A stretch of DNA of 64,000 bases. Source: Niebla homalea. Taxonomy: Eukaryota > Ascomycota > Lecanoromycetes > Lecanorales > Ramalinaceae. The notes below the pieces were generated by a model that worked only from the letters and a program-made list of their open reading frames with translations, did not search any database and had not been told where the DNA came from. Every line of letters begins with the position of its first letter. Position 1 is the stretch's first letter. The stretch lies in assembly GCA_019925105.1 (NCBI GenBank), contig JAHGAU010000008.1:620001-684000 (forward strand). Direction: 5' to 3'. This document shows positions 1 through 64,000 of the stretch, piece by piece. The position numbers and the translations under genes were made by a program.

Positions 1-172
1 TGGGGAATAATCTCTTCTATCCTGTACCTGTATCTCTGCACTGTGATTTCATTCTAAAAGTCGTGCAATTATCACATCAAAGATTTGCGCTGGCGATTGG
101 ACCAGCGCTGGGCGGTCATTCGCTCTACATTTGGTAATTGTAACAGCGTCTAACTTCGTCGACGTGCACCCC

Positions 173-934
173 TCACAACACAGTCAATGACCACATATCC
201 TGACAAAGGCGCAGCACCGCTCCACCCTCCGTTGAATCGCAGAGCCCGCGAATGACAAGATGCTTCACCACTTCACCATACCTAGCTTCTCCAACATCAC
301 TCCTACGTTCCATCGTCTCCCATCCACCGCCTTTGAACCACCACCTAAAGTGCCAATGCAGTGTTACCCGCCAGGGAGCAATATCCCTCTGCAAACTCTT
401 TACCATCGAGATCACCGCCGCGGTCCGATACTCGCCATAGTCCGCCAGCGACATGTCTTGCATACACGCGTTCAGGTCCAGCGTCAGCGTCTGCAATTCG
501 TTGTCCGAAGCTTGCAGCAACGCCATTCTCTCCCACCGCCACAGTCTGTCCACTTTATCTAAAGACCGTGGGCCCATGTAGTCATCACCCGCCACGCAGG
601 AATGTTGAATGACCGCATCCTTTGCCAAGTCAAGGCGAACGTGCTGAATAGTCAGGCCAAGCCGTTGCCAGAATTTCCCGGCCGTCTTCCGCGCATCGCC
701 ATCTTCCGAGTGAGTGGGTCGAAGGAGGAGAACTTTGTTCGTGGCGTACAGCCGGACAACCGCCTCGGCGTAGATGCTGCGATTGACCGTGAGGATTGCC
801 GGGCTGGTAAAGGTCGGGACTGGTGTTGTAGTGGGTGTAGGTCGGACTGGGAGGATGAGTTTCCCGGTGGGTAAGACCTCGTTGTAGATCTGGTCGCGAA
901 GCTCTCGAGGCAGCGTCTCGAATGTGGAGGACAT
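173..934 (-). CDS. F-box-like / 2EXR-type fungal protein, 253 aa
   Basis: Intact single-exon frame of 253 aa. The N-terminus reads FETLPRELRDQIYNEVL, the opening helix of the large family of F-box-like proteins common in Dothideomycetes (LPxELRxxIY), followed by a SPAILTVNRSIYAEAVVRLY segment usual for that family. Such proteins are thought to act as substrate adaptors of SCF ubiquitin ligases, but substrates are almost never known. The C-terminal two thirds carry no motif I recognise. The start is the first ATG in frame, directly before the family motif. No neighbour suggests a partner. Confidence 0.72.
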   Translation of the reverse strand: MSSTFETLPRELRDQIYNEVLPTGKLILPVRPTPTTTPVPTFTSPAILTVNRSIYAEAVVRLYATNKVLLLRPTHSEDGDARKTAGKFWQRLGLTIQHVRLDLAKDAVIQHSCVAGDDYMGPRSLDKVDRLWRWERMALLQASDNELQTLTLDLNACMQDMSLADYGEYRTAAVISMVKSLQRDIAPWRVTLHWHFRWWFKGGGWETMERRSDVGEARYGEVVKHLVIRGLCDSTEGGAVLRLCQDMWSLTVL

Positions 935-2387
935 GTTTGCCGTCGGTCCTTTTCCTTCGATGACGATGATGATGTTGCTGCTGATGTCGCTGGTGTGAGG
1001 TGGAAGATGGGGGATTTGCCAGGCAATTCAAGCGGGCAGAATGATCTGGTACAGTTGTGTGGTGATGTCTACGCTTGAACACAAGATGGTAGGAAGAAAG
1101 CAAGCAAGAAAGAAAGAAAGAGCTAGGCCTTGAGGGTCTTATAGTCCCATCACCCAAGTGTTAAGTAAATGTAGTGTTGCAGAGATATATTGAGGCACTT
1201 GGTACTCCGAACCTAACCAGTGTTCAATCCCAGATACAGAGAACATCGACGATGTCATCCGGTGCCAAAACCGCTGGCAGCATCCTTTCATTCTCGCCAT
1301 CTTGTTGCCGAAAAACCTCCAGAGTAACACAATCTCACATGTCAGTCGATGCCTCCATCCGAAAACAGACGAGTCCGTTCGCACAGAGGCATCGAACGCG
1401 TCGCAACAGACCCTCCTTTCTCACATCTTCAAGCAATCGTTCAATGACAACAACAGTTCCCTTGCAACAACGCTGGCAAGTCGAAACCATCTCCACCCTT
1501 CCCCCCCCCAACCAAACTCCTCCTTCCCCATTGACAAAACACCACCACCACCATCATCAACGCATCTCTCATCCCCCGTGGCGCGCGCGCAGCAACCCGC
1601 TTTCCTGACTTAGACTAGACTAGACAGACAGACTATTCCCACCCCCCCCCCGGTCCTTTTCTCCTCTCCTTCTTCTTTCGAGTCATTCAATTTTGAATAT
1701 GACATAATAAACCTGATATTTCCCTTTCCCTCTTCCTTCTCCTTCTTGCGTAGCAAATCCGAGCTTTGTATCATCTTTTACCCGTCTAGAACGGGGAAGA
1801 GCGGGTGGATTTTTTTGTTCTGCTGCCGTTTAATTCGGATGGACGTGGTGGTATTGTGGTTTTTCATGTCTCGCGATTGAGAGAGAGAGGCTGTTGGTTG
1901 TGGAGATGAGAGGGATTTTCCATCCAGGCGTTGGTTTCGTGGTTATGAAAGTTTTGGGTCAAACGACATATTCAGGATAAAGCTTCTCGAGGAATTACTT
2001 GCTGGGTTAAGCTGGGGATGAGATGAGCTTATGGTTTGTTTGTTCTTGTTTTTTTTCTTCTCGGGGAAAGTCTTTCTTTGATGGAGTGGGAACGTAAAAC
2101 CCGCGATAATGGGTACAGAAATGACAGGCTTACCGGAGATACCTGCTTGGGGTACGGAAATGGGTTCGAAGGGTTGCCGGTTCAGATTGTTGAGAGAGGG
2201 AATTTCGTATAGTCACAACACGGCCATCGAATATGAGAGAGTATGACACCTGGTTACAAGAGAGGAAATAAGGACTGCCGTGTGCTCCAGTAGGCGATCT
2301 ACAGTCCGCGGACTCCCTATACTTGGAATTGATCGCAATATCAAAGCTGCCAGATTGGGATCGTCTACATGCTGCCTCCCAAACCCC
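935..2387. other. Intergenic, pyrimidine-rich
   Basis: About 1.4 kb between the promoter side of the F-box-like gene and the 3' end of the mS45 gene. It contains CT-rich tracts (about 1640-1745), C homopolymers near 1500 and 1640, a short CG-alternating run and GA-rich stretches. Open frames here are low-complexity (His/Pro/Ser runs) and show no domain. I see no RNA gene. Confidence 0.6.
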
Positions 2388-3706
2388 TTACTCCACTCTG
2401 GTCGGTATTTTTACCTGCCCCTTCTTCCGGTCCTGGTGCGGCATCCCATACCTAGCCCCGACCCCCCTCCTCCCCCGTCCATCCTTGCCTGCCTCATCCA
2501 CACTGATCTCCCTGAAACGAAACTCCCACCGGGAGGTCTCCCGCCTCTTCACCACCATCTCCTCCAACTTCCTCTTCGCGCTTTCTTGCACCTCTCTCCT
2601 CCTCTTCTCCTCCTCATTTTTCTTGCGTTGCCTGCTGGCAACTTCATCTTTCTGGAGTCCCTCATTGTACCATTTCTGGATCTGCACGAGTTCCGGGTGC
2701 GGAATGCGGCTGTCGGCAGGTAAGAGGGAGCGGTCGAAGACGCGGCCGGCGTCTGTGCGGTTGAAGTGCCGGGATTCGGAGGTCGGGTGGAAGAGCTGGA
2801 GGGTGGTGGCTTTGTGGACGGGGAGGTCGTTGATGGATTCGTGGGGCAAGGGAGTGGCGTTGTTGGGGAGGAAGCGGGTTTGTGGAAGCATGGACATGAC
2901 AGCGCGCGCGTAGGGGAGGGCGAGGGGTTTTCCCTGATGATAAGATCTTGTGGTCAGCAAGATGACTTGCTGTCATTACTGGGTTTGACGGGGTTAATGG
3001 CGATGGAAGAGTGGTGTTCAGAGAGTTGTAATTCATGAAATGGTAACCATGGTGGAAGTCTTCAAGACTAATCGATATCTGTATCTCATCATGCTTGGGG
3101 GAAGCGTCACAAAGCGACGGAGCTGGCAGCTTGCTTCGTGGTTGCAAAGAATGATAACCAGTGGAGTGCAATCATCAGACGTACCTCTTTGATCCGATCC
3201 TCCTCCAACGTCTTCAACCTCACCACTGCCCCCACTCTCCCCATCTCCACCTGCAAACTTGCGCTGACAGTCCGCACATCCTGGCCCTGTTCCACCACCC
3301 TCTTGTAAATCTCATCGCGCAACTCCTCACTCAATACATGCTGGGATCTGAAATTCCTGTTCATCGGATAAGGCATCAGATCATCCAGACTCTCCTTGGG
3401 GATCTCCTGCCCCTGTTGTTGGGAGCGGTCTTTGGAAGGTTTGAGTCCCTTGGCGCGGATGAGGCCGCCGTATTGGTCATAGGCGTTGATGTAGTTGGTG
3501 CTGTTGGGGAGCGGTTGGCGGAACACGGCGCCGGGGCCTTCGAGCCAGGAGAAAAGCTCGCGGCGGAGGCGGGTGTTGAGCGCGGTGGTCGTCGAGAGGG
3601 GGCGCTGGAGGAGTTTGTGGAGACACGATGGACAGATTTGGGGGGTTGATGATGGGTTCAGGAGGGTCCATCTAACAGGGTGCGGCCGGTGTAGTCGCGG
3701 TGGCAT
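2388..3706 (-). CDS. MRPS35: Mitochondrial small-subunit ribosomal protein mS45 (Bot1/Mrps35 family)
   Basis: Two exons, 3706-3185 and 2933-2388, with a 251-bp intron (2934-3184, donor GTACGT, acceptor ATCATCAG, phase 0). The join gives RIKE|GKPLALPYARAV, the continuity expected in Bot1p-family proteins. Exon 1 has an Arg/Pro-rich mitochondrial presequence, a CPSC pair, then the diagnostic FSWLEGPGAVFRQPLPNSTN and YINAYDQYGG. Exon 2 ends in a long basic, probably helical segment (QRKKNEEEKRRREVQ). The family is a fungal component of the mitochondrial 37S subunit needed for mitochondrial translation. The intron is longer than its neighbours', so a different acceptor is possible, but phase and family sequence support this one. 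Confidence 0.88.
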
Positions 3707-4061
3707 TGCGACGGTGTATTAGCTGATAGAAATGATTGGAGCGGTCAATTCTATTGTACGAGTAAAGATTTCATGCTGCCATGTCTGGGAATTGGATCTT
3801 GAAGCTGAGCCCTCGGCCGGCCACAAGATTTTGTAACAGTGGGCGGAATTGGCCAATGCGCAAAAAAGCACAAGCCGTCACGTGAAGCCATAAAAAAAGG
3901 GGGCCAACGAAGGAGCCAAGGGAGGTAATTGAGGGACAATGCGGTGAAAGTCTCCTTCTTCTCTTGTCTGTAGCTATCATGATACTCATCAGTAGGTCTT
4001 CAGTATCTTCCAATGCGGTCTATTGCCCTCCAAAGCCAATGCTAAAGCTTCGTCGGTGATT

Positions 4062-5699
4062 TCATCCATGCCCTCCATCGCAGCCAATCCTACCGAGCAA
4101 TTCCTTCCGATCACTGGGAAAGGCAACGCCAGTGGCTACTCCCCCACCCTTTCTGAACCGTTTCACAGGGCTGCTTCGTTGACTGTGCAGCCGAATATCC
4201 TCAACGCCCACTTCTTCCTCCACAGGCTCATATTCAATAGGCTTTTTGGCAAAGGCTTTCTTTTCGTTTTTCGATTCTCCCGCGTCTTCATCGTCTGCCT
4301 CCTCGTCCTCGTCCTCACCATCACTCCTCGAGTCTTCAGCCTCGCCGCCTCTTAGAACCTTGATGGCGACCCGGATAATCATACCAAACCACACTAACAT
4401 GAGCACCTGCAGGATTAAGAGTGTGATGATGTAAGCCCACTTGATATTGTCGTTCCAGCAAACAAGACCTGAAGGGTTACGGAACGGATCAACCAGATGC
4501 CAATAGTCGTCGGCTGTGGGCTCAGGGCCTGTCACGTTTGGCGGACTACCTGAGTAGCAGCCATAGTTGATTTCTTGAGGACTATTGTCGTAGAGTGAAT
4601 AGACTACTCGAAGGTATAGGACATGTCGTGTGACAAACCAGACAAGCATGAAAACACCAAAGGCGATGTCACATGCAAGCTGAAAGCCCAGGTACTTGAG
4701 TATCTTCGCAAGCTAGTACGTGAGTCAGCCAACAAGTGTACAAAAGGTGGATAGGACCTACGGCGAAGAAGAGATCGACCACATCCATCAGACACAAGAT
4801 CATGTTGCCGACTTTGGTCTGATGGTAACTATAGCTCGCGAACATCAAGACACACGTTACCACATGATGAGTGAACATCTGCCAATGGTCCTTTCTCTTT
4901 TTCTCAATGTGCACGATCACAATCTGCTGCAGCCAGAAGCTGAATTGAACCAGGTAATACCATTTCATCGTTCCCTCGAGCTCTCGCTTAGGCCAGCCTG
5001 TCCAAAGCTCTCGAACGTTCAACCAATGCTCGTGATTGTACATGATATACTGTTTTATTGTGAGCGTTCTATAGTGCCAGATGGATGCTGATATCTCAAA
5101 CCTACCATTCCAAGGGACCAGAAGGTTGTGTCGTAGATCAGGACCCAGCCCTGCTCTGCAAATCGAATCTTGTCTTTCCTCTTTGTTATCCCAAGTAACC
5201 CTGCCGATGGCGCGAGGACATAGTCTAGCGCAAAGGCGCGTAGACCTGTGAGCACGATGATCGAATAGAGTACCATGTAGAAGTCGTCCCAGCCTGCAGC
5301 ATATTTCCCCGTATCTGGGTTGTAGTAGGATAGTTGGTAGAATCTCCGAGTGCTCTGGCGTATCCGAGGAAAGCAAATGTGAGCCATTACATGCAGCAGC
5401 ACGAGATTGACGGAGAGTCCTGATTTGGGAGTCAAATTGTGTGGCTTTTGGACTTGACTTGGTCCTGACATACCGACTTGATGCTCCACAGTCCATTGGC
5501 ATACTGTCCCAATGAGGCTGTCAGTCCTCTGATTCCTCCGCTTGCCTGACTGGATGGGAGGACGTGTAGACCCATTGGTCCTGCAATGAGGGATCATATC
5601 AACGGTAGCGGGCTGAGCCTGGCCGTTTGACCGTCCCACGGAAAAGAGTGTGTGTTTGGGCACATTGTCGTCCGGCATGTGATACTCTGCGGAGGCCAT
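4062..5699 (-). CDS. LAG1: Ceramide synthase, Lag1/Lac1 family (TLC domain)
   Basis: Four exons, 5699-5474, 5419-5106, 5049-4762 and 4712-4062, with introns of 54, 56 and 49 bp. The total is exactly 493 codons (492 aa). The TLC/Lag1 domain is clear: ELWTGWP, then MFTHHVVTCVLM with the paired histidines essential for acyl-CoA-dependent N-acylation of sphingoid bases, followed by several membrane segments (for example YIITLLILQVLMLVWFGMII). The C-terminus is strongly acidic (EDEDEEADDEDAGES), as in yeast Lac1/Lag1. Acts in the ER membrane. The N-terminal 70 residues are polar and poorly conserved. The start is the first ATG of the open frame. Confidence 0.92.
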
Positions 5700-6351
5700 T
5701 GTAAACCTAACGCGTTTGCGACGTTCACAAGGGCTAAGGCGAGATGGAATGATTAGAGAAGCATTGGAGATACAGATCGGATGATTAAGGCTCTTGTGAT
5801 AGGCGACCCTTGAACGATAGAGCTTCCTCTACAGGCTGCCCCTGAGGGTGTTCCGCTGATTGGAAATTGCCGTGAAATGCTGTCAATGCAACCACCAAAT
5901 GCTGTTCAAAGAGCGTGGGACATTGGAAAACGAGCGACAGATAGGCGGACACGGTAAGACAATGATTCTAGGAAGCTAAATTGACCCCGGTGTGGTGGGC
6001 AAGACCGGTTGTACAAAAGCTGCATCGATCCAGCTTGTCTAAGTTAAGCTCAGAATTAGGGCACAATGCAAGCTCGGCGAGGTTCCCGCTAGCTAGCTTC
6101 GCAGTAGCAGGCTCGGCAGGGTGGCAATGGATGTCGAATCAGAGAACAGCATGACGCCACACTTGTACTTTGGAAGCGGATGCATTCAAAGTCTGCGACT
6201 GTAAAGATGTTGAATATATGCCCCAAGTAAATAATACTACGCAACTAGAAAGCATGTGTTAACGCTTTTCCCTCAATCCTGCATCCTTTGAACACCTTCC
6301 CGAGCCTGATCCCCTCGTTCGTGTTGCACCTCATGACATGCGTGACCGGTT
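5700..6351. other. Intergenic, promoter of the ceramide synthase gene
   Basis: About 650 bp with no coding signal. It holds the 5' side of the ceramide synthase gene and the 3' side of the BI-1-like gene. Nothing stands out beyond mixed AT-rich stretches near 6200-6240 that could serve 3'-end formation of the BI-1 transcript. Confidence 0.6.
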
Positions 6352-7285
6352 CTAATTGTTTTGCTGGCTGTTGAGGATCCTCAAGATAGCCAAAAAGAGA
6401 TTGATGACGTCCAAGTAGAGCGAGATGGCCGCCGCAATCTCCTCTTCCACGTGATAGTGGCGCATGACCAGCTGAGTGTCTACCAGGATATAGCCACTGA
6501 AAATGAGAGCTGCAGCACCCCCGTATATCAGCTCCGTCGTACTCGAGCTCTTGAAAAAGGCCGCCACGAAGCCAAACAATATCAGGATCCATAGCGCTCC
6601 GAACAGATACGGTTGCCACGATGTAAAGTCATACTTTGTCTGACAGGCGAAGAGCGTCAAGGCTACGAAGATGCCGGCTGTGAGGATCAAGGCCAGAAGG
6701 ACCACGCGCGTTTCGTAGAAGGATACGATGACCGAGATGGAGTATGCTTCCATGGCTGTGAAGGCACCCAGGAAGAGGAGATTGGTGGGGTAGGATTTCC
6801 GTTTCCAAAAGGTGAGGATCATGAAGCCAATAGCTCCAAACAGCGAGACCCACATCATCCACTGGTTGGATTGAATCCATGCTTTGTAGCCCGTTGAAAC
6901 GTATGAAATGGAGCTGACGGCCATGGTGGCAATGATCTGGACAGTGCTGCCTTTTGTTAGTACACGTCTCCATTCAGAGGAGTGAAGGGGCCTTACAGGA
7001 TGGCGTAGACTTTCCGGATGAACTGCATTCGTATCGGGAGGGTAGCCTCTGCGACAGTGCCCCCATACTGTCAAGGACTCAGTATCCAGTCTCGAGTGTA
7101 AATCGGTGTGACAATCAGCTCACCTTGAAATCGTCTGGAACGTTATCATCTTCGTCTCTGGGACTGCCAAGGATGTTGCCTTGGTTACTAGACTCCGCTT
7201 GGTAGGATGGTGGGGCTTGGGTGTAAGAGGATTCTTCAAAGGAGTCACGCTGCGCAGCGGGCTGGTATTTGGTGTTGGCAGCCAT
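6352..7285 (-). CDS. BXI1: Bax inhibitor-1 family membrane protein (BXI1/YBH3-like)
   Basis: Three exons, 7285-7124, 7067-6997 and 6946-6352, with introns of 56 and 50 bp; 275 aa. The joined junctions read DDFK|YGGTVAEATLPIR and VYAIL|TVQIIAT, typical of the fungal TMBIM/BI-1 family. Seven hydrophobic segments follow, and the tail contains the ISLYLDVINLFLAILRIL helix conserved in BI-1 proteins. The soluble N-terminus is Pro/Gln/Ser-rich (QAPPSYQAESS). Members sit in ER, vacuolar or mitochondrial membranes and affect Ca2+ leak and stress or cell-death responses. An upstream in-frame extension to 7489 exists, but MAANTKYQPAAQ is the usual start type. Confidence 0.93.
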
Positions 7286-9219
7286 GATTGAGGAACGGAT
7301 GTAGCAATACAAGAGAGGTCGAAGGTATGACAACGTTGAAAGGAAGGCGGCAAAGCCGTTGTTACGTCGTCTGATGCGGGTTTCAGCGCTAGCTGAGTGT
7401 GGCTTAGTCATAGATTCACAAAGAACCGTGCAGACGTATCTATATCTCACAGTTGCAAACTCTTTGAAAGGTATTGAGTTTGCGATCATTTTGACTTATC
7501 CGAGGCTTCTGCAGTACATCGTGGTGATTGAATTGCATTGATGGATGTATGACAGCCTACATCTGCTTGATGTCGTCCAGTATATATGGTGAATTCTGTC
7601 TGATGAGATGCACAAGATTGTACTGCTGAATCTGGATGGATGCTCAGATTTCTGACAACCAAGAGATCTATTTCCTTTTGGAGAAGCGGCTCAAGTAATA
7701 GGAGCTTCGATGGCATGGTGGTGTAGCGAGACGCGCCCTTAGACTGTGGTCGGTTGAGACCGGTTTCCTCGAGCTTCAGCATGTATGATGTATGCTCTTA
7801 ATCGTTTCGACGAAATCCACGTGGTGGTACAAAAGTGCAAAACTAATTTCCCTGGTGCTTCATCTCCATGCACCATTAGCCTGCGCAACGTTGTTCTCCT
7901 TGGACTTGATTTTTTTACCAATTCTACAGAGAGAGCGCCACTCCACACAGCCATGATGCTAGATGTGTGAGAATCGAATCTCTTTCTACAAACTGTGTTT
8001 CATTCTGTTCCGCCCTATATCACTCCTTTTCCACTCGAACATAATTTCTACTCGCACGATACTCACCTGCCCCAGTTGATCTCTCGGGTGGGTGAGAAAT
8101 ATGGAAAGCTGCCTGGCCTGGAGAGGCGTACTTTGTGGCACCCTCAGGAAGCATTGCTTAAATCCAAGAGATCGCAGGAGAGGGCGATGGTGGCGGAAAT
8201 TGGCGCATTGAGGGAGAAGGGTGTGGTGTTAGGAGGGTTTGGAACTTGAGGGTAGTCTGCACGCCGAAGAACTGTCTCCGGATTGCTTTTTGATGATTCT
8301 CATGTATTGATACAAGTTGTGCACAGAGAAATACACGAGCGGGAATGCAAGTCACCTGTAAAGCCTTTCGAGCATACTCGAGCGCCCAATCAATGCTATC
8401 GGGGCTGCTGCAGGACCTGAATACGTTTGGGTAGGTATGATATCCACAACCCTAAAATCTTGCTCTTCATGGCACCTTGGCAGCTTGCCGCTTTCTCCTT
8501 CTTACATATCCTCAAGATAGGCAAGGTGGATGAAGAGCTCATTTGGTGAATTGGAACAAGTCTTCTGCTGAAACAACAAAGAGCCGGCCCCCACATACAT
8601 GATAGATGGACTCGTGGTCTGCATATTCCACTAAGCCAATTCCAGACTTAGCCTACTCCTGGCGGCTATGTGTTTCGCACAAGTTTCCGCAAAGCATCCT
8701 GCGCAAAGCCTCCTCCAACCAAATATCATGCCGAGAAACATGGTGAAACGGACAGATACCAAATACAATTATACAAGACTTAATTTCACAGACCACAGTG
8801 CAGGTGTGCCGCCCTGGTTTCCAAGGCTGAGTGCTACGCGTGGTAGGATGGCCATTATGCATGCGCGACCTTTGTTCTAAATTCACAACTTGAAAGTGAA
8901 GTACATCCGCCACCTGTCCTCGCATTGTCTGCTCGCTCATAACTAGAATGAGCGCGTCTCCCAGACCTTTGACTCTCGTTCTCTTTCCTTCAGGCTCTTG
9001 AAACATTCTCAAATCTCTTTGTTCAACGTCAGCGCTGGGCGCGATCGACCTCATCTTGACCTCATCTCATCGTTCGAATAGTCTTCTCTTCTTTTCCGTC
9101 CATTCTTATTGTCAGTCTCGACACCCTATCTCGCGAGTTCGTCACATTCTATCTCTTTTTGGATTTCCTTTAGAAGTCCTTTTTCACCACGTTCATTAAA
9201 ACACACTCCTTTAGCCGCT
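7286..9219. other. Intergenic, 1.9 kb
   Basis: Between two genes transcribed away from each other, so it contains both promoters. Short open frames occur on both strands (for example 7995-8249 +, 84 codons), but none has a recognisable domain or convincing splice partners. The 200 bp before 9220 are CT-rich (CATCTCATCGTTCG, CTTCTCTTCTTTTCC), the usual look of a fungal core promoter and 5' UTR. Confidence 0.55.
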
Positions 9220-10392
9220 ATGCATTTCATTTCACAGACTTTCCTTGTTGCGCTCGGCGTTGGAGCTGTCGCCAGTCAGCCCCATGGGGTTCACAGGCGA
9301 TTCCATGCCAAGCGTCAAAACTACGACGACCCAGCGCTATACAGGGATGTGAATTACAGCACCATGCCCTGGTCTACAATGGCCGACTGGGCCACGGTAG
9401 ACTACGGTCAGCAACCAACATCTACACCACAGCCAGGAGGCGACCAACAAGGCCCCACGCTGACAAGTACATCCATGGTTACAATCACGCCATCCCCCGT
9501 CGTGGTGCAACCGGCCGCTCAAAACAACAACAACGGTCAACAGAACAACCAAAATAACCAAAACAAGCAAAATTCCCCGAATGAGCAGAACAACAATAAT
9601 AACAATAACGGCAATACCAATGCCCAATCCACCACCTCCAACTCCACCCCGGGTACCAAACGCGGCCTCTCCTATGACAACACCTCCCCCAACATGGACA
9701 TTTTCAGCCAATACAAGAACAAGCTCTCCTGGGGTTACAACTGGGTCTCCTCTCGCGGCACCCTCCCGACCTCCATGGAATACATCCCCATGCTCCACTC
9801 CAGCGACGGCACCTTCACCGGCCCCTGGTCCTCCGATGTCGACGCCGCGAAATCCGCCGCGGGCGGCAACACGCTCTACCTTATGTCCTTCAACGAGCCC
9901 GACCAGACGGGCCAAGCCAATATGTCCCCCAGCGCGGCGGCAGCCGCGTATGGACAGTACATGTCCCCCCACGCTGCGGGGAATGTGAAGCTCGGTGCCC
10001 CCAGCGTGAGCAACGGGGTTGGGAATAATGGCGCGGGAAACCCGATGGGCATCGACTGGCTCAAATCGTTCATGGGATCCTGCTCCAACTGCCCAATCGA
10101 TTTCATCAACATCCACTGGTACGGTTGCGACAACGGCTGCTCCATCGACGATGACGTCAAGGATTTCCAATCGCAAGTGGGGAAGGCGAGCGCGTTGGGG
10201 AAACCCGTATGGGTGACGGAATTTGGGGCTAAGGGGGATGCAGGCCGGCAGGAGCAATTCATGGGACAGATCCTGCCGTGGTTGGATGGGCATGGTGGAG
10301 TGGAGAGGTATAGCTATTACATGGCGAAGGAGGGGCTGTTGACGCAGGGGAATGCAGTCAGTGGGTTGGGGCAGAAGTATGCCACCACTTGA
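9220..10392 (+). CDS. Secreted glycoside hydrolase, GH128 / Asl1-like cell-wall protein
   Basis: 390 aa without introns. MHFISQTFLVALGVGAVAS is a signal peptide (cleavage near residue 19), followed by dibasic sites (RRFHAKR, later TKR) that suit Kex2 processing. A low-complexity Asn/Gln linker (about residues 105-145) precedes the catalytic domain. That domain begins KRGLSYDN and carries FNEPD (about residue 223) and WVTEFG (about residue 331), the two glutamates of the GH128 TIM barrel, with INIHWYGC between. The family cleaves beta-1,3-glucan; fungal members are cell-wall associated. The ATG at 9220 is chosen over the upstream 9109 frame because it gives the signal peptide directly. Confidence 0.9.
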   Translation: MHFISQTFLVALGVGAVASQPHGVHRRFHAKRQNYDDPALYRDVNYSTMPWSTMADWATVDYGQQPTSTPQPGGDQQGPTLTSTSMVTITPSPVVVQPAAQNNNNGQQNNQNNQNKQNSPNEQNNNNNNNGNTNAQSTTSNSTPGTKRGLSYDNTSPNMDIFSQYKNKLSWGYNWVSSRGTLPTSMEYIPMLHSSDGTFTGPWSSDVDAAKSAAGGNTLYLMSFNEPDQTGQANMSPSAAAAAYGQYMSPHAAGNVKLGAPSVSNGVGNNGAGNPMGIDWLKSFMGSCSNCPIDFINIHWYGCDNGCSIDDDVKDFQSQVGKASALGKPVWVTEFGAKGDAGRQEQFMGQILPWLDGHGGVERYSYYMAKEGLLTQGNAVSGLGQKYATT

Positions 10393-10680
10393 GAAAGAGG
10401 GTGTCGAGGGTTTACAGGAGTTTGGTTGGAGTTTCTGAGTTGGGCTTGGCGGGCCATACATGATGCAGGCATTCTTCACTTCTTTTGAGATGAGACAGGC
10501 TCTTCCCATGATGGATTGATTAGATTGAACGGGGATGGCTTGGTGCTCGTTTTCGTATAATTGAGGCTGGTACCTGGCTACGATACATACGTTCGGGCAA
10601 TATATATGAATCTCATCTTCATCGCATTCAATCCTGGCATTATTGACTGTTTCCACGTGCCAGCATCATGACACGCTAGC
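10393..10680. other. 3' flank of the GH128 gene
   Basis: Non-coding stretch between the GH128 stop and the first recognisable unit of the palindromic satellite. Nothing else is seen on the plus strand. The minus strand is open across the gene, but that is an antisense shadow. Confidence 0.6.
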
Positions 10681-10684
10681 AGCA

Positions 10685-13600
10685 CGATAGGTGAGTCTAA
10701 AGATTTCAACGTCGGACGATCCCTGTTTGTCGTGAAAAGGCATAGCCTTATCGACAAGTATTCCCCCCGGTCCCCACAGGTGCTATCCCGCTAGAGAGCT
10801 TAGGCTCACCCATGATCTTCCAATTTCTCAACGCTGGACATCAAGCGTTTCGCCACATTCGCGATAACCTGAGCGTCCAGCGTCGAATGCGGGGGAGCAG
10901 CAGTGAGCCTAAGACTAGCGCTTTGGGTGCCACCCGTCTGCGGGTAAGAAGCTCACTTGTCTGGCGCCGGATTTCGACGCTGGACGCACGGTGTTTGTTA
11001 AGAAAGGGTATCGCTCGACTCCCCAATAAGCCGAAAGCTTACTAACGCCATGCCAGATCCATGATGTTTATCGCATGGCGAGCAGCAAGATAGGTGAGCC
11101 TAACGTTACTAGTGACCTTTAGGCTCACCTATGATCCTCCCTTACTTTTCTTTCGCCACGTTTGCGACAAGTTGAGCGTCCAGTGCTCAGTGCGGGAGGA
11201 GCACCATAGGTGAGCTAGAGGACGCTAAATTCAGACTCACCTGTCGTGCTGGTGCCATCTATCTGCTGGAACACAGGTGGGCTCACCTGTCTCGCGCCCG
11301 CTCGTTGGAGAGGTGGTGTAGCTTTGCTGCTCAACTGGGTGGTCTGCCACCGCTTTGGGACTTTCAGCGTTGGATGCGGGAGCAGCACCATAGGTGAGCC
11401 TAATTGTTCTAGCGATACTAGGCTCACCTATGGTGCTCGTCATGACGCTGTCTTTGGTGGTAGTTTTGCCATCCATGCGCCGGTAGACGCACCTGCCTGG
11501 CACCAGATTGAACGCTGGAGGCCATGTGTTTGTCGGAAAAAGGCATGGTTTAATGAATGAGAAGGGACTTCTCAACTGCTATCCCGGATCCGTGACTTTC
11601 GGGCATCCAGCGTTGGATGCGGGAGCAGCACCATAGGTGAGCCTAATGGTTCTAGCCATGACGCTGGCTTGGGGGGGGTGGTTTTGCCATCCGTGCGCCA
11701 GTAGACGCACCTGCCTGGCAACAGATTCAACCCTGGAGGACATGCGTTTGTCGGAAAAGGGCATGGTTTGATGAATGAGTAGGGAGTTCTCAAGTGCAAT
11801 TCCAAATCCATGACCTTTGGGCGTCCAGCGTTGAATGCGGGAGGAGCACCATAGGTGAGTCTAAAGTAGCGCTTTTAGACTCACCTGTTATGCTGCTCCG
11901 GTATTCAACGCTGGACAGCAGATTTTCATCCAGAAGGGTTTGGCCCACCTATCGTACTACTCGTGCGCTGAACCTCAGACTCCCGGATTCATTGGGTAGA
12001 GGTTTGGTCTACTACACGCGCGAGTGATCCGTGTCTCCTAGTCGTCCAGCGTTGGATGCGAGAGAAAGGCCATAGGTGAGCCTAAAGTAGTGTCAATAGG
12101 CTCACCTGTGATATTCCTCCCGCATTGAACGCTGGACGACCAATCTTCGTCGAAGAGGGTATGGCTCACCCGTGATGCTGGTTCTCTGTCCAATGCTGGA
12201 CGGCACACGTTCATCAAAAGGAGTATGGGTCACTGATCGAATGGGCGAGACCCAACCGCTTTACCAAATCCAGAAGTCCTGGATATCCAGCGTGGCATGG
12301 GGGAGATGCATCACAGGTCAGTCTGGACTGGCATGACAGGTGAGCCTAACGCCGCTATTTTAGACTCACCTGTCGTGCTGTTCCCGGGCGCAACGCTGGA
12401 CAACAGATATTCATTAAAAGTAGTATGGCTCAATAATTGAACATTTGATTCCTTGGAGCTTTACCATCTCCATTACTTTTGGAGGTCCAGCATTGTATGC
12501 GGGAGCCGTCACATAGGTGAGCTAAAGTAACACGATAGGTGAGCTAAATTAGACTCACCTATGTTCTTCCTCCCCCCTTGAACGCTGGATAGCAATTATT
12601 CTTTGAAAAGAGTATAGTGCTGTGCTACTAGCAATTTCAACATTGGACGACCAAAGTCGTTGGAAAAGAGTCTAGTTATGTGATGAATCAGCGATCCCAC
12701 GAAGCTTTGCCAAAGTCTTGTTTCTCGACGTCCAGCATTGATTGCGGAAGCCGCACCATAGGTGAGCCTAAGGTAGTGGTAATAGGCTCACCTATGATCT
12801 TGCTCCTGCGTTGAATGCTGGACAACAACCGTTCGTTGAAAAGAGTATGGCTCACCTGCTATGCTACTTGCCTGTTCAACATTGGACGACCAAAGTTGTC
12901 TGGAAGAGGTTTAGCTCATTTATGAATCAGCGATCCCAGGAAGCTTCGACGTCTAACATCGAATGCGGGAGAAGGACCCCAGGTGAGTCTAGCAGACGCT
13001 ACTTTAGACTCACCTGTCGTGCTGCTCCAGCATTCAACGCTGGACAGTGCTTGTTGAATGAGAGCAGTATAGCTTTCCGATCAAAGGTACCGCTTTGCTG
13101 GATTCATGGATTGCGGTCGTCTTGCATCGTATGCGGAAAAGTACCATAGGTGAGCCTAAAGTAGCATGATAGGTGAGTCTAAGGTATCGTCTTCGGACTC
13201 ACCTGTCATCATGCTGCTCGGCAAACGTTTGTCGAAAAGGGTATGGCTCACCTGTTATTCTGCCGCCAGATTCAACGCTGGACGAAGTATATTCATCAAG
13301 AAGGGCATAGCCTTTCCATTGAGGGTGCTGCCATGCCGAATGCATGAGATCCGAACATCCATCATTCGATGCGGAAGCAACACCATAGGTGAGTCTAAAG
13401 TAGCACGACAGGTGAGCTGGATTAGACTCACCTATTATGCTGATGGTGCATTCAACGCTGGACAGCCCACATTTGACGGGAAAGGCATGGCTTTCCATCA
13501 ATTCTCTCCTTTCCAGATCCAAGCACTTCGCAAGTCCAGCGTTGGAGGATCACAGGTGAGCTAAATTAGACTCACCTATTATGCTGATTGTGCAGTCAAC

Positions 13601-15310
13601 GCTGGACAGCCAACGTTTGACGGGAAAGGCATGGCTTTTCGCATCACTTCTCTCCTTTCCAGATCCAGGCAATTCGCCACGTCCAGCATTGAAGGATCAC
13701 GGGTGAGCCTAAAGTAGCAAGAAGGGTGAACTAAATTAATTAGACTCACCTATTATGCTGATTGTGCAACCAACGCTGGACAGCCCACATTCGACGAGAA
13801 AGGCATGGCTTTCCATCAATTCTCTCCTTTGCAGATCCAGGCACTTGGTAAGCCAGTGTTGGAGGATCATAGGTGAGCCTAAAGTAGCACGACAGGTGAG
13901 CTAGATTAGACTCACCTATTATGCTGATTGTGCATTCAACGCTGGACAGCCCACATTTGAACGAGAAAGGCATAGCCATCATTCTCCCCGTCTGGATGTA
14001 GGCGATTCATAACTTCCAGCGTTGAAAGATCACAGGTGAACTTAAAGACGCCGACAATTTTAGACTCACCTATCATGCTGATTGTATATTCAACGCTGGA
14101 CAGCCTATATTTAAACAAGAAAGGCATAACCATCATCCTTCTCCTTTCCAGATCCAGGTACTTCGTACGTCCAGCGTTGAAGGATTATAGGTGAGCCTAA
14201 AGACGCCGATGATTTTAGACTCACCTATTATGCTGATTGTGCATTCAACGCTGGACAGCCCACATTTGAACGAGAAAGGCATAGCCATCATTCTCCCCGT
14301 CTGGATATAGGCGATTCATAACTTCCAGCGTTGAAAGATCACAGGTGAGCTTAAAGACGCCGACAATTTTAGACTCACCTATCATGCTAATTATGCATTC
14401 AACGCTGGACAGCCCATATTTGGATAAGAAAGGCATAACCATCATCCTTCTCCTTTCCAGATCCAGGTACTTCGCACGTCCAGCGTTGAAGGATCATAGG
14501 TGAGCCTAAAGACGCCGATGATTTTAGACTCACCTATTATGCTGATTGTGCATTCAACGCTGGACAGCCGATATTTGTCGAGAAAGGCATAGCTTTCCAT
14601 CATTCTACCCTTCCGGATGCAGGCAATTCGCAACGTCCAGCGTTGAAAGATCACAGGTGAGCCTAAAGACGCCGATGATTTTAGACTCACCTATTATGCT
14701 GATTATACATTCAACGCTGGACGGCTGATATTTATCGAGAAAGGCATAGCTTCTATTATTCTCCCCTTCCGGATGCAGGCAACTCCCAAGGTCCAGCGTT
14801 GAAAGATCATAGGTGAGCCTAAAGACGCCGACAATTTTAGGCTCACCTATTATGCTGATTGTGCATTCCACGCTGGACGGCAAGTTGTTTGACGAGATGG
14901 GGTATGGCTCACCTGTCGTGCTTGCTCCCCAACCCACACGCCAGAACAACCGACAACCAAGAACCTTTTCGCAGCGCTATTCTATACCGCATTCTCAAAA
15001 TTCCAGATCTCTCCAGCGTCGAAAGCATCCTACAACATAGGTGAGCCTAAATTAGCGCGCCCCTTAGGCCCCCATCCCCTCACTTGGGTGGAGCTCACCT
15101 TGCCTGACGCCTAGGTTATGTGTTGCGCACTATGCCATATCTCGACGATACCTCGACCGTCCAGCGTTGAAGCCGGGGGCGGTAACAAGATAGGTGAGCC
15201 TACTGTTGTTGCGGTGGTAAGTGGATTTTAGGCTCGGCTCTGTGCCCGGTGAGCTCACCTAGGGTATCTTGACGCTCCCGGCTTCGACGCTGGAGAGGTA
15301 TGCGCTTTGT
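10685..15310. repeat. Satellite array of nested palindromes
   Basis: About 26 divergent copies of one hairpin unit. In the clearest copy (14478-14565) the outer arms are GTCCAGCGTTGAA and TTCAACGCTGGAC (13 bp, perfect). The inner arms are ATAGGTGAGCCTAAA and TTTTAGACTCACCTAT (one mismatch), around a loop of about 11 nt. A spacer of about 67 bp with the recurring GAGAAAGGCATAGC motif separates hairpins. Right arms start near 13451, 13595, 13769, 13935, 14089, 14244, 14398, 14553, 14710 and 14865, so the period settles at 154-157 bp in the second half. The first half (10.7-13.3 kb) is irregular, with arms as ATTCAACGCTGGAC, CATTGAACGCTGGAC and so on. Open frames inside are repeat translations, not genes. 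Confidence 0.93.
13935..14877. repeat. Homogenised 155-bp tandem part of the satellite
   Basis: Seven consecutive right arms at 13935, 14089, 14244, 14398, 14553, 14710 and 14865, spaced 154, 155, 154, 155, 157 and 155 bp. The phrase AAAGACGCCGAYRATTTTAG fills the loop in nearly every copy. Higher similarity and regular spacing here than upstream suggest recent unequal exchange or local amplification. Confidence 0.9.
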
Positions 15311-15716
15311 GACGAAATGGGTTGGTTTCTAACGGGCTTTCATGAGCCATGATTGCCAAGTGTCTATTTTCGCCAAAGTGCGTACTCAGATTTTACAATT
15401 TCAAGTATGTCTCAGCAATAACGGTAGCATCTATACATTATCTCTGATGAGGTTTCCGCAGTGGACTTGGGGGGGATGATACCCCTTAGTACAAGCATTG
15501 TGTCGCATCCAAACCTTTTCCCGCCCGAGTCATTGCTATGTGGCTCAAGTGCCCGAAAACAAACTCTTTCCAAAGCAGCGCAATGAGCTCCTGTTGCCCA
15601 GCTTACCCAGTAGACTAATTATTCATGGTCCTCAAACGCCAAGGTCCGCCATTGATCCTCCACCATCGAAAACGCCCTTCCGATAGAGAAATCCCCATAG
15701 ACCCTGATCATATCAA
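15311..15716. other. Spacer between satellite and nuclease-like gene
   Basis: About 400 bp with no hairpin unit and no supported gene. One short plus-strand frame (15498-15686) has no domain. Confidence 0.5.
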
Positions 15717-16987
15717 TCATTTCGCCGCGACGCAAGGGAAGTAGCAGTCAATGACCGATCCAGTTCCCTTGGTCTTGATATCGCAATATCTCCCATCCGC
15801 ATTTCTCTGCGTGCTCGAGCCCTTCTGGTTGGACTCCCAGGAGAAGAACGTCATGAGATCTGTATTCGCCCCGTAGTTGAAAGCCACGGATTTACTGGGG
15901 TCGCTGTCCCCCTGATAAATGATGGCGAGATCTTCTGGAAGACCTTTGACGGTGATGGTGTCCTCCTTGTTCTTGAAGGTGCCGTCTTGGAAGCCCTTTT
16001 GGTCGTCCTTCTCGTTGTATACCGTGCCCTCGACCACGGTCCCGTGCAGGTCGACGACGACTTTGCATTGCAGGAGGTCTGGCTGGGTTTTGCCGAGGGC
16101 GTAGTGGTTGTGCTTGTCGACATCGTAGGGATAGCTGAGTTGACCGGTTTTCTTCGTCATGTGGAAGGCATACGGGTCATTGTCACAGTTGCTACCCGGG
16201 TTCTTGCACTGGTCGACCTTCCTAATCTGATTTCAGTGGCTGGGGCTTCCCATGATTGGAGGGAGTGGTGCGCTTACGTGGCATCTGGGACCTTGTCCAG
16301 ATTAAAATCGATGGTCCAGTGGTCACCGTCCCGCATCTCACCATCACAGGTCTTCGTTGGGCCTCTTGCATTGGTCCCATCGAACCATCTGCCTAATTGA
16401 GATCCGCCGCCTGCACATGTCAGCGTCTAGGTGATGATTATCGAAGCGAAAATGAAAATAGCGTACTGGAGTTCTCTCCTCTAGGTATGCAACGAAGACT
16501 GTTTCTGACAGTTCCATCTTTATAATCGTCTTGTTTGATCGCTGCCATTGGCCACTCATCACAGTTGACGGTTGTATCTCCAGGACTGCTATTAAGCGGA
16601 TCATGCAATTTTTGGCTGAAAGGCATGTGGTTGCACACCGTGCCATCGGAAGTCACGCAACCGGACTGTAGACGATTTTTGTCGTTACTATTGCTAGCAT
16701 CGTAACTAAATTTACGTCAGTACAGTGACGAAGTGAGAAGATGAAACGTAAATGTCATACACCATGGTCTGAGTCCCCTTGTCTATGCAATTTATGTGAT
16801 AGCAGGCATTGTTGCAGGCTCCTGCGGCTTTCTCACAATACATGACAAATTTGCCGCAATCACGTCCAGCTCTCTTGACAAGTCCCCTTGGATGCAAGCG
16901 CACATTTGGGCCAAAATATTCATTGGCGTATGCCTCGGTAGACCATATATGAAGCAGACCGGCTGCAGCAATAAGTGCAAGCCTCAT
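15717..16987 (-). CDS. Secreted protein with NucA/NucB-type deoxyribonuclease domain
   Basis: Four exons, 16987-16761, 16705-16467, 16410-16278 and 16221-15717, with introns of 55, 56 and 56 bp; exactly 368 codons (367 aa). MRLALIAAAGLLHIWSTEAYA is a signal peptide. A Cys-rich segment follows (CGKFVMYCEKAAGACNNAC). The middle reads NCDEWPMAA (about residue 128) and RCIPRGENSSGGSQLGRWF across the exon 2/3 join, the D-E-W-P and N-x-x-x-G pattern of fungal NucA/NucB-domain proteins. The C-terminal 165 residues carry YPYDVDKHNHYALG and no motif I know. Likely role: extracellular or effector-like nuclease; the activity is not proved by sequence. An in-frame ATG at 17038 would only lengthen the leader. 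Confidence 0.8.
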
Positions 16988-17428
16988 CCTGCCTATTAGC
17001 ACTGATTGAACGGGACTTCGTTGGTATGTTAAGAACAAACAAAATGTTTCGTCAGGACGTCAAAGTCAGGTAAGAAGCAGCGAGGGCTAGTGAAATGATT
17101 TGAGCAGGAAGCAGTGGTCTGGTCGAGTCCTCTTATATGCATGCCGTGAAAACGCTGCATGTCCAGCCACATCCTTGTGAAAGGAAAGTACAGAGCGTGC
17201 CGGACTCAACTTTTGGAAGGCCTTGTTTGTCTTACATGAGGGCACAGCATACAACGAAGGAGGGCCAAGTGTTGGCGAATTTGAGGCGTTTGTTCTCATT
17301 CATAATGTGCAACGAGGCCAAGTAGGCCTTGCATTCGATCAATTGCCGCTCTATGCTGGGCCATACCATGCACAACCCATATACGGTGGATCTAATTTGA
17401 AGATTCTGAAACGATGCTGCCTGTCACT
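16988..17428. other. Upstream region of the nuclease-like gene
   Basis: About 440 bp containing the promoter side of the minus-strand nuclease-like gene and the left flank of the TIR element. No supported gene. Confidence 0.5.
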
Positions 17429-18151
17429 GTACAATTAACTACCCACTAAATGAAACACCACGGTTCGAGTAGGGTGTTTCTTACAGCAGGGGATTTCTTA
17501 TATCGCGAATGAAGTGGATTGAGAGCTATTACGGGCCCTGAATAGGCCGTTACTGCTTCTCACTTGTATATAATACTATCTACTCATCACCCTCACCCTC
17601 ACCTGCACCCTCACCTGCACCCTCACCTGCACCCTCACCTGCACCCTCACCTGCACCCTCACCTGCACCCTCACCTGCACCCTCACCTGCACCCTCACCT
17701 GCACCCTCACCCTCACCTGCACCACCACCCTCACCCCCCTCACCACCCTCACCACCCTCGCCACCCTCACCACCCTCACTTACCACTCACCACCCGCACC
17801 TGCACCTTCACCTTAATACCCACCTAGATCTCACAGTTACCTTTATCGGTCTCAATTCCAGGGTAAGAGTGCAGGTATACGTGCAGATAAAAGTAAGGGT
17901 TATGTGGTAAGGGTAATAAGGGTAATAAAGTATAAACCTCCCGGTATATACCCCTTAAAGAGCCCCCCTAGGTACATTCAGTATACCCCCGATAAGTAGG
18001 AAACAGATAAATTTCACCTTGAGGGTGATAAAACTTAAAGGTTAAAGGGAGTTTCTTAATTTTACCGGTGAAAAACCGTTTTCAAAACGAATTTCTTACA
18101 GCAGCTAGTTTCTTAGATCAGGTGTTTCATTTAGTGGGTAGTCAACTGTAC
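17429..18151. mobile_element. TIR-bounded non-autonomous element, 723 bp
   Basis: The left end reads GTACAATTAACTACCC then ACTAAATGAAACACC. The right end is the reverse complement, GTACAGTTGACTACCC then ACTAAATGAAACACC, so there are 31-bp terminal inverted repeats with two mismatches; the inner 22 bp (17438-17459 and 18121-18142) match perfectly. Near both ends the same TTTCTTACAGCAG phrase occurs in direct orientation (about 17477 and 18090). No transposase frame is present, so it would need a partner elsewhere. I could not define a clear target-site duplication. Both TIR differences are C-to-T type at CpA, which fits light RIP mutation. Confidence 0.72.
17583..17780. repeat. Minisatellite, 12-bp unit CACCCTCACCTG
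   Basis: About ten tandem copies of CACCCTCACCTG between 17583 and 17720, passing into degenerate CACCACCCTCACC copies to about 17780. It lies inside the TIR element. Strand-specific open frames (Leu/His/Pro or Gly/Glu repeats) are a consequence of the repeat. The unit contains CTCACCT, the same heptamer as the inner arms of the palindromic satellite 2 kb upstream; this may be chance. Confidence 0.92.
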
Positions 18152-19284
18152 TTGCGCGCCTGTCCATGCCACGAAGTAATCCATCTGCTGATCATCAGTA
18201 ATTAATCATAGATCACGTACACATAAGAGCTGCAATGACAGTCAATCTTCAGTCACCTGGTAGGCATTATTCTGTTCATTCTAGGTCTTGAAGTTTTCCA
18301 AGACTCATCAAAACACACCAAAGAATTGCTTTTCGGAGCAAGTGGGGAGACGATGCATCGGGCATTGCTGCTTGTTTCTGGATGCAAATGTGCCTCAGCT
18401 TTTAGGGCGTAGTAGCACGCATCAAGAACAAGAGAATATTAGCTGGTTACTGAAGAGTATCACATTATACTAGGGCCATTACATTTACACAAGTCGGGAA
18501 GATTAGACCTGGTGCAGTAGGTACGCAAGGGTAGGCGTAGGTGTCGAATAAATCTTGGTGTATATGCAGTCGGAAAACCCATCAAAGACGACGAAGGAAC
18601 ATAAAGCTCGCGAACGTGTAGCATTTTGGTTTTAGGTAGGGTGGTGGTGCAGGAGTTTATGGCTCTTGTGTCTTGGCATGCCAATGATCAGGCTAAGGGA
18701 TCGGCACAGCCCAGCCAATCAATGACCCCCAGCATTGTCAACGCGCATTCGAAGGAACATTTCCAATTGATCAGAGATCAAGTAGCGACAATCCCAACAA
18801 TCATCATGCAGGCTGCCAGAGGATACATCGTCAAATCAATTTCCCCCGTAGGAGGGGCTGCCAAGTCCAGTTCACGTGTTTGGCTGAGCCTGGGAGACTT
18901 GAGGTCTTTTCGCACGCCGCATGTGCGCAACACTGAGACAATCGGGTGAAACAAGTAGGATCCTGGAAAGGATGGAAATCCTGCCAACGCCCCTCCGCGC
19001 CCTTTCACAATGTGTGGAAAACAACAAACTGTGCCCCATAATATAACGTATTTGGCGGTCTGGAAACCTGTTCTGTGCCGGAACCAATGAATCGTGGGGC
19101 ACGTGCCTGTGTTACAATAGGCTTGCAGCTTCTCCTGAGATGGACAACGACTGCTGCTGCTCCTACCAACCCCCCGACCTCATCTCCCCATTCATCCCCG
19201 AATCTGTGCAGTTCAGGTCTTGAGTCCCGCCGAGTACTTCCACCACCTTCTCTGCTTTCTTGTACCGATCCCAACCACATCATC
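18152..19284. other. Intergenic, 1.1 kb
   Basis: Short frames on both strands without domains or signal peptides. I see no gene, RNA or repeat I can support. Confidence 0.5.
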
Positions 19285-19839
19285 ATGGGCATGTTCGTAC
19301 ACCCACCCTTTGCACTATTCTGCCTCGTGGATCTCCCGGTCGAGGTATGCGAACCTTCAGACATGTATCCAATAACTCCATTCTGATATGGACAGTAGAC
19401 CCTCGACAATTTACTCCAAAGCGCCCACGACGGCAGCACCGTCGAGGGATGGTTTTACTACTTGGCCGTGACCGACTACGCACTCGCGCCGCAGTACAAG
19501 CCCGAAGGAGGCAATCAGGACGCTACGAGAGTGCCCATTGACAGATCATTCACCTCGCCGTTCGTGGGCCAGAGTGTGGGGAGGGTGGCAGAATGGCTCA
19601 CGGGAGCACCGGAGAGCGTGTATTTGGAGAGGAAGTTCTTCGCCGTGCTGGACAAGAAGGCCACGGTGAGTGACCCCTCGGTAGCTCTTTGCAGGATTGG
19701 GGATAAGGATGGGAAAGGTGATGAGGTGAAGTGTGTGCTGTGGGACGCAAAGGAATCTTCTTTGATTCTGTCAGGATTGGAGTATGGGGATTTTGATGAG
19801 ATACTGAGTGGTCAGGGAGAATATAAACCTGATGTATAG
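19285..19839 (+). CDS. Small hypothetical protein, two exons, 166 aa
   Basis: Exon 1 is 19285-19344 and exon 2 is 19399-19839, joined over a 54-bp intron (donor GTATGC, CTGAT branch point, acceptor CAGTAG, phase 0). The joined protein starts MGMFVHPPFALFCLVDLPVE and continues LDNLLQSAHDGSTVEGWFYY. Its second half is mixed-charge and soluble (FFAVLDKKATVSDPS, LWDAKESSLILSGLEYGDFD). The codon texture of exon 2 looks coding and there is no stop for 146 codons. I do not recognise the family. Exon 1 is the weaker part; the true start may lie elsewhere upstream. Confidence 0.5.
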
Positions 19840-20153
19840 GTTCGCGGCTTGCTGTCGGCTTCACTGAACTGTGAGCAGTCCGCGATAATCAACAAGTAAC
19901 AGTTCTCTCCGGGTTTGCGGTGCAAATGCCAGTCCTTTTTGATCAGCGTTTTGGCACAAGCATGACGTGACACAAAGATCTCATTTTCGAGGAAGGCGGC
20001 CCATTGGAGATCAAGAAAGCAATATCAGTATTTGCATGAGCTGTTCTCGAATGCTATGTCACTATCATACCTACAGAGAATATACATAACTAGCAGTACG
20101 ACGCTCTGTAACCAAAACCACGAGATGGCGATCCAAAAAAGGGATATAGCACT

Positions 20154-22982
20154 TCAATGATCCGACTCGAAGAACTGTACAATAGCCCTACTCCCCTTCA
20201 CCCCCAGTCCATGCGGTGGATAGCACACATACACCGCATCCTCCTCGCCACCCAGCTTCTGGCGGAACTCACTCTTATTCGTGAGCTTGAATTGCTTCGC
20301 CAAGCTCTCATATGTATGCTGCAGCATCCGGACCCTCGCGCCAGTCAGATGATGTACGGCATGCAATTCCGATGTCGCTGCACTACCGAAAGTCAGGACC
20401 TTAGTCCCCGATTGCTTGGCAGCCTTGATGGCATGCAGCGTGATGTACTCGATCGTGCCAGAGGGAGCACCCGCAAAGTCGACACTGTATTTGACTTGAT
20501 ACCCATGCCGTGGGGCCAGTTGAGCTAGCACGACCAGGGCGCAGATCTTGCCGTCCCGGTCTTGGGCGTAGAAGTAACGGCGATGGGACTCATCTCTCCA
20601 TGGAGTCATCTCGGACAGGTGTATCTGCTTGCCTTGGCGGTTGGCGAGCCATTCCCTGATACGTGCGTCGCACTGCTGCTTGATATCGTCAGGGACAGGG
20701 CGGCCTTCGTCGATATCGGTGATTTTGACGCCTTCATGTTCGGCGTGTCGGACTTTGCGGGCGACTCCGTGATCCTTTTCTGCTCCTTCTCTAGTGGCGT
20801 CAATGCGCTCTTCGGCCACACAAGTGAGAGTCTTCCAGCCAAACTTGTTGCCTAATGTCTCCTCCATCTCACGACCGACAAGCACCCAGATCGGCTTTAG
20901 ACGAGTCTCTTTCCTCAGCCATTTCAGGAATGTTGCGGCGACATTGGTGTACTGATGAACCTCGCAGAGCGGATCACCGGGGAGAATTGCAAAACCGTTG
21001 GTAGGGACGTAGGAGATTGCTGCGCCATTCTGCGGATGCCGCCATATTTGGTATCTATCATCGGTCCAGGAGGTGTTGGTAGAGTCGCCGTAATTAGCGA
21101 TGAGGTTCTCGAGGGGTTGCATGTGGGATTCTTCCGGCGGCTGATCATCACCCCACGGAGGAGGCGAGGTGCTATCATGAACATGGCGCAGATCTGGAGG
21201 AGCTGGCTGAGCCGGAAGAGATTTAGGATCCCGAGGGAAGAGTGAACCCAAACGTATGTTGCCAAGGTTCAAGATGAGCATGAGGATCCGCTCCAATCCA
21301 ATACCGGCGCCTGCGTGGGGTGGTGCAGCGTATTTGAAGCCATCCATATAGTCTTGCATGCTCGAAGGGTCGACACCCATATTATCCATGTGGTCTTCTA
21401 GCATCTTTGCGTCATGTATACGTTGCCCACCACTGATGATTTCCTGCCCGCGCACGAAGATGTCAAACGAATTTGTAAATTTCTTGTCTGCAGGGTCTGG
21501 CATGGTATAAAAGGGTCGTGCTGAGGCAGGAAATTTGTCAAGCACGTAGTAATCTGTGTGATACTGCTCTTTCACCAATTGGCCTAGTCTGATCTCATCC
21601 CTGGTACCCAGGTCCTCGTCCGGGGAGGGAGGGTTCCCGTCTTCGTCTCTCCAGCCTGAGTCAACGAGCATCTGCACTCCCTGTCTGAACGGGATGATTG
21701 GAGTCTCGTTAAGCCAAACCAGATCCTCATGTGGAAAATGGTGCTTGACTGTATTGATTTCAAGGGCAAAACGGTCATAGAGTCCTTGGAAGATGTGCTT
21801 AAGCGTCTGATCTATCAATTCAAGGGCCTCATGATAGTGCTCTTCAATGGACATTTCCAAATCCAAGCCAGTGTATTCGGTCAAATGTCGATGGGTGTTG
21901 CTGTTCTCGGCACGAAAGACGGGTCCGATCTCATATACTCGCTCAAAGTCTGCGGCAATGCACATCTGCTTTGCTAGTTGAGGAGATTGTGCAAGGAAAG
22001 CTGGTCGTCCAAAATAGTCGAGTTGAAAGACACTGGCCCCTGATTCGGTTGCACCGCCCTGGAGTTTTGGGGTGTGTATCTCAATGAAGCCTTGTGAATC
22101 CAGGTAGGTGCGAAAGAGGTTGCAGATGCCAGACTGTATGCGGAATATCGCTTTTGAGGTTGTGGTGCGTAGGTCGAGAAGACGATGGTGCAAACGGACG
22201 CGGTCAGTGATGTGCGCTGTATGGCCTTGATCATCGTGTTCATGATCCTTGGAAACCTCATCTTCGTAGACTGTGAAAGGCACTGCCTCGGGTCTTCTTG
22301 CTATGACATGCAGATCAGAGATGATCAACTCAGCATCGTGCACTGTGCAGCCTTTGATAGAATCATGTTTTGCGGGACGCTGAAGGGTGCCCTTCACGAG
22401 GACTATCGAGCCTACTGGTATGCGCTCGGCCCATTGAACCATGTGGGTGGTAATTGCATGATCCTTTTGCTGCAGCACACCCTGGAAAGTAGATGATTGT
22501 TGGCGGAAGACAAGAAAGGCGAGGTTGGCGCTCAAATTTCGAGTGACATGGATACGAGCACGGAAATTGATCTGCTTTCCGACATGGCTCGCAGATATAT
22601 CTTTCAGCTGCCATCTTGGCTCAAAGGTACGCTCGGTCGACTGTACAAGAGGAAGGTCCCCATATCTCTGGCGTATCTCAGGCGGCTCCTCTTCCTCTGC
22701 AATTTTATCCGCCTTTTTCCGTTGGCTGATGGCATCTGCCTTTTGCTGAGCGGCGACGGCATTTCGCTCCCTATTCTCACCACGCTTGTTCTTCTTGTGC
22801 GTCTGCTTCTTACTCAACGGATACCCGTCGCCGGTGAGTTCGCTGGCAGATGTCGAGGACGTGTCAAGCGTTTTTGATGATTCGCTGGTTTGTGGAGCTA
22901 GGACATTTTGGCTTAGTGAGTTATGTTTGCCCCTAGTGCCGACCCGCCTTATTTTCGCAAACGTGCCTGTGAGAGAAAGCAT
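20154..22982 (-). CDS. erdS: Ergosteryl-3-beta-O-L-aspartate synthase: AspRS fused to DUF2156
   Basis: 942 aa from the ATG at 22982; the frame stays open upstream to 23288, but without family-like sequence. A Lys/Gln-rich N-terminus leads into an OB-fold (about 130-230) and a class II aspartyl-tRNA synthetase core: motif 2 FRAENSNTHRHLTEYTG (about 360) and motif 3 GAGIGLERILML (about 565). After residue 620 comes a DUF2156 acyltransferase domain (WTDDRYQIWRHPQNG, VKYSVDFAGAPSGTIEYITL, LTFGSAATSEL). This fusion is the known fungal ErdS, which charges tRNA-Asp and transfers Asp to the 3-beta-hydroxyl of ergosterol. A 46-bp alternative intron near the N-terminus cannot be excluded. It faces erdH across a 394-bp divergent promoter. 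Confidence 0.93.
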   Translation of the reverse strand: MLSLTGTFAKIRRVGTRGKHNSLSQNVLAPQTSESSKTLDTSSTSASELTGDGYPLSKKQTHKKNKRGENRERNAVAAQQKADAISQRKKADKIAEEEEPPEIRQRYGDLPLVQSTERTFEPRWQLKDISASHVGKQINFRARIHVTRNLSANLAFLVFRQQSSTFQGVLQQKDHAITTHMVQWAERIPVGSIVLVKGTLQRPAKHDSIKGCTVHDAELIISDLHVIARRPEAVPFTVYEDEVSKDHEHDDQGHTAHITDRVRLHHRLLDLRTTTSKAIFRIQSGICNLFRTYLDSQGFIEIHTPKLQGGATESGASVFQLDYFGRPAFLAQSPQLAKQMCIAADFERVYEIGPVFRAENSNTHRHLTEYTGLDLEMSIEEHYHEALELIDQTLKHIFQGLYDRFALEINTVKHHFPHEDLVWLNETPIIPFRQGVQMLVDSGWRDEDGNPPSPDEDLGTRDEIRLGQLVKEQYHTDYYVLDKFPASARPFYTMPDPADKKFTNSFDIFVRGQEIISGGQRIHDAKMLEDHMDNMGVDPSSMQDYMDGFKYAAPPHAGAGIGLERILMLILNLGNIRLGSLFPRDPKSLPAQPAPPDLRHVHDSTSPPPWGDDQPPEESHMQPLENLIANYGDSTNTSWTDDRYQIWRHPQNGAAISYVPTNGFAILPGDPLCEVHQYTNVAATFLKWLRKETRLKPIWVLVGREMEETLGNKFGWKTLTCVAEERIDATREGAEKDHGVARKVRHAEHEGVKITDIDEGRPVPDDIKQQCDARIREWLANRQGKQIHLSEMTPWRDESHRRYFYAQDRDGKICALVVLAQLAPRHGYQVKYSVDFAGAPSGTIEYITLHAIKAAKQSGTKVLTFGSAATSELHAVHHLTGARVRMLQHTYESLAKQFKLTNKSEFRQKLGGEEDAVYVCYPPHGLGVKGSRAIVQFFESDH

Positions 22983-23376
22983 GTCTACAATGGAATGGCT
23001 TCTAGAGAGCCAGAAAAGCTTAACAGCTGTCAAGAAGCCAGACAGATGCACAGAGTATGTGTTTCTAAGGCGGTGATTATGTCGCCGGCTTTGAAAACAC
23101 TGAAGGGTCCGGCGGCACACTCGCCCGTTCTTATATATTTCAATCGGATGCCCACGGAGTCCCTCATCCGGCAACTCTTCCGTTCGACTCACTCGGTCAT
23201 CCATGGTCTGCGGTAGATTGACGTAGGCCTGTCGCCGTCTCGCTACTTTCCTGCTTACCCCCCGGCTATCTCGGTCCTTTCTCATCAAGCCATATTAAGC
23301 CGCTAATTTGAATCAAGGGCCTCCATTCTCCGCAAGAGATCTCCCCTTGGTTGGAGGCGCACTTGCCTTCCTCGCG
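22983..23376. promoter_or_regulatory. Divergent promoter shared by erdS and erdH
   Basis: 394 bp between the two start codons, which point away from each other. Co-regulation is inferred from the shared region; no specific operator is recognised. The erdS frame stays open across most of it, which is probably chance. Confidence 0.55.
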
Positions 23377-24489
23377 ATGACCAGTGGAATCCGACCTGTG
23401 GCATCGCATCCTGAAGCACAGTCAAGTGGTGAAACGGGTATAGCCACCGCAAGGACACGATCTCAGCCTCGGCCTCGTCGAAATCTGACATATCAAGCCA
23501 GTATTTGGCGATTTTTCGAGCAGATTGGCGCCTATTTGCACAATTGGCCAGATCCGAAACCGCCCGTCCCCTCCTTCACCCGTCAGTTCTCGACGACCAA
23601 CGTTGGTAGCTTAGACGCTGCAAGCATCGAGCTATCATTCTACGTGCCCACAGGATACGCAGAGCAAGGTCAGCAAGGCAAGAGATATCCAGTGGTTGTC
23701 AATTTCCATGGTGGAGGCTTCACTTTGGGTACGGCCAAGGATGACTCGCGCTGGGCGGGCTTCATCATTGAGGAGGTGAAGGCTGTCTTCGTAAGCGTTG
23801 ACTACAGGCTAGCGCCCGAATACCCATTCCCTACCGCTGTGGAGGACGGGGTGGAGGCTCTATTGCATCTGGCGGCAAATGCGAACGAATACAGGATCGA
23901 TCCAAAGCTGATGATCTTGACTGGCTTCTCTGCTGGCGGGAACCTTGCCTTCACTGTCCCTCTGAGGCTGCAGACCCACCTGCAATCCATTCGGAATGAA
24001 CTTGCCTCAAAGGCTTTCGATCAACCACCTTCGGAGCCGACGCTACCGGAGATTGTCTGTATCATCTCGTGGTACCCCAGCGTGGACCAGCGCATTTCGC
24101 GGGCGGATCGTCGTGCTACATGTTCGAGACCGGATAAGACGCTGCCTCCGATACTCACCACTCTCTTCGATGAGTCCTACCTTCCAGAGGTCGAAATGAA
24201 GAGCTCGCCATTCGCCTCACCCACGGTGGCTTCAGACGAGATGCTGAGAACGGCACTGCCAGACAACATTGCAATCTTTCTGTGTGAATGGGATATGCTG
24301 ATCCAGGAGGGGAAAGATTTGTGTGAGAAGTTGACCAGTCTTGGCAAAGACATCAAATGCACGCTCATTCGGGAGAAACGGCATGCGTTTGATAAGTCGC
24401 CATATCCCTTCAGTGTTGACCCGATGGTCACTTTGCATTACAAAGAAGCGTGCAGCATAGCCCGTCAAGCGATCGGGATGTCTGAATAA
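23377..24489 (+). CDS. erdH: Ergosteryl-aspartate hydrolase candidate, alpha/beta-hydrolase fold
   Basis: 370 aa, single exon, starting at the first ATG (23377). Hormone-sensitive-lipase-type alpha/beta hydrolase: oxyanion motif FHGGGF (about residue 110), nucleophile elbow GFSAGG (about 183), and SVDYRLAPEYPFPTAVEDG between them. The acid is likely in CEWDML (about 303) and the catalytic His in KRHAFDK (about 333), so the triad is complete. Published work describes ErdH as the hydrolase that removes Asp from ergosteryl-aspartate, encoded beside erdS in many Ascomycota. The divergent position next to a clear erdS is the main reason for naming it; sequence alone would give only esterase or lipase. 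Confidence 0.82.
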   Translation: MTSGIRPVASHPEAQSSGETGIATARTRSQPRPRRNLTYQASIWRFFEQIGAYLHNWPDPKPPVPSFTRQFSTTNVGSLDAASIELSFYVPTGYAEQGQQGKRYPVVVNFHGGGFTLGTAKDDSRWAGFIIEEVKAVFVSVDYRLAPEYPFPTAVEDGVEALLHLAANANEYRIDPKLMILTGFSAGGNLAFTVPLRLQTHLQSIRNELASKAFDQPPSEPTLPEIVCIISWYPSVDQRISRADRRATCSRPDKTLPPILTTLFDESYLPEVEMKSSPFASPTVASDEMLRTALPDNIAIFLCEWDMLIQEGKDLCEKLTSLGKDIKCTLIREKRHAFDKSPYPFSVDPMVTLHYKEACSIARQAIGMSE

Positions 24490-25202
24490 TGATAGAATTA
24501 TGTTTTCATCAACTTGGTGGATTAATGGAGTCGTACGGTCTCATTTATAGTACCGGCCCGTGCGGTGCTATCAGTGCGTCTAGAGCCGTCTTGTGGAATG
24601 GTCTCTAAATGCTACAGCAGGCTTACGGCTAGACTAGATACTATGTAGAACAGCCCTGGCGCGTCCACATGGCATATGATTTGTGCTCACATAATTCAAG
24701 GCCAAGATCTCCAATTCTCCATCCTTCAGAAGAAAGTTCAGAGCTTTGACCGAAGATGACCTTTTGAATGCAGAAGTACTTTGTCATTCATCTTCCAAGT
24801 CTCTGACCGCCGGGTTCCTGCATGTAAAATTATACGCTCAAGTCAGTCACCGAATCAGATTCGGTCTACCTTAGTATCAATTGTTTTTGCTGACGGATTA
24901 TCAATAAGGTAGGTGTGATAACACGCTAAGAGTCTCCCCAAATTATTAATCCGAATCCTGAAACCGTGACGATGGATTTCATCCCTGTCGATCGCGCGTT
25001 TTCGTTCTCAGCCGCAATGCGATATCTGAGCTCCAATTTCACGCTTCATCACTTGAGTAAATTGAGTTGCGATCTCACTTCCTCTTTTCCTACGGACCTG
25101 ATGAGTCACCCGTCCCCTCCTCCGCGTCTTGATCGCAATCCCATCTTCCACCGGGCTTCAATGCAGAGGCGCAGGGTCAGTTAAGTGGTATGGACCTGTT
25201 CC
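24490..25202. other. Intergenic, 0.7 kb
   Basis: 3' flank of erdH and 5' flank of the membrane-protein gene. A 72-codon plus-strand frame (24966-25184) ends before the next start and shows no domain; it may be 5' leader. Confidence 0.5.
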
Positions 25203-28200
25203 ATGGCTTACCTCAACATCACCGGCGTTAGCATTCACGGTCCGCCATGGTCAAACTCCAGTGGATATTATTCAGGGAGCAGCTTGTATAGCCTACAAGA
25301 AGCTTTAAGCATCGACGGCGATTCGAGTCCGTTTGGTGGCTTGGGGGACATCAGCGACGTACGTAGATTCTGAGCACATGTGCCCTCTTTTGAAGGGATT
25401 GAGGAGTCTTGGAATATTGATTGAGGAGAACAGTGTCCCGAGACATACCCTGGGGCTTCTGTATCGCTCTCAACCCGTTGATGCTAACACTGAAATAATT
25501 GTGCAGATCGTTCAACGGAGAGGAAATCATTCCGATCCCGATTATCCTGGCTATTACCTTAGCAGGCGTCAGCCATCAATTTCGACTTTGTGTTTCGAAA
25601 ATGCATGCCCGCAAGAAAACTGCACGGCTACCTGCGACAGCGACTTTGCTACAATGTTCCCGACGGATGGTTTACATAATGGTTTACATACACTTCACAA
25701 TTGTTTGCTGACACCAAATCTTGCGGTTGCCAATCTTACGGAGAGCAATGAAGCTTTCCTCAAGGACCGTTACTCTCTTGGACCTGCACTGAATGTGACA
25801 GCAAAAAAAGTTGTGAATCGTGTCAATGGTAAGCTCTTCCACATCGAGATCGGTGGACCATCCTCACCCTGATCCGTTGCAGAATGCCTTACAAAGATTT
25901 GTTCAAACTTGCCTGGCTGTTATGTCTCTAAGTTCTCAAGCAATTTTACTTTAGACTGGCCAGACGTCTATTATAATGCAAAGAACTCCTCGAACTTGTT
26001 ATCCCAACTCTGCTCGAGCGTGCCGGCAGTGGTGAATGCCGATGTAGGTGGCATTGGGTAAATTTTGAAAATCATTGTCACCGTGGCCGTGCTGAGAAGT
26101 CCACAGCGTCTACGTTTCCTACTGGATTCAATCCGGCCTGGCAATCTTCGGCTTTGTAGTCACCATGATATTCATAGTCCTGATACCTCGTGCTTATCTT
26201 GGTATCCTATCCTTACGGCGCGGCCGTCTCGAAGCTCGGTTTCAAGCAAATCATGTTCATCGCCGAGCTCGGAAAAGGATGTGAGTTCTTCTCAGAGACA
26301 TTTTGCAGCATTTGCATCAATGCCCCGGAAGTTTTATATCGTATTAGGCACTTCTGACTTCTCAATACAATTAGGTCACCTTTCGTCGCTGTGAGTCGAT
26401 CTGGGAGGCGTTTTCTTCGAATCGGGACTTGTTATTTTGCGAAGTCATACTGACCCGCTGTCTCCTCAGGCTCTGACAGAGTTTCACAAACAACAGTGCT
26501 TCTTCATGGTATGTTCAACTTATTGTTTTGACACGTACAGTCCGCCACTCCAAACGCATGGAGAAGCCCAATCGTGCGATTACATAACAGAGATCATGGA
26601 TATCAAGTTGATATTTTCTAGTTGGCGACCACCATCGCAGCTCTGGTTGTTGTCGAAAGAGGCGGTTTCGAGCCTAAGAGCCTTCAGCAAATCTATCAGA
26701 ATTACGCCTTTCTCAATGAGATCGCCCTGTCCGGAATCCTGCCAATCACCTTTACACTCTTCAACCTCTACCTCATCAGTATGATCTCCTGGTATCTGAT
26801 CTTTCTTTCGTCTCTATCGATTATATTATCAATAGCTACACTTGCCGTGGTCGGGCACTTCAGTCCAAGCCAGTCAGACCTCGCCGCTTTGGCTACACTA
26901 GCCTCCACGGGTGGACCAGCGGAGTGTGGCGGCATGCAGCCACAAGGTATGCAACTCCCGACCCGAGACTTCTTCGGTCCCATGTGTTTCAACATCAGAG
27001 TTACTCTCTTCCAAAGGAGAGCTCTCCAGATACTTCCTGTGACTCATGATCGGAATCTTCAGGAACGGTACTGACTTCAATGCTTTCGTCTAGTCTATTG
27101 TTTCGAGTCCATTGACGCCGCTTCTGTCGATTACGGGAATGCGCTTCTGTACTCCAACCCATCGGTCCAGTAAGTTTATCTCTGAGCTGTTCACCCGCTC
27201 CATACAGTCTGGACAGGTTTTCCCGTCCCCTGAACCAATACTAAATCTTTTTCACATCTTAGGATGACCGCGTTCTGCATGGTCGTACTCCTACTGATCA
27301 CAGTGTATAAGTTGAACCCACACCGTTGGAAGACCTTCGGTCAGCTGTCAGCATTAGTGTTCACTGCCCTTGAAAGGACTGCGGCGCAATGGAAACGTGT
27401 TAGTCAGACTCGACTCGCCCGCAGCTCGACATCATCAATTTCTCGATTTGCCATCTTAAGCTGGAAGAAAATGTCTCGAGTCACAGATACTTACTGGACC
27501 AAGTTGATGATGAAATCGCCTCAATACGTGGAAGCATCTAGCTCCGCCGTTGTGAGATGGAGTTCTATAGTCATCGAGTGGTTGCAAGAGTGGATCCAAA
27601 GGCGAAATTGGAGGGAGCTGGCATTGGCGTTCTTCAAATTCGCCCTCTATGCTACAATAATTGGCTTCTATCTCTACAGTTTCATAGACTATGTGGTAAG
27701 GCTGAGCTGGTTCGAGGTGAGCAAGAGCTGGAATTTTGGGCAAATCGTTGCCATCACCGTGTGGTTTCCTCCTCTCTGTGAATACATTCACCTCTCTATC
27801 CGTGAGTCTCTCCTACCCCTAAACCTAAACCAGCACTCAAGCTATCATGGAATGGCCTTATGGCTTTGAACTTGAAGTGCTGACGTGCTATTTCTCTCTC
27901 AGGTGGCATGAGGCGCGGCTTCGATCACAGACGTAAGTCAAGGTTCTGTCAATCAAGCGCTTCATTGTGTTTTTCCTCGATTGCTCCTTGGAGCATCAAG
28001 TCCCTGCGTAAAAGCCAGGATGCTGACGGGCTTCTCTCCAGTACTATCACCCTACCGCGTGACATCTCGCGCCACAACGGCAGAAACCCTAGTTGCCACC
28101 GAGGATCTCCACCCGATCTTGGACGACCGCGCCTCAGTAACCACTGGAGCATCGATTGACCGAAAACCGCTCCGAAAATATTCAAACCGCCGCTTCGAAC

Positions 28201-28685
28201 CTCAAGACGACGAGTCCAATCTCATACGAAGAGACTCCCCATCAGAAGAACAACACGAAACCGAAACGTTCAAGACATACTCGAGACATCGCTCCAAACC
28301 TCGAGACCATAAACTATCGCTCGTACAGAGAAAGTTCCCCCCAGACCAGCACCATACGGGATTCTTCAGGACAACTTCGAAGCATCGCTCCGAACCTCGA
28401 GACGACGATTCAATCAGGAACTCGCCTCCAGACCGGCACGATACCGAATTGACCCTCATACAGCGAGACTCACCAGAGCAACACGAAACCGAATCATTCA
28501 GGAGTGAAACGTGGCATGACGGCATGAGTTATGATAGCGTGAGAGGCGGGCGAGGAAGGGATTCGCCAGAGCACACGGGGGCGATAGAGCCGGTGGATTG
28601 GCTTTCACCAGAAGTGCAGCTTCCGAGTAGAAGTTTGTCGATGGGGAGGGGTGGACGGCGGTCAGATAGTGGGGGGTGGGCATAG
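25203..28685 (+). CDS. Multi-pass fungal membrane protein of unknown function, 11 exons, 831 aa
   Basis: Exons 25203-25358, 25507-25828, 25883-26057, 26107-26280, 26375-26390, 26470-26508, 26622-26946, 27094-27169, 27263-27801, 27903-27932 and 28042-28685. The lengths sum to 2,496 nt, exactly 832 codons, with every phase matched. The extracellular N-terminal part has paired cysteines and N-glycosylation sequons (CPQENCTATCDSD). Then come DVGGIGVYVSYWIQSGLAIF, FHKQQCFFM, a set of membrane segments (ITFTLFNLYLISMISWYLIF, FALYATIIGFYLYSFIDYVV), and a 210-residue disordered basic tail rich in Arg, Glu and Ser. The layout resembles a large uncharacterised Pezizomycotina family. The 16-nt exon at 26375 is the least certain piece; the first intron (148 bp) might hide another. 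Confidence 0.72.
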
Positions 28686-30729
28686 ATTTCCTCGACGCTT
28701 GTATTATGATAGAATCCACCCTTTGAATATATAGGAAAAGAACGGCGTTCGGTGAGTTCTCAATCCAATTGAAAAAGCCTCCTGTGCTTTCCTCTACAAC
28801 TTCATACTCTACATCACAAATCTGTCCTCCAACGCAACCGGTGCCGAATCAGTAGCAGCATTCACGTCTTTCCCCACCCCGCAGCTCTTCCATCCCACTT
28901 CACCGAGCGACGTTGATGCCACGTGGGATTGTCCACGTGACGGCCACTCAACCTCACCTCATCAAACGCGCTGGAAGCGCGCGGCACAACGGCTGATTTT
29001 TCCCAAACGGGCAATCATCATGAGGTCGCGGAGCAAGGGGGGGTGTCACCACCAAAGAAAAGCGTTCGATTTCCGGTAAATTTATAGAGCGCTAGAGGGC
29101 TAGTGTAAAGCTTATCTGGGGGCCTTAATTGGGTAGCGCGAACCTTATTTGGGATATGATATGATTTCGTTCACCCGTTCTCGAGGGGAGTCAATGATGT
29201 TGAAGGTCTTGCTGTGCGAGGAACCGGGTGTAGACTGCCCTGCCTCAAATGTTCTAATTTTTTTGTATCTATGTATCTTATTTGCGATTATGCTGTTTTA
29301 CATCACACAGGTAGGCTTGGCACATTCGTCAGGGTCTGGCTTGGATGAGTGTCCATTTCCATCTTCCTCCCTCCCCTGATGACCCCGATCATCTAACCTT
29401 CGTGAAAGGCGGGCATCATGGCCTCACGCTGCACGGAAGTTCAACTCTAATGTGTTTAGAGCTTGTGGCGGCTCGCATGAGTGAGTGACGGCAATGGTGG
29501 GGGCATGGTGAAGCGGTGCAAAGAGCGACGAGATGAATGCTGCCCGAGAGGGAATGTTGAAAAGGCGGGCGTTCTGCTCACTCTTTCTCTTCACAGCGCT
29601 TTGAAGGCGTCATACGGTCAAGCTGAGCAAAAGTCCATAGGACAGCCATCTCATGCTGAAATATAAACGAAGTAGGTGTGACAGGACCCCTGCAATAATG
29701 TCCTCTTATAAAAATGCAGACAAAGGTGGAAGGAAGGATAAAAGCGTTGGTGGAATTGAGGTGTCAAATTATTGTCATTGTGCCAGTATTTGGACCCTAG
29801 CCTTCTACTTGGGAAAGCACAGGATATTCCTCTCCCGGTTAAGGCAATCCTTTCGCGACTAAACGACGTCACGTTGGGCACTATCGAAGCAAAGTATAGG
29901 CTTGAGATTAGAGAATGTCTGCGACAAGAGGAAAGCGAAGCTCCCGAACTATGGAAGCAAGAGTACAACTCAACAAGTGCAGTCGTCACGACAGGGAAAC
30001 GAGATCATTCAGGACCAAGACGGGGAACAGCGCTTGCTAGACACGATCAACAACGCAAAACGAACGAAACATGAGGAGAAATAGAAGAAAGTTAAAGGAT
30101 CATTCCAAGACAAAAACACGGAAGTATTGGGGACTTGGTGCGCTCGTTTCATGTACAGGTCATAGCGATCGGTACACTAGCTAATGCTGAGACTCAGCTC
30201 GTGCGGGAGACATTGGGGAGTTTTAGAGTACTGTATGAAGATGAGAACCTTGTTATTGACGTATTGCGTTATTTCGAACGCGTCACAAGTGCTCTATAAA
30301 ATACGAAGAAGTTAATACTGGATATCAACTGCAAAAGCAGGTTGGATTCAAGGATGAAAACGGCAGTCGAGACACATGTGACACTGACTATCCCCGAACA
30401 TGGCTTACTAATGCAATAGAAGAACCTGCACCTGGTTCCTAGTTTGGCTCGATGTGAGGCTTGAACTTTTACGTCTGTGACTTCCCACCACTTTTCTATC
30501 TCTTGGTTCCTTGGCTAGGTTCATGACAAGAAAGGCACTAGCAGGAGCCATCAAAACCTGCTCTACTGTAGATACAAAATCGTCGATAAACACACAGATC
30601 TTTTACATCTCTTGAGGGAGAGCTCGCTCTCCATTTTCCCTGCACCATGCTTTCTGACACTTCCTCATCGATCCATTATCCTTTATCCGTGAGCTCGTTT
30701 TTAGAAACATCACCTCGCTGCCTTCAATC
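28686..30729. other. Gene-poor intergenic region, 2 kb
   Basis: Only short frames, none with domains. At 28919-28940 two CACGTG cores (CCACGTGG and CCACGTGA, 14 bp apart) form a possible bHLH (E-box) target. The remainder is mixed composition. Confidence 0.5.
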
Positions 30730-31465
30730 ATGTATTCCTGCCTCTACCTCCTGATATTCGCCGTGCTCTCTTGTGGCAAGATGGCAAACGCAGTGGCGAA
30801 GAACGCCTCTCATGCTGCCAACCCGCCGACGGCCATGGATGTTTGCGCTCAGGCTCCATTCTTCAAGGCAACATGGAACAAACTCCAGGAGACTAAAGCT
30901 CTCGAGTGGTTTGCTGATTGGGGTATATTGAATCCTTTGATCTCACGTGTCTTTCCCGTTGCGGTGCGCAAAAGAGTGTTGGTTTTGGAGGCTGCCTGAT
31001 TTTTGGAGTCGCTAGTGTGGAAAACGCACAGACGATGCAATTATCCAAGGACGCGTCACTGGTCCATTCGTAGCGCTCCAGAACTGAGCCTTTTGGGTCC
31101 TTAGACGCCAAACGATAGAGAATCTGCCTAGTTCAAGAGCAGCTCTTCCTGTTATGACTATCCCATCCAGCAATTCGTGTCTCCTGCGGAAGCTGTCAGC
31201 TGCACCATCAAAGACTGCACAGATTTTCGATACGAGGACTTCGTACAAGCCATGAATGGTGACAGACACAAGGCTCGAGAGGTATAGTTCATCAGCTTAT
31301 GTGTGCAGAACAGGGGGAAGGTGGCCAAGGACATGCACGTGCGTCGCTCTCTGTGGATTCCTCTTACGACGTAAGACTGCGTCGAAGCTGATCATCAACA
31401 GGATCAAGCCGCTTTGTTGAGTGAGATCCTGAGCCTGTACACCCAAGAGATACGTGATCCTTGAA
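30730..31465 (+). other. Coding-like fragments of a possible secreted protein
   Basis: MYSCLYLLIFAVLSCGKMANA is a convincing signal peptide on a 90-codon frame (30730-30999). Further on, at about 31135-31281, a segment reads SCYDYPIQQFVSPAEAVSC and ends at a GTATAG donor. Another, at about 31401-31464, reads DQAALLSEILSLYTQEIRDP after a clean CAACAG acceptor. These look like exons of one Cys-containing secreted protein, but I cannot join them all in phase and stops intervene. It is either a multi-exon gene with unusual introns or a decaying one. No family recognised. Confidence 0.35.
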
Positions 31466-31559
31466 CGTGTGTGCCTTCTCTTAAGGAGAAGATCTAGGGA
31501 TATGATGTATCGTCACATCTTGAGAACAGCCTTAAGACCTGTGGCTCACTTTCCATAGA

Positions 31560-33193
31560 GCATTAGTGACGCCCAGACATTTGACCCAGATAGCGGAGAC
31601 CTTCATGTGGAAGACAAACCCGATCGATGCAAAGAAATGCAAATTACGTGGCGGACTGGTCAAGACTGGGACATCAGCAGCTTTCCTTGGTAGAGGAGCA
31701 ATACCGCTGGTTGGTCCAGAGGCGGAAGCAGGGGCAAGGACTGCAGCCGCAGCCATCAAATCGGTATTGATGTGTCAATTAGTGCCACCACTTTTGTGAG
31801 CTTTGCTTGTTATTGCTAATATCGAGCACAGTGTTGACAGAGATCCTAAGTACAGTAAGCGGCCAGGAAATCGATCACGTCATTTGCAATGCCTTTCCTC
31901 AACCAAGCCAGAACCTCTAGGGGCAAATACAAGCCAAATGGAGCACGACCTGAGGACTTGATCGCAAATCTCCGCGCCGTTCTTGAGGCTGATCTCAAGG
32001 GTATAATAGGTGGGAACTTTACCGTGAGCTATAGTGAGCATTGGGGCCTTTCCTGGCTCTGCTCTCAGCCAGCAATGTGATCCTTCGCAGGAGCCGACTC
32101 GGTGAAAAGGTTCTGAGTAAAATTTACTTCATGTTGAAACCAGAGGTCCTGGATCTGCTCCCAAATCCATCAAAGATAACAGAGTATGCATCCACGCGTG
32201 CTACTCCAAATTGCCTCTAACCGAAGAGCAGAGAAATAAGGAAATTCTACGTCGAAAAAGCGCTCGCCACTTGCTTGAGGCTTGGCCAATGTTCGATCCA
32301 CTGCTTCAATGAAACAGTCCATCCTAAACCAGCCGAGGAAAATATGGCGACTTCGAGATCCAATCCGCGACCTGAAAAGTTTGGTGCCAATACCAGTGTT
32401 GGAGGGACTCCACCCAAACGAAAAGTATCGAACTGTTTGGGCTGAAAGAACTTCGAGAAGGCAGTTTCGCGGGAGTCATTCTTGAAGACCTTGGATGGCA
32501 CTCGTACGACGACCGGGAGGCAAACCGATATCATGCTCCAAATGACACCGATTTTTCGGTCGAGTCTTTGAACGGAGGGATGAATGATCCAAATCAGATC
32601 AAGTCGGGTGATCACGTACCCATATGTGAGTAAGTGCTAGAGCTTTTGCCTTGGTCCCGTTGAACTCTTGAAAGTATTGTATGGTACCAACGAATCAATA
32701 CTGACCTTGCTTTTTTACTTCCGCTTTTCGGAGTTGGCGCCACATACATTTCATGAGGAGCACAATCCTGACAAAGTTCTTTCGAACTTGGCGACAGGTA
32801 GATGAGACCGCTGCTTCTTTCGGCGCAATTCACATCGAGGAATCGGATGGGTCCAAACACTAGGGTCTCCACAATGCTTGTGGCACCAACTTTAAGAAGG
32901 ACCAGACGTGGCCAGTCGCGGATTTTATGGACTGCCGACTTGCAGAGGCAGGCCTTGCTATCAATGGTGGACGAAAGCTAGAGCCTGACTCAAAATGTGA
33001 GGCTTTCACCAAGGAAGCCAAGGACGTGACCGATGTTCACGATCATGATGTCCTGGGAGCAAATCGCGTAGCGTGCTCGTCAAGTCCACTCGGCCGAGAT
33101 ATTCGTCAAGATGCAGGAGAACAGAGTTCGCCTGCGAGAAGGGTTGATAGGTATGATTTCAGCAAGGCGTGCAAAGGCTTGTTTGAGCCGTAG
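31560..33193 (+). pseudogene. Possible decayed gene remnants
   Basis: Several short segments look coding but lie in different frames with stops between. Examples are ISDAQTFDPDSGDLHVEDKP (about 31562), TEILSTVSGQEIDHVICNAF (about 31837), and an 88-codon frame at 32927-33193 (AEAGLAINGGRKLEPDSKCE). They may continue the fragment set beginning at 30730 or be a second relic. I could not build an intact model and do not recognise a family. Confidence 0.3.
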
Positions 33194-33373
33194 TGAGACT
33201 TGATTGATGCTAATACACGACCTACGTACTTTGGGACGCAATGATGCCCATGACATATTAGCTGGTGATTCTGACAGAAATTAAGCGTTCGATGATTGGG
33301 AAGCATAGCGTAATAGCATCCATGGCAGCGTCATGAGAGTGACCGGATCGACCCCAATGGCTGTTGACCTAAA

Positions 33374-34084
33374 TCAGACAAGACTGTGCGAGTCGTCGCC
33401 GTCCGAGGATGCCTTATGTCCATTCATCGATTTATCTATGTCATCCGCTCCAGTTTCAAGTACACTCCCGTCGCTGTCTTCTCTGTCGAGCTCATCAAGC
33501 TCCTGGCCAAGAGGACTCTCTCTCAGATCCAGCTGGCCCAGATCTTCCAATATTGTTCGAGGAGGCAACTTTCTTAGACTAGTGGCGCACACCCGCTCCT
33601 TGGTCAAGAGATCATCTATAAATTGATCGATGTAAGTGAGCGCATATCCGCCATCCCTTGTTCTCCTCCGCAGCTTTCTGTAGTCCGCCAGTAGTGGTTC
33701 CAGCGTAGTGTAGACGTCTTTGGAGCCGAAGGTGAGACGGACATAGAATGCAGCCAGAGCACTCAGGTACTTGAACTCATCTTGGTGTAGATACTCCAGT
33801 ATGATGTCTCTTTCCGGCATGAGCTGGAGAAGCTTGAGAGTGAGGCAGAGGAATGGTGTAGGTTTTTGTTGGCCATAAGTTCCTCCAATGAATGTCATAT
33901 CGACGGCCCGATCGCAGAGGGTAGCTTCATTGATAGCAAAGCATTGTTCTTTCCAGTAGTAGCTGTCCACTATGCGATCCCTCACGGCTTTCTCCAAGAG
34001 ATGGGCAGGGTTCTGGTCGTGGATTTGTGGGCCCGAATAGCCTCGATCATCAAGCATGCGTTTGGCATCTGCCTGGTGTGCCAT
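33374..34084 (-). CDS. PRP38: Pre-mRNA-splicing factor Prp38
   Basis: 236 aa, single exon. It opens MAHQADAKRMLDDRGYSG and carries the PRP38 domain: NPAHLLEKAVRDRI, YWKEQCFAI, CLTLKLLQLMPERDIILEYL, FKYLSALAAFYVRLTF. These are essentially diagnostic. The C-terminus is a short acidic tail (LDELDREDSDG), as in fungal orthologues. Prp38 is part of the U4/U6.U5 tri-snRNP and is needed for spliceosome activation. It is head to head with the ZGRF1-domain gene, start codons 301 bp apart. Confidence 0.96.
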   Translation of the reverse strand: MAHQADAKRMLDDRGYSGPQIHDQNPAHLLEKAVRDRIVDSYYWKEQCFAINEATLCDRAVDMTFIGGTYGQQKPTPFLCLTLKLLQLMPERDIILEYLHQDEFKYLSALAAFYVRLTFGSKDVYTTLEPLLADYRKLRRRTRDGGYALTYIDQFIDDLLTKERVCATSLRKLPPRTILEDLGQLDLRESPLGQELDELDREDSDGSVLETGADDIDKSMNGHKASSDGDDSHSLV

Positions 34085-34385
34085 GATTGAATAGGATCAA
34101 TGGACATGATGACATAGAGAGTCAAGAACCAAAAGGCCGTAAACTTTTGTGAAACATAAGATTCAAAGCTGATCGAGGGGAACAGATGTTCTGCAAGAAC
34201 GCGTCTGTCGCGTCAAAAATCAGACCCCTCGGAGCTGCATTTGACATCATCGATCCCCACCATTCGACCATATTTGCTGTACCCAACTCTTCCTCATTAT
34301 TCAATGGAATGACCATAATGCGGTTCAGCGACAGACGAGTTGAGAGTGTCAAAGCTGTATTTCCGCTTGAACGGACTGAAGTTCA
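34085..34385. promoter_or_regulatory. Divergent promoter, PRP38 / Mte1-like
   Basis: 301 bp separate the two divergent starts. No named motif is recognised; sharing of the promoter is inferred from geometry. Confidence 0.5.
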
Positions 34386-36788
34386 ATGTCTGCCACCACC
34401 ACCATGGCCACAACAGCGCCTTTTACCCTCACTGGGGGATTACCCACAACGCAGAACACTGCCCCCATAGTGGAGCATAGATGTCTCTATTCATACGATC
34501 TGAGAAGAAAGCAGAAGCGGTGGCAAGATGGCCATCTCCGGTTCCACACATTCAACAAACGTGTGATGGTCTATGATGTGCCACGGAATTACATTGGGGA
34601 CACCCACTGGCGTGAGAGTGAACTTGTGCAGGATGGTGATGAATTTGAGCTCGACCGTGGGGTTCTTATACAAGTGGGTGAGGTACTTGGAAGTGTGGAG
34701 CAAGATCTGAGTGGTCTACTGGAGAAGAGGACAAAAGCGCCCGAGATACAAGTCGTTGGAGAAGCAGCGGCCAAGTCAAACGTGCAACGAAAGGCTGTCC
34801 CACCCGCCGTGACCGCGTTACGGGAGGCTGAGTCTTCGCAAATTCTAAGACCAAAGCCTCTAAATGCTGTGCTGGGTACGCCAAAGGGACGCATCGGGAG
34901 AGCAGCATTTCCCACCAAGTCGCCCTATGAGTTGAGAATCGAGGCTGAAAACAATCCACAACAAGATGACCGCGCTTCAAAACGAAGACGCATTGAGAGC
35001 CCTGCAGACCGACGTCCGTCAAAGCCGTTTTATCCAAGACCAACCCCAACCAATCGGCGGGTAGCAAAAGCTCACTGCGATACTTCAGCAAGAGGTGATC
35101 ATACTGCTCGGGGGGATCCTGTTCCTGAAAATGCCACAAGAAAACATCCTTACGCGGCGAGCACTGTCGTTGGGCTTTCGAAGGACCGTGCGTGTGACGT
35201 TCACCTAGAGCTTGAGGACGGCGGTACTGTAAGGGCAGGCATCGACGTTACAAGCTCTGACAGGAACGGCGTTGCTGCCGCTGATAGGCAGTCGACGAAG
35301 CTACCACGAGCTGGCGAGCAGTCTAGTCAGAGCAAAGCTAGCAAGAAAAAAGAGGCACCGCGCTCTGAAGGATTCTCAGAGAGAGCTGCCACCCATTGCA
35401 AGCGACCAGCAATTCGTGAAGGACTGACTATCAGCAAGTTGGCTCCCTCGTCTGCCGAACATCCCACGCGTTCCCTTGAAGAGCCCAGGAGCCAATCTCG
35501 ACTTCAATTGATTGCCCGAAGACCGAGGAAGAAATTGATGTACAGAGATCTGTTGCCTCAGACGTCAGCAGTCTTGAATCCTATTGAGCAGCGTATCCGG
35601 TCAAAATCACGAGCTCCAAGTCACAGTCGTGTCGTTGCGCGTTCGAAACGCACTGGCGATATATCCTTGACAAGCCTACATCAGTTGGAACAGGAGAAGT
35701 TAGAAGACCGGATGCAAAGACAGCGCGAAAAGTTGACCTCAATGGGTCACGACCACTCTATACCAATCAATGTCAACACTTCAGACGAAGAGATCATCTC
35801 GAGACATCACAAGACTAGACAAAAGTCAATTGCACCTACTGGTGAGGTTCAAAGCCTAGTGAATGAAGACAAACCCAAAGAGCCTACGCTTGACAGGACA
35901 TTGCCAAAACCCAGGCTGAAGAAGCACGATACGGATCAGACGTTGGCGAGGATGGACGAATTGTTGGGGTTGCGTACTCAAAGAGCCTTTCCTGAAGCCC
36001 AAAATGACATCTCGCATAAAGGCACAGAAACTGATGCTGGATCAGTCACCAGGCAGGACCTGGACACGATTCCTGGTCCAGAAGTAGAACCAATACCTTC
36101 TGCACAGGCGCCATGTGGGAGCAAAACCCAAATAGCCTCCTCGCCTGAAGCCTCCTTACAGAAACCCCATCATTCTTTTAGCGATCCAGAAGGCACCGAC
36201 CAAGCCCCTGACATCAACGAGTCGAAACCCAAATCCGCAGCAAAACCCACAGCAGAAGGTCCCATGAATGACGAACCACACACCATCCCTTCCACCCAAG
36301 ACCCGCCTAACATCATCGATGTACAACCAGCCCTTGGCTCGCCTCTATTCCTCACCCCTGCTCCTAACCCAAAACCGACTACCACCTCACCGCCATTGAA
36401 CGAGCCAGCACCGCTCCCTGCTGCCAAGCCGCCAGAATTCAACAAATCCCCAGCTCCTCCATCTCACTTCAACGTCCAACCCGGTCTTCTGTCCCATCTG
36501 CCGCCTGACCCTGCCCCAATGCCACGGGGCAAGAGCAAATGCACCCTCCCCACGTTCAAGCAGCCGACCCGTCGTTCGCCGCGCAAGAAAGCTGGTCCGC
36601 AGCAGACCGGACGCACCGCAACATCCCCTGGACAGGGGACTGTCTCGAACCAGCATGCCAGGCCAAGCTCAAAGGATGGGGTGGAGCAAGCAGCCGAAGC
36701 ATGGAGCGTCGAGGCGTGGGAATTGTTCGGCTGTGGGAGGGATGGGGTGGGGTGCTCCTTTGCTGAATTCAATGGAAGGGGGGAATGA
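34386..36788 (+). CDS. ZGRF1/DUF2439-domain protein, Mte1-like genome-maintenance factor
   Basis: 800 aa, single exon. The N-terminal domain (about residues 27-110) reads EHRCLYSYDLRRKQKRWQDG, LRFHTFNKRVMVYD and ESELVQDGDEFELDRGVLIQ, the DUF2439/ZGRF1 N-terminal fold. In yeast this domain is in Mte1, which binds D-loops and partners the Mph1 helicase in recombination and telomere maintenance. The remaining 690 residues are disordered, rich in Ser, Pro, Lys and Arg, with basic clusters (ASKRRRIESP, RRSPRKKAG). No helicase domain follows, unlike human ZGRF1, which fits the fungal Mte1 architecture. The exact function is inferred. Confidence 0.8.
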   Translation: MSATTTMATTAPFTLTGGLPTTQNTAPIVEHRCLYSYDLRRKQKRWQDGHLRFHTFNKRVMVYDVPRNYIGDTHWRESELVQDGDEFELDRGVLIQVGEVLGSVEQDLSGLLEKRTKAPEIQVVGEAAAKSNVQRKAVPPAVTALREAESSQILRPKPLNAVLGTPKGRIGRAAFPTKSPYELRIEAENNPQQDDRASKRRRIESPADRRPSKPFYPRPTPTNRRVAKAHCDTSARGDHTARGDPVPENATRKHPYAASTVVGLSKDRACDVHLELEDGGTVRAGIDVTSSDRNGVAAADRQSTKLPRAGEQSSQSKASKKKEAPRSEGFSERAATHCKRPAIREGLTISKLAPSSAEHPTRSLEEPRSQSRLQLIARRPRKKLMYRDLLPQTSAVLNPIEQRIRSKSRAPSHSRVVARSKRTGDISLTSLHQLEQEKLEDRMQRQREKLTSMGHDHSIPINVNTSDEEIISRHHKTRQKSIAPTGEVQSLVNEDKPKEPTLDRTLPKPRLKKHDTDQTLARMDELLGLRTQRAFPEAQNDISHKGTETDAGSVTRQDLDTIPGPEVEPIPSAQAPCGSKTQIASSPEASLQKPHHSFSDPEGTDQAPDINESKPKSAAKPTAEGPMNDEPHTIPSTQDPPNIIDVQPALGSPLFLTPAPNPKPTTTSPPLNEPAPLPAAKPPEFNKSPAPPSHFNVQPGLLSHLPPDPAPMPRGKSKCTLPTFKQPTRRSPRKKAGPQQTGRTATSPGQGTVSNQHARPSSKDGVEQAAEAWSVEAWELFGCGRDGVGCSFAEFNGRGE

Positions 36789-37278
36789 AAACTAAGGGGT
36801 GGAAATTTGCACCCTCAATGTGACAATATCTTGACATCTTAGCATGTTCGAATGACTGAACGAAGCAGACGTACTATATATACTCATTGGAATAGCAAGT
36901 ATCATTCTGTTTTTTTAGAACGTGACGGTGTGCTCGATTCATATCTCAATAACATCATAGCTGCAACAGCGCCCATCTCTTTCTGTGTGATTCCAAAGCA
37001 ACCCGCTGCCAGCATGTGTCCTGAAAAAAAGCCCGATAAGTGAACTCGCCGCCCAACGCAAGTGACAGCCCCAGCCCACACATGTATGAATCTTGCAAAG
37101 GAGGAAATGATTTCGATTGTAGCAATCCCTCGTCTCGGGGACCTGTTATTCTGTAGACCGCAATGTTTCGCACCGCACAGCTCTGTTTGACGCCGAGTGG
37201 TATGTATATCGTGAGTAGCTGAGAAAACAAAACAAAAAACAAACAGGTCGTAGAGAGAAGAACGTGAGGGAGATCTCG
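36789..37278. other. Intergenic between convergent genes
   Basis: About 490 bp between the 3' ends of the Mte1-like gene and the ApsA gene. No coding signal beyond shadows. Confidence 0.5.
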
Positions 37279-40200
37279 CTAGCTGTAAACGAGATTCTGG
37301 AACGAGCTGCTCGGATGATTCCTGGCGCTGTGCGCACTGTGGGCGTAGCTGTGGTGTCTGCCGTCCTTACTGAGGGAGCCGACATCATGTTTGCCTTTGT
37401 GAAATATCAGCAGGCGGAGGAATATCTAGATCATCCTTGGGAAAGGGACGTACCATCACAACACGCCCTCACGTTCTCCAACCCACCCTGATTCTCTCTC
37501 GCCTCAATCACCCTCCTCAGATCCTCAGCACTGTCCCCTCCAGAAGGAGCCACGACACTCCTTCCGCCTTCCAATACGCCAGGCTCGGCGGTTTGGGCCT
37601 CGCCAGCTTCTTCATTGCGCATGCTGGAACGACTGCGCATGCTATTGCGGACTGAGGGCGTCTGTCTCCAATACCCCGACATGCGACTGGAAATACTCGC
37701 GTGTGGTGTGGCGCCCGACTCCGCAGCTCGAGGTATTGGGCCACTTATGCTCTGTTTGGCCGGAGGTCTTGGTGCACGGGAGCGGGACAGGGAACGTGAG
37801 ATACGGTGGCGAAGGGACTCGCGCTGTCTCTCCGGTCGATCGTCCTCGCTTTCGAGATGTTGTTGTTGGGGCTGGGCCCCTGTACGTGAGGCCAGCGAGG
37901 AGCGCAGATTGCGGTTGTTAGTGCTCTGGCTTTTGAAGCTTGCGAGGGAGACACGAGAGCGAGCCGAGCGGCGAGTGTAGCCCGGATTGAATTCTTCGAC
38001 GTCAGCGTCCGTGAGGCCGCCGTCAGTCTCGTTGGCTGGTTGGCCGTCTGGTCCTGTGCGGAGGAGGAGGTAGGATAGAGCGTTGAACCATGTCTCGTGG
38101 CGCTGGCTGGTTTGGGCTGTGAATTTGACGGATCTGCCGGGCGTTACTATGATAAGGGATTTGCGGTGGAGACCCGGAGGGTTGGGATTGTCATCGCTGA
38201 CAACGCGGACTGCTTCGATGGCTACGCTCTTGCTCTTCAATTCGGCGCGATTGGCGGTAGCTGGATCGCGATCCGACCAATAAAGAGTCCGTGTGTATGG
38301 ATGCACCCAGAAGAAGCGGCGATGGCGAGTATTCGACATCTCGCCCCTGCCAGCTTTGCGGGTATACTTCCACATCATCTCGCCAATCATTGTTTGGGTG
38401 ATGGCTTGAATCATGCGTGGATCGGTGCCTGGTCCAACACCTTGCGGCATTGGCATACCATCTGAACGGATGTTGAACCTCTCATCCAGGTCAGACTCGA
38501 ATGAAGAAAGTGATGAGCGACGGGAGACACGTGAGCGAGCTGACGAATAACGGGTGGCCCGAGGTGTGGTGCCACCCTTTGATGAAGGGCTCGGGAGTCC
38601 CTGCTGGGACGGTGTTTGAGGTCGACTGTTGGCTCGAGACCTGAGGGTACGTGAATAAGCGGACGCTGGGGCCATGGGTGGTCCCATGACTTCATGTGCT
38701 TTTGAAGGGGTTTTTGAAGAAGCTGCAGCGATAGCCTCTTGATGATCCGGTGGGAGAGGCGGATATTGTGAGGTACGCGAACGTGTGCTCGTGGCACTGG
38801 TGGGTCGTCGGATGTTCTTGCCCGTGGAATCTCTGAAGGAAGACATTTCCGGCACTCTAACGTCTGCCACCTTGGCTTTAGGTGTGCCATCATTATCGAT
38901 ATTGGAAGCAGGTCTCATTACTCCACCTGCCAGTGGAGCTCTCTGAGCTTCTGGAGTGACAGTGCCATTCTTGCTTAGCATTTGATCAAGTTCCTCGGAT
39001 GAAAGGACGGTCTGCACGGCTTGGTCATAGATCGACCTGCGTCGTTCCTGGGTGTGTACACCGTTTATGACAGAGTTCGGAGCAATTTCTCCTAGCGGGG
39101 CCCTTTCGTTACCGGTGACCGGTTGCGTAGTCTCTGTTGTCTTCTGACTGGTCATCGAAGCGGCTCTGGATCGTCTATTCCAGCCAAACACAGAACCGAG
39201 GATACCGCCTGTACTGGCTGCCACAGCTGTATTACTAGAATTGTCAGAGGTCTTCGCTATTTCAGAGGATCCCTCTTCAGTATCTGTCCTCGATCGCTGG
39301 GTCGGAGTTGTGTCAATAGCTTTGATTGGGGATAGAGCTAATGTGGGAGACGTTGGTGCCTGTACTTTCTGCATTGCAGGATCATACACCACGCTATCCG
39401 ACGATTTTCGACCCCGATCTGAAACCGACTCGACGGGAGAATCTTGTGGCCTGGACAGGTTTGATTTGGCTGACATGGGTGTTGTAGTGGCGCTTTGATT
39501 AAAACCTGGTATGACGCCTGAGAACATATTTAGTGGCTGGTCCCACACTGGTCTGGGCGGCGTGGAGGTCGCTGTCGAATCCGAGACCATTCGGGAGCCC
39601 GGTCTGCTGTTGAGAGCTTTGGTGGAAGGCGTATCAGAAGCACCACCAAATATTCTATTGGTGATCGCAGTGGCTGAACTCGACATTGCCGGACTAGCCT
39701 CATCTACTACAGGCTCCCAGGGTTCCGTCATCATACCAGAGTCGACTGTTGGGATGCGAGGCACAGGAGGCGTTTGGCTGCTATAGATCATCGTACTCGG
39801 CCTCAACCCCGGAGTTGATGGCTGAGAGCCGGTACCCCTGCGAAGACTGCCCGAAGATCCCTTGCTGGTGACATCTCTACTCCGGGAGCGGGCAGACCTG
39901 ATGCTGTCTTTACTAGGCGTATCATCAATGTCATCAGCATCCATGTTTTCGAGCTCAGCGGCAAGACTTTGCCCCCCCTCCCCGCCAACATTGACAAAGC
40001 TTGCTGGAGAGTCTCTTGTGGATGACGGTGCGCTACCTCCTGGAGCCCCACTAGCCACGCGTGAACGACGGTTCATTCTGAGACGGAATCGTTGCGGTTG
40101 GCCTTGGACTGGGGTGTGAATGCCTTGCTCTTCTTCCTCGGATGTTGAAGCGGTACTTTGTATTGAGCGCCTGTCTCCAGGCTTTGTAGAGATCGCGGGC

Positions 40201-42004
40201 TGGCCTTTTCGACCTTTCACGGTCCTTTCGCGACTGACTGCAGTCTCCGTTTCAGTCAGCTCGTCACTGCTGTCTCCAGCCATGCTCTCAGCACCGGTCT
40301 GGAATGCGTCATTGTCTGTGGTGTCGCGCTCGTTGGCTGTTTCGAATGCGTCCTCGGTATCGTTTGCAGTCAAATAAGCGTCGCTCGTGTCTGGAGTCTG
40401 TAAAGACCCGACTCCATTCGCGGATGATTGTAGGCTGGGATCGTGGCTTTTGATTGGAGTGTTTCCTTCGTGATCCTCCCATTCGGGATCTTGTGACGGG
40501 TCGTCAGCCAAAACGTCTGTCCGGCTGCTTCTAGCCCGTCCCAGCCCTGGTCTACCAACTCTCTGCATGTCGACGTGGGATCTCGACTTCATCCGCTTCT
40601 CTGATGGTTCAACCCTCCTTATTTCGAGCTCATCCCGAGCTTCCTGCAGCATTCGCTTCAGCTCGCTCTTCTCGGACTTCTCACGGTGGACGTTGTTCTT
40701 CAGATTCTGAATCATTCTGTGGGCATGGTGCAGAGAGCTCTTCAACGTCTCAGACTCCAGTATTGAGTGCCTTTGATTGCCCTTTGTGGGAGATGGCGGA
40801 GGTGAATGCTCTGATCCAGAGAGATCGAATGGATACTCTTCCACCTGCTTCCCAGCATCTGTTTCAGGTTCCGGGTCCTCATCCGTGAACTTGCCTGCAA
40901 TTGCGCGAGCGAGCTCCTGATTCTGCGAGGCCAACTCTTCCAGTCTGCGCTGCATGGTACTCTTCTCATTCTCGCCCTGTTCCAGCTCTTTTCTGAGGCT
41001 AGCCATCTCTGAATCGTGATACTTACGCAATGAGGCATGATCTTCGGCAGCTCTTCCATGCGTCTGCTTCAGCTCCTCGAGCTCGCGCTCGTACGTCGTT
41101 CTCTCTAAGGTCACGGCAGCCAGCGATTGCTGAAGCTTTTGCTCTCTACTTGATCCCTCTCGAATCTGAGACGTCAGATCCTGTAATTGCGTCTCCAGAT
41201 TCCAATTCTCATCTTTGTAACGTTGCTCGCTGTCGTCAAGATGCTTCAGGCGCTGTGCAAATCCTTCTGCATCCGTTTCCAGCCTGGCTTTATCCGCAGT
41301 AATTGTCTTCAAAGTCTCGTCTCGTTCTGAGAGCACAGCTTGCAAATGCCTCACTTGACCGAGTAGCGATGTGGTGATTTCCGCCGCGAATTCAATGTGA
41401 TCGTTGCTCGACGCTTGGTTGCGCTGCCTTCTCGGTGCGCTGATCTTGGAAGGCGAGTCCACAGCTTGGCTAGAGAACTTGGAAGGGCTTGCGGGATGCT
41501 AGATTGAGTCAGCAGATATTTCCTTGCCGACATGGACTCTCCTACCCTGCCGTCCAAAGCGAATGGAGCATTGGACCCTTCCTGCCCATCTGCCTTAGGA
41601 CCAAGGAAAGCCTTGGCGCTTTGCCGGCCAACTTCATTGTATTCCCTTTCAATTTCAATGAGCTTTTGACGCAGCTCGGGCCCAATCTTGCCGTCCTCAT
41701 CTTGGCTACCGACCTCCCGCAATCTATTTGATAAGTTCACACGTTGCTGCACGAGGTTTGTGCCTAATCTGGACGTCTCTTGGATCCTCCTGTCAGTCTC
41801 AGCTAGATGAGCTTCAAGCGCCTTCTTGGCCTGGCCAGGTGATGATGATGGATGGTTCAGGGCAAATAGCTGGGTATCGAAGGCGGAGAAACGGTGTTGT
41901 TGTGTCTGCGCCGGGGGCGTATCAGGACTGAAGGGATCTCCCTCGCCATTCATGTTGCTTAAGTTGTCCGATGAGCGCGAAAGTAAGCCCGCCAACTCCG
42001 TCAT
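37279..42004 (-). CDS. apsA: ApsA/Num1-type cortical anchor with PH domain
   Basis: Three exons, 42004-41546, 41498-37454 and 37394-37279, with introns of 47 and 59 bp; exactly 1,540 codons (1,539 aa). The N-terminal 450 residues form long coiled coils (LQAVLSERDETLKTI, LKKMLQEARDELEIR-like heptads). A Ser/Thr/Pro-rich disordered middle follows. The PH domain (about 1180-1300) contains MIGEMMWKYTRKAG, HRRFFWVHPYTRTLYWSD and SLIIVTPGRSVKFTAQ, the Mcp5/Num1/ApsA-type PH that binds cortical phosphoinositides. The last exon extends NVRACCDG into GKHDVGSLSKDGRHHSYAHS; without that splice the frame would end at 37431. Anchors dynein and mitochondria to the cortex for nuclear positioning. Confidence 0.88.
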
Positions 42005-42592
42005 CTTGTTTGTTGATACCAGAGAGTTGGGGCAATTTGTTTACATGTAGGGGGGCAGCGCCCGTCAGGACATCATTCTGCCCCTAATAATATCCCATGG
42101 CGATTCGACGAAGAAGACCACTTTCTGGTAGAAGGCTTGAGGTTGATTGATCCAAAGCTACGGGATGGGTGGCAATGAGTGGAATGCGCTCGAAACAACG
42201 TCGACGTCAAGACTTTCGAGCGTGCAAGGTCGCCGAAATGATGGGTGATGGCAGGAACAGCGAATGCTGGGGGATCAGCCTTTGAACAAGTCGTCCTGCT
42301 TTTCTGGAAGCTTAAAAGAATGATGGCCTCTGCATATGCAGCTGCATGGATGCGTGCAACTGTGAAATGTGAAGTTGTTTGTATTGAGTCCTTGGTGTCT
42401 TGGCACTGACGATCATTGCATTGGGTATAATTTCTAGAATGCCCGAGGCCACCAATCACAGTCACCAGACGCATTATGCACTAAAGCCCGAAGGGACTTG
42501 CAAACTTAGAAAATGATAGCAATGCAATCTACTCGTAAGAGACTTGAATTTCAGCTAAACGTGGCATATGGGGTATCATAGATGAGGTGGTC
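42005..42592. other. Intergenic, 0.6 kb
   Basis: Promoter side of the ApsA gene and 3' side of the phosphatase gene. A minus-strand 133-codon frame (42073-42474) has no domain and is treated as chance. Confidence 0.5.
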
Positions 42593-43981
42593 TCACAGCA
42601 TAGGGGGTCTATGACTGAACAGCTGCCCAACAACAACGGACAATAGGACCATCACAAGAAACAACAGCACTAAAAACAACCACCAAGTGGTGACAAGCGA
42701 TATAGCAATCCCGATCACGATCTCCACCACTCTGGCTCTCCTCCTTCTTTCTTTCCAGTACCTGTCGATCATGAACGGCGGACTGCACCCAATCCCATTC
42801 GCGTCCAGAGTCGGTCTGGCGATGGCTTCTTCGGAAACCTCAAGTGCACAGACGACTGGCCGATGATCACTCGAAGCCATCAAAGGGAGTGCAGTATACC
42901 CGCTGACTTTCACCTGCTTTGTGCTGTCCATCCATGGGGGTATATCAAGGTATAAAACTCGATCACACCAGCTTGGCCAGCGATGTTTCGCCCATTCCCA
43001 CGAGCCACTCTTTGCATCGTCCATGTCTTCGGCTTTCAAATCCCCCGATTGTATTTTACTACGTGCCAAGTCACTGTACTTGTATGTTGGGGGAAATTCG
43101 ATAGGGGCTTCTTTGAGGCCATGCATAGTCCTGCCTGCTTTTCTCTCCACCTCCAGCTGGTCAGATGATAGAAGGTGCCAGTAATGTCGCGGATACGACT
43201 CGTCCTCGCATGGCTGTGGGAACCGATGTTGCTCAATCGGACTCGGGGCTGCTGAGCCTGTGCGGTAGTTCAGATCGCCAGCTAGGATCACGTAGCTGGT
43301 GGGTGTATAGATCCCTTGCCTTTGCTCTTTGCCCTTTATATCGCCACGATCTTCGGAGGATAGTAGAGGCTTCGTCTCCCCATCTGAAGAGGCTGTATCG
43401 TAAAGACGATGCTTTCGTGACCTGCTCAACGAGCTGTAGGACACCGGCTCGAATACCAGCCGCTGCACAATGCTCTTCCAGTCCTCGTTCCTCCGCTTGA
43501 CATTCCACTCCATGGGCGCCAGGTGTGCGGACACAAACGTCAGAGACACAGGCTCTTCATTCTCCCGGGTCTCAAACTCCATCCTCACCCCCACCGCCCC
43601 CTTGTTACCCATATCCAACCATCCCACGCCAACCTCCGCAGTCTGCAAGCTCTTCACCCGCCTTGTCTGCTCCCGAAGCACAAAGACCATCATTGCTGTC
43701 ATACCTACGTTCCTGTTGACGATATTGTCGTAGCTGGCTCCATTGAGAGAGGTGGCTGCTACATCCACGGCTTTCTTGAACTCGTCGAGGTAGCGTTGTA
43801 GGTACGAGCCTCCCAGGAAGGAGTAACTGATTGGTGCAATCTCTTGCAGGCAGAGGACCAGGATTGAAGGCGCACTCTTGGGGTCGGGGAGAGCGTCGAA
43901 CAGGTGCGAGGCCAGCGCAAGGGGCTTGACTGGTGTGCGAGCACAATTGAGGGTCAATGTGTATGTCTTTAGCCTTGCCAT
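42593..43981 (-). CDS. Inositol-polyphosphate 5-phosphatase, tail-anchored (Inp54-like)
   Basis: 462 aa, single exon. The endonuclease/exonuclease/phosphatase fold is complete: CLQEIAPISYSFLGGSYL, MGNKGAVGVRMEF, FVSAHLAPMEWNVKRRNEDW, the catalytic LAGDLNYRTG (about 235), FPPTYKY, PSWCDRVLYLDIP (about 335) and ASSDHRPVVCALEV (about 370). The C-terminus ends in a hydrophobic helix (IVIGIAISLVTTWWLFLVLL) followed by a short tail, so the enzyme is probably tail-anchored with its catalytic side in the cytosol, as yeast Inp54 is on the ER. Substrate is presumably PI(4,5)P2; this is inferred from the family. Confidence 0.93.
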   Translation of the reverse strand: MARLKTYTLTLNCARTPVKPLALASHLFDALPDPKSAPSILVLCLQEIAPISYSFLGGSYLQRYLDEFKKAVDVAATSLNGASYDNIVNRNVGMTAMMVFVLREQTRRVKSLQTAEVGVGWLDMGNKGAVGVRMEFETRENEEPVSLTFVSAHLAPMEWNVKRRNEDWKSIVQRLVFEPVSYSSLSRSRKHRLYDTASSDGETKPLLSSEDRGDIKGKEQRQGIYTPTSYVILAGDLNYRTGSAAPSPIEQHRFPQPCEDESYPRHYWHLLSSDQLEVERKAGRTMHGLKEAPIEFPPTYKYSDLARSKIQSGDLKAEDMDDAKSGSWEWAKHRWPSWCDRVLYLDIPPWMDSTKQVKVSGYTALPLMASSDHRPVVCALEVSEEAIARPTLDANGIGCSPPFMIDRYWKERRRRARVVEIVIGIAISLVTTWWLFLVLLFLVMVLLSVVVGQLFSHRPPML

Positions 43982-44558
43982 TGTTTGTAACTTGGTGTGA
44001 GGCTTGCTCTGTACAATACAAAGCTCCCGAGATAGCGAGATCTAGGGAGGAATGTTTCTGGTATCTGCCAGATCAAGTAAAACGTGGAGCGAGAATTTCG
44101 TTATATCAGACAAATCTCCAGAGACAAGGACAGAAAAGGGAAGAACGACTCTGGAATCTCTACACATCTCGGTCCCTGGGGGCGGATTTGTAGATATCTG
44201 ACGGCTGCCCGAGTGGGCCCCCTCCATTCGAGCTAGATGCACATGATCAAAGCCTTTGTTATGTGGGGGAAAGCTAATTTAGATGTGGAGATCCACCATG
44301 TGTGATGGTAGACTGATGGGGGTTGCAAATTAATGGTGCGTCAGGTGAGCGAGAGGATGAGCTTCATCACAGAGCTATGCTTTGGATTCGTCACAGAACT
44401 AGAATACAAATCAAATCACGAGCATCTTTAAGCAACCAACGCCAGCCAAGTGCCAAAGAATGTTTTGACCCTCACTCTCCATCTGCACAGCAATTGCTCC
44501 AGTGCCGATTCCTGATTCCACGTCCACGTTATGGATGCTTCTCCGTCCCTTTCGTAGC
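43982..44558. other. Intergenic, 0.6 kb
   Basis: Between two minus-strand genes; contains the phosphatase promoter. No supported feature. Confidence 0.5.
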
Positions 44559-45719
44559 TTAAGCCTTTGCTTCGATATCTTTCTCATCCGTGACCTTGAC
44601 GGTAGGGACGTCTTCATAAGCGGGCAGGCCTTCCTTCTCGTCGGAAGGCACGGGCTCATATATGACGTGCTGGTCCTTTCTGTACTTCAACCAAAGGAAG
44701 ACCACAAGTTGTCCAACAAGCATTCCGATCGCGCTAGCAGCCATACCAAAGGCCACGCCAATCAAGATGGGAACGAAGGCAAGCTTGACGGTTGCCCACA
44801 TGATATGAGCCATGCGGTGAAGGAAGCCCCCGTGGCCGTGGCCATGCATGTGATGAGGGCGGAACTTGAGGTGAGTCGGGAGTTCCAGGGTGCCATCAGG
44901 ACGACGATGCGCACCAGGGCCTTTGTGGATGTGAGGCACGTGCTTACCAGCCAAGCGCTGGAAGCACTTGACGCAGAAACATTTGACGCGCTGCCCAGCG
45001 GTCGTCGCGGCAGCCTTGGCTTTGTTGACATTTTTGAGTATCTTGGAGAAGACACGGCAAAGCACATTGGTGCATTTGGCGTCTGGAGAATTGGGGGATG
45101 GTGTGACAGAAGTGGCAGAGAGAAGGATCATCTACAGGGATGTCAGTACAAATAGCGGTAAAGTCGGGCATTGTAAAAGAAATACCTCGCCAGAGACGTC
45201 CTTGATAGCCTTCATCTCGATATCATCAATCTTGACCATTTCGCCATCCAGAGCCAAAACAGACATGGTGATGGTGATCAGGCTGCTGGAATCCTCAGCC
45301 TTTTGCTCGTTGAATTCGACGCTATAACTGAGTCTAAGATCGCCTTGATATGCTTCTGCTGTCGAGGCTTCGTCGGCTTTCTTCTGTTGCGAGACATGAA
45401 GAGCTGGTGGAAGACCAGTGGTTTGGATTGGATAGAAGGGCACTTCGTTCAAGCGAAGAGAGCCATCCAGGCTGTCGATGGTCATCTCCAAATCACTGCC
45501 AACGCCGCTGATCCACTCGTGGGCACCATTACGTTCACTATTGAGAGCGTATGGGCAAGATGAGCAGTCTAGGAGAACGTGTTTCGGGCCTTGCTGGTTG
45601 GGGGAGACGGCAGGATGGAGAACCTCTTTGTCGGTGAAGGCCTCTATATCTCCGGGAATGAGAAAGGAGTTCGCAGTCAGAGCAAAAGCCCCGACTGACA
45701 GGAGTGAAGGATACAGCAT
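44559..45719 (-). CDS. Conserved fungal secretory-pathway membrane protein (DUF7728-like)
   Basis: Two exons, 45719-45186 and 45131-44559, with a 54-bp intron (donor GTATTT, acceptor CTGTAG, phase 0); 368 aa. MLYPSLLSVGAFALTANSFL is a signal peptide. The luminal part has LLDCSSCPYA and a beta-rich domain ending AIKDVSGEM. After it come a Cys pair (CFCVKCFQRLAG), a His-rich stretch (HHMHGHGHGGFLHRMAH), one transmembrane helix (FGMAASAIGMLVGQLVVFLW) and an acidic cytosolic tail. The plan matches a widespread uncharacterised ascomycete family that I recall as DUF7728. The function is unknown; the His-rich segment could bind metal. Confidence 0.75.
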
Positions 45720-45950
45720 TGTGATGAGTGTTGTTATCTCAGGTGAATGTGAATGCAGTTGATGTTGCAAGTTGTTGATAGGAAGAGGATGAGAAATGAG
45801 GAAGGCTTGGAAGGCTTCGTGGCACTGTGGCAACGCAAAAAGTGACCTTGGCGCTTTGCCCCCTCCAAAACGTTTGAGAGTGGAAACCCCTGAAACCGGT
45901 CCAGCCGCTTCTGGAGTAGACCTGAGCTAAGAATAGTCGCCTTTATAGCC
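45720..45950. other. Promoter region of the DUF7728-like gene
   Basis: About 230 bp upstream of the minus-strand start; nothing coding. Confidence 0.45.
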
Positions 45951-45951
45951 A

Positions 45952-46290
45952 AGACTTTTAGCAGACCAGGTCAACTGTAGCCGAGGCCTGGCACGCCTCG
46001 TGCGCCCAAGACCTTGCTCCTGGCACAGGGCCCACACTCTCCTCCACTGGGTGCCGGCACTCGTGCACGCGCTCCGCTGGCGCCATCTCTTCCAAGACGA
46101 CTTCCACGCCAATGGCTGTGCCGCCATGAAGGCGCATTATCGTCACGTGAGGGAGCTGGCGAGGGCGCAGGGGCGCGAAGTCCTTGACTTTGAGCTCCAC
46201 GATGGGTGGGCGCCGTTGTGTGCGTTTCTGGGGTGCAGGATCCTGGGTGTGAGTATCCGAGGGAGAATGAGGGCGGAGCTTGCGTAGTCA
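45952..46290 (+). pseudogene. Sulfotransferase-like fragment (C-terminal remnant)
   Basis: An open frame of about 110 codons with no start codon at its head (a TAG precedes it). It reads RWRHLFQDDFHANGCAAMKA, then HYRHVRELARA, then REVLDFELHDGWAPLCAFLG. That is the C-terminal end of fungal P-loop proteins of the Sulfotransferase_4 type, where the consensus resembles LLEYDVKDGWEPLCxFLG. The N-terminal two thirds, including the P-loop, are missing upstream, and the end drifts after CAFLGC. Base composition is GC-rich. Likely a truncated relic. I name the family from pattern memory only. Confidence 0.55.
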
Positions 46291-46862
46291 AGATGAGGTG
46301 GCGGGCTTGGGGACGGGCGAAGGCTGTTGTTCTTAGGTCGGTGGGTTGGTGTGCTGTTTTCCTGCTTGCGGTGGCCCTGTCAAGGTGGGCTCTGTGGGCG
46401 GGGCTTGGTGGCTAAGGGGTTTGTGCATGCGCAGCGGAGCATCTTTGGTATTGGTGAGATGGTGAGTAGATATCATTTAGATACTCATCATGCGCAACGG
46501 TAATAATGCTCGCCGTTGCAGCGGCGTAACGGAACACACCTCGTCTTCTACTATCCCTGCGAACATACAACCTCTCCAAATCCCGCCCGCACTGCCGTTT
46601 CTCCCTCGTAAGGGCTTATACGCCATTCTTTACGCCAGCATAATTTCAACTATGCGTATGATGCGTTTAGCCAGGCTGAGCTCCGACGTCAAACCTGCCC
46701 ATATACTGAGCCAGATCGCGCAGTATTGCATATAACAGTGGTCCATCATATCGGGCAGTACAATCAACCTGTGGAGACCAGATCCCAACAGCAGCCATCA
46801 CTCACCCACCAGGAAAGCCAAAATCACGCACGCGCGCTGCCCTCCCCCAACAATCGACAACC
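46291..46862. other. Intergenic, 0.6 kb
   Basis: Between the sulfotransferase-like fragment and the RIB3 3' end. No supported gene. Confidence 0.5.
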
Positions 46863-47762
46863 TCATCCACCCCCATCCCTGCCCACAAGATAATCAACCA
46901 GCATCTCAATCGTACAAACCCTGATGCCCCACAGTCTCCCAAACCTCAAGCACCCATCCCTCCTCATCATACCGGCCCCCTCCCTCTCCGTCTTCCCTTC
47001 CACCCCACCCCCTCCTCAACAACCTCGCACAGCACCCCAACCTCCCTCTTTCCGGCTAACCGACATAACTCTACCGCCGCCTCCGTATGCCCCCTTCGCT
47101 CCCGCACGCCCCCCTGCCTCGCCCGCAACGGAAACACATGGCCCGGCCGACGGAAATCGCTCGCCGTTGCCGTGGGAGCGGAGAGCGCCTTGCACGTTAG
47201 CGCGCGATCATAGGCAGATATCCCCGTAGTGGTGGAGGTGGCGTCGACGGAGATGGTGTATGCGGTCCCCTCGATCTCGGTGGCGGTGCTCTCAGGTACC
47301 ATTTGCGGGAGGGCGAGAGTGTGGGTTATTGGGGCGGAGAGGGGGGTGCAGATTAGACCGCTGGAGTGATGGATTAGGAATGCCATTTTGGCGGGGGTGA
47401 TGTCTTCGGCTGCGATTATTAGATCGCCTTCGTTTTCGCGGGAGGTGGAGTCTAGGATGAGGATGAAGTTGCCGGTGGCTGGGGTGAGAGGGGGTAGGTT
47501 AGCTGAAGGGGCTTTTCTCGTTTCTGTTTGCGGGTGGTTGGTGGGGGATAAGAGGTTGCGGGCAAAGCTTACCGAAAGCTGCCGCTGTATCCTCTACGCT
47601 GTCGAATTTGAGATCAGTGTCGCCATTGATATAAGCGGCAACGTCAGCTGCTTTTGATGCAGGAACATCTGCATGTTTGCCAAAGGGATGGGTATACCCG
47701 TTGGTCAGGGAGCCTCCTTTCGTCTTCGGCGAGGAGACGGCGTTGGTTGTACATAAAGACAT
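46863..47762 (-). CDS. RIB3: 3,4-dihydroxy-2-butanone 4-phosphate synthase, with a one-base frame break near the C-terminus
   Basis: Exon 1 is 47762-47573 and exon 2 starts at 47478 (94-bp intron, donor GTAAGC, acceptor CACCCCAG). Riboflavin pathway enzyme (ribulose 5-phosphate to DHBP). Motifs: DSTSRENEGDLIIAAEDITP (acidic active-site loop), TTGISAYDRALTC, DFRRPGHVFPLRAR and GHTEAAVELCRLAG. Near the end the frame reads VGVLCEVVEEG, then turns into WKGRRRGRGPV and stops at 46967. In the next frame the expected tail is present (MMRRDGCLRFGRLWGIRVCT, then IEMLVDYL) to a stop at 46863. The switch is at a run of five G (plus strand about 47007-47012). Exon lengths are one base short of a multiple of three, so a single-base deletion or a homopolymer sequencing error is likely. 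Confidence 0.88.
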
Positions 47763-48216
47763 TGGAATGACAGCGATGGCAAGACGGTCGTGAGACGCCG
47801 TCCTGCCTGAATGATCGCAACAAGTTCCAGGTAGGCCGTAGTCGTCACGTGCGTTTGGCTCTTCGCGGTTGCATCATCGTGACCGTTGTCACGACCGTTA
47901 TCGATCACTCCTATATCGGAACAAATCTGGATGAGATTCTGTACGCATGTCACGGTCAAAGCCAATAGCCCTGCATGATGCGTCTTACCTGGGTCCTGCA
48001 GCTCAAGTGGAAGTCCAATGGCTGCATCACGCTGATCTGTCGTCAGTCCTATATGTCACCGGAAGGGTAACAATTTTGACACGCCCGCATAGAAGCTGGT
48101 TCAGGGGTGTGTAGACTTAGTGAGGTGAAAGTTGTTATGGTTGACGAAAGTAGGATGCATCGCAGGAATGGCTTCAACCTTTTCTGCATGGTGATGCCCC
48201 TGTTCTGTGAACTCCA
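47763..48216. other. Upstream region of RIB3
   Basis: About 450 bp on the promoter side of RIB3. No supported feature; the 86-codon minus-strand frame at 47705-47965 overlaps the RIB3 start region and is a shadow. Confidence 0.45.
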
Positions 48217-49027
48217 TCAAGTTTTGGACTTCGTGAATTCGACTGTCCACTTCATTAAGTCACCATTGACTTCATTAAGTAAGCGTACTTAACGAGCCTT
48301 TATGGTTACTTTTCGTTAAATGATCCTAATTAACGATTTCACCGTTATCTTACTTAAGGGTGTTACTCAAGGGTATTGCCTTTCGGATGTTTTACTTTAA
48401 TGAATTTTACGGAAGGAATTCGTTAAGTCAAGATCTCGTTAACGTAATATAGTATATAAATAAAAGCGTTTTTCCAGGTCGACGGCAACGTCGGTTTAGT
48501 AAATAGTAACTTTATTAAGTGGATTATACCGTTTATTAAGTAATTAACCGTTTGTTATGAAACGGCGCATGCGCATGTACATAGCATCACGGTCTGCGGT
48601 AGGTATGAGCATAGCGGGTAGCTCCCGGGTGGTCTTGGCGCGCACATACCTCAAATCCATAGCTGCATACATAGCTACTCATCATTCATACATTACACTT
48701 ATCACATTCCTGTTAAGAACGTGATAGTGTAATGTATGATTGATTCTCTAGCTAGGTAGGTGGCTATGGATTTGAGTGAGTGCGCGCCAAGACCCCTGCG
48801 GAAGCTACCCGCTATGCTCATGCATACCGCAAACCGTGATACTATGTACCTAGAGACTCAGTTCTCTAACAATTCCTAACACCGTTTAATCCGTTAATTA
48901 CCTACTTAACGAGTTAAACGATGACTTCCTTAAGTAGACAATGTAGCTGGTAAATGCCGTCCACTTTATGAATCAGACGGTGACTTAACGAAGTAGATGG
49001 TTGAATTCATGGAGTCGATCCACTTGA
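48217..49027. mobile_element. AT-rich TIR element, 811 bp, non-autonomous
   Basis: The left end (48217-48265) reads TCAAG..TGAATTCGACTGTCC then ACTTCATTAAGTCACC. The right end, reverse-complemented, reads TCAAG..TGAATTCAACCATCT then ACTTCGTTAAGTCACC. This is an imperfect terminal inverted repeat of nearly 50 bp. The interior is AT-rich with many TTAAGT/ACTTAA and GTTAA phrases in both orientations. No transposase frame. A separate 273-bp palindrome sits in the middle. No unambiguous target-site duplication was found. Confidence 0.7.
48577..48849. repeat. 273-bp imperfect palindrome nested in the TIR element
   Basis: Left arm from GTACATAGCATCACGGTC and right arm ending in the complement, GTACATAGTATCACGGTT. 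Matching runs continue through GAGCATAGCGGGTAGCT, GGTCTTGGCGCGCAC, CTCAAATCCATAGC and CATTACACTATCAC up to a loop of about 14 nt at 48710. Arms are roughly 85 percent identical by eye. GC content is higher than in the surrounding element, so it looks like an independent MITE-type insertion. It could form a long hairpin if transcribed. Confidence 0.85.
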
Positions 49028-49550
49028 CGAGTCGCCGGACGGATTGTATTTCCCTGTAAATCTCGTAACAATACGTCAGTGGAACCCTGCATAATACCAT
49101 TACGCTCAGCTCCTCGTCTCCAGCTACGCTTGACCACGTAAGAGCTGCATGAATTGTGGGAACCTTGACGGCATCACTAGTCTCAATCTTGCTATGTATG
49201 TGTTAGAACAAGATGGCGGGGGAAACGCTATGAATTCTGTTTAAGACAACGATAGCTCGTCTATTGGCTGCATAAAGCCTCTCGATTAGAGTCATGCGGC
49301 AGGATGATATGCTAGAGACCTCTGAGATTGGCATGCAGATGAGCCAGTCTTTCCGTTGACTAAGTTATCCTCCATACCGAGGATCTCCGAGCGTTGGAGA
49401 GCATGTGCTTTTGGTGCAAGAAACTATGACCCAGGGTTTCACACGCAGTCAACTTGGTTTGCAGCTCCAGCTTGAATGTGAGCAATTTTTGGAAGCAAAA
49501 GATCTTTCACACCATCACTGATCCCCTTTCCCGCTTTTCTACTGGTCAGA
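49028..49550. other. Intergenic upstream of the transaldolase-like gene
   Basis: About 520 bp between the TIR element and the next start codon; presumably holds the promoter. No supported feature. Confidence 0.45.
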
Positions 49551-50976
49551 ATGGGCTCATACCCTGAGCAGCATAGTCTCCTACCATATTTGCGTTCCAA
49601 AAGCCAGATCGATTGCGATTGCTTAGACATCGAGGGTGTGCTTGGCTATTCTCCAGCCTTGGAATCCAGATACTGAGACCGTACAGTGCCTAAACAGCAT
49701 GGGCCCTTTGTTGACTCAACGTCGAACCAGGTGAGCTTGATAGTGACAGCATCCATACGATCTTGCCCTCATTAACAATGGTTAAACCAGGCAGATGCAT
49801 ATCTCGAGTTGCTATTGCCTCATCGAGCAGAAATTCTTCAAAGCTCGATAGAGCTTGCTCAGAAAGAGATTCACAAGTATGAACATTTGTCACAGGAAGA
49901 GCTGGCGGTGGAGATTGCCGTCAGTGCTCCTCTTCTTTCAGCTTTTGTATCGTTGCGGAATGCTAGCAGTCTAATGTAACCTTCAGATGTGCAAGCTCTC
50001 CCTCCATATTGCCTCTTACGTCACGGGATCGATTCATGTCATGACCAACCCCACACTCACATACACGACTAAGATAGTGGACAATGCTCAACGTCAGTCT
50101 CAACCCCATGAAAAACCTGAGCTTTTATCTCAAACATCATCCTCGATTGCAAATCGTTGAACACAACATAACGCTCTCCAGGTCTCTCGACCTTATGCCA
50201 CCAACTCGAACCAGCCTTCGATCTCAACAGACTCTGCATCAAAGTCGTCGCGACATGGGATGGCCTCCAAGCATGCCGAAAACTCAGCACCCTTGGCATC
50301 AACACCCTCGCGACGACCCTGTTCACGATGGAGCAAGCCATTCTCGCTGGCGAGGCGGGTTGTCAATACATCGCACCATTCGTGCACGAGCTCAAAGCCT
50401 TTTTCGATGCGAAGTGAGTTTCATCACTGCTTCTTGAACACAAGATTGCTGACCATTGATTGGACAGCTATGACGATGGCGGACCGAACCTCCCTCTTTG
50501 CGTCGAGGTACAGAGATACTACGAGAAATACAACTACAGCACCAGAGTAAAAGCCGCGGGCCTGCTCACCGTCACTGAAGCAAAGCAGCTAGCTGGAGTC
50601 GCATCGATGACGATTGCGCCGGATCTGATTACGTCACTTACTCAGATAGAAGAAGACTTGCAGCAATTGGAACGAGAGTCATTGTTCGTGTGCCAAGACG
50701 GTCATGCGAAGGACGCTGTTACTGGTGGCTTGGAGCGGAAGAGCTATCTAGATGACGAAGCGGGCTTTAAGGCTGCGTTTGCGAAGAGATATGATGGGAA
50801 GGGGGAGTGGAAGACTAAAGAGGTGAGTCTCAGTGCCCAAATGCTGCTTGAATGCCGGAAAGATGCTGTCTCTGATGCTGTGCTTTCGCATATCATAGGC
50901 TATCAAGATCTTCAGCGAATATCAGCGTAACGCCGAGAAGCTGATGCTGGAAAAGGGGGCTACGCTGGCTCGTTAA
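49551..50976 (+). CDS. Transaldolase-like enzyme, seven exons, 342 aa
   Basis: Exons 49551-49635, 49687-49730, 49791-49919, 49987-50092, 50182-50413, 50468-50822 and 50899-50976, exactly 343 codons. Joined sequence: YLRSKSQIDCDCLDIE, HGPFVDSTSNQADAYLEL, EELAVEIA|MCKLSLHIAS, VTGSIHVMTNP, CHQLEPAFDLNRLCIKV, TLATTLFTMEQAILAGEAGC, IAPFVHELKAFFDANYDDGG, RVKAAGLLTVTEAKQLAGVA. The Schiff-base lysine is the K of LCIKVVATWDG (about residue 141), as in canonical transaldolases. Two introns (49920-49986 and 50093-50181) use the unusual donor GTCAGT, yet phases and protein fit. Probably moves a dihydroxyacetone unit between sugar phosphates; the divergent sequence and setting suggest a paralogue in accessory metabolism. 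Confidence 0.85.
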
Positions 50977-51894
50977 CAACACTAAAAATTGCAACGTGCG
51001 CAGACTTGCATCCCCTTTAACTCATGAGAGACTCGAGTTTAGGAGTGACCTTGGCTATAACGGATTTAAAGTAGAAATCAATGAATATCTTTTGTACCAA
51101 GCCTGTAACAATTAAAGCTCTTCCTCGATAGTTACGGTCATTGGAAAAGTTGGGGGTCCCTTGGTTTAAGCGCGTACACGTTGCAATTTTCCGTGTTGTT
51201 AACGAGGCTGGTATGGTTTTCGAGTACAGTGTTTGGACGCATAGAACGTTTTGCGATGGGGTGTAAGCTGTGTTTGGATATCGGCTGCAACATGTAATTA
51301 TGTGAGATTGTCGCTCTCTGTTGGAGTGTTGATGACTCCTCATGGTGTTGTCCAGTGCATGCACGTGTTGATCCTGAAGTGTTGTGTATATTAGAGCACC
51401 TGACCGTACATCTCAGAACGGCCGGGTATCCTTTGGAGATAGATCTGCTCCTGCACACACCTAGATAATTGAATCAACGAATACGTTGCATACCCATTAC
51501 ATCACTCTCCTCTTCTTCCGCTTCTGTACGATAGAGTCCCATGTATTCCCCGTACGATCATTGCCCATTCAGGTGAAACCTGCTATCTCCATTTGCAAAA
51601 CATGAGTGCGTCAAGCTGCCACACTTTCCTGGACGTGCTCGGGCTCTCTTGGTGGCCTTTCTATTACATCACAGCCCGCACCAGGAACGACGCAAACAAT
51701 CCATCTCTCACCACCGATCAGTTCGAATAATGCATTCACTGGTCAATTCCTCCACCCTTTGGAAGAATATTTACCCTTAACCATAACCATCCTCCACACT
51801 TCTCCCACCAGCTCACCCTTGTCCCACCACTACAACCACCGCAACCATCCTTCCCCTCACGCCCACATTAAACCCCCCTCACAGCCTAACAACG
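50977..51894. other. Intergenic, 0.9 kb
   Basis: 3' flank of the transaldolase-like gene and promoter of the MFS gene. The 300 bp before 51895 are rich in CCAC/CTCA pyrimidine tracts typical of fungal 5' leaders. No supported gene. Confidence 0.5.
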
Positions 51895-53755
51895 ATGTTT
51901 TTACACACCTTCCGCGCTTCCAAATCCTTCACCATCTTCGTCGTCTGCACGGCCGTCTTCGCCGACATCCTATTGCAGAACCTCGTCGTCCCTGTACTGC
52001 CCTATGCACTGAGAGAGCGGGTGGGTCTGACGGACGAGGGGGATGTTCAACGGTGGAGTAGTGTCTTGCTGGCGGCTTTTGGGGGGGCGTTTATGGGGGG
52101 GTCTTGTGAGTTTGATGGCTTTTTGGTCTTGGAGGTTCTTTTTCTCTGCCTGAGATCGGGATGAAGTGAGCACTCTCTAGATATGTGTACCTATCTGGTG
52201 TCTGCAGGCGGTGGCAACAGCCAGGCTTTGGTATCAGTCCGGTGATCACGGGAACTGCGTCTACACTCTTGCACATGCCACGGATGCCCAAGCCCATAAA
52301 GCCCATTGCGCGCAACCTACGAAAAGATCATCTATCAACTGACTCCTCCCTTGAATCCACAGTCCTCTTCGGCACCCTAGTCGACCACCTCCCCTCTCTC
52401 CGCACCCCCTTCCTCCTCGGCCTCTCCCTAACCTTCACCGCCACAATCGCCCTCGCCCTAGCAACCACCCTCCCCGTCCTCCTCATCGCCCGCCTAAGCG
52501 AAGGTCTCTCCACGGCCGTCATCGCCACGGTCGGCTCCGTCTTACTCCGCAGAGTCGTTGGTCAGAAAAACCTCGGCCGCGCAATGGGCTACACCAGTAT
52601 GGCGTTGACGTTGGGCTTGCTGTGGGGTCCTGTGGTGGGGGGTGTTTTGTATGAGTATTGTGGGTATTTTGAGACTTTCTTGCCGGCTATTGCCTTAGTG
52701 GGGGTGGAGATTGGGCTGAGAGTATTGCTTGTTGAGCCGAAGAGGGGGACGGTGGCGCTAAGTCGGCCTGGGAGGGTCGATGAGGAAGAGGCCTTGCCGG
52801 CGGCGGAGAGGACGCGGATTCGAGATGGGCAGACGGAGGGAGCAGCAGCAGGGCCCGCATCGCGCAGCAGCAGCAGCAGCCAGGACATGGATTCCCTACG
52901 CTCCCCCTCCCCCTCCTCTTCCACCGATCACTCAATCACAGACAGCCGCCCACCATCCTCAACCATAACACCACCCACACCGCCCTCCTTCAACACCGAG
53001 ACTTCCCCCCTCCTCCCACCACCCAAAAACCCCCCCCCAACACCACAGCCCAAGCACCCTCTCCTCCTCCTGCTCCTCCACCCCCCCTTCACAACGCCCC
53101 TCCTAACGCTCTTCCTCATAAACACCATCGCCTGCGGCTTCGACGCAACCCTCCCCCCCTTCCTCTCCTCAACCTACGCCCTCACACCCATCCACGTAGC
53201 AACCCTCTTCCTCTCGCTCGCCCTCCCGCAACTCTTCTCTCCCCTCACCGGCGCCCTCACAGACCGCTACGGCGCCCGCCGCGTCGCCGGCGTGGGCATG
53301 GCGTGGTATACGCTTGCGCTGGGGGTGTTGGCCGTTTTTGATCGGGAGACGGGGGAGCCGGTGATGGTGAAGCTGTGTGCGGCGTTTGCGAATGTGGGGG
53401 CGGCGATGGCGGTTGTGGAGGTTCCGTTGAGGGTTGCTGCCAGCGATGCGGTGGCGGTTCTGGAGCGGCGGTGGAGCGGGGTTTTTGGGGAGAGTGGGGC
53501 GCAGGGGAGAGGGTTTGGGATCATTACTGGGGTGGTGGCGGCGGGGGTATGGTTGGGCCGTTGGTGGCGGGGTGGTTGAGGGTGGGGGTGGGGTGGAGGG
53601 GGATGATGGTTGTTATGGTTGCGGCGAGTGCGGGGTTGGGGGTTGGGATTGTTTGGGTAGTTCCCAGGAGGGGCGAGGAGATGGCGGTTGGTGAGGGGGG
53701 AAGGGGAGCGGTAGGGTGGAGTCATCGGTCAGAGGCCTTTGGTGAGGGCAGATAG
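51895..53755 (+). CDS. MFS transporter, with a one-base frame break before the last membrane helix
   Basis: Exon 1 is 51895-52105 and exon 2 starts at 52363 (257-bp intron, donor GTGAGT, acceptor ATCCACAG). Membrane segments: FTIFVVCTAVFADILLQNLV, FGGAFMGGS|FLFGTLVDHL, LARLSEGLSTAVIATVGSVL-type helix 4, WGPVVGGVLYEYCGYFETFL. A long Ser/Pro-rich cytosolic loop follows, then the second half (FLINTIACGFDATLPPFLSS, PLTGALTDRYGARRVAG). As read, the frame ends at 53579 with VVAAGVWLGRWWRGG. One frame over, the expected MFS ending is present (GMVGPLVAGWLRVGVGWRGM, then VMVAASAGLGVGIVWVV) to a stop at 53755. The switch is at a five-G run about 53545-53550. Substrate unknown; export of a cluster product is possible. 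Confidence 0.82.
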
Positions 53756-53951
53756 CATGGTCGGAATGGACGGTGATGAGAGCAGGTATTCACTGATAAC
53801 TACTTCTGAAGAACGTCGCAGTGCCGACGCAGCGCTTTGAGGTCAATGCTTCACAGGGAAGAATGCAAGCCGCGATAGATTGATGTGCAAAACAAAACAA
53901 CCTAGAACACACCAAGAACCTCAAGTCCATATCAGCAGCAGCATCAAGCCC

Positions 53952-55218
53952 CTAATAAGCCGACTGAATCCTCGACAGATGATACTCAATCGCCGTCATA
54001 TCCTCATACACCTTCTTCTCCCCCTCACCCACACATTCTTCCAAACTCCCCACGTTCGCCTCGCGATCCGCCTTCACAAAGAACGGAATAGAGAACCTCT
54101 CGGCCAACACCCCCTTCTCCTTCCCTCCCAACTCGGGTGGTAGATTCACCCAGTGCAAGCCCGCGGGTACCTTCCCATTCGTCCACCGCTGCAGCGTCTC
54201 ACTCACATTAACCACCATTTCGGACGGATTGCTGGTTTCAACAGGGCAGAACCGCGGCGCAGCCCCATCAGCACCTCTGACACCATTGGTTCTATTGACA
54301 TCATCAACTCCATTCGCACCCGCACCACGATCCTCAAACTCCAACCCACTAACCCGATCCTGGAACAACAAAGTGATAACGCCCAAGTCAAAATGTGGCC
54401 ATATGCGGCTCACGGTTCCCTTGCGGAGCTCACCCACTTCGATGGGCGGGTAGTGATTCAGACGCAGCTCGCTGGCGTTACGGGCGCTGGTGATGTGCCG
54501 GGTAAAGGTGCCAGCGGGAACAGCCAGGCCGGTCTCGATGGCTGAGAGGATCTGCGCTGCGGTGGTTTCGAGGGCGAGGTAGCTTTCTTCCATGAAGGTC
54601 CGGAAGCCGGGGAGGGTGGCTTCAAGGGGCCAGCGCGTGGGATAGCGGTTGTCGGTTGGGGACCCTGTGTCGAAATGTTCCTGGTAGGTGGGGAAAGGTG
54701 GTGTTAGTTGGGAGGGTCTTGCTGTGTGGAAGGGGGGAAGGGAGGTCGGTATGTGCTTTGATGGTGGGGGAGAACTTTCGCGTACTCGGCAGTCGTGCAA
54801 TTCTTCTGTCATTGTTGCTTTGAGGACGCCTTTCTGGTACAGGCGGGCGCTGTTTTCGGCGCCGCTGCCTGAGTAGCCTCGTTGTGGCTCTGTGGCTGCT
54901 CCTTTGTGCGCGACCGACGTCTTCTCCTCCTGGCTTAGGGAGAAGAATTTCCTATCCTGCAGGTAAGATGATTAGCACCTGAAAGAGGGAAGATTGGGGC
55001 AACTGCTGCTTCGTGTTGATCTGTTACATCGAGGCATACGGGAGGGTGATGTGTACCCATCTGAAGAGCTCCGCAATCCTGGCATCATCAATACCATGGC
55101 CCACCAATTTCACAAAGCCATGATTTTGCAGGCTCCTGGTGAGCTGCGAGGCCAGATCCTGCCGTTCAGCTTCCTCTCCGTGTACGTAAAGAGATAAATC
55201 TAGCGCCGGCAGGGTCAT
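53952..55218 (-). CDS. 2-oxoglutarate/Fe(II)-dependent oxygenase, isopenicillin-N-synthase-like
   Basis: Exons 55218-55057 and 54956-53952, with a 100-bp intron (donor GTACAC, acceptor CTGCAG, phase 0); exactly 389 codons (388 aa). The N-terminal DIOX_N part reads SLQNHGFVKLVGHGIDD and ELFRW|DRKFFSLSQEEK, typical of the family. The jelly-roll core has LRLNHYPPIE, the iron ligands in WPHFDLGVITLLFQD (H-x-D, about 242), the distal His in AGLHWVNLPPE (about 322), and the 2OG-binding Arg-x-Ser in AERFSIPFFV. All ligands are present. A Gly/Asn-rich insert (GAGANGVDDVNRTNGVRG) is unusual. It is divergent from the NRPS-like gene and probably tailors its product. Confidence 0.9.
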
Positions 55219-56004
55219 CTCGCCAGGCGTCGCAGAGTGCGCGATGAGGCTTCACCGTAGACTGATCAATAAGGCTAGCATTCTCCCCCCTCTTTTTTTT
55301 TTTGACAACGTCCACATGCTCCGAGCATCGCTGCAAATATGCATGTCTTCGAATAAGGGGCATTTCTCGGCGCTGATGGGAGCGTCCGCGCTTGAGCAAG
55401 TGAGTCTCGGTTGTTGTGAGAGGGCAATCAGTGTAGGGTCCCGATGCGAGGCTAGGCGAGGAGGTGACAGGCGTGAAGACGCAGAAGTTCTGGCGTGTTT
55501 ACTTTTCAATACACAACGTATGAGACAAAATTTAATTAAGCTTCTGTAGGAACACCGGCAGATCATCCGCCGAGCGGGTCCAAAGGAACACTGCGTTCTC
55601 TTCTCCTAAAGCGGAAAGCCTCTTTTTTCGTGCATCAAACCTCGCATACAACCCACTCCCATGCACGCTAGGTTGCCTTCATGGTGCCGCTCAGCCGGTG
55701 TGGAAGCGCCCGGTCGTGCTATCTTCGGACATGGACAAGCTGAAATCTGATATGCATCGATGCCCAAGTACGCGCAGACGCATCGCCATCATGCCCAAAG
55801 AGCCATGCCCCTGCATAACGCACCACCCGAATGGTCCAATCTCTCTTGGATTCGTCTTCGGCATCGCTGCTTTTACTATGCCTCGTCCTGTCGAGATAGA
55901 GGGAGTGATGCTGGATGTCACGTACTCTTTGCCGAGGATAAAGGGCATCATGAAGCTGGGTAACAGCTACAAGGCCTCAGCGGTTCCAGGGACGACAAGG
56001 CATC
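55219..56004. promoter_or_regulatory. Divergent intergenic region, oxygenase / NRPS-like
   Basis: 786 bp between two divergent starts. Overlapping frames of about 90-108 codons exist on both strands near 55690-56020, without domains. Likely carries shared control of the pair; no binding motif is recognised. Confidence 0.5.
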
Positions 56005-59000
56005 ATGACGGCCATTGGCCATGACGACGCGGAGCATACTTGCCAGCTACGCTGTTTGTTCCCAGTCTCTGACAAGCGTACGGGTTTAGCTGTGGATGAG
56101 ATAGACTGTTTTCCGACGCTTCCGATTCACTCTGGTCAACAAGATGACTGGAGTGATGGGACTTGCCCGCCATGGAATGCGGAGTTGCTGCTGTCCTCCT
56201 GGGCGATTCTGCTGAATAGCTACACTGGGAATGAGCACGTCTTTTTCTCTGTCATACGGCCTACACCTGTGTTTAGCAATGGCAATGGTATTGATCAACT
56301 GGGCACATGCAATGGGATTGAGCAAAGGGTGCCAAATGGGGTTTCTACGCTGGATGAGACGATCGTTGGATATGATAGCTCAAAAGACGGTGCGCTCACG
56401 GAAGTTTGTCAAGCCTCGAAAGCCGCGTGGAAGAGAGGGGGATCTGATATGTTGGTCAATACTGCGGTCTGCTTTACGGACCCTAATCTTATCTCCACTT
56501 ACCGTCGAAGAGATGAAGAGCAGGTTCCGAAGAGATTCAAAGGAGACTTATCGGAATCGCACAAGAGCCAACGCGTGAGTTTTCTTTATTTGGTCAAAGG
56601 ACACTACGATTCACGAGGAGCAAAACGGCCAACAAGGATGGTACAGGGCAGTTGTTCAGATTGAAATGTACTTCCATTCATCTTCGGATCAGCATCTTGA
56701 CCACTAAGTCCTTAGCTGATCAGGCACCGAATATCTGGATCTGACTGACTCGGGTGCCTCTCCTAGTTTGACATATGGGTTGACATTGCAGACAATTCGT
56801 CACGTATCGACCTACGCTACAAAAAATCGCGAGTATCGAAAGCGTACGCGCAGAGTATCAAGCATTACTTTGTTTCGATCATGGATTCCAGAAGAATGTC
56901 GCCAAACGTTGCGACAAGGAATTTGAACACCCTTGGCAAACCGCAGGAGCTCCAAATTCAAGGCTGGAATGTTCCGAACCCTTTATCGGTCGAAGAATCT
57001 AGCTGTATGCACGACCTAGTCTCCGCTAAATGTAATGACTTGCCACTATCGACTGAGGCCATCTGTAGCTGGGATGGCAGTTTAACGTACAAGGAATTGG
57101 ATGATCTCTCTAATAAAGCTGCCAATCGGTTCCGCTTCGCGGGCGTCACCCACGGCTCTTGCGTACCTTTTGCCTTTGAGAAGAGTATGTGGACTATAGT
57201 AGCAACGCTAGGTATCTTGAAAGCTGGCGCGGCATTCATGCCACTCAACCCTCAAGATCCAAAGACAAGGCTCCAGCAATTGCTCAACGCCGTAGACGCC
57301 AAGGTGATGGCAGTCTCACAGGAACACGAACGGATGTTCGCCGACCTCGTAGATATGCCTGTCGTCATCTCATCAGCCACACTGAAAGAGCCTCGAGCCC
57401 ACTCAAACGCACATGACACCACCGAAACCCCGACAAAATCCACAGCAGACGACCCTATCTTCGTCCTCTTCACCTCCGGCTCCACAGGCACAGCAAAAGG
57501 CATGATCCACACCCACCGTTCCATAACCACGCACGCTCTCGTCCACGGCCATTCAATGGGCTACCACTCCGCGCGCGTCCTCCAGTTCGCAGCCCATACC
57601 TTCGACGTCGCCTTCATGGACATCTTCACCACGCTCCTCTTCGGCGGCTGCGTCTGCATCCCTTCGGAAGAAAGCCGCCGAGGCAGCGGCATCGTCGATG
57701 CGATCGCTCGCATGCATGTCGATTACGCCATCCTCACGCCTTCTTTCGCCGGCGTGCTCGATCCGGCTGATGTGCCGACCTTGCGTACCTTGGCTGTGGG
57801 TGGTGAGCCGTTGCCACAGGAGCGTATTGAGCGCTGGGCGGGGAAGGTGAGGCTGATTCAGATTTATGGGCCTGCTGAGGTAGGGATATGTCTCTCGATG
57901 GACATGACGGTAGGGGTGCAGCCGAAGACCGTGGGGAGACCGTTGGAGAACTCGTCGTGCTGGCTTGTGAATCCGGATTGTGTGGATGAGCTGGTGCCGA
58001 TTGGGGCTGTGGGCGAGATGGTCGTTGCTGGTCCCAGTCTGGCGAGAGGGTATTTGAATCATTCGAAACGCACCGCTGAGGCCTTTATTGGACCGCCGGA
58101 GTGGGCGCGGAGGCTGGGGCTGCCGTTTGAGCGCTTTTATCTTACGGGGGATCTTTTGAGGTATAATGTTGACAGATTCGATGGCAGCTTTGACTTTGTT
58201 GGGAGAAAGGATGCGCAGATTAAGTTACGAGGCCAGCGGATTGAACCAGGGGAGGTTGAGTATCATATTGGGCGCATGCGAAACGTGGCTGTGTGTATGG
58301 TTGCTAGGCCTGTAGAAGGATGTTTCCAGGGCGATTTGGTCGCAATTCTGCAGATGAGGGCGTCGAGTACTGCTGCGGCTCCTTCGGACGGTGGTGACGG
58401 TGACTTGCAACTTGTGATGGAACAAGCTGATCAGAGAGCTGACGTCCGCCGTTATCTGCGAGATTTGCTACCGAGGTATATGATTCCCAATGTGGTATTG
58501 ACGATGCGGGCTATGCCTTTTGTGCCGTCCATGAAGGTTGATAGGAAGAGAGTCGAGCGGTGGCTGACAAGCATGTCAACAAAGCCGTCTGCAATATCGG
58601 CGTGGAGTACTCTTGCGGCCTTGAATGGCAATGACTCGACTGCAATCGCTTTGAGTCTTAAGATCTCCGAGCTTCTGTCCTCCAAGGACGAGAATCGAGC
58701 ACTGGCTCTGCAGGAACGAGACTTTGTAATACAAGAAGCAGGCATCAATTCCATTCACCTCACATCGCTATCAATCTTCATCGCCAAAACTTTTGCAAAA
58801 AGGATACCAATGGAAACCCTCTTGAGCTCCAATGTGACAATCCGCCAACTGGCCGACATCATCGACGCAACTCCTTCTAGGACAACCAACGGATACCATC
58901 CGCCACTCCAGACACCCAAACCTCACACCCTTCCAATATCCGTCCGCAAAGAAGCCACCACCCTCCGCGCCACCCTGACTCAAACGCTCCTCTCTTTACC

Positions 59001-60321
59001 ACCACCGCCCCGCACCGCAGGCCCAATAACCAACATCCTCCTCACAGGCGCAACCGGCTACCTAGGCCCCACCCTTCTCACCCACCTCCTCACCTCCTCC
59101 CCAAAAACCCAAATCTACGTCCTCATCCGCAGCCCCAACCCCTCCGACGCACCCACCCGCCTCCACGCCGCCCTCACCGCCCAAAACATCCGCCTCACCC
59201 CCCAGGCCCTCGCGCGCATACACACATGGCCCGGCGATCTCGCTCGCCCCAACCTCGGCCTAGCGGACTCCCAACTCCAGAAACTCCTCGGTCTCGATAC
59301 GGACGACGCAAACGCCATCCACGCTATCGTCCATAGCGGCGCGACGGTGCATTACGGGCACGATTATGAGCGCTTGAAGGCGTGTAATGTTGGCGGCACG
59401 TATGAGGCGCTGAGGCTGGCGGCGCAGGCGCGGTTTGTGAGGGTGTTCGTGTTCGTGTCGGGGGGTATGTTGCCGAGCTTTGAGGTTGGGATGGCGGGGG
59501 AGGGGGCGGAGGAAAGGGTGTGGGAGGCGGGTGGCTATGCGATTAGTAAGGTTGTGGCGGAGGGGTTGGTTAGAGGCTTTATGGGGGGGTCGGCGAACGG
59601 GGAGGAGGAGGAGGAGAATAAAGAGGAGCTGGAAGAGGAGGAAGTGGTGAAGAGTGACTGCGGACTGGCGAGTAGGGCAGCGCAGCGACGCCGACTGAGA
59701 GCGTACATGCCTGCGCGGATGAGAGTCGTGAAGCCGGGGTACATCATTGGCAATGCGCGGCATGGGATCGCGAATCGGGGGGATTTCCTGTGGAGGCTCG
59801 TGGCTGGCTGTGTCGAGATTGGGGCTTTTGCCGATGAGGCGGCCGAGCAGGAGGGGGCAAAGGCGAGGTGGCTGTATGTTGCTGATGGGGACGAGGTTGC
59901 TGAGGCTGTCGTGGGAGGGGACCTGCTCTTGGGCCCTAGTGGTCGGAGCGGGGTTGTTACCATGGCCACGGAAGAGGCGTGCGCTGATGATGATAAAGGG
60001 GCTGTAAGGGTCTTGAGCGGCATCTTGCTCGATGAGCTATGGAGTCTGCTGAGAGAACATTTTGGGTATCGTCTTGTTGCTTTGCCGAGGGCGGAGTGGG
60101 TGGCGAATATGGTAAGGCGTGTGGAAGATGTGGGTGAGACGCATGCGCTTTTCCCGCTCCTTCATCATGTTCTTAGGCGTGGAGCGGGGGATGTGGGGGA
60201 GGTGATGCGTGAGGGGAGCGATATGAGGGATTCCGGGAGGGTTAAGGAGGCGGTGTTGAAGAATGTGGAGTATTTGATTCGGGTGGGGTTAATGCCTACG
60301 CCGCCTGGTGGGGGGCGTTGA
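56005..60321 (+). CDS. NRPS-like reductase: truncated C-like, A, T and thioester-reductase domains
   Basis: Exon 1 is 56005-56574 and exon 2 is 56767-60321, across a 192-bp intron (GTGAGT to CTCCTAG, phase 0, SQR|FDIWVDIADN); 1,374 aa. Residues 1-260 resemble the C-terminal half of a condensation domain (AELLLSSWAILLNSYTGNEH, DMLVNTAVCF, DLRYKKSRVSKAYAQSI) without an HHxxxDG motif. A domain: FTSGSTGTAKGMIHTH (about 425), QIYGPAEVG, YLTGDLLRY, GRKDAQIKLRGQRIEPGEVE, PSMKVDRKR. T domain: VIQEAGINSIHLTSL (carrier Ser about 851). R domain: LLTGATGYLGPTLL (about 951), YAISKVVAE (about 1114), with an acidic insert. It should load an amino or carboxylic acid and release it as aldehyde or alcohol. A model starting at 56881 would lose the C-like part. 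Confidence 0.9.
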
Positions 60322-60591
60322 TGAGGTTTGAAGGCTGTTTGTTGTTGATGGAGGGAAGGGCGTTTGGTGGAAGAGGTTGGTGGAGGAGTATAGTATATAG
60401 TATAGAGTCATGATGAGTATTGCAGCAATTATTGAACGTTTGGAAAGACTAGTTGAAGAGCGTAGAGTGCAGATCCGATGAAATCATGGCCAAATGCATG
60501 TTCTGTCGCAATGACCGCAGCAGTGCTTCCCGAACTTCTACCTCTCTATCCCCTGTGTGACCGGTGCCACGCGAAAGCAACCGAGTCTAAC
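60322..60591. other. Spacer between convergent genes
   Basis: 270 bp between the 3' ends of the NRPS-like gene and the glycosyltransferase gene; a TATAGTATATAGTATAGAG stretch near 60390 may act in 3'-end formation. Confidence 0.4.
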
Positions 60592-62827
60592 CTACCATCT
60601 CCCAAAACAAGCCAGAACAATCACACCTTGCAGAAACACCCCAGCATACCATCCCCTCCCCGTCCCACCACCCCGCGACCCCTTTCTTCTCGGTCTCCTA
60701 ACCCCATCCTCTCCCTCACACACAAGCTCCTCCCACTTAGGTGCCGTAGGCGGCCAAATCATATACACCACGGGCTTGCACACAGCTACCACTAACGCAA
60801 GCTCCCTCAAAAGCAAGCAAGGGAATACGAACCCGGTCGCTGCTTGCCGAGTACGCAAGACAATCGGTGCAGAAGCGTAGAGTATGTAGAGAAGATAGAG
60901 CAGAGTGTCTATCCTCGTTAGCCGCTTATGGAGTGGGGCACGCTTTGTGGCTGAGCGCTCGGAGGTTGAGTCGTTGATGGCGCCGCAGACTGTGAATGTG
61001 GGACTTGATCTTGAGGGGAGGGGGAGGAGCGAGAGGAGCGAGATGAGGTTGCGGTAGGCGGAGTCTGGGGGGTGTTAGTGGGTCCTTTTTGGTGATGGTA
61101 TTGGGGAGTTGGTTTGTGGCTGTGAGGATGGGTAGGAGATTGGGCGCTTTTGGGTCTAGGTCAAGGAAAGTTCACAGATGTGTTATTAGATGACACCTTG
61201 GAGGAAGGCATGTGGATTTTGAAGAACTTCAGGCACTTACAAGGCGCCGACCAGATCTCCTGAGCGTAGATGTTCGATACAAGTGACAAGTCCAGGTGGC
61301 TATATGTGACGTAGCTTCGCAATGTCCCCAACAGAAATGTGGCAAAAGAGAGGGCCAGCGCCCAGTAAGGCAGCGCCAAATCCTCATTACTCGTATATAG
61401 GAAGTGATCAACATCTCCCTGAGGCCACAGAACTAATGGTAGCACGACAGCCGCAAGGCAGGTCGTCAAGGGCGAGTAATCTCTTATCATATACAGCAAG
61501 TTTACCGCCCTGACGGAGGCCTTCATCCGGGCAGTGAGAGGCGAAGATGTGGTGTACGGAGCCAAGCGTTGGTGGACTTCAAGGCCTGCATCTGTCTATT
61601 TTTTGCCATCAGTCCACAATCCAGCTTTGCAAGCACCGGGATGACCCGACAAACCCACCCAGCGCATACGTTGCTTCATCGCGGCTGTCAGGGACTCGGG
61701 TGCCAGCCCCAACTGGAGGTGAGAGCGGACGAAGACGACATCCCAGCCAGCACCCGTGAGGAGTGCAGAGCACATGTAGTCTTCGCCTGTGTGGGCAAGT
61801 GGCCAGCCACCGATGTCTGCGATTGCGCGGCGCCTAGCTACGTACCCAGTGCCGGTACACATTGGGGCACCCAGGTAGTCGTTAAGCAGTTCTTGGACGC
61901 TGAAGTAGATGTCGAAATCGGCTTGTTGGCCCAATGGGTCCTGCGTAGGGACGTTGTAGTAGCGCTGGATATTGCGAAACGTTAGTACGCATGTCTCCAT
62001 TTCGGTCAGGAGCAACGGTATCGTCGTGAGTAAATAGGGAAGGTGCAGCAATGTCGCCCACAGTCATTGCTTACCTGAGGTGTAGCAGCAATTGCGACAC
62101 GTTCATTCAGTAGAAGATGAGGCACCATCTCTCGCAACCAAGTCGGTTCAGCTATCATATCGGCATCGAGACCGGCGATGATCTCTGATACCTGACCGAG
62201 AACCTTGCTCTGCTCAATACCAAAACGAAGATTGCCGGACTTGAAATGCGAGTCCAGTTCCGGAGCCTTGGTTCGAGAGAGGTAGATGACTAAGGGTCCT
62301 TCACTTTGCTTATGACGCATATTTAACAAATCGACCGCATACTTGAGACCCGCATCGTTACCGTCATCCAGCACAAAGACCCGGAATTTTCTGCCTGGGT
62401 AGTCCTGTGATGCAGCAGCCGTCACGGTGTTGACAACAACCTCGGTTGGCTCTCCACAGGACGTGATCATTATATCCACCGATGGGGCTCTGTGGCCCTG
62501 CAGTCCATATCGAGGGCGAGGCTTGGCAGCTTTGCTGGAGCAGATTGCCAAGATAAGGGTAGTTGCTACGATGAGATCGGGAATGGTCAACAAAAGATCG
62601 CTGACCAGTGCGGACCATAGTCGCCAAGGCACTTGGGCTGAACGCAGGTGGACCTTGTACGCGAGAGATAAGTCAACGAGAAGATGCGTGAGCCAGACGG
62701 TCCATGAGAGAAAGTGAAGGGTTCTGAAGAGATTCCAGCGGACTTCGTAGGGGTACAACTTCGCTGGCTTGCTTTGGATGGTATAATCACCATGCTGAAG
62801 AATGGTCTTGCGTCGCTGGGACATCAT
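60592..62827 (-). CDS. Family 2 glycosyltransferase, cellulose-synthase-like, membrane-bound
   Basis: Exons 62827-62075, 61964-61655, 61591-61241 and 61064-60592, with introns of 110, 63 and 176 bp; exactly 629 codons (628 aa). Two N-terminal membrane helices precede the GT-A core: FVLDDGNDAG (about 152), IAGLDADMI (about 221), ATPQ|RYYNVPTQDPLGQ, MCTGTGYVARRRAIADIGGW (about 289), TGEDYMCSALL (about 311) and QRMRWV|DAGLEVHQRL (about 351). Thus D, DxD, the base-type ED and Q-x-x-R-W are all in place. Several C-terminal helices follow. Such enzymes add beta-linked sugars processively or singly; polymer or small-molecule product cannot be told. Intron 2 uses donor GTTTGT. The start is the first ATG after a TTG-led frame. 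Confidence 0.88.
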
Positions 62828-63241
62828 CTCGGCTGTCGTCGCGCTCTCAGGGGTTCGCAATTCCAGCTTGCTTGCCAATGACTTTCGCTCTCACTGTAGT
62901 TCATCCCAAGGCGGTAACCGATGTCGGTCGGAGATTGCTACGAAAATGCTCTTAAAGCAGCAATTTCACGAACCTCGTCCGTTACATGCACGACATTGAG
63001 CTGCCTTGGTTCATGCAGCTAGTATTTGCGCCAAAGGGTCGTCCCAAGATGGAGTCGCATGTCTTGGGCTTGGAAGCTAGCTCGGTCCTCCTCGGTGCAT
63101 GCAAGAAGGATATCATGGGTGGCCAGCTCGAAGTTATTCGCTCAATCTTTCGTGTGGGGGTGTGTGTTATGCGATAATCTTGCATGATCCCACTATCCAA
63201 GACTTTGTGAGGAGGTTGAGCGAACCTGCTGCCACTCTCAC
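62828..63241. promoter_or_regulatory. Divergent promoter, glycosyltransferase / methyltransferase
   Basis: 414 bp between divergent starts. No motif named; shared control is inferred. Confidence 0.45.
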
Positions 63242-64000
63242 ATGGCTCCAACTGCATCCTCCCTCACCTCGGAGTACGCCCAGACTCAGACTCTGAGCAA
63301 CGGCATTTCTCTTCCTGCCGATCGCAGCAAATACATCTTTGAACATCATTGGTTCGACGAAGTCATTCGTGACAATTGGGCGCCCCGTCTCAGGGGTCTA
63401 CGAAAGCAGAAGCTACAGGTCTTGGAGATAGGCTGCTTTGAAGGCGCTTCCACAACATGGATCCTCGACAACCTGATGGAAGATGCCGGATCCAGCTTGA
63501 CCAGCATCGATACATTTGAGGGCGGACTCGAGCATAAGCAGCCTGATGGCCAGAATGGCGCTTATCAACTTCCATCTCTCGAGGACAGGTTCTGTGCCAA
63601 TGTGGCAAAGTGCGAACAGTCCAAGTTGAAGGTGATGAAGGCGAGGAGTGACGACGCACTGATCGAGTTGAGAGCAAATGGAGCGAGGTTCGACTTTGTC
63701 TATATCGATGCTTCCCACACAGCATTTGATGTGCTGCATGATGCTGTCCATAGCTGGCCAATGTTGAATCTGCACGGGATGATGGTTTTTGACGATTATA
63801 CATGGAAGGGATTTTTGCAGGATTGTTATAACCCTCGCATCGCCATCCAGGCGTTTCTGCATTGCGCTGCTCCTGAATTGCAGAGCGAGAGGGTGGACAG
63901 CCAGATATGGGTGACCAAAGTGCCTAAGCATATTGAACCGATTCCTAATCCAGATTCTGAAGTATACTATTGGAACGAAGATGCCGGGTTGAAGTTAGAG
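63242..64000 (+). CDS. Class I SAM-dependent methyltransferase (Methyltransf_24-like), partial
   Basis: Starts ATG 63242 (MAPTASSLTSEYAQTQTLSN) and stays open for 253 codons to the window edge, so the C-terminus is missing. SAM motif I reads QVLEIGCFEGASTTWILDNL (about residue 60), then SLTSIDTFEGG, VMKARSDDALIEL, FDFVYIDASHTAFDVLHDAV and MMVFDDYTWKG. This is the Methyltransf_24/CmcI-type layout with the metal-type Asp residues (IDASH, FDDY). The substrate is unknown. It is divergent from the GT2 gene, which suggests joint modification of a sugar-bearing product. Minus-strand frames over this stretch are shadows. Confidence 0.85.
   Translation, partial: MAPTASSLTSEYAQTQTLSNGISLPADRSKYIFEHHWFDEVIRDNWAPRLRGLRKQKLQVLEIGCFEGASTTWILDNLMEDAGSSLTSIDTFEGGLEHKQPDGQNGAYQLPSLEDRFCANVAKCEQSKLKVMKARSDDALIELRANGARFDFVYIDASHTAFDVLHDAVHSWPMLNLHGMMVFDDYTWKGFLQDCYNPRIAIQAFLHCAAPELQSERVDSQIWVTKVPKHIEPIPNPDSEVYYWNEDAGLKLE

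Follow-up and report, generated by a model that had tools for sequence, protein, structure and literature searches.

Within the window, by which we mean the whole 64-kb stretch of contig C8 analysed here (C8:620001-684000), an array of short, alternately flipped repeats extends over 4.6 kb between two convergent genes (approximately 10685-15310, with the first arm at 10705 and the last at 15283). On the left, a glycosyl hydrolase gene (PF11790; 9109-10392, plus strand) turns its 3′ end towards the array, as does, on the right, a minus-strand open reading frame without a Pfam family (15717-16160; codon-score segment 15768-16232); genes lie within about 300-400 bp of the array on both sides. The GC content of the array is 46-53%. 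A separate minisatellite with a 12-bp unit, CACCCTCACCTG, is present at 17594-17812. For one protein encoded in the window, the best 120 of 499 matches include named lichen-forming ascomycetes (Bacidia, Alectoria, Psora and Imshaugia), and a Lecanoromycete is accordingly the most likely host.

Inspection of the array revealed the layout that an earlier sequence-only reading had described at about the same position: outer arms GTCCAGCGTTGAA/TTCAACGCTGGAC, inner arms TAGGTGAGYCTAA together with their complement, and a GAAAGGCATAGC-like spacer. The arm TTCRAYGCTGGAC occurs 43 times at no more than two mismatches between 10600 and 15400 (26 forward and 17 reverse copies) and eight times in the remaining 59 kb of the window. 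Some 26 nested palindromes had been counted in that reading; that figure corresponds to the right-facing arms found at this threshold, and about 20-22 head-to-head palindromes are present (22 listed intervals). When up to three mismatches are allowed, the array holds 48 arm sites, some of them by chance, and orientation flips at 36 of the 47 steps from one site to the next, as compared with a shuffle mean of 22.9 (0 of 5000 shuffles reached as high a value).

Units in the left part of the array, from 11362 to 13119, are 31-78% identical to one another. This part includes a near-perfect, 97-nt head-to-head hairpin of an older type (11821-11917; fold z -11.9, with local alignment of its arms) and two direct plus-strand monomers about 64 bp apart (12125-12229, arms at 12125 and 12189), an arrangement repeated by a second pair with arms at 12811 and 12875. 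Among neighbours in the right half, unit identities reach up to 94%, and TRF reports periods of 155 and 309 at 13740-14878; the youngest part of the array (13850-14879), as judged from TRF and these identities, is made of ~155-bp dimers with a 309-bp higher-order period. The last unit is a 141-nt hairpin (15157-15297; fold z -6.9). Because no Pfam family scored over the cut-off in six open reading frames of the array (one match had an E value of 0.16), a protein-coding origin was rejected, as the sequence-only reading had also held. A search of the window against Rfam at gathering scores gave no match, and no tRNA or tmRNA was found in the window.

A bipartite element dispersed through the genome

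A search of the genome (50.6 Mb in 52 contigs) with the full 155-bp unit at E values up to 1 returned at least 13 matches, with 13 of 13 lying in the array. Two exact arms placed head to head and 40-70 nt apart gave 12 matches, all in the array (control 0), which correspond to six palindromes read on both strands. The outer arm TTCAACGCTGGAC was found at 25 places, nine of them outside the array (control 0), and the inner arm TAGRCTCACCTRT at 38 (control 4), of which 36 belong to the array and the other two lie on C3 and C7, one on each. The C3 copy (L001) extends into half a unit whose arm has decayed, and represents a solitary monomer; the C7 match (C7:117729) resembles the 5′ splice site of an intron and was taken as chance. 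The exact 12-mer TTCRAYGCTGGA, the core of the arm, occurs at 133 places (100 of the 133 are listed) as compared with 15 for the reversed pattern, and 23 of these places are in the array; a 14-mer searched with one mismatch showed no excess (147 matches against 183 in the control). Exact arms in coding-like stretches at L022 and L044 were taken as chance, and L152, which also lies in a coding-like stretch, is a subfamily copy. Both variable positions of the arm (A/G and C/T) fall on CpG sites of TTCGACGCTGGA, a pattern that CpG decay would leave. The genome-wide check thus places the full unit in the array only and finds the element to which the arm belongs elsewhere as well, an affiliation that had been missed when the array sequence was read alone.

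Comparison of the dispersed sites indicates that the arm is the front of an approximately 40-bp bipartite element scattered through the genome. Its second box, GGNAWRG, a motif defined after the flanks of the arm sites had been seen, starts 24-50 nt after the arm start in 22 of 66 distinct exact dispersed sites with 60 bp on each side (sites nearer an end were dropped), against 2/66 in the mirrored upstream interval, 2/66 farther downstream and a shuffle rate of 2.8%. Arm and box are separated by 13-25 nt, and by 18-24 nt in 17 of the 22. Within the array, at up to one mismatch, the box stands behind 11 of 21 plus sites and 9 of 19 minus sites, such that a palindrome can unite two complete, outward-pointing elements, each with one of the arms at its inner end.

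The array is also matched by R2, a model of sequence alone built from 30 aligned dispersed copies (alignment A3), none of them from the array, whose rows were hand-picked as carrying the second box or as subfamily copies. In the 64-kb window, R2 has 32 matches at E values up to 10, all of them within 10867-15307 and on both strands, with much of the score supplied by the 12-mer core, which was the search key for the dispersed set and is conserved by construction. Of these matches, 28 have E values of at most 0.012, and 23 extend to model position 40 or more, that is, to the second box. Among them are one complete element pointing left, with left arm and second box (14447-14490, minus strand; E 4e-5), and one pointing right (14866-14911, plus strand; E 7.6e-5).

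Outside the array, subfamily A forms a discrete element ~195 bp long. Its eight aligned loci span the interval around the arm from about -41 to about +150 (+176 at most), are 68-85% identical over matches of at least 130 bp (some pairs match in shorter pieces only), and have no flanks in common at E 1e-4. The 195-bp element carries a CACCAYCAC/GTGGTGATG hairpin (L120-L128, alignments A2 and A4), together with an outer stem located close to CCCAAA..GGNAAT/ATTACC..TTTGGG and a conserved GTGGC...TTTGATAT end (L120-L128). Genome searches returned ten matches at nine places for one subfamily A copy and four matches for a copy of a second kind, the query itself being included in each count. One subfamily A copy (L120, G000:C8:619707-619847) lies ~150 bp beyond the left end of the window, between converging gene calls. 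An RNA consensus fold of 11 dispersed copies, with a both-sided change in 1 of 29 pairs, reaches -18.8 kcal/mol; the reverse complement reaches -15.0.

Two other arrays were found. One (L024:1146-2325; G000:C8, about 309.3-310.5 kb) consists of direct copies, with 11 sites at up to two mismatches, and has matches in the genome to itself only; the other (L077, G000:C8:1585600-1587200) uses the same arm (TTCGATGCTGGAC) in tail-to-tail pairs ~60 bp apart, in units of about 155-190 bp with a different core. A 16-bp tandem repeat (GAGACGGGATAGGGAT) lies within a cluster of the element at L045:1524-1603 (G000:C41). Around 66 dispersed sites, a partly different set from that of the box count, there were no head-to-head and five tail-to-tail neighbours (controls 0 and 0), together with direct copies downstream in seven cases and upstream in eight (controls 1 and 1). 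No Rfam match was obtained for 15 loci at E values up to 1. A literature search on palindromes, satellites, fungi, lichens, lichen transposons and the arm letters, with many journals outside its reach, found nothing on the element, an unclassified dispersed repeat that may be absent from the repeat libraries used for lichen fungi.

Gene ends beside the element

Neighbouring genes were called with a codon-score caller trained on eight open reading frames of the window (two of them without a family or homology test) and applied to 27 loci, the array included. At score 10, 24 of 32 flanks face the element with a gene 3′ end (P = 0.0035 against one half, and P = 0.0005 against 44.5%, a baseline from random noncoding points of this one window), a count taken from crude gene calls at picked, not random, loci whose flanks are not fully independent. 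The corresponding values are 28/39 at score 8 and 19/25 at score 14. Where both flanks were called, the seven loci at score 10 comprise five convergent, two tandem and no divergent arrangements, and those at score 8 seven convergent, seven tandem and none divergent; for one tandem locus (L137), a CFEM match on the other strand contradicts the call and would make it convergent, but the call was kept as scored. Five loci left out of the main count were scored later: L001, the solitary half unit on C3, has two 3′ flanks and lies between convergent gene calls, L022 lies inside a coding-like stretch, like L044 and L152, and L077, L078 and L079 have no gene call. The element is scattered in the genome, its sampled copies mostly neighbour the 3′ ends of genes, and the array is built from it in both orientations.

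Read most broadly, these observations might describe a eukaryotic counterpart of the bacterial REP/BIME elements, namely a mobile, non-coding family of the lichen fungus that takes up positions at the 3′ ends of genes, splits into subfamilies with the ~40-bp bipartite core in common, gives rise to arrays repeatedly (this array, L024 and L077) and acts between converging genes; we put this forward as a tentative proposal that we hold to be doubtful. Its functional part can be stated separately. The preference for 3′ ends fits both tolerance of insertions and a role in ending transcripts; on the second reading the element, protein-bound or folded, would end or insulate converging transcription, as has been proposed for bacterial REP/BIME, and the array would be an extreme, selected case. 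The excess of 3′ flanks over random noncoding points of the window argues for such a role, as do the absence of divergent arrangements among the seven two-sided calls, the convergent setting of the solitary half unit, and a core motif common to subfamilies that otherwise differ. However, insertion tolerance away from promoters predicts the same setting, the strand of the element varies relative to its neighbouring genes (by eye), and the calls are crude. We consider a selected role at gene ends unlikely.

Pairing within the hairpins

Nine hairpins of the array were folded as DNA, and each was more stable than every one of its 200 shuffles (z -5.0 to -11.9). Near-perfect arms, reaching about 40 bp in length, occur in several older units, and several of these older units are single long hairpins, as at 11821-11917. 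In most right-half units the two spacers differ in length, the left measuring 20 nt and the right 29 nt from arm to arm, and the outer and inner stems are therefore parted by an unequal loop. The description of each unit as a hairpin within a hairpin thus holds mainly for the younger right half, and not for these older units.

The sequence-only reading had further proposed that paired changes in the arms preserve the fold rather than the sequence. Pairs were counted in 20 units (those at 11604-11739 and 15009-15111 were left out, as their arms could not be placed), giving 462 cells, with outer arms in 18 units and inner arms in 19. Of these cells, 401 are Watson-Crick and 61 are broken. Compensated changes account for seven of the 401 (shuffle mean 4.2, P = 0.04), and total pairing over the 20 units does not depart clearly from shuffles (P = 0.09). 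Six compensated changes were counted in units left of 13500 (P = 0.05; total pairing P 0.08) and none to the right. The weak excess in the older half stems largely from one inner-arm position, and arm-to-arm conversion would equally yield it. Mismatches favour wobble on neither strand, with 16 G.T against 24 A.C in the pair cells, and 20 G.T, 27 A.C and 54 other mismatches in local arm alignments. With 61 broken against seven compensated pairs, substitutions in the two arms are largely independent, and the keeping of fold rather than sequence is not supported; neither the pair counts nor the RNA energies of the two strands in the 20 units show a sign of selection on the fold.

These counts bear directly on the idea that the locus yields a long transcript that folds into ~20 stems, which Dicer would cut into small RNAs. 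Stems of up to about 40 bp that fold far better than shuffles are what such a locus would offer, but broken pairs far exceed compensated ones, neither strand favours wobble, mean folding energies on the two strands are similar (-44.9 and -45.7, with the plus strand better in 7 of 20 units), and Rfam gave no match, all of which makes a hairpin RNA locus very improbable. Since the argument from paired changes was not borne out, the small-RNA hairpins and maintained cruciform that had been suggested for the array are left without positive support here.

TFIIIC-bound boundaries occur in yeasts, and the arm could be imagined as a Pol III B box in an array of this kind, given that its TTCRAYGC fits the B-box motif WTCRANNC and that several copies read GTTCGACGC, but this reading is extremely unlikely: the G expected in front is variable (frequently A, but also C or T), TGGA is kept although it lies outside any B box, CpG decay would explain the A/G and C/T positions, no regular A box was seen by eye, and the window has no tRNA.

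Origin of the array and comparison with known systems

The reading that we favour, with a probability of roughly 0.7, is that the array is a local satellite, present once in the genome, of many copies of the ~40-bp dispersed bipartite extragenic element, grown by inverted and tandem duplication. One copy and its own 5′ flank would have been duplicated in direct and inverted orientation as a monomer of ~64 bp, a size given by the arm spacings 12125-12189 and 12811-12875. Head-to-head inverted pairs would then have produced the hairpin-forming ~155-bp dimers, and unequal exchange may later have multiplied, in the right half, both these dimers and a 309-bp unit made of two of them, an order of events drawn from one genome alone. 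The hairpins would follow from the inverted arrangement as a side effect, with arm-to-arm conversion perhaps maintaining their similarity, and the convergent intergenic space may tolerate the array because no promoter is hit there. A mild barrier or terminator role between the converging transcripts is possible, if putative, and the kept arms in otherwise diverged old units could reflect selection on sequence instead of neutral growth.

Among the origins suggested by the sequence-only reading, a satellite from a MITE-like seed comes closest, as a short dispersed element does build the array. Like a MITE, this element is short, non-coding and dispersed, has discrete boundaries and can form hairpins; however, no terminal inverted repeats or target-site duplications of the kind that mark a MITE were seen by eye at the ends of the eight subfamily A copies. 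The array also resembles satellite DNA in its repeated head-to-tail units with homogenisation (periods of 155 and 309, and the identities among neighbours), but forms no large heterochromatic or centromeric block, being 4.6 kb long, 46-53% GC and close to genes. Satellites derived from transposable elements are treated in a review (PMC9659126) and in a report on an oyster Helentron satellite (PMC7492417). The array shares with them tandem units, a higher-order period, an identity gradient and a related dispersed repeat, but it is small, lies in a gene-rich setting and has an inverted dimer as its unit, and the parent element is unclassified.

The closest likeness in layout is to bacterial REP, BIME and REPIN sequences, which are described as short extragenic elements of the order of 100 copies that can be regularly spaced and alternating, form hairpins as inverted pairs, and prefer gene 3′ ends and convergent spaces (PMC2817692, PMC3116915, PMC3733652, PMC1525189). 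The lichen element is likewise short, extragenic and of the order of 100 copies, with inverted pairs that form hairpins; its copies in the array are regularly spaced and alternate (36/47 switches, shuffle mean 22.9), and it prefers gene 3′ ends and convergent spaces (24/32 flanks, by crude gene calls). In contrast to REP, its arm core TTCRAYGCTGGA is not self-complementary, with inverted partners at 5/66 dispersed sites, and, unlike in REP/BIME, its head-to-head pairs are confined to this array and the host genome is a eukaryotic nuclear one. A search of the genome for the RAYT-type Y1 transposase (PF01797) gave no matches, the control being positive in 5 of 14 named genomes. The array thus resembles REP/BIME in layout but is not a member, given its eukaryotic host, its non-palindromic single copies and the lack of a Y1 transposase match. 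If the pattern holds in related lichens, it would mean that BIME-like arrays can form in nuclear genomes in the absence of the bacterial transposase, and it would become testable whether arrays in convergent spaces are merely tolerated or do work there, for example in ending transcription.
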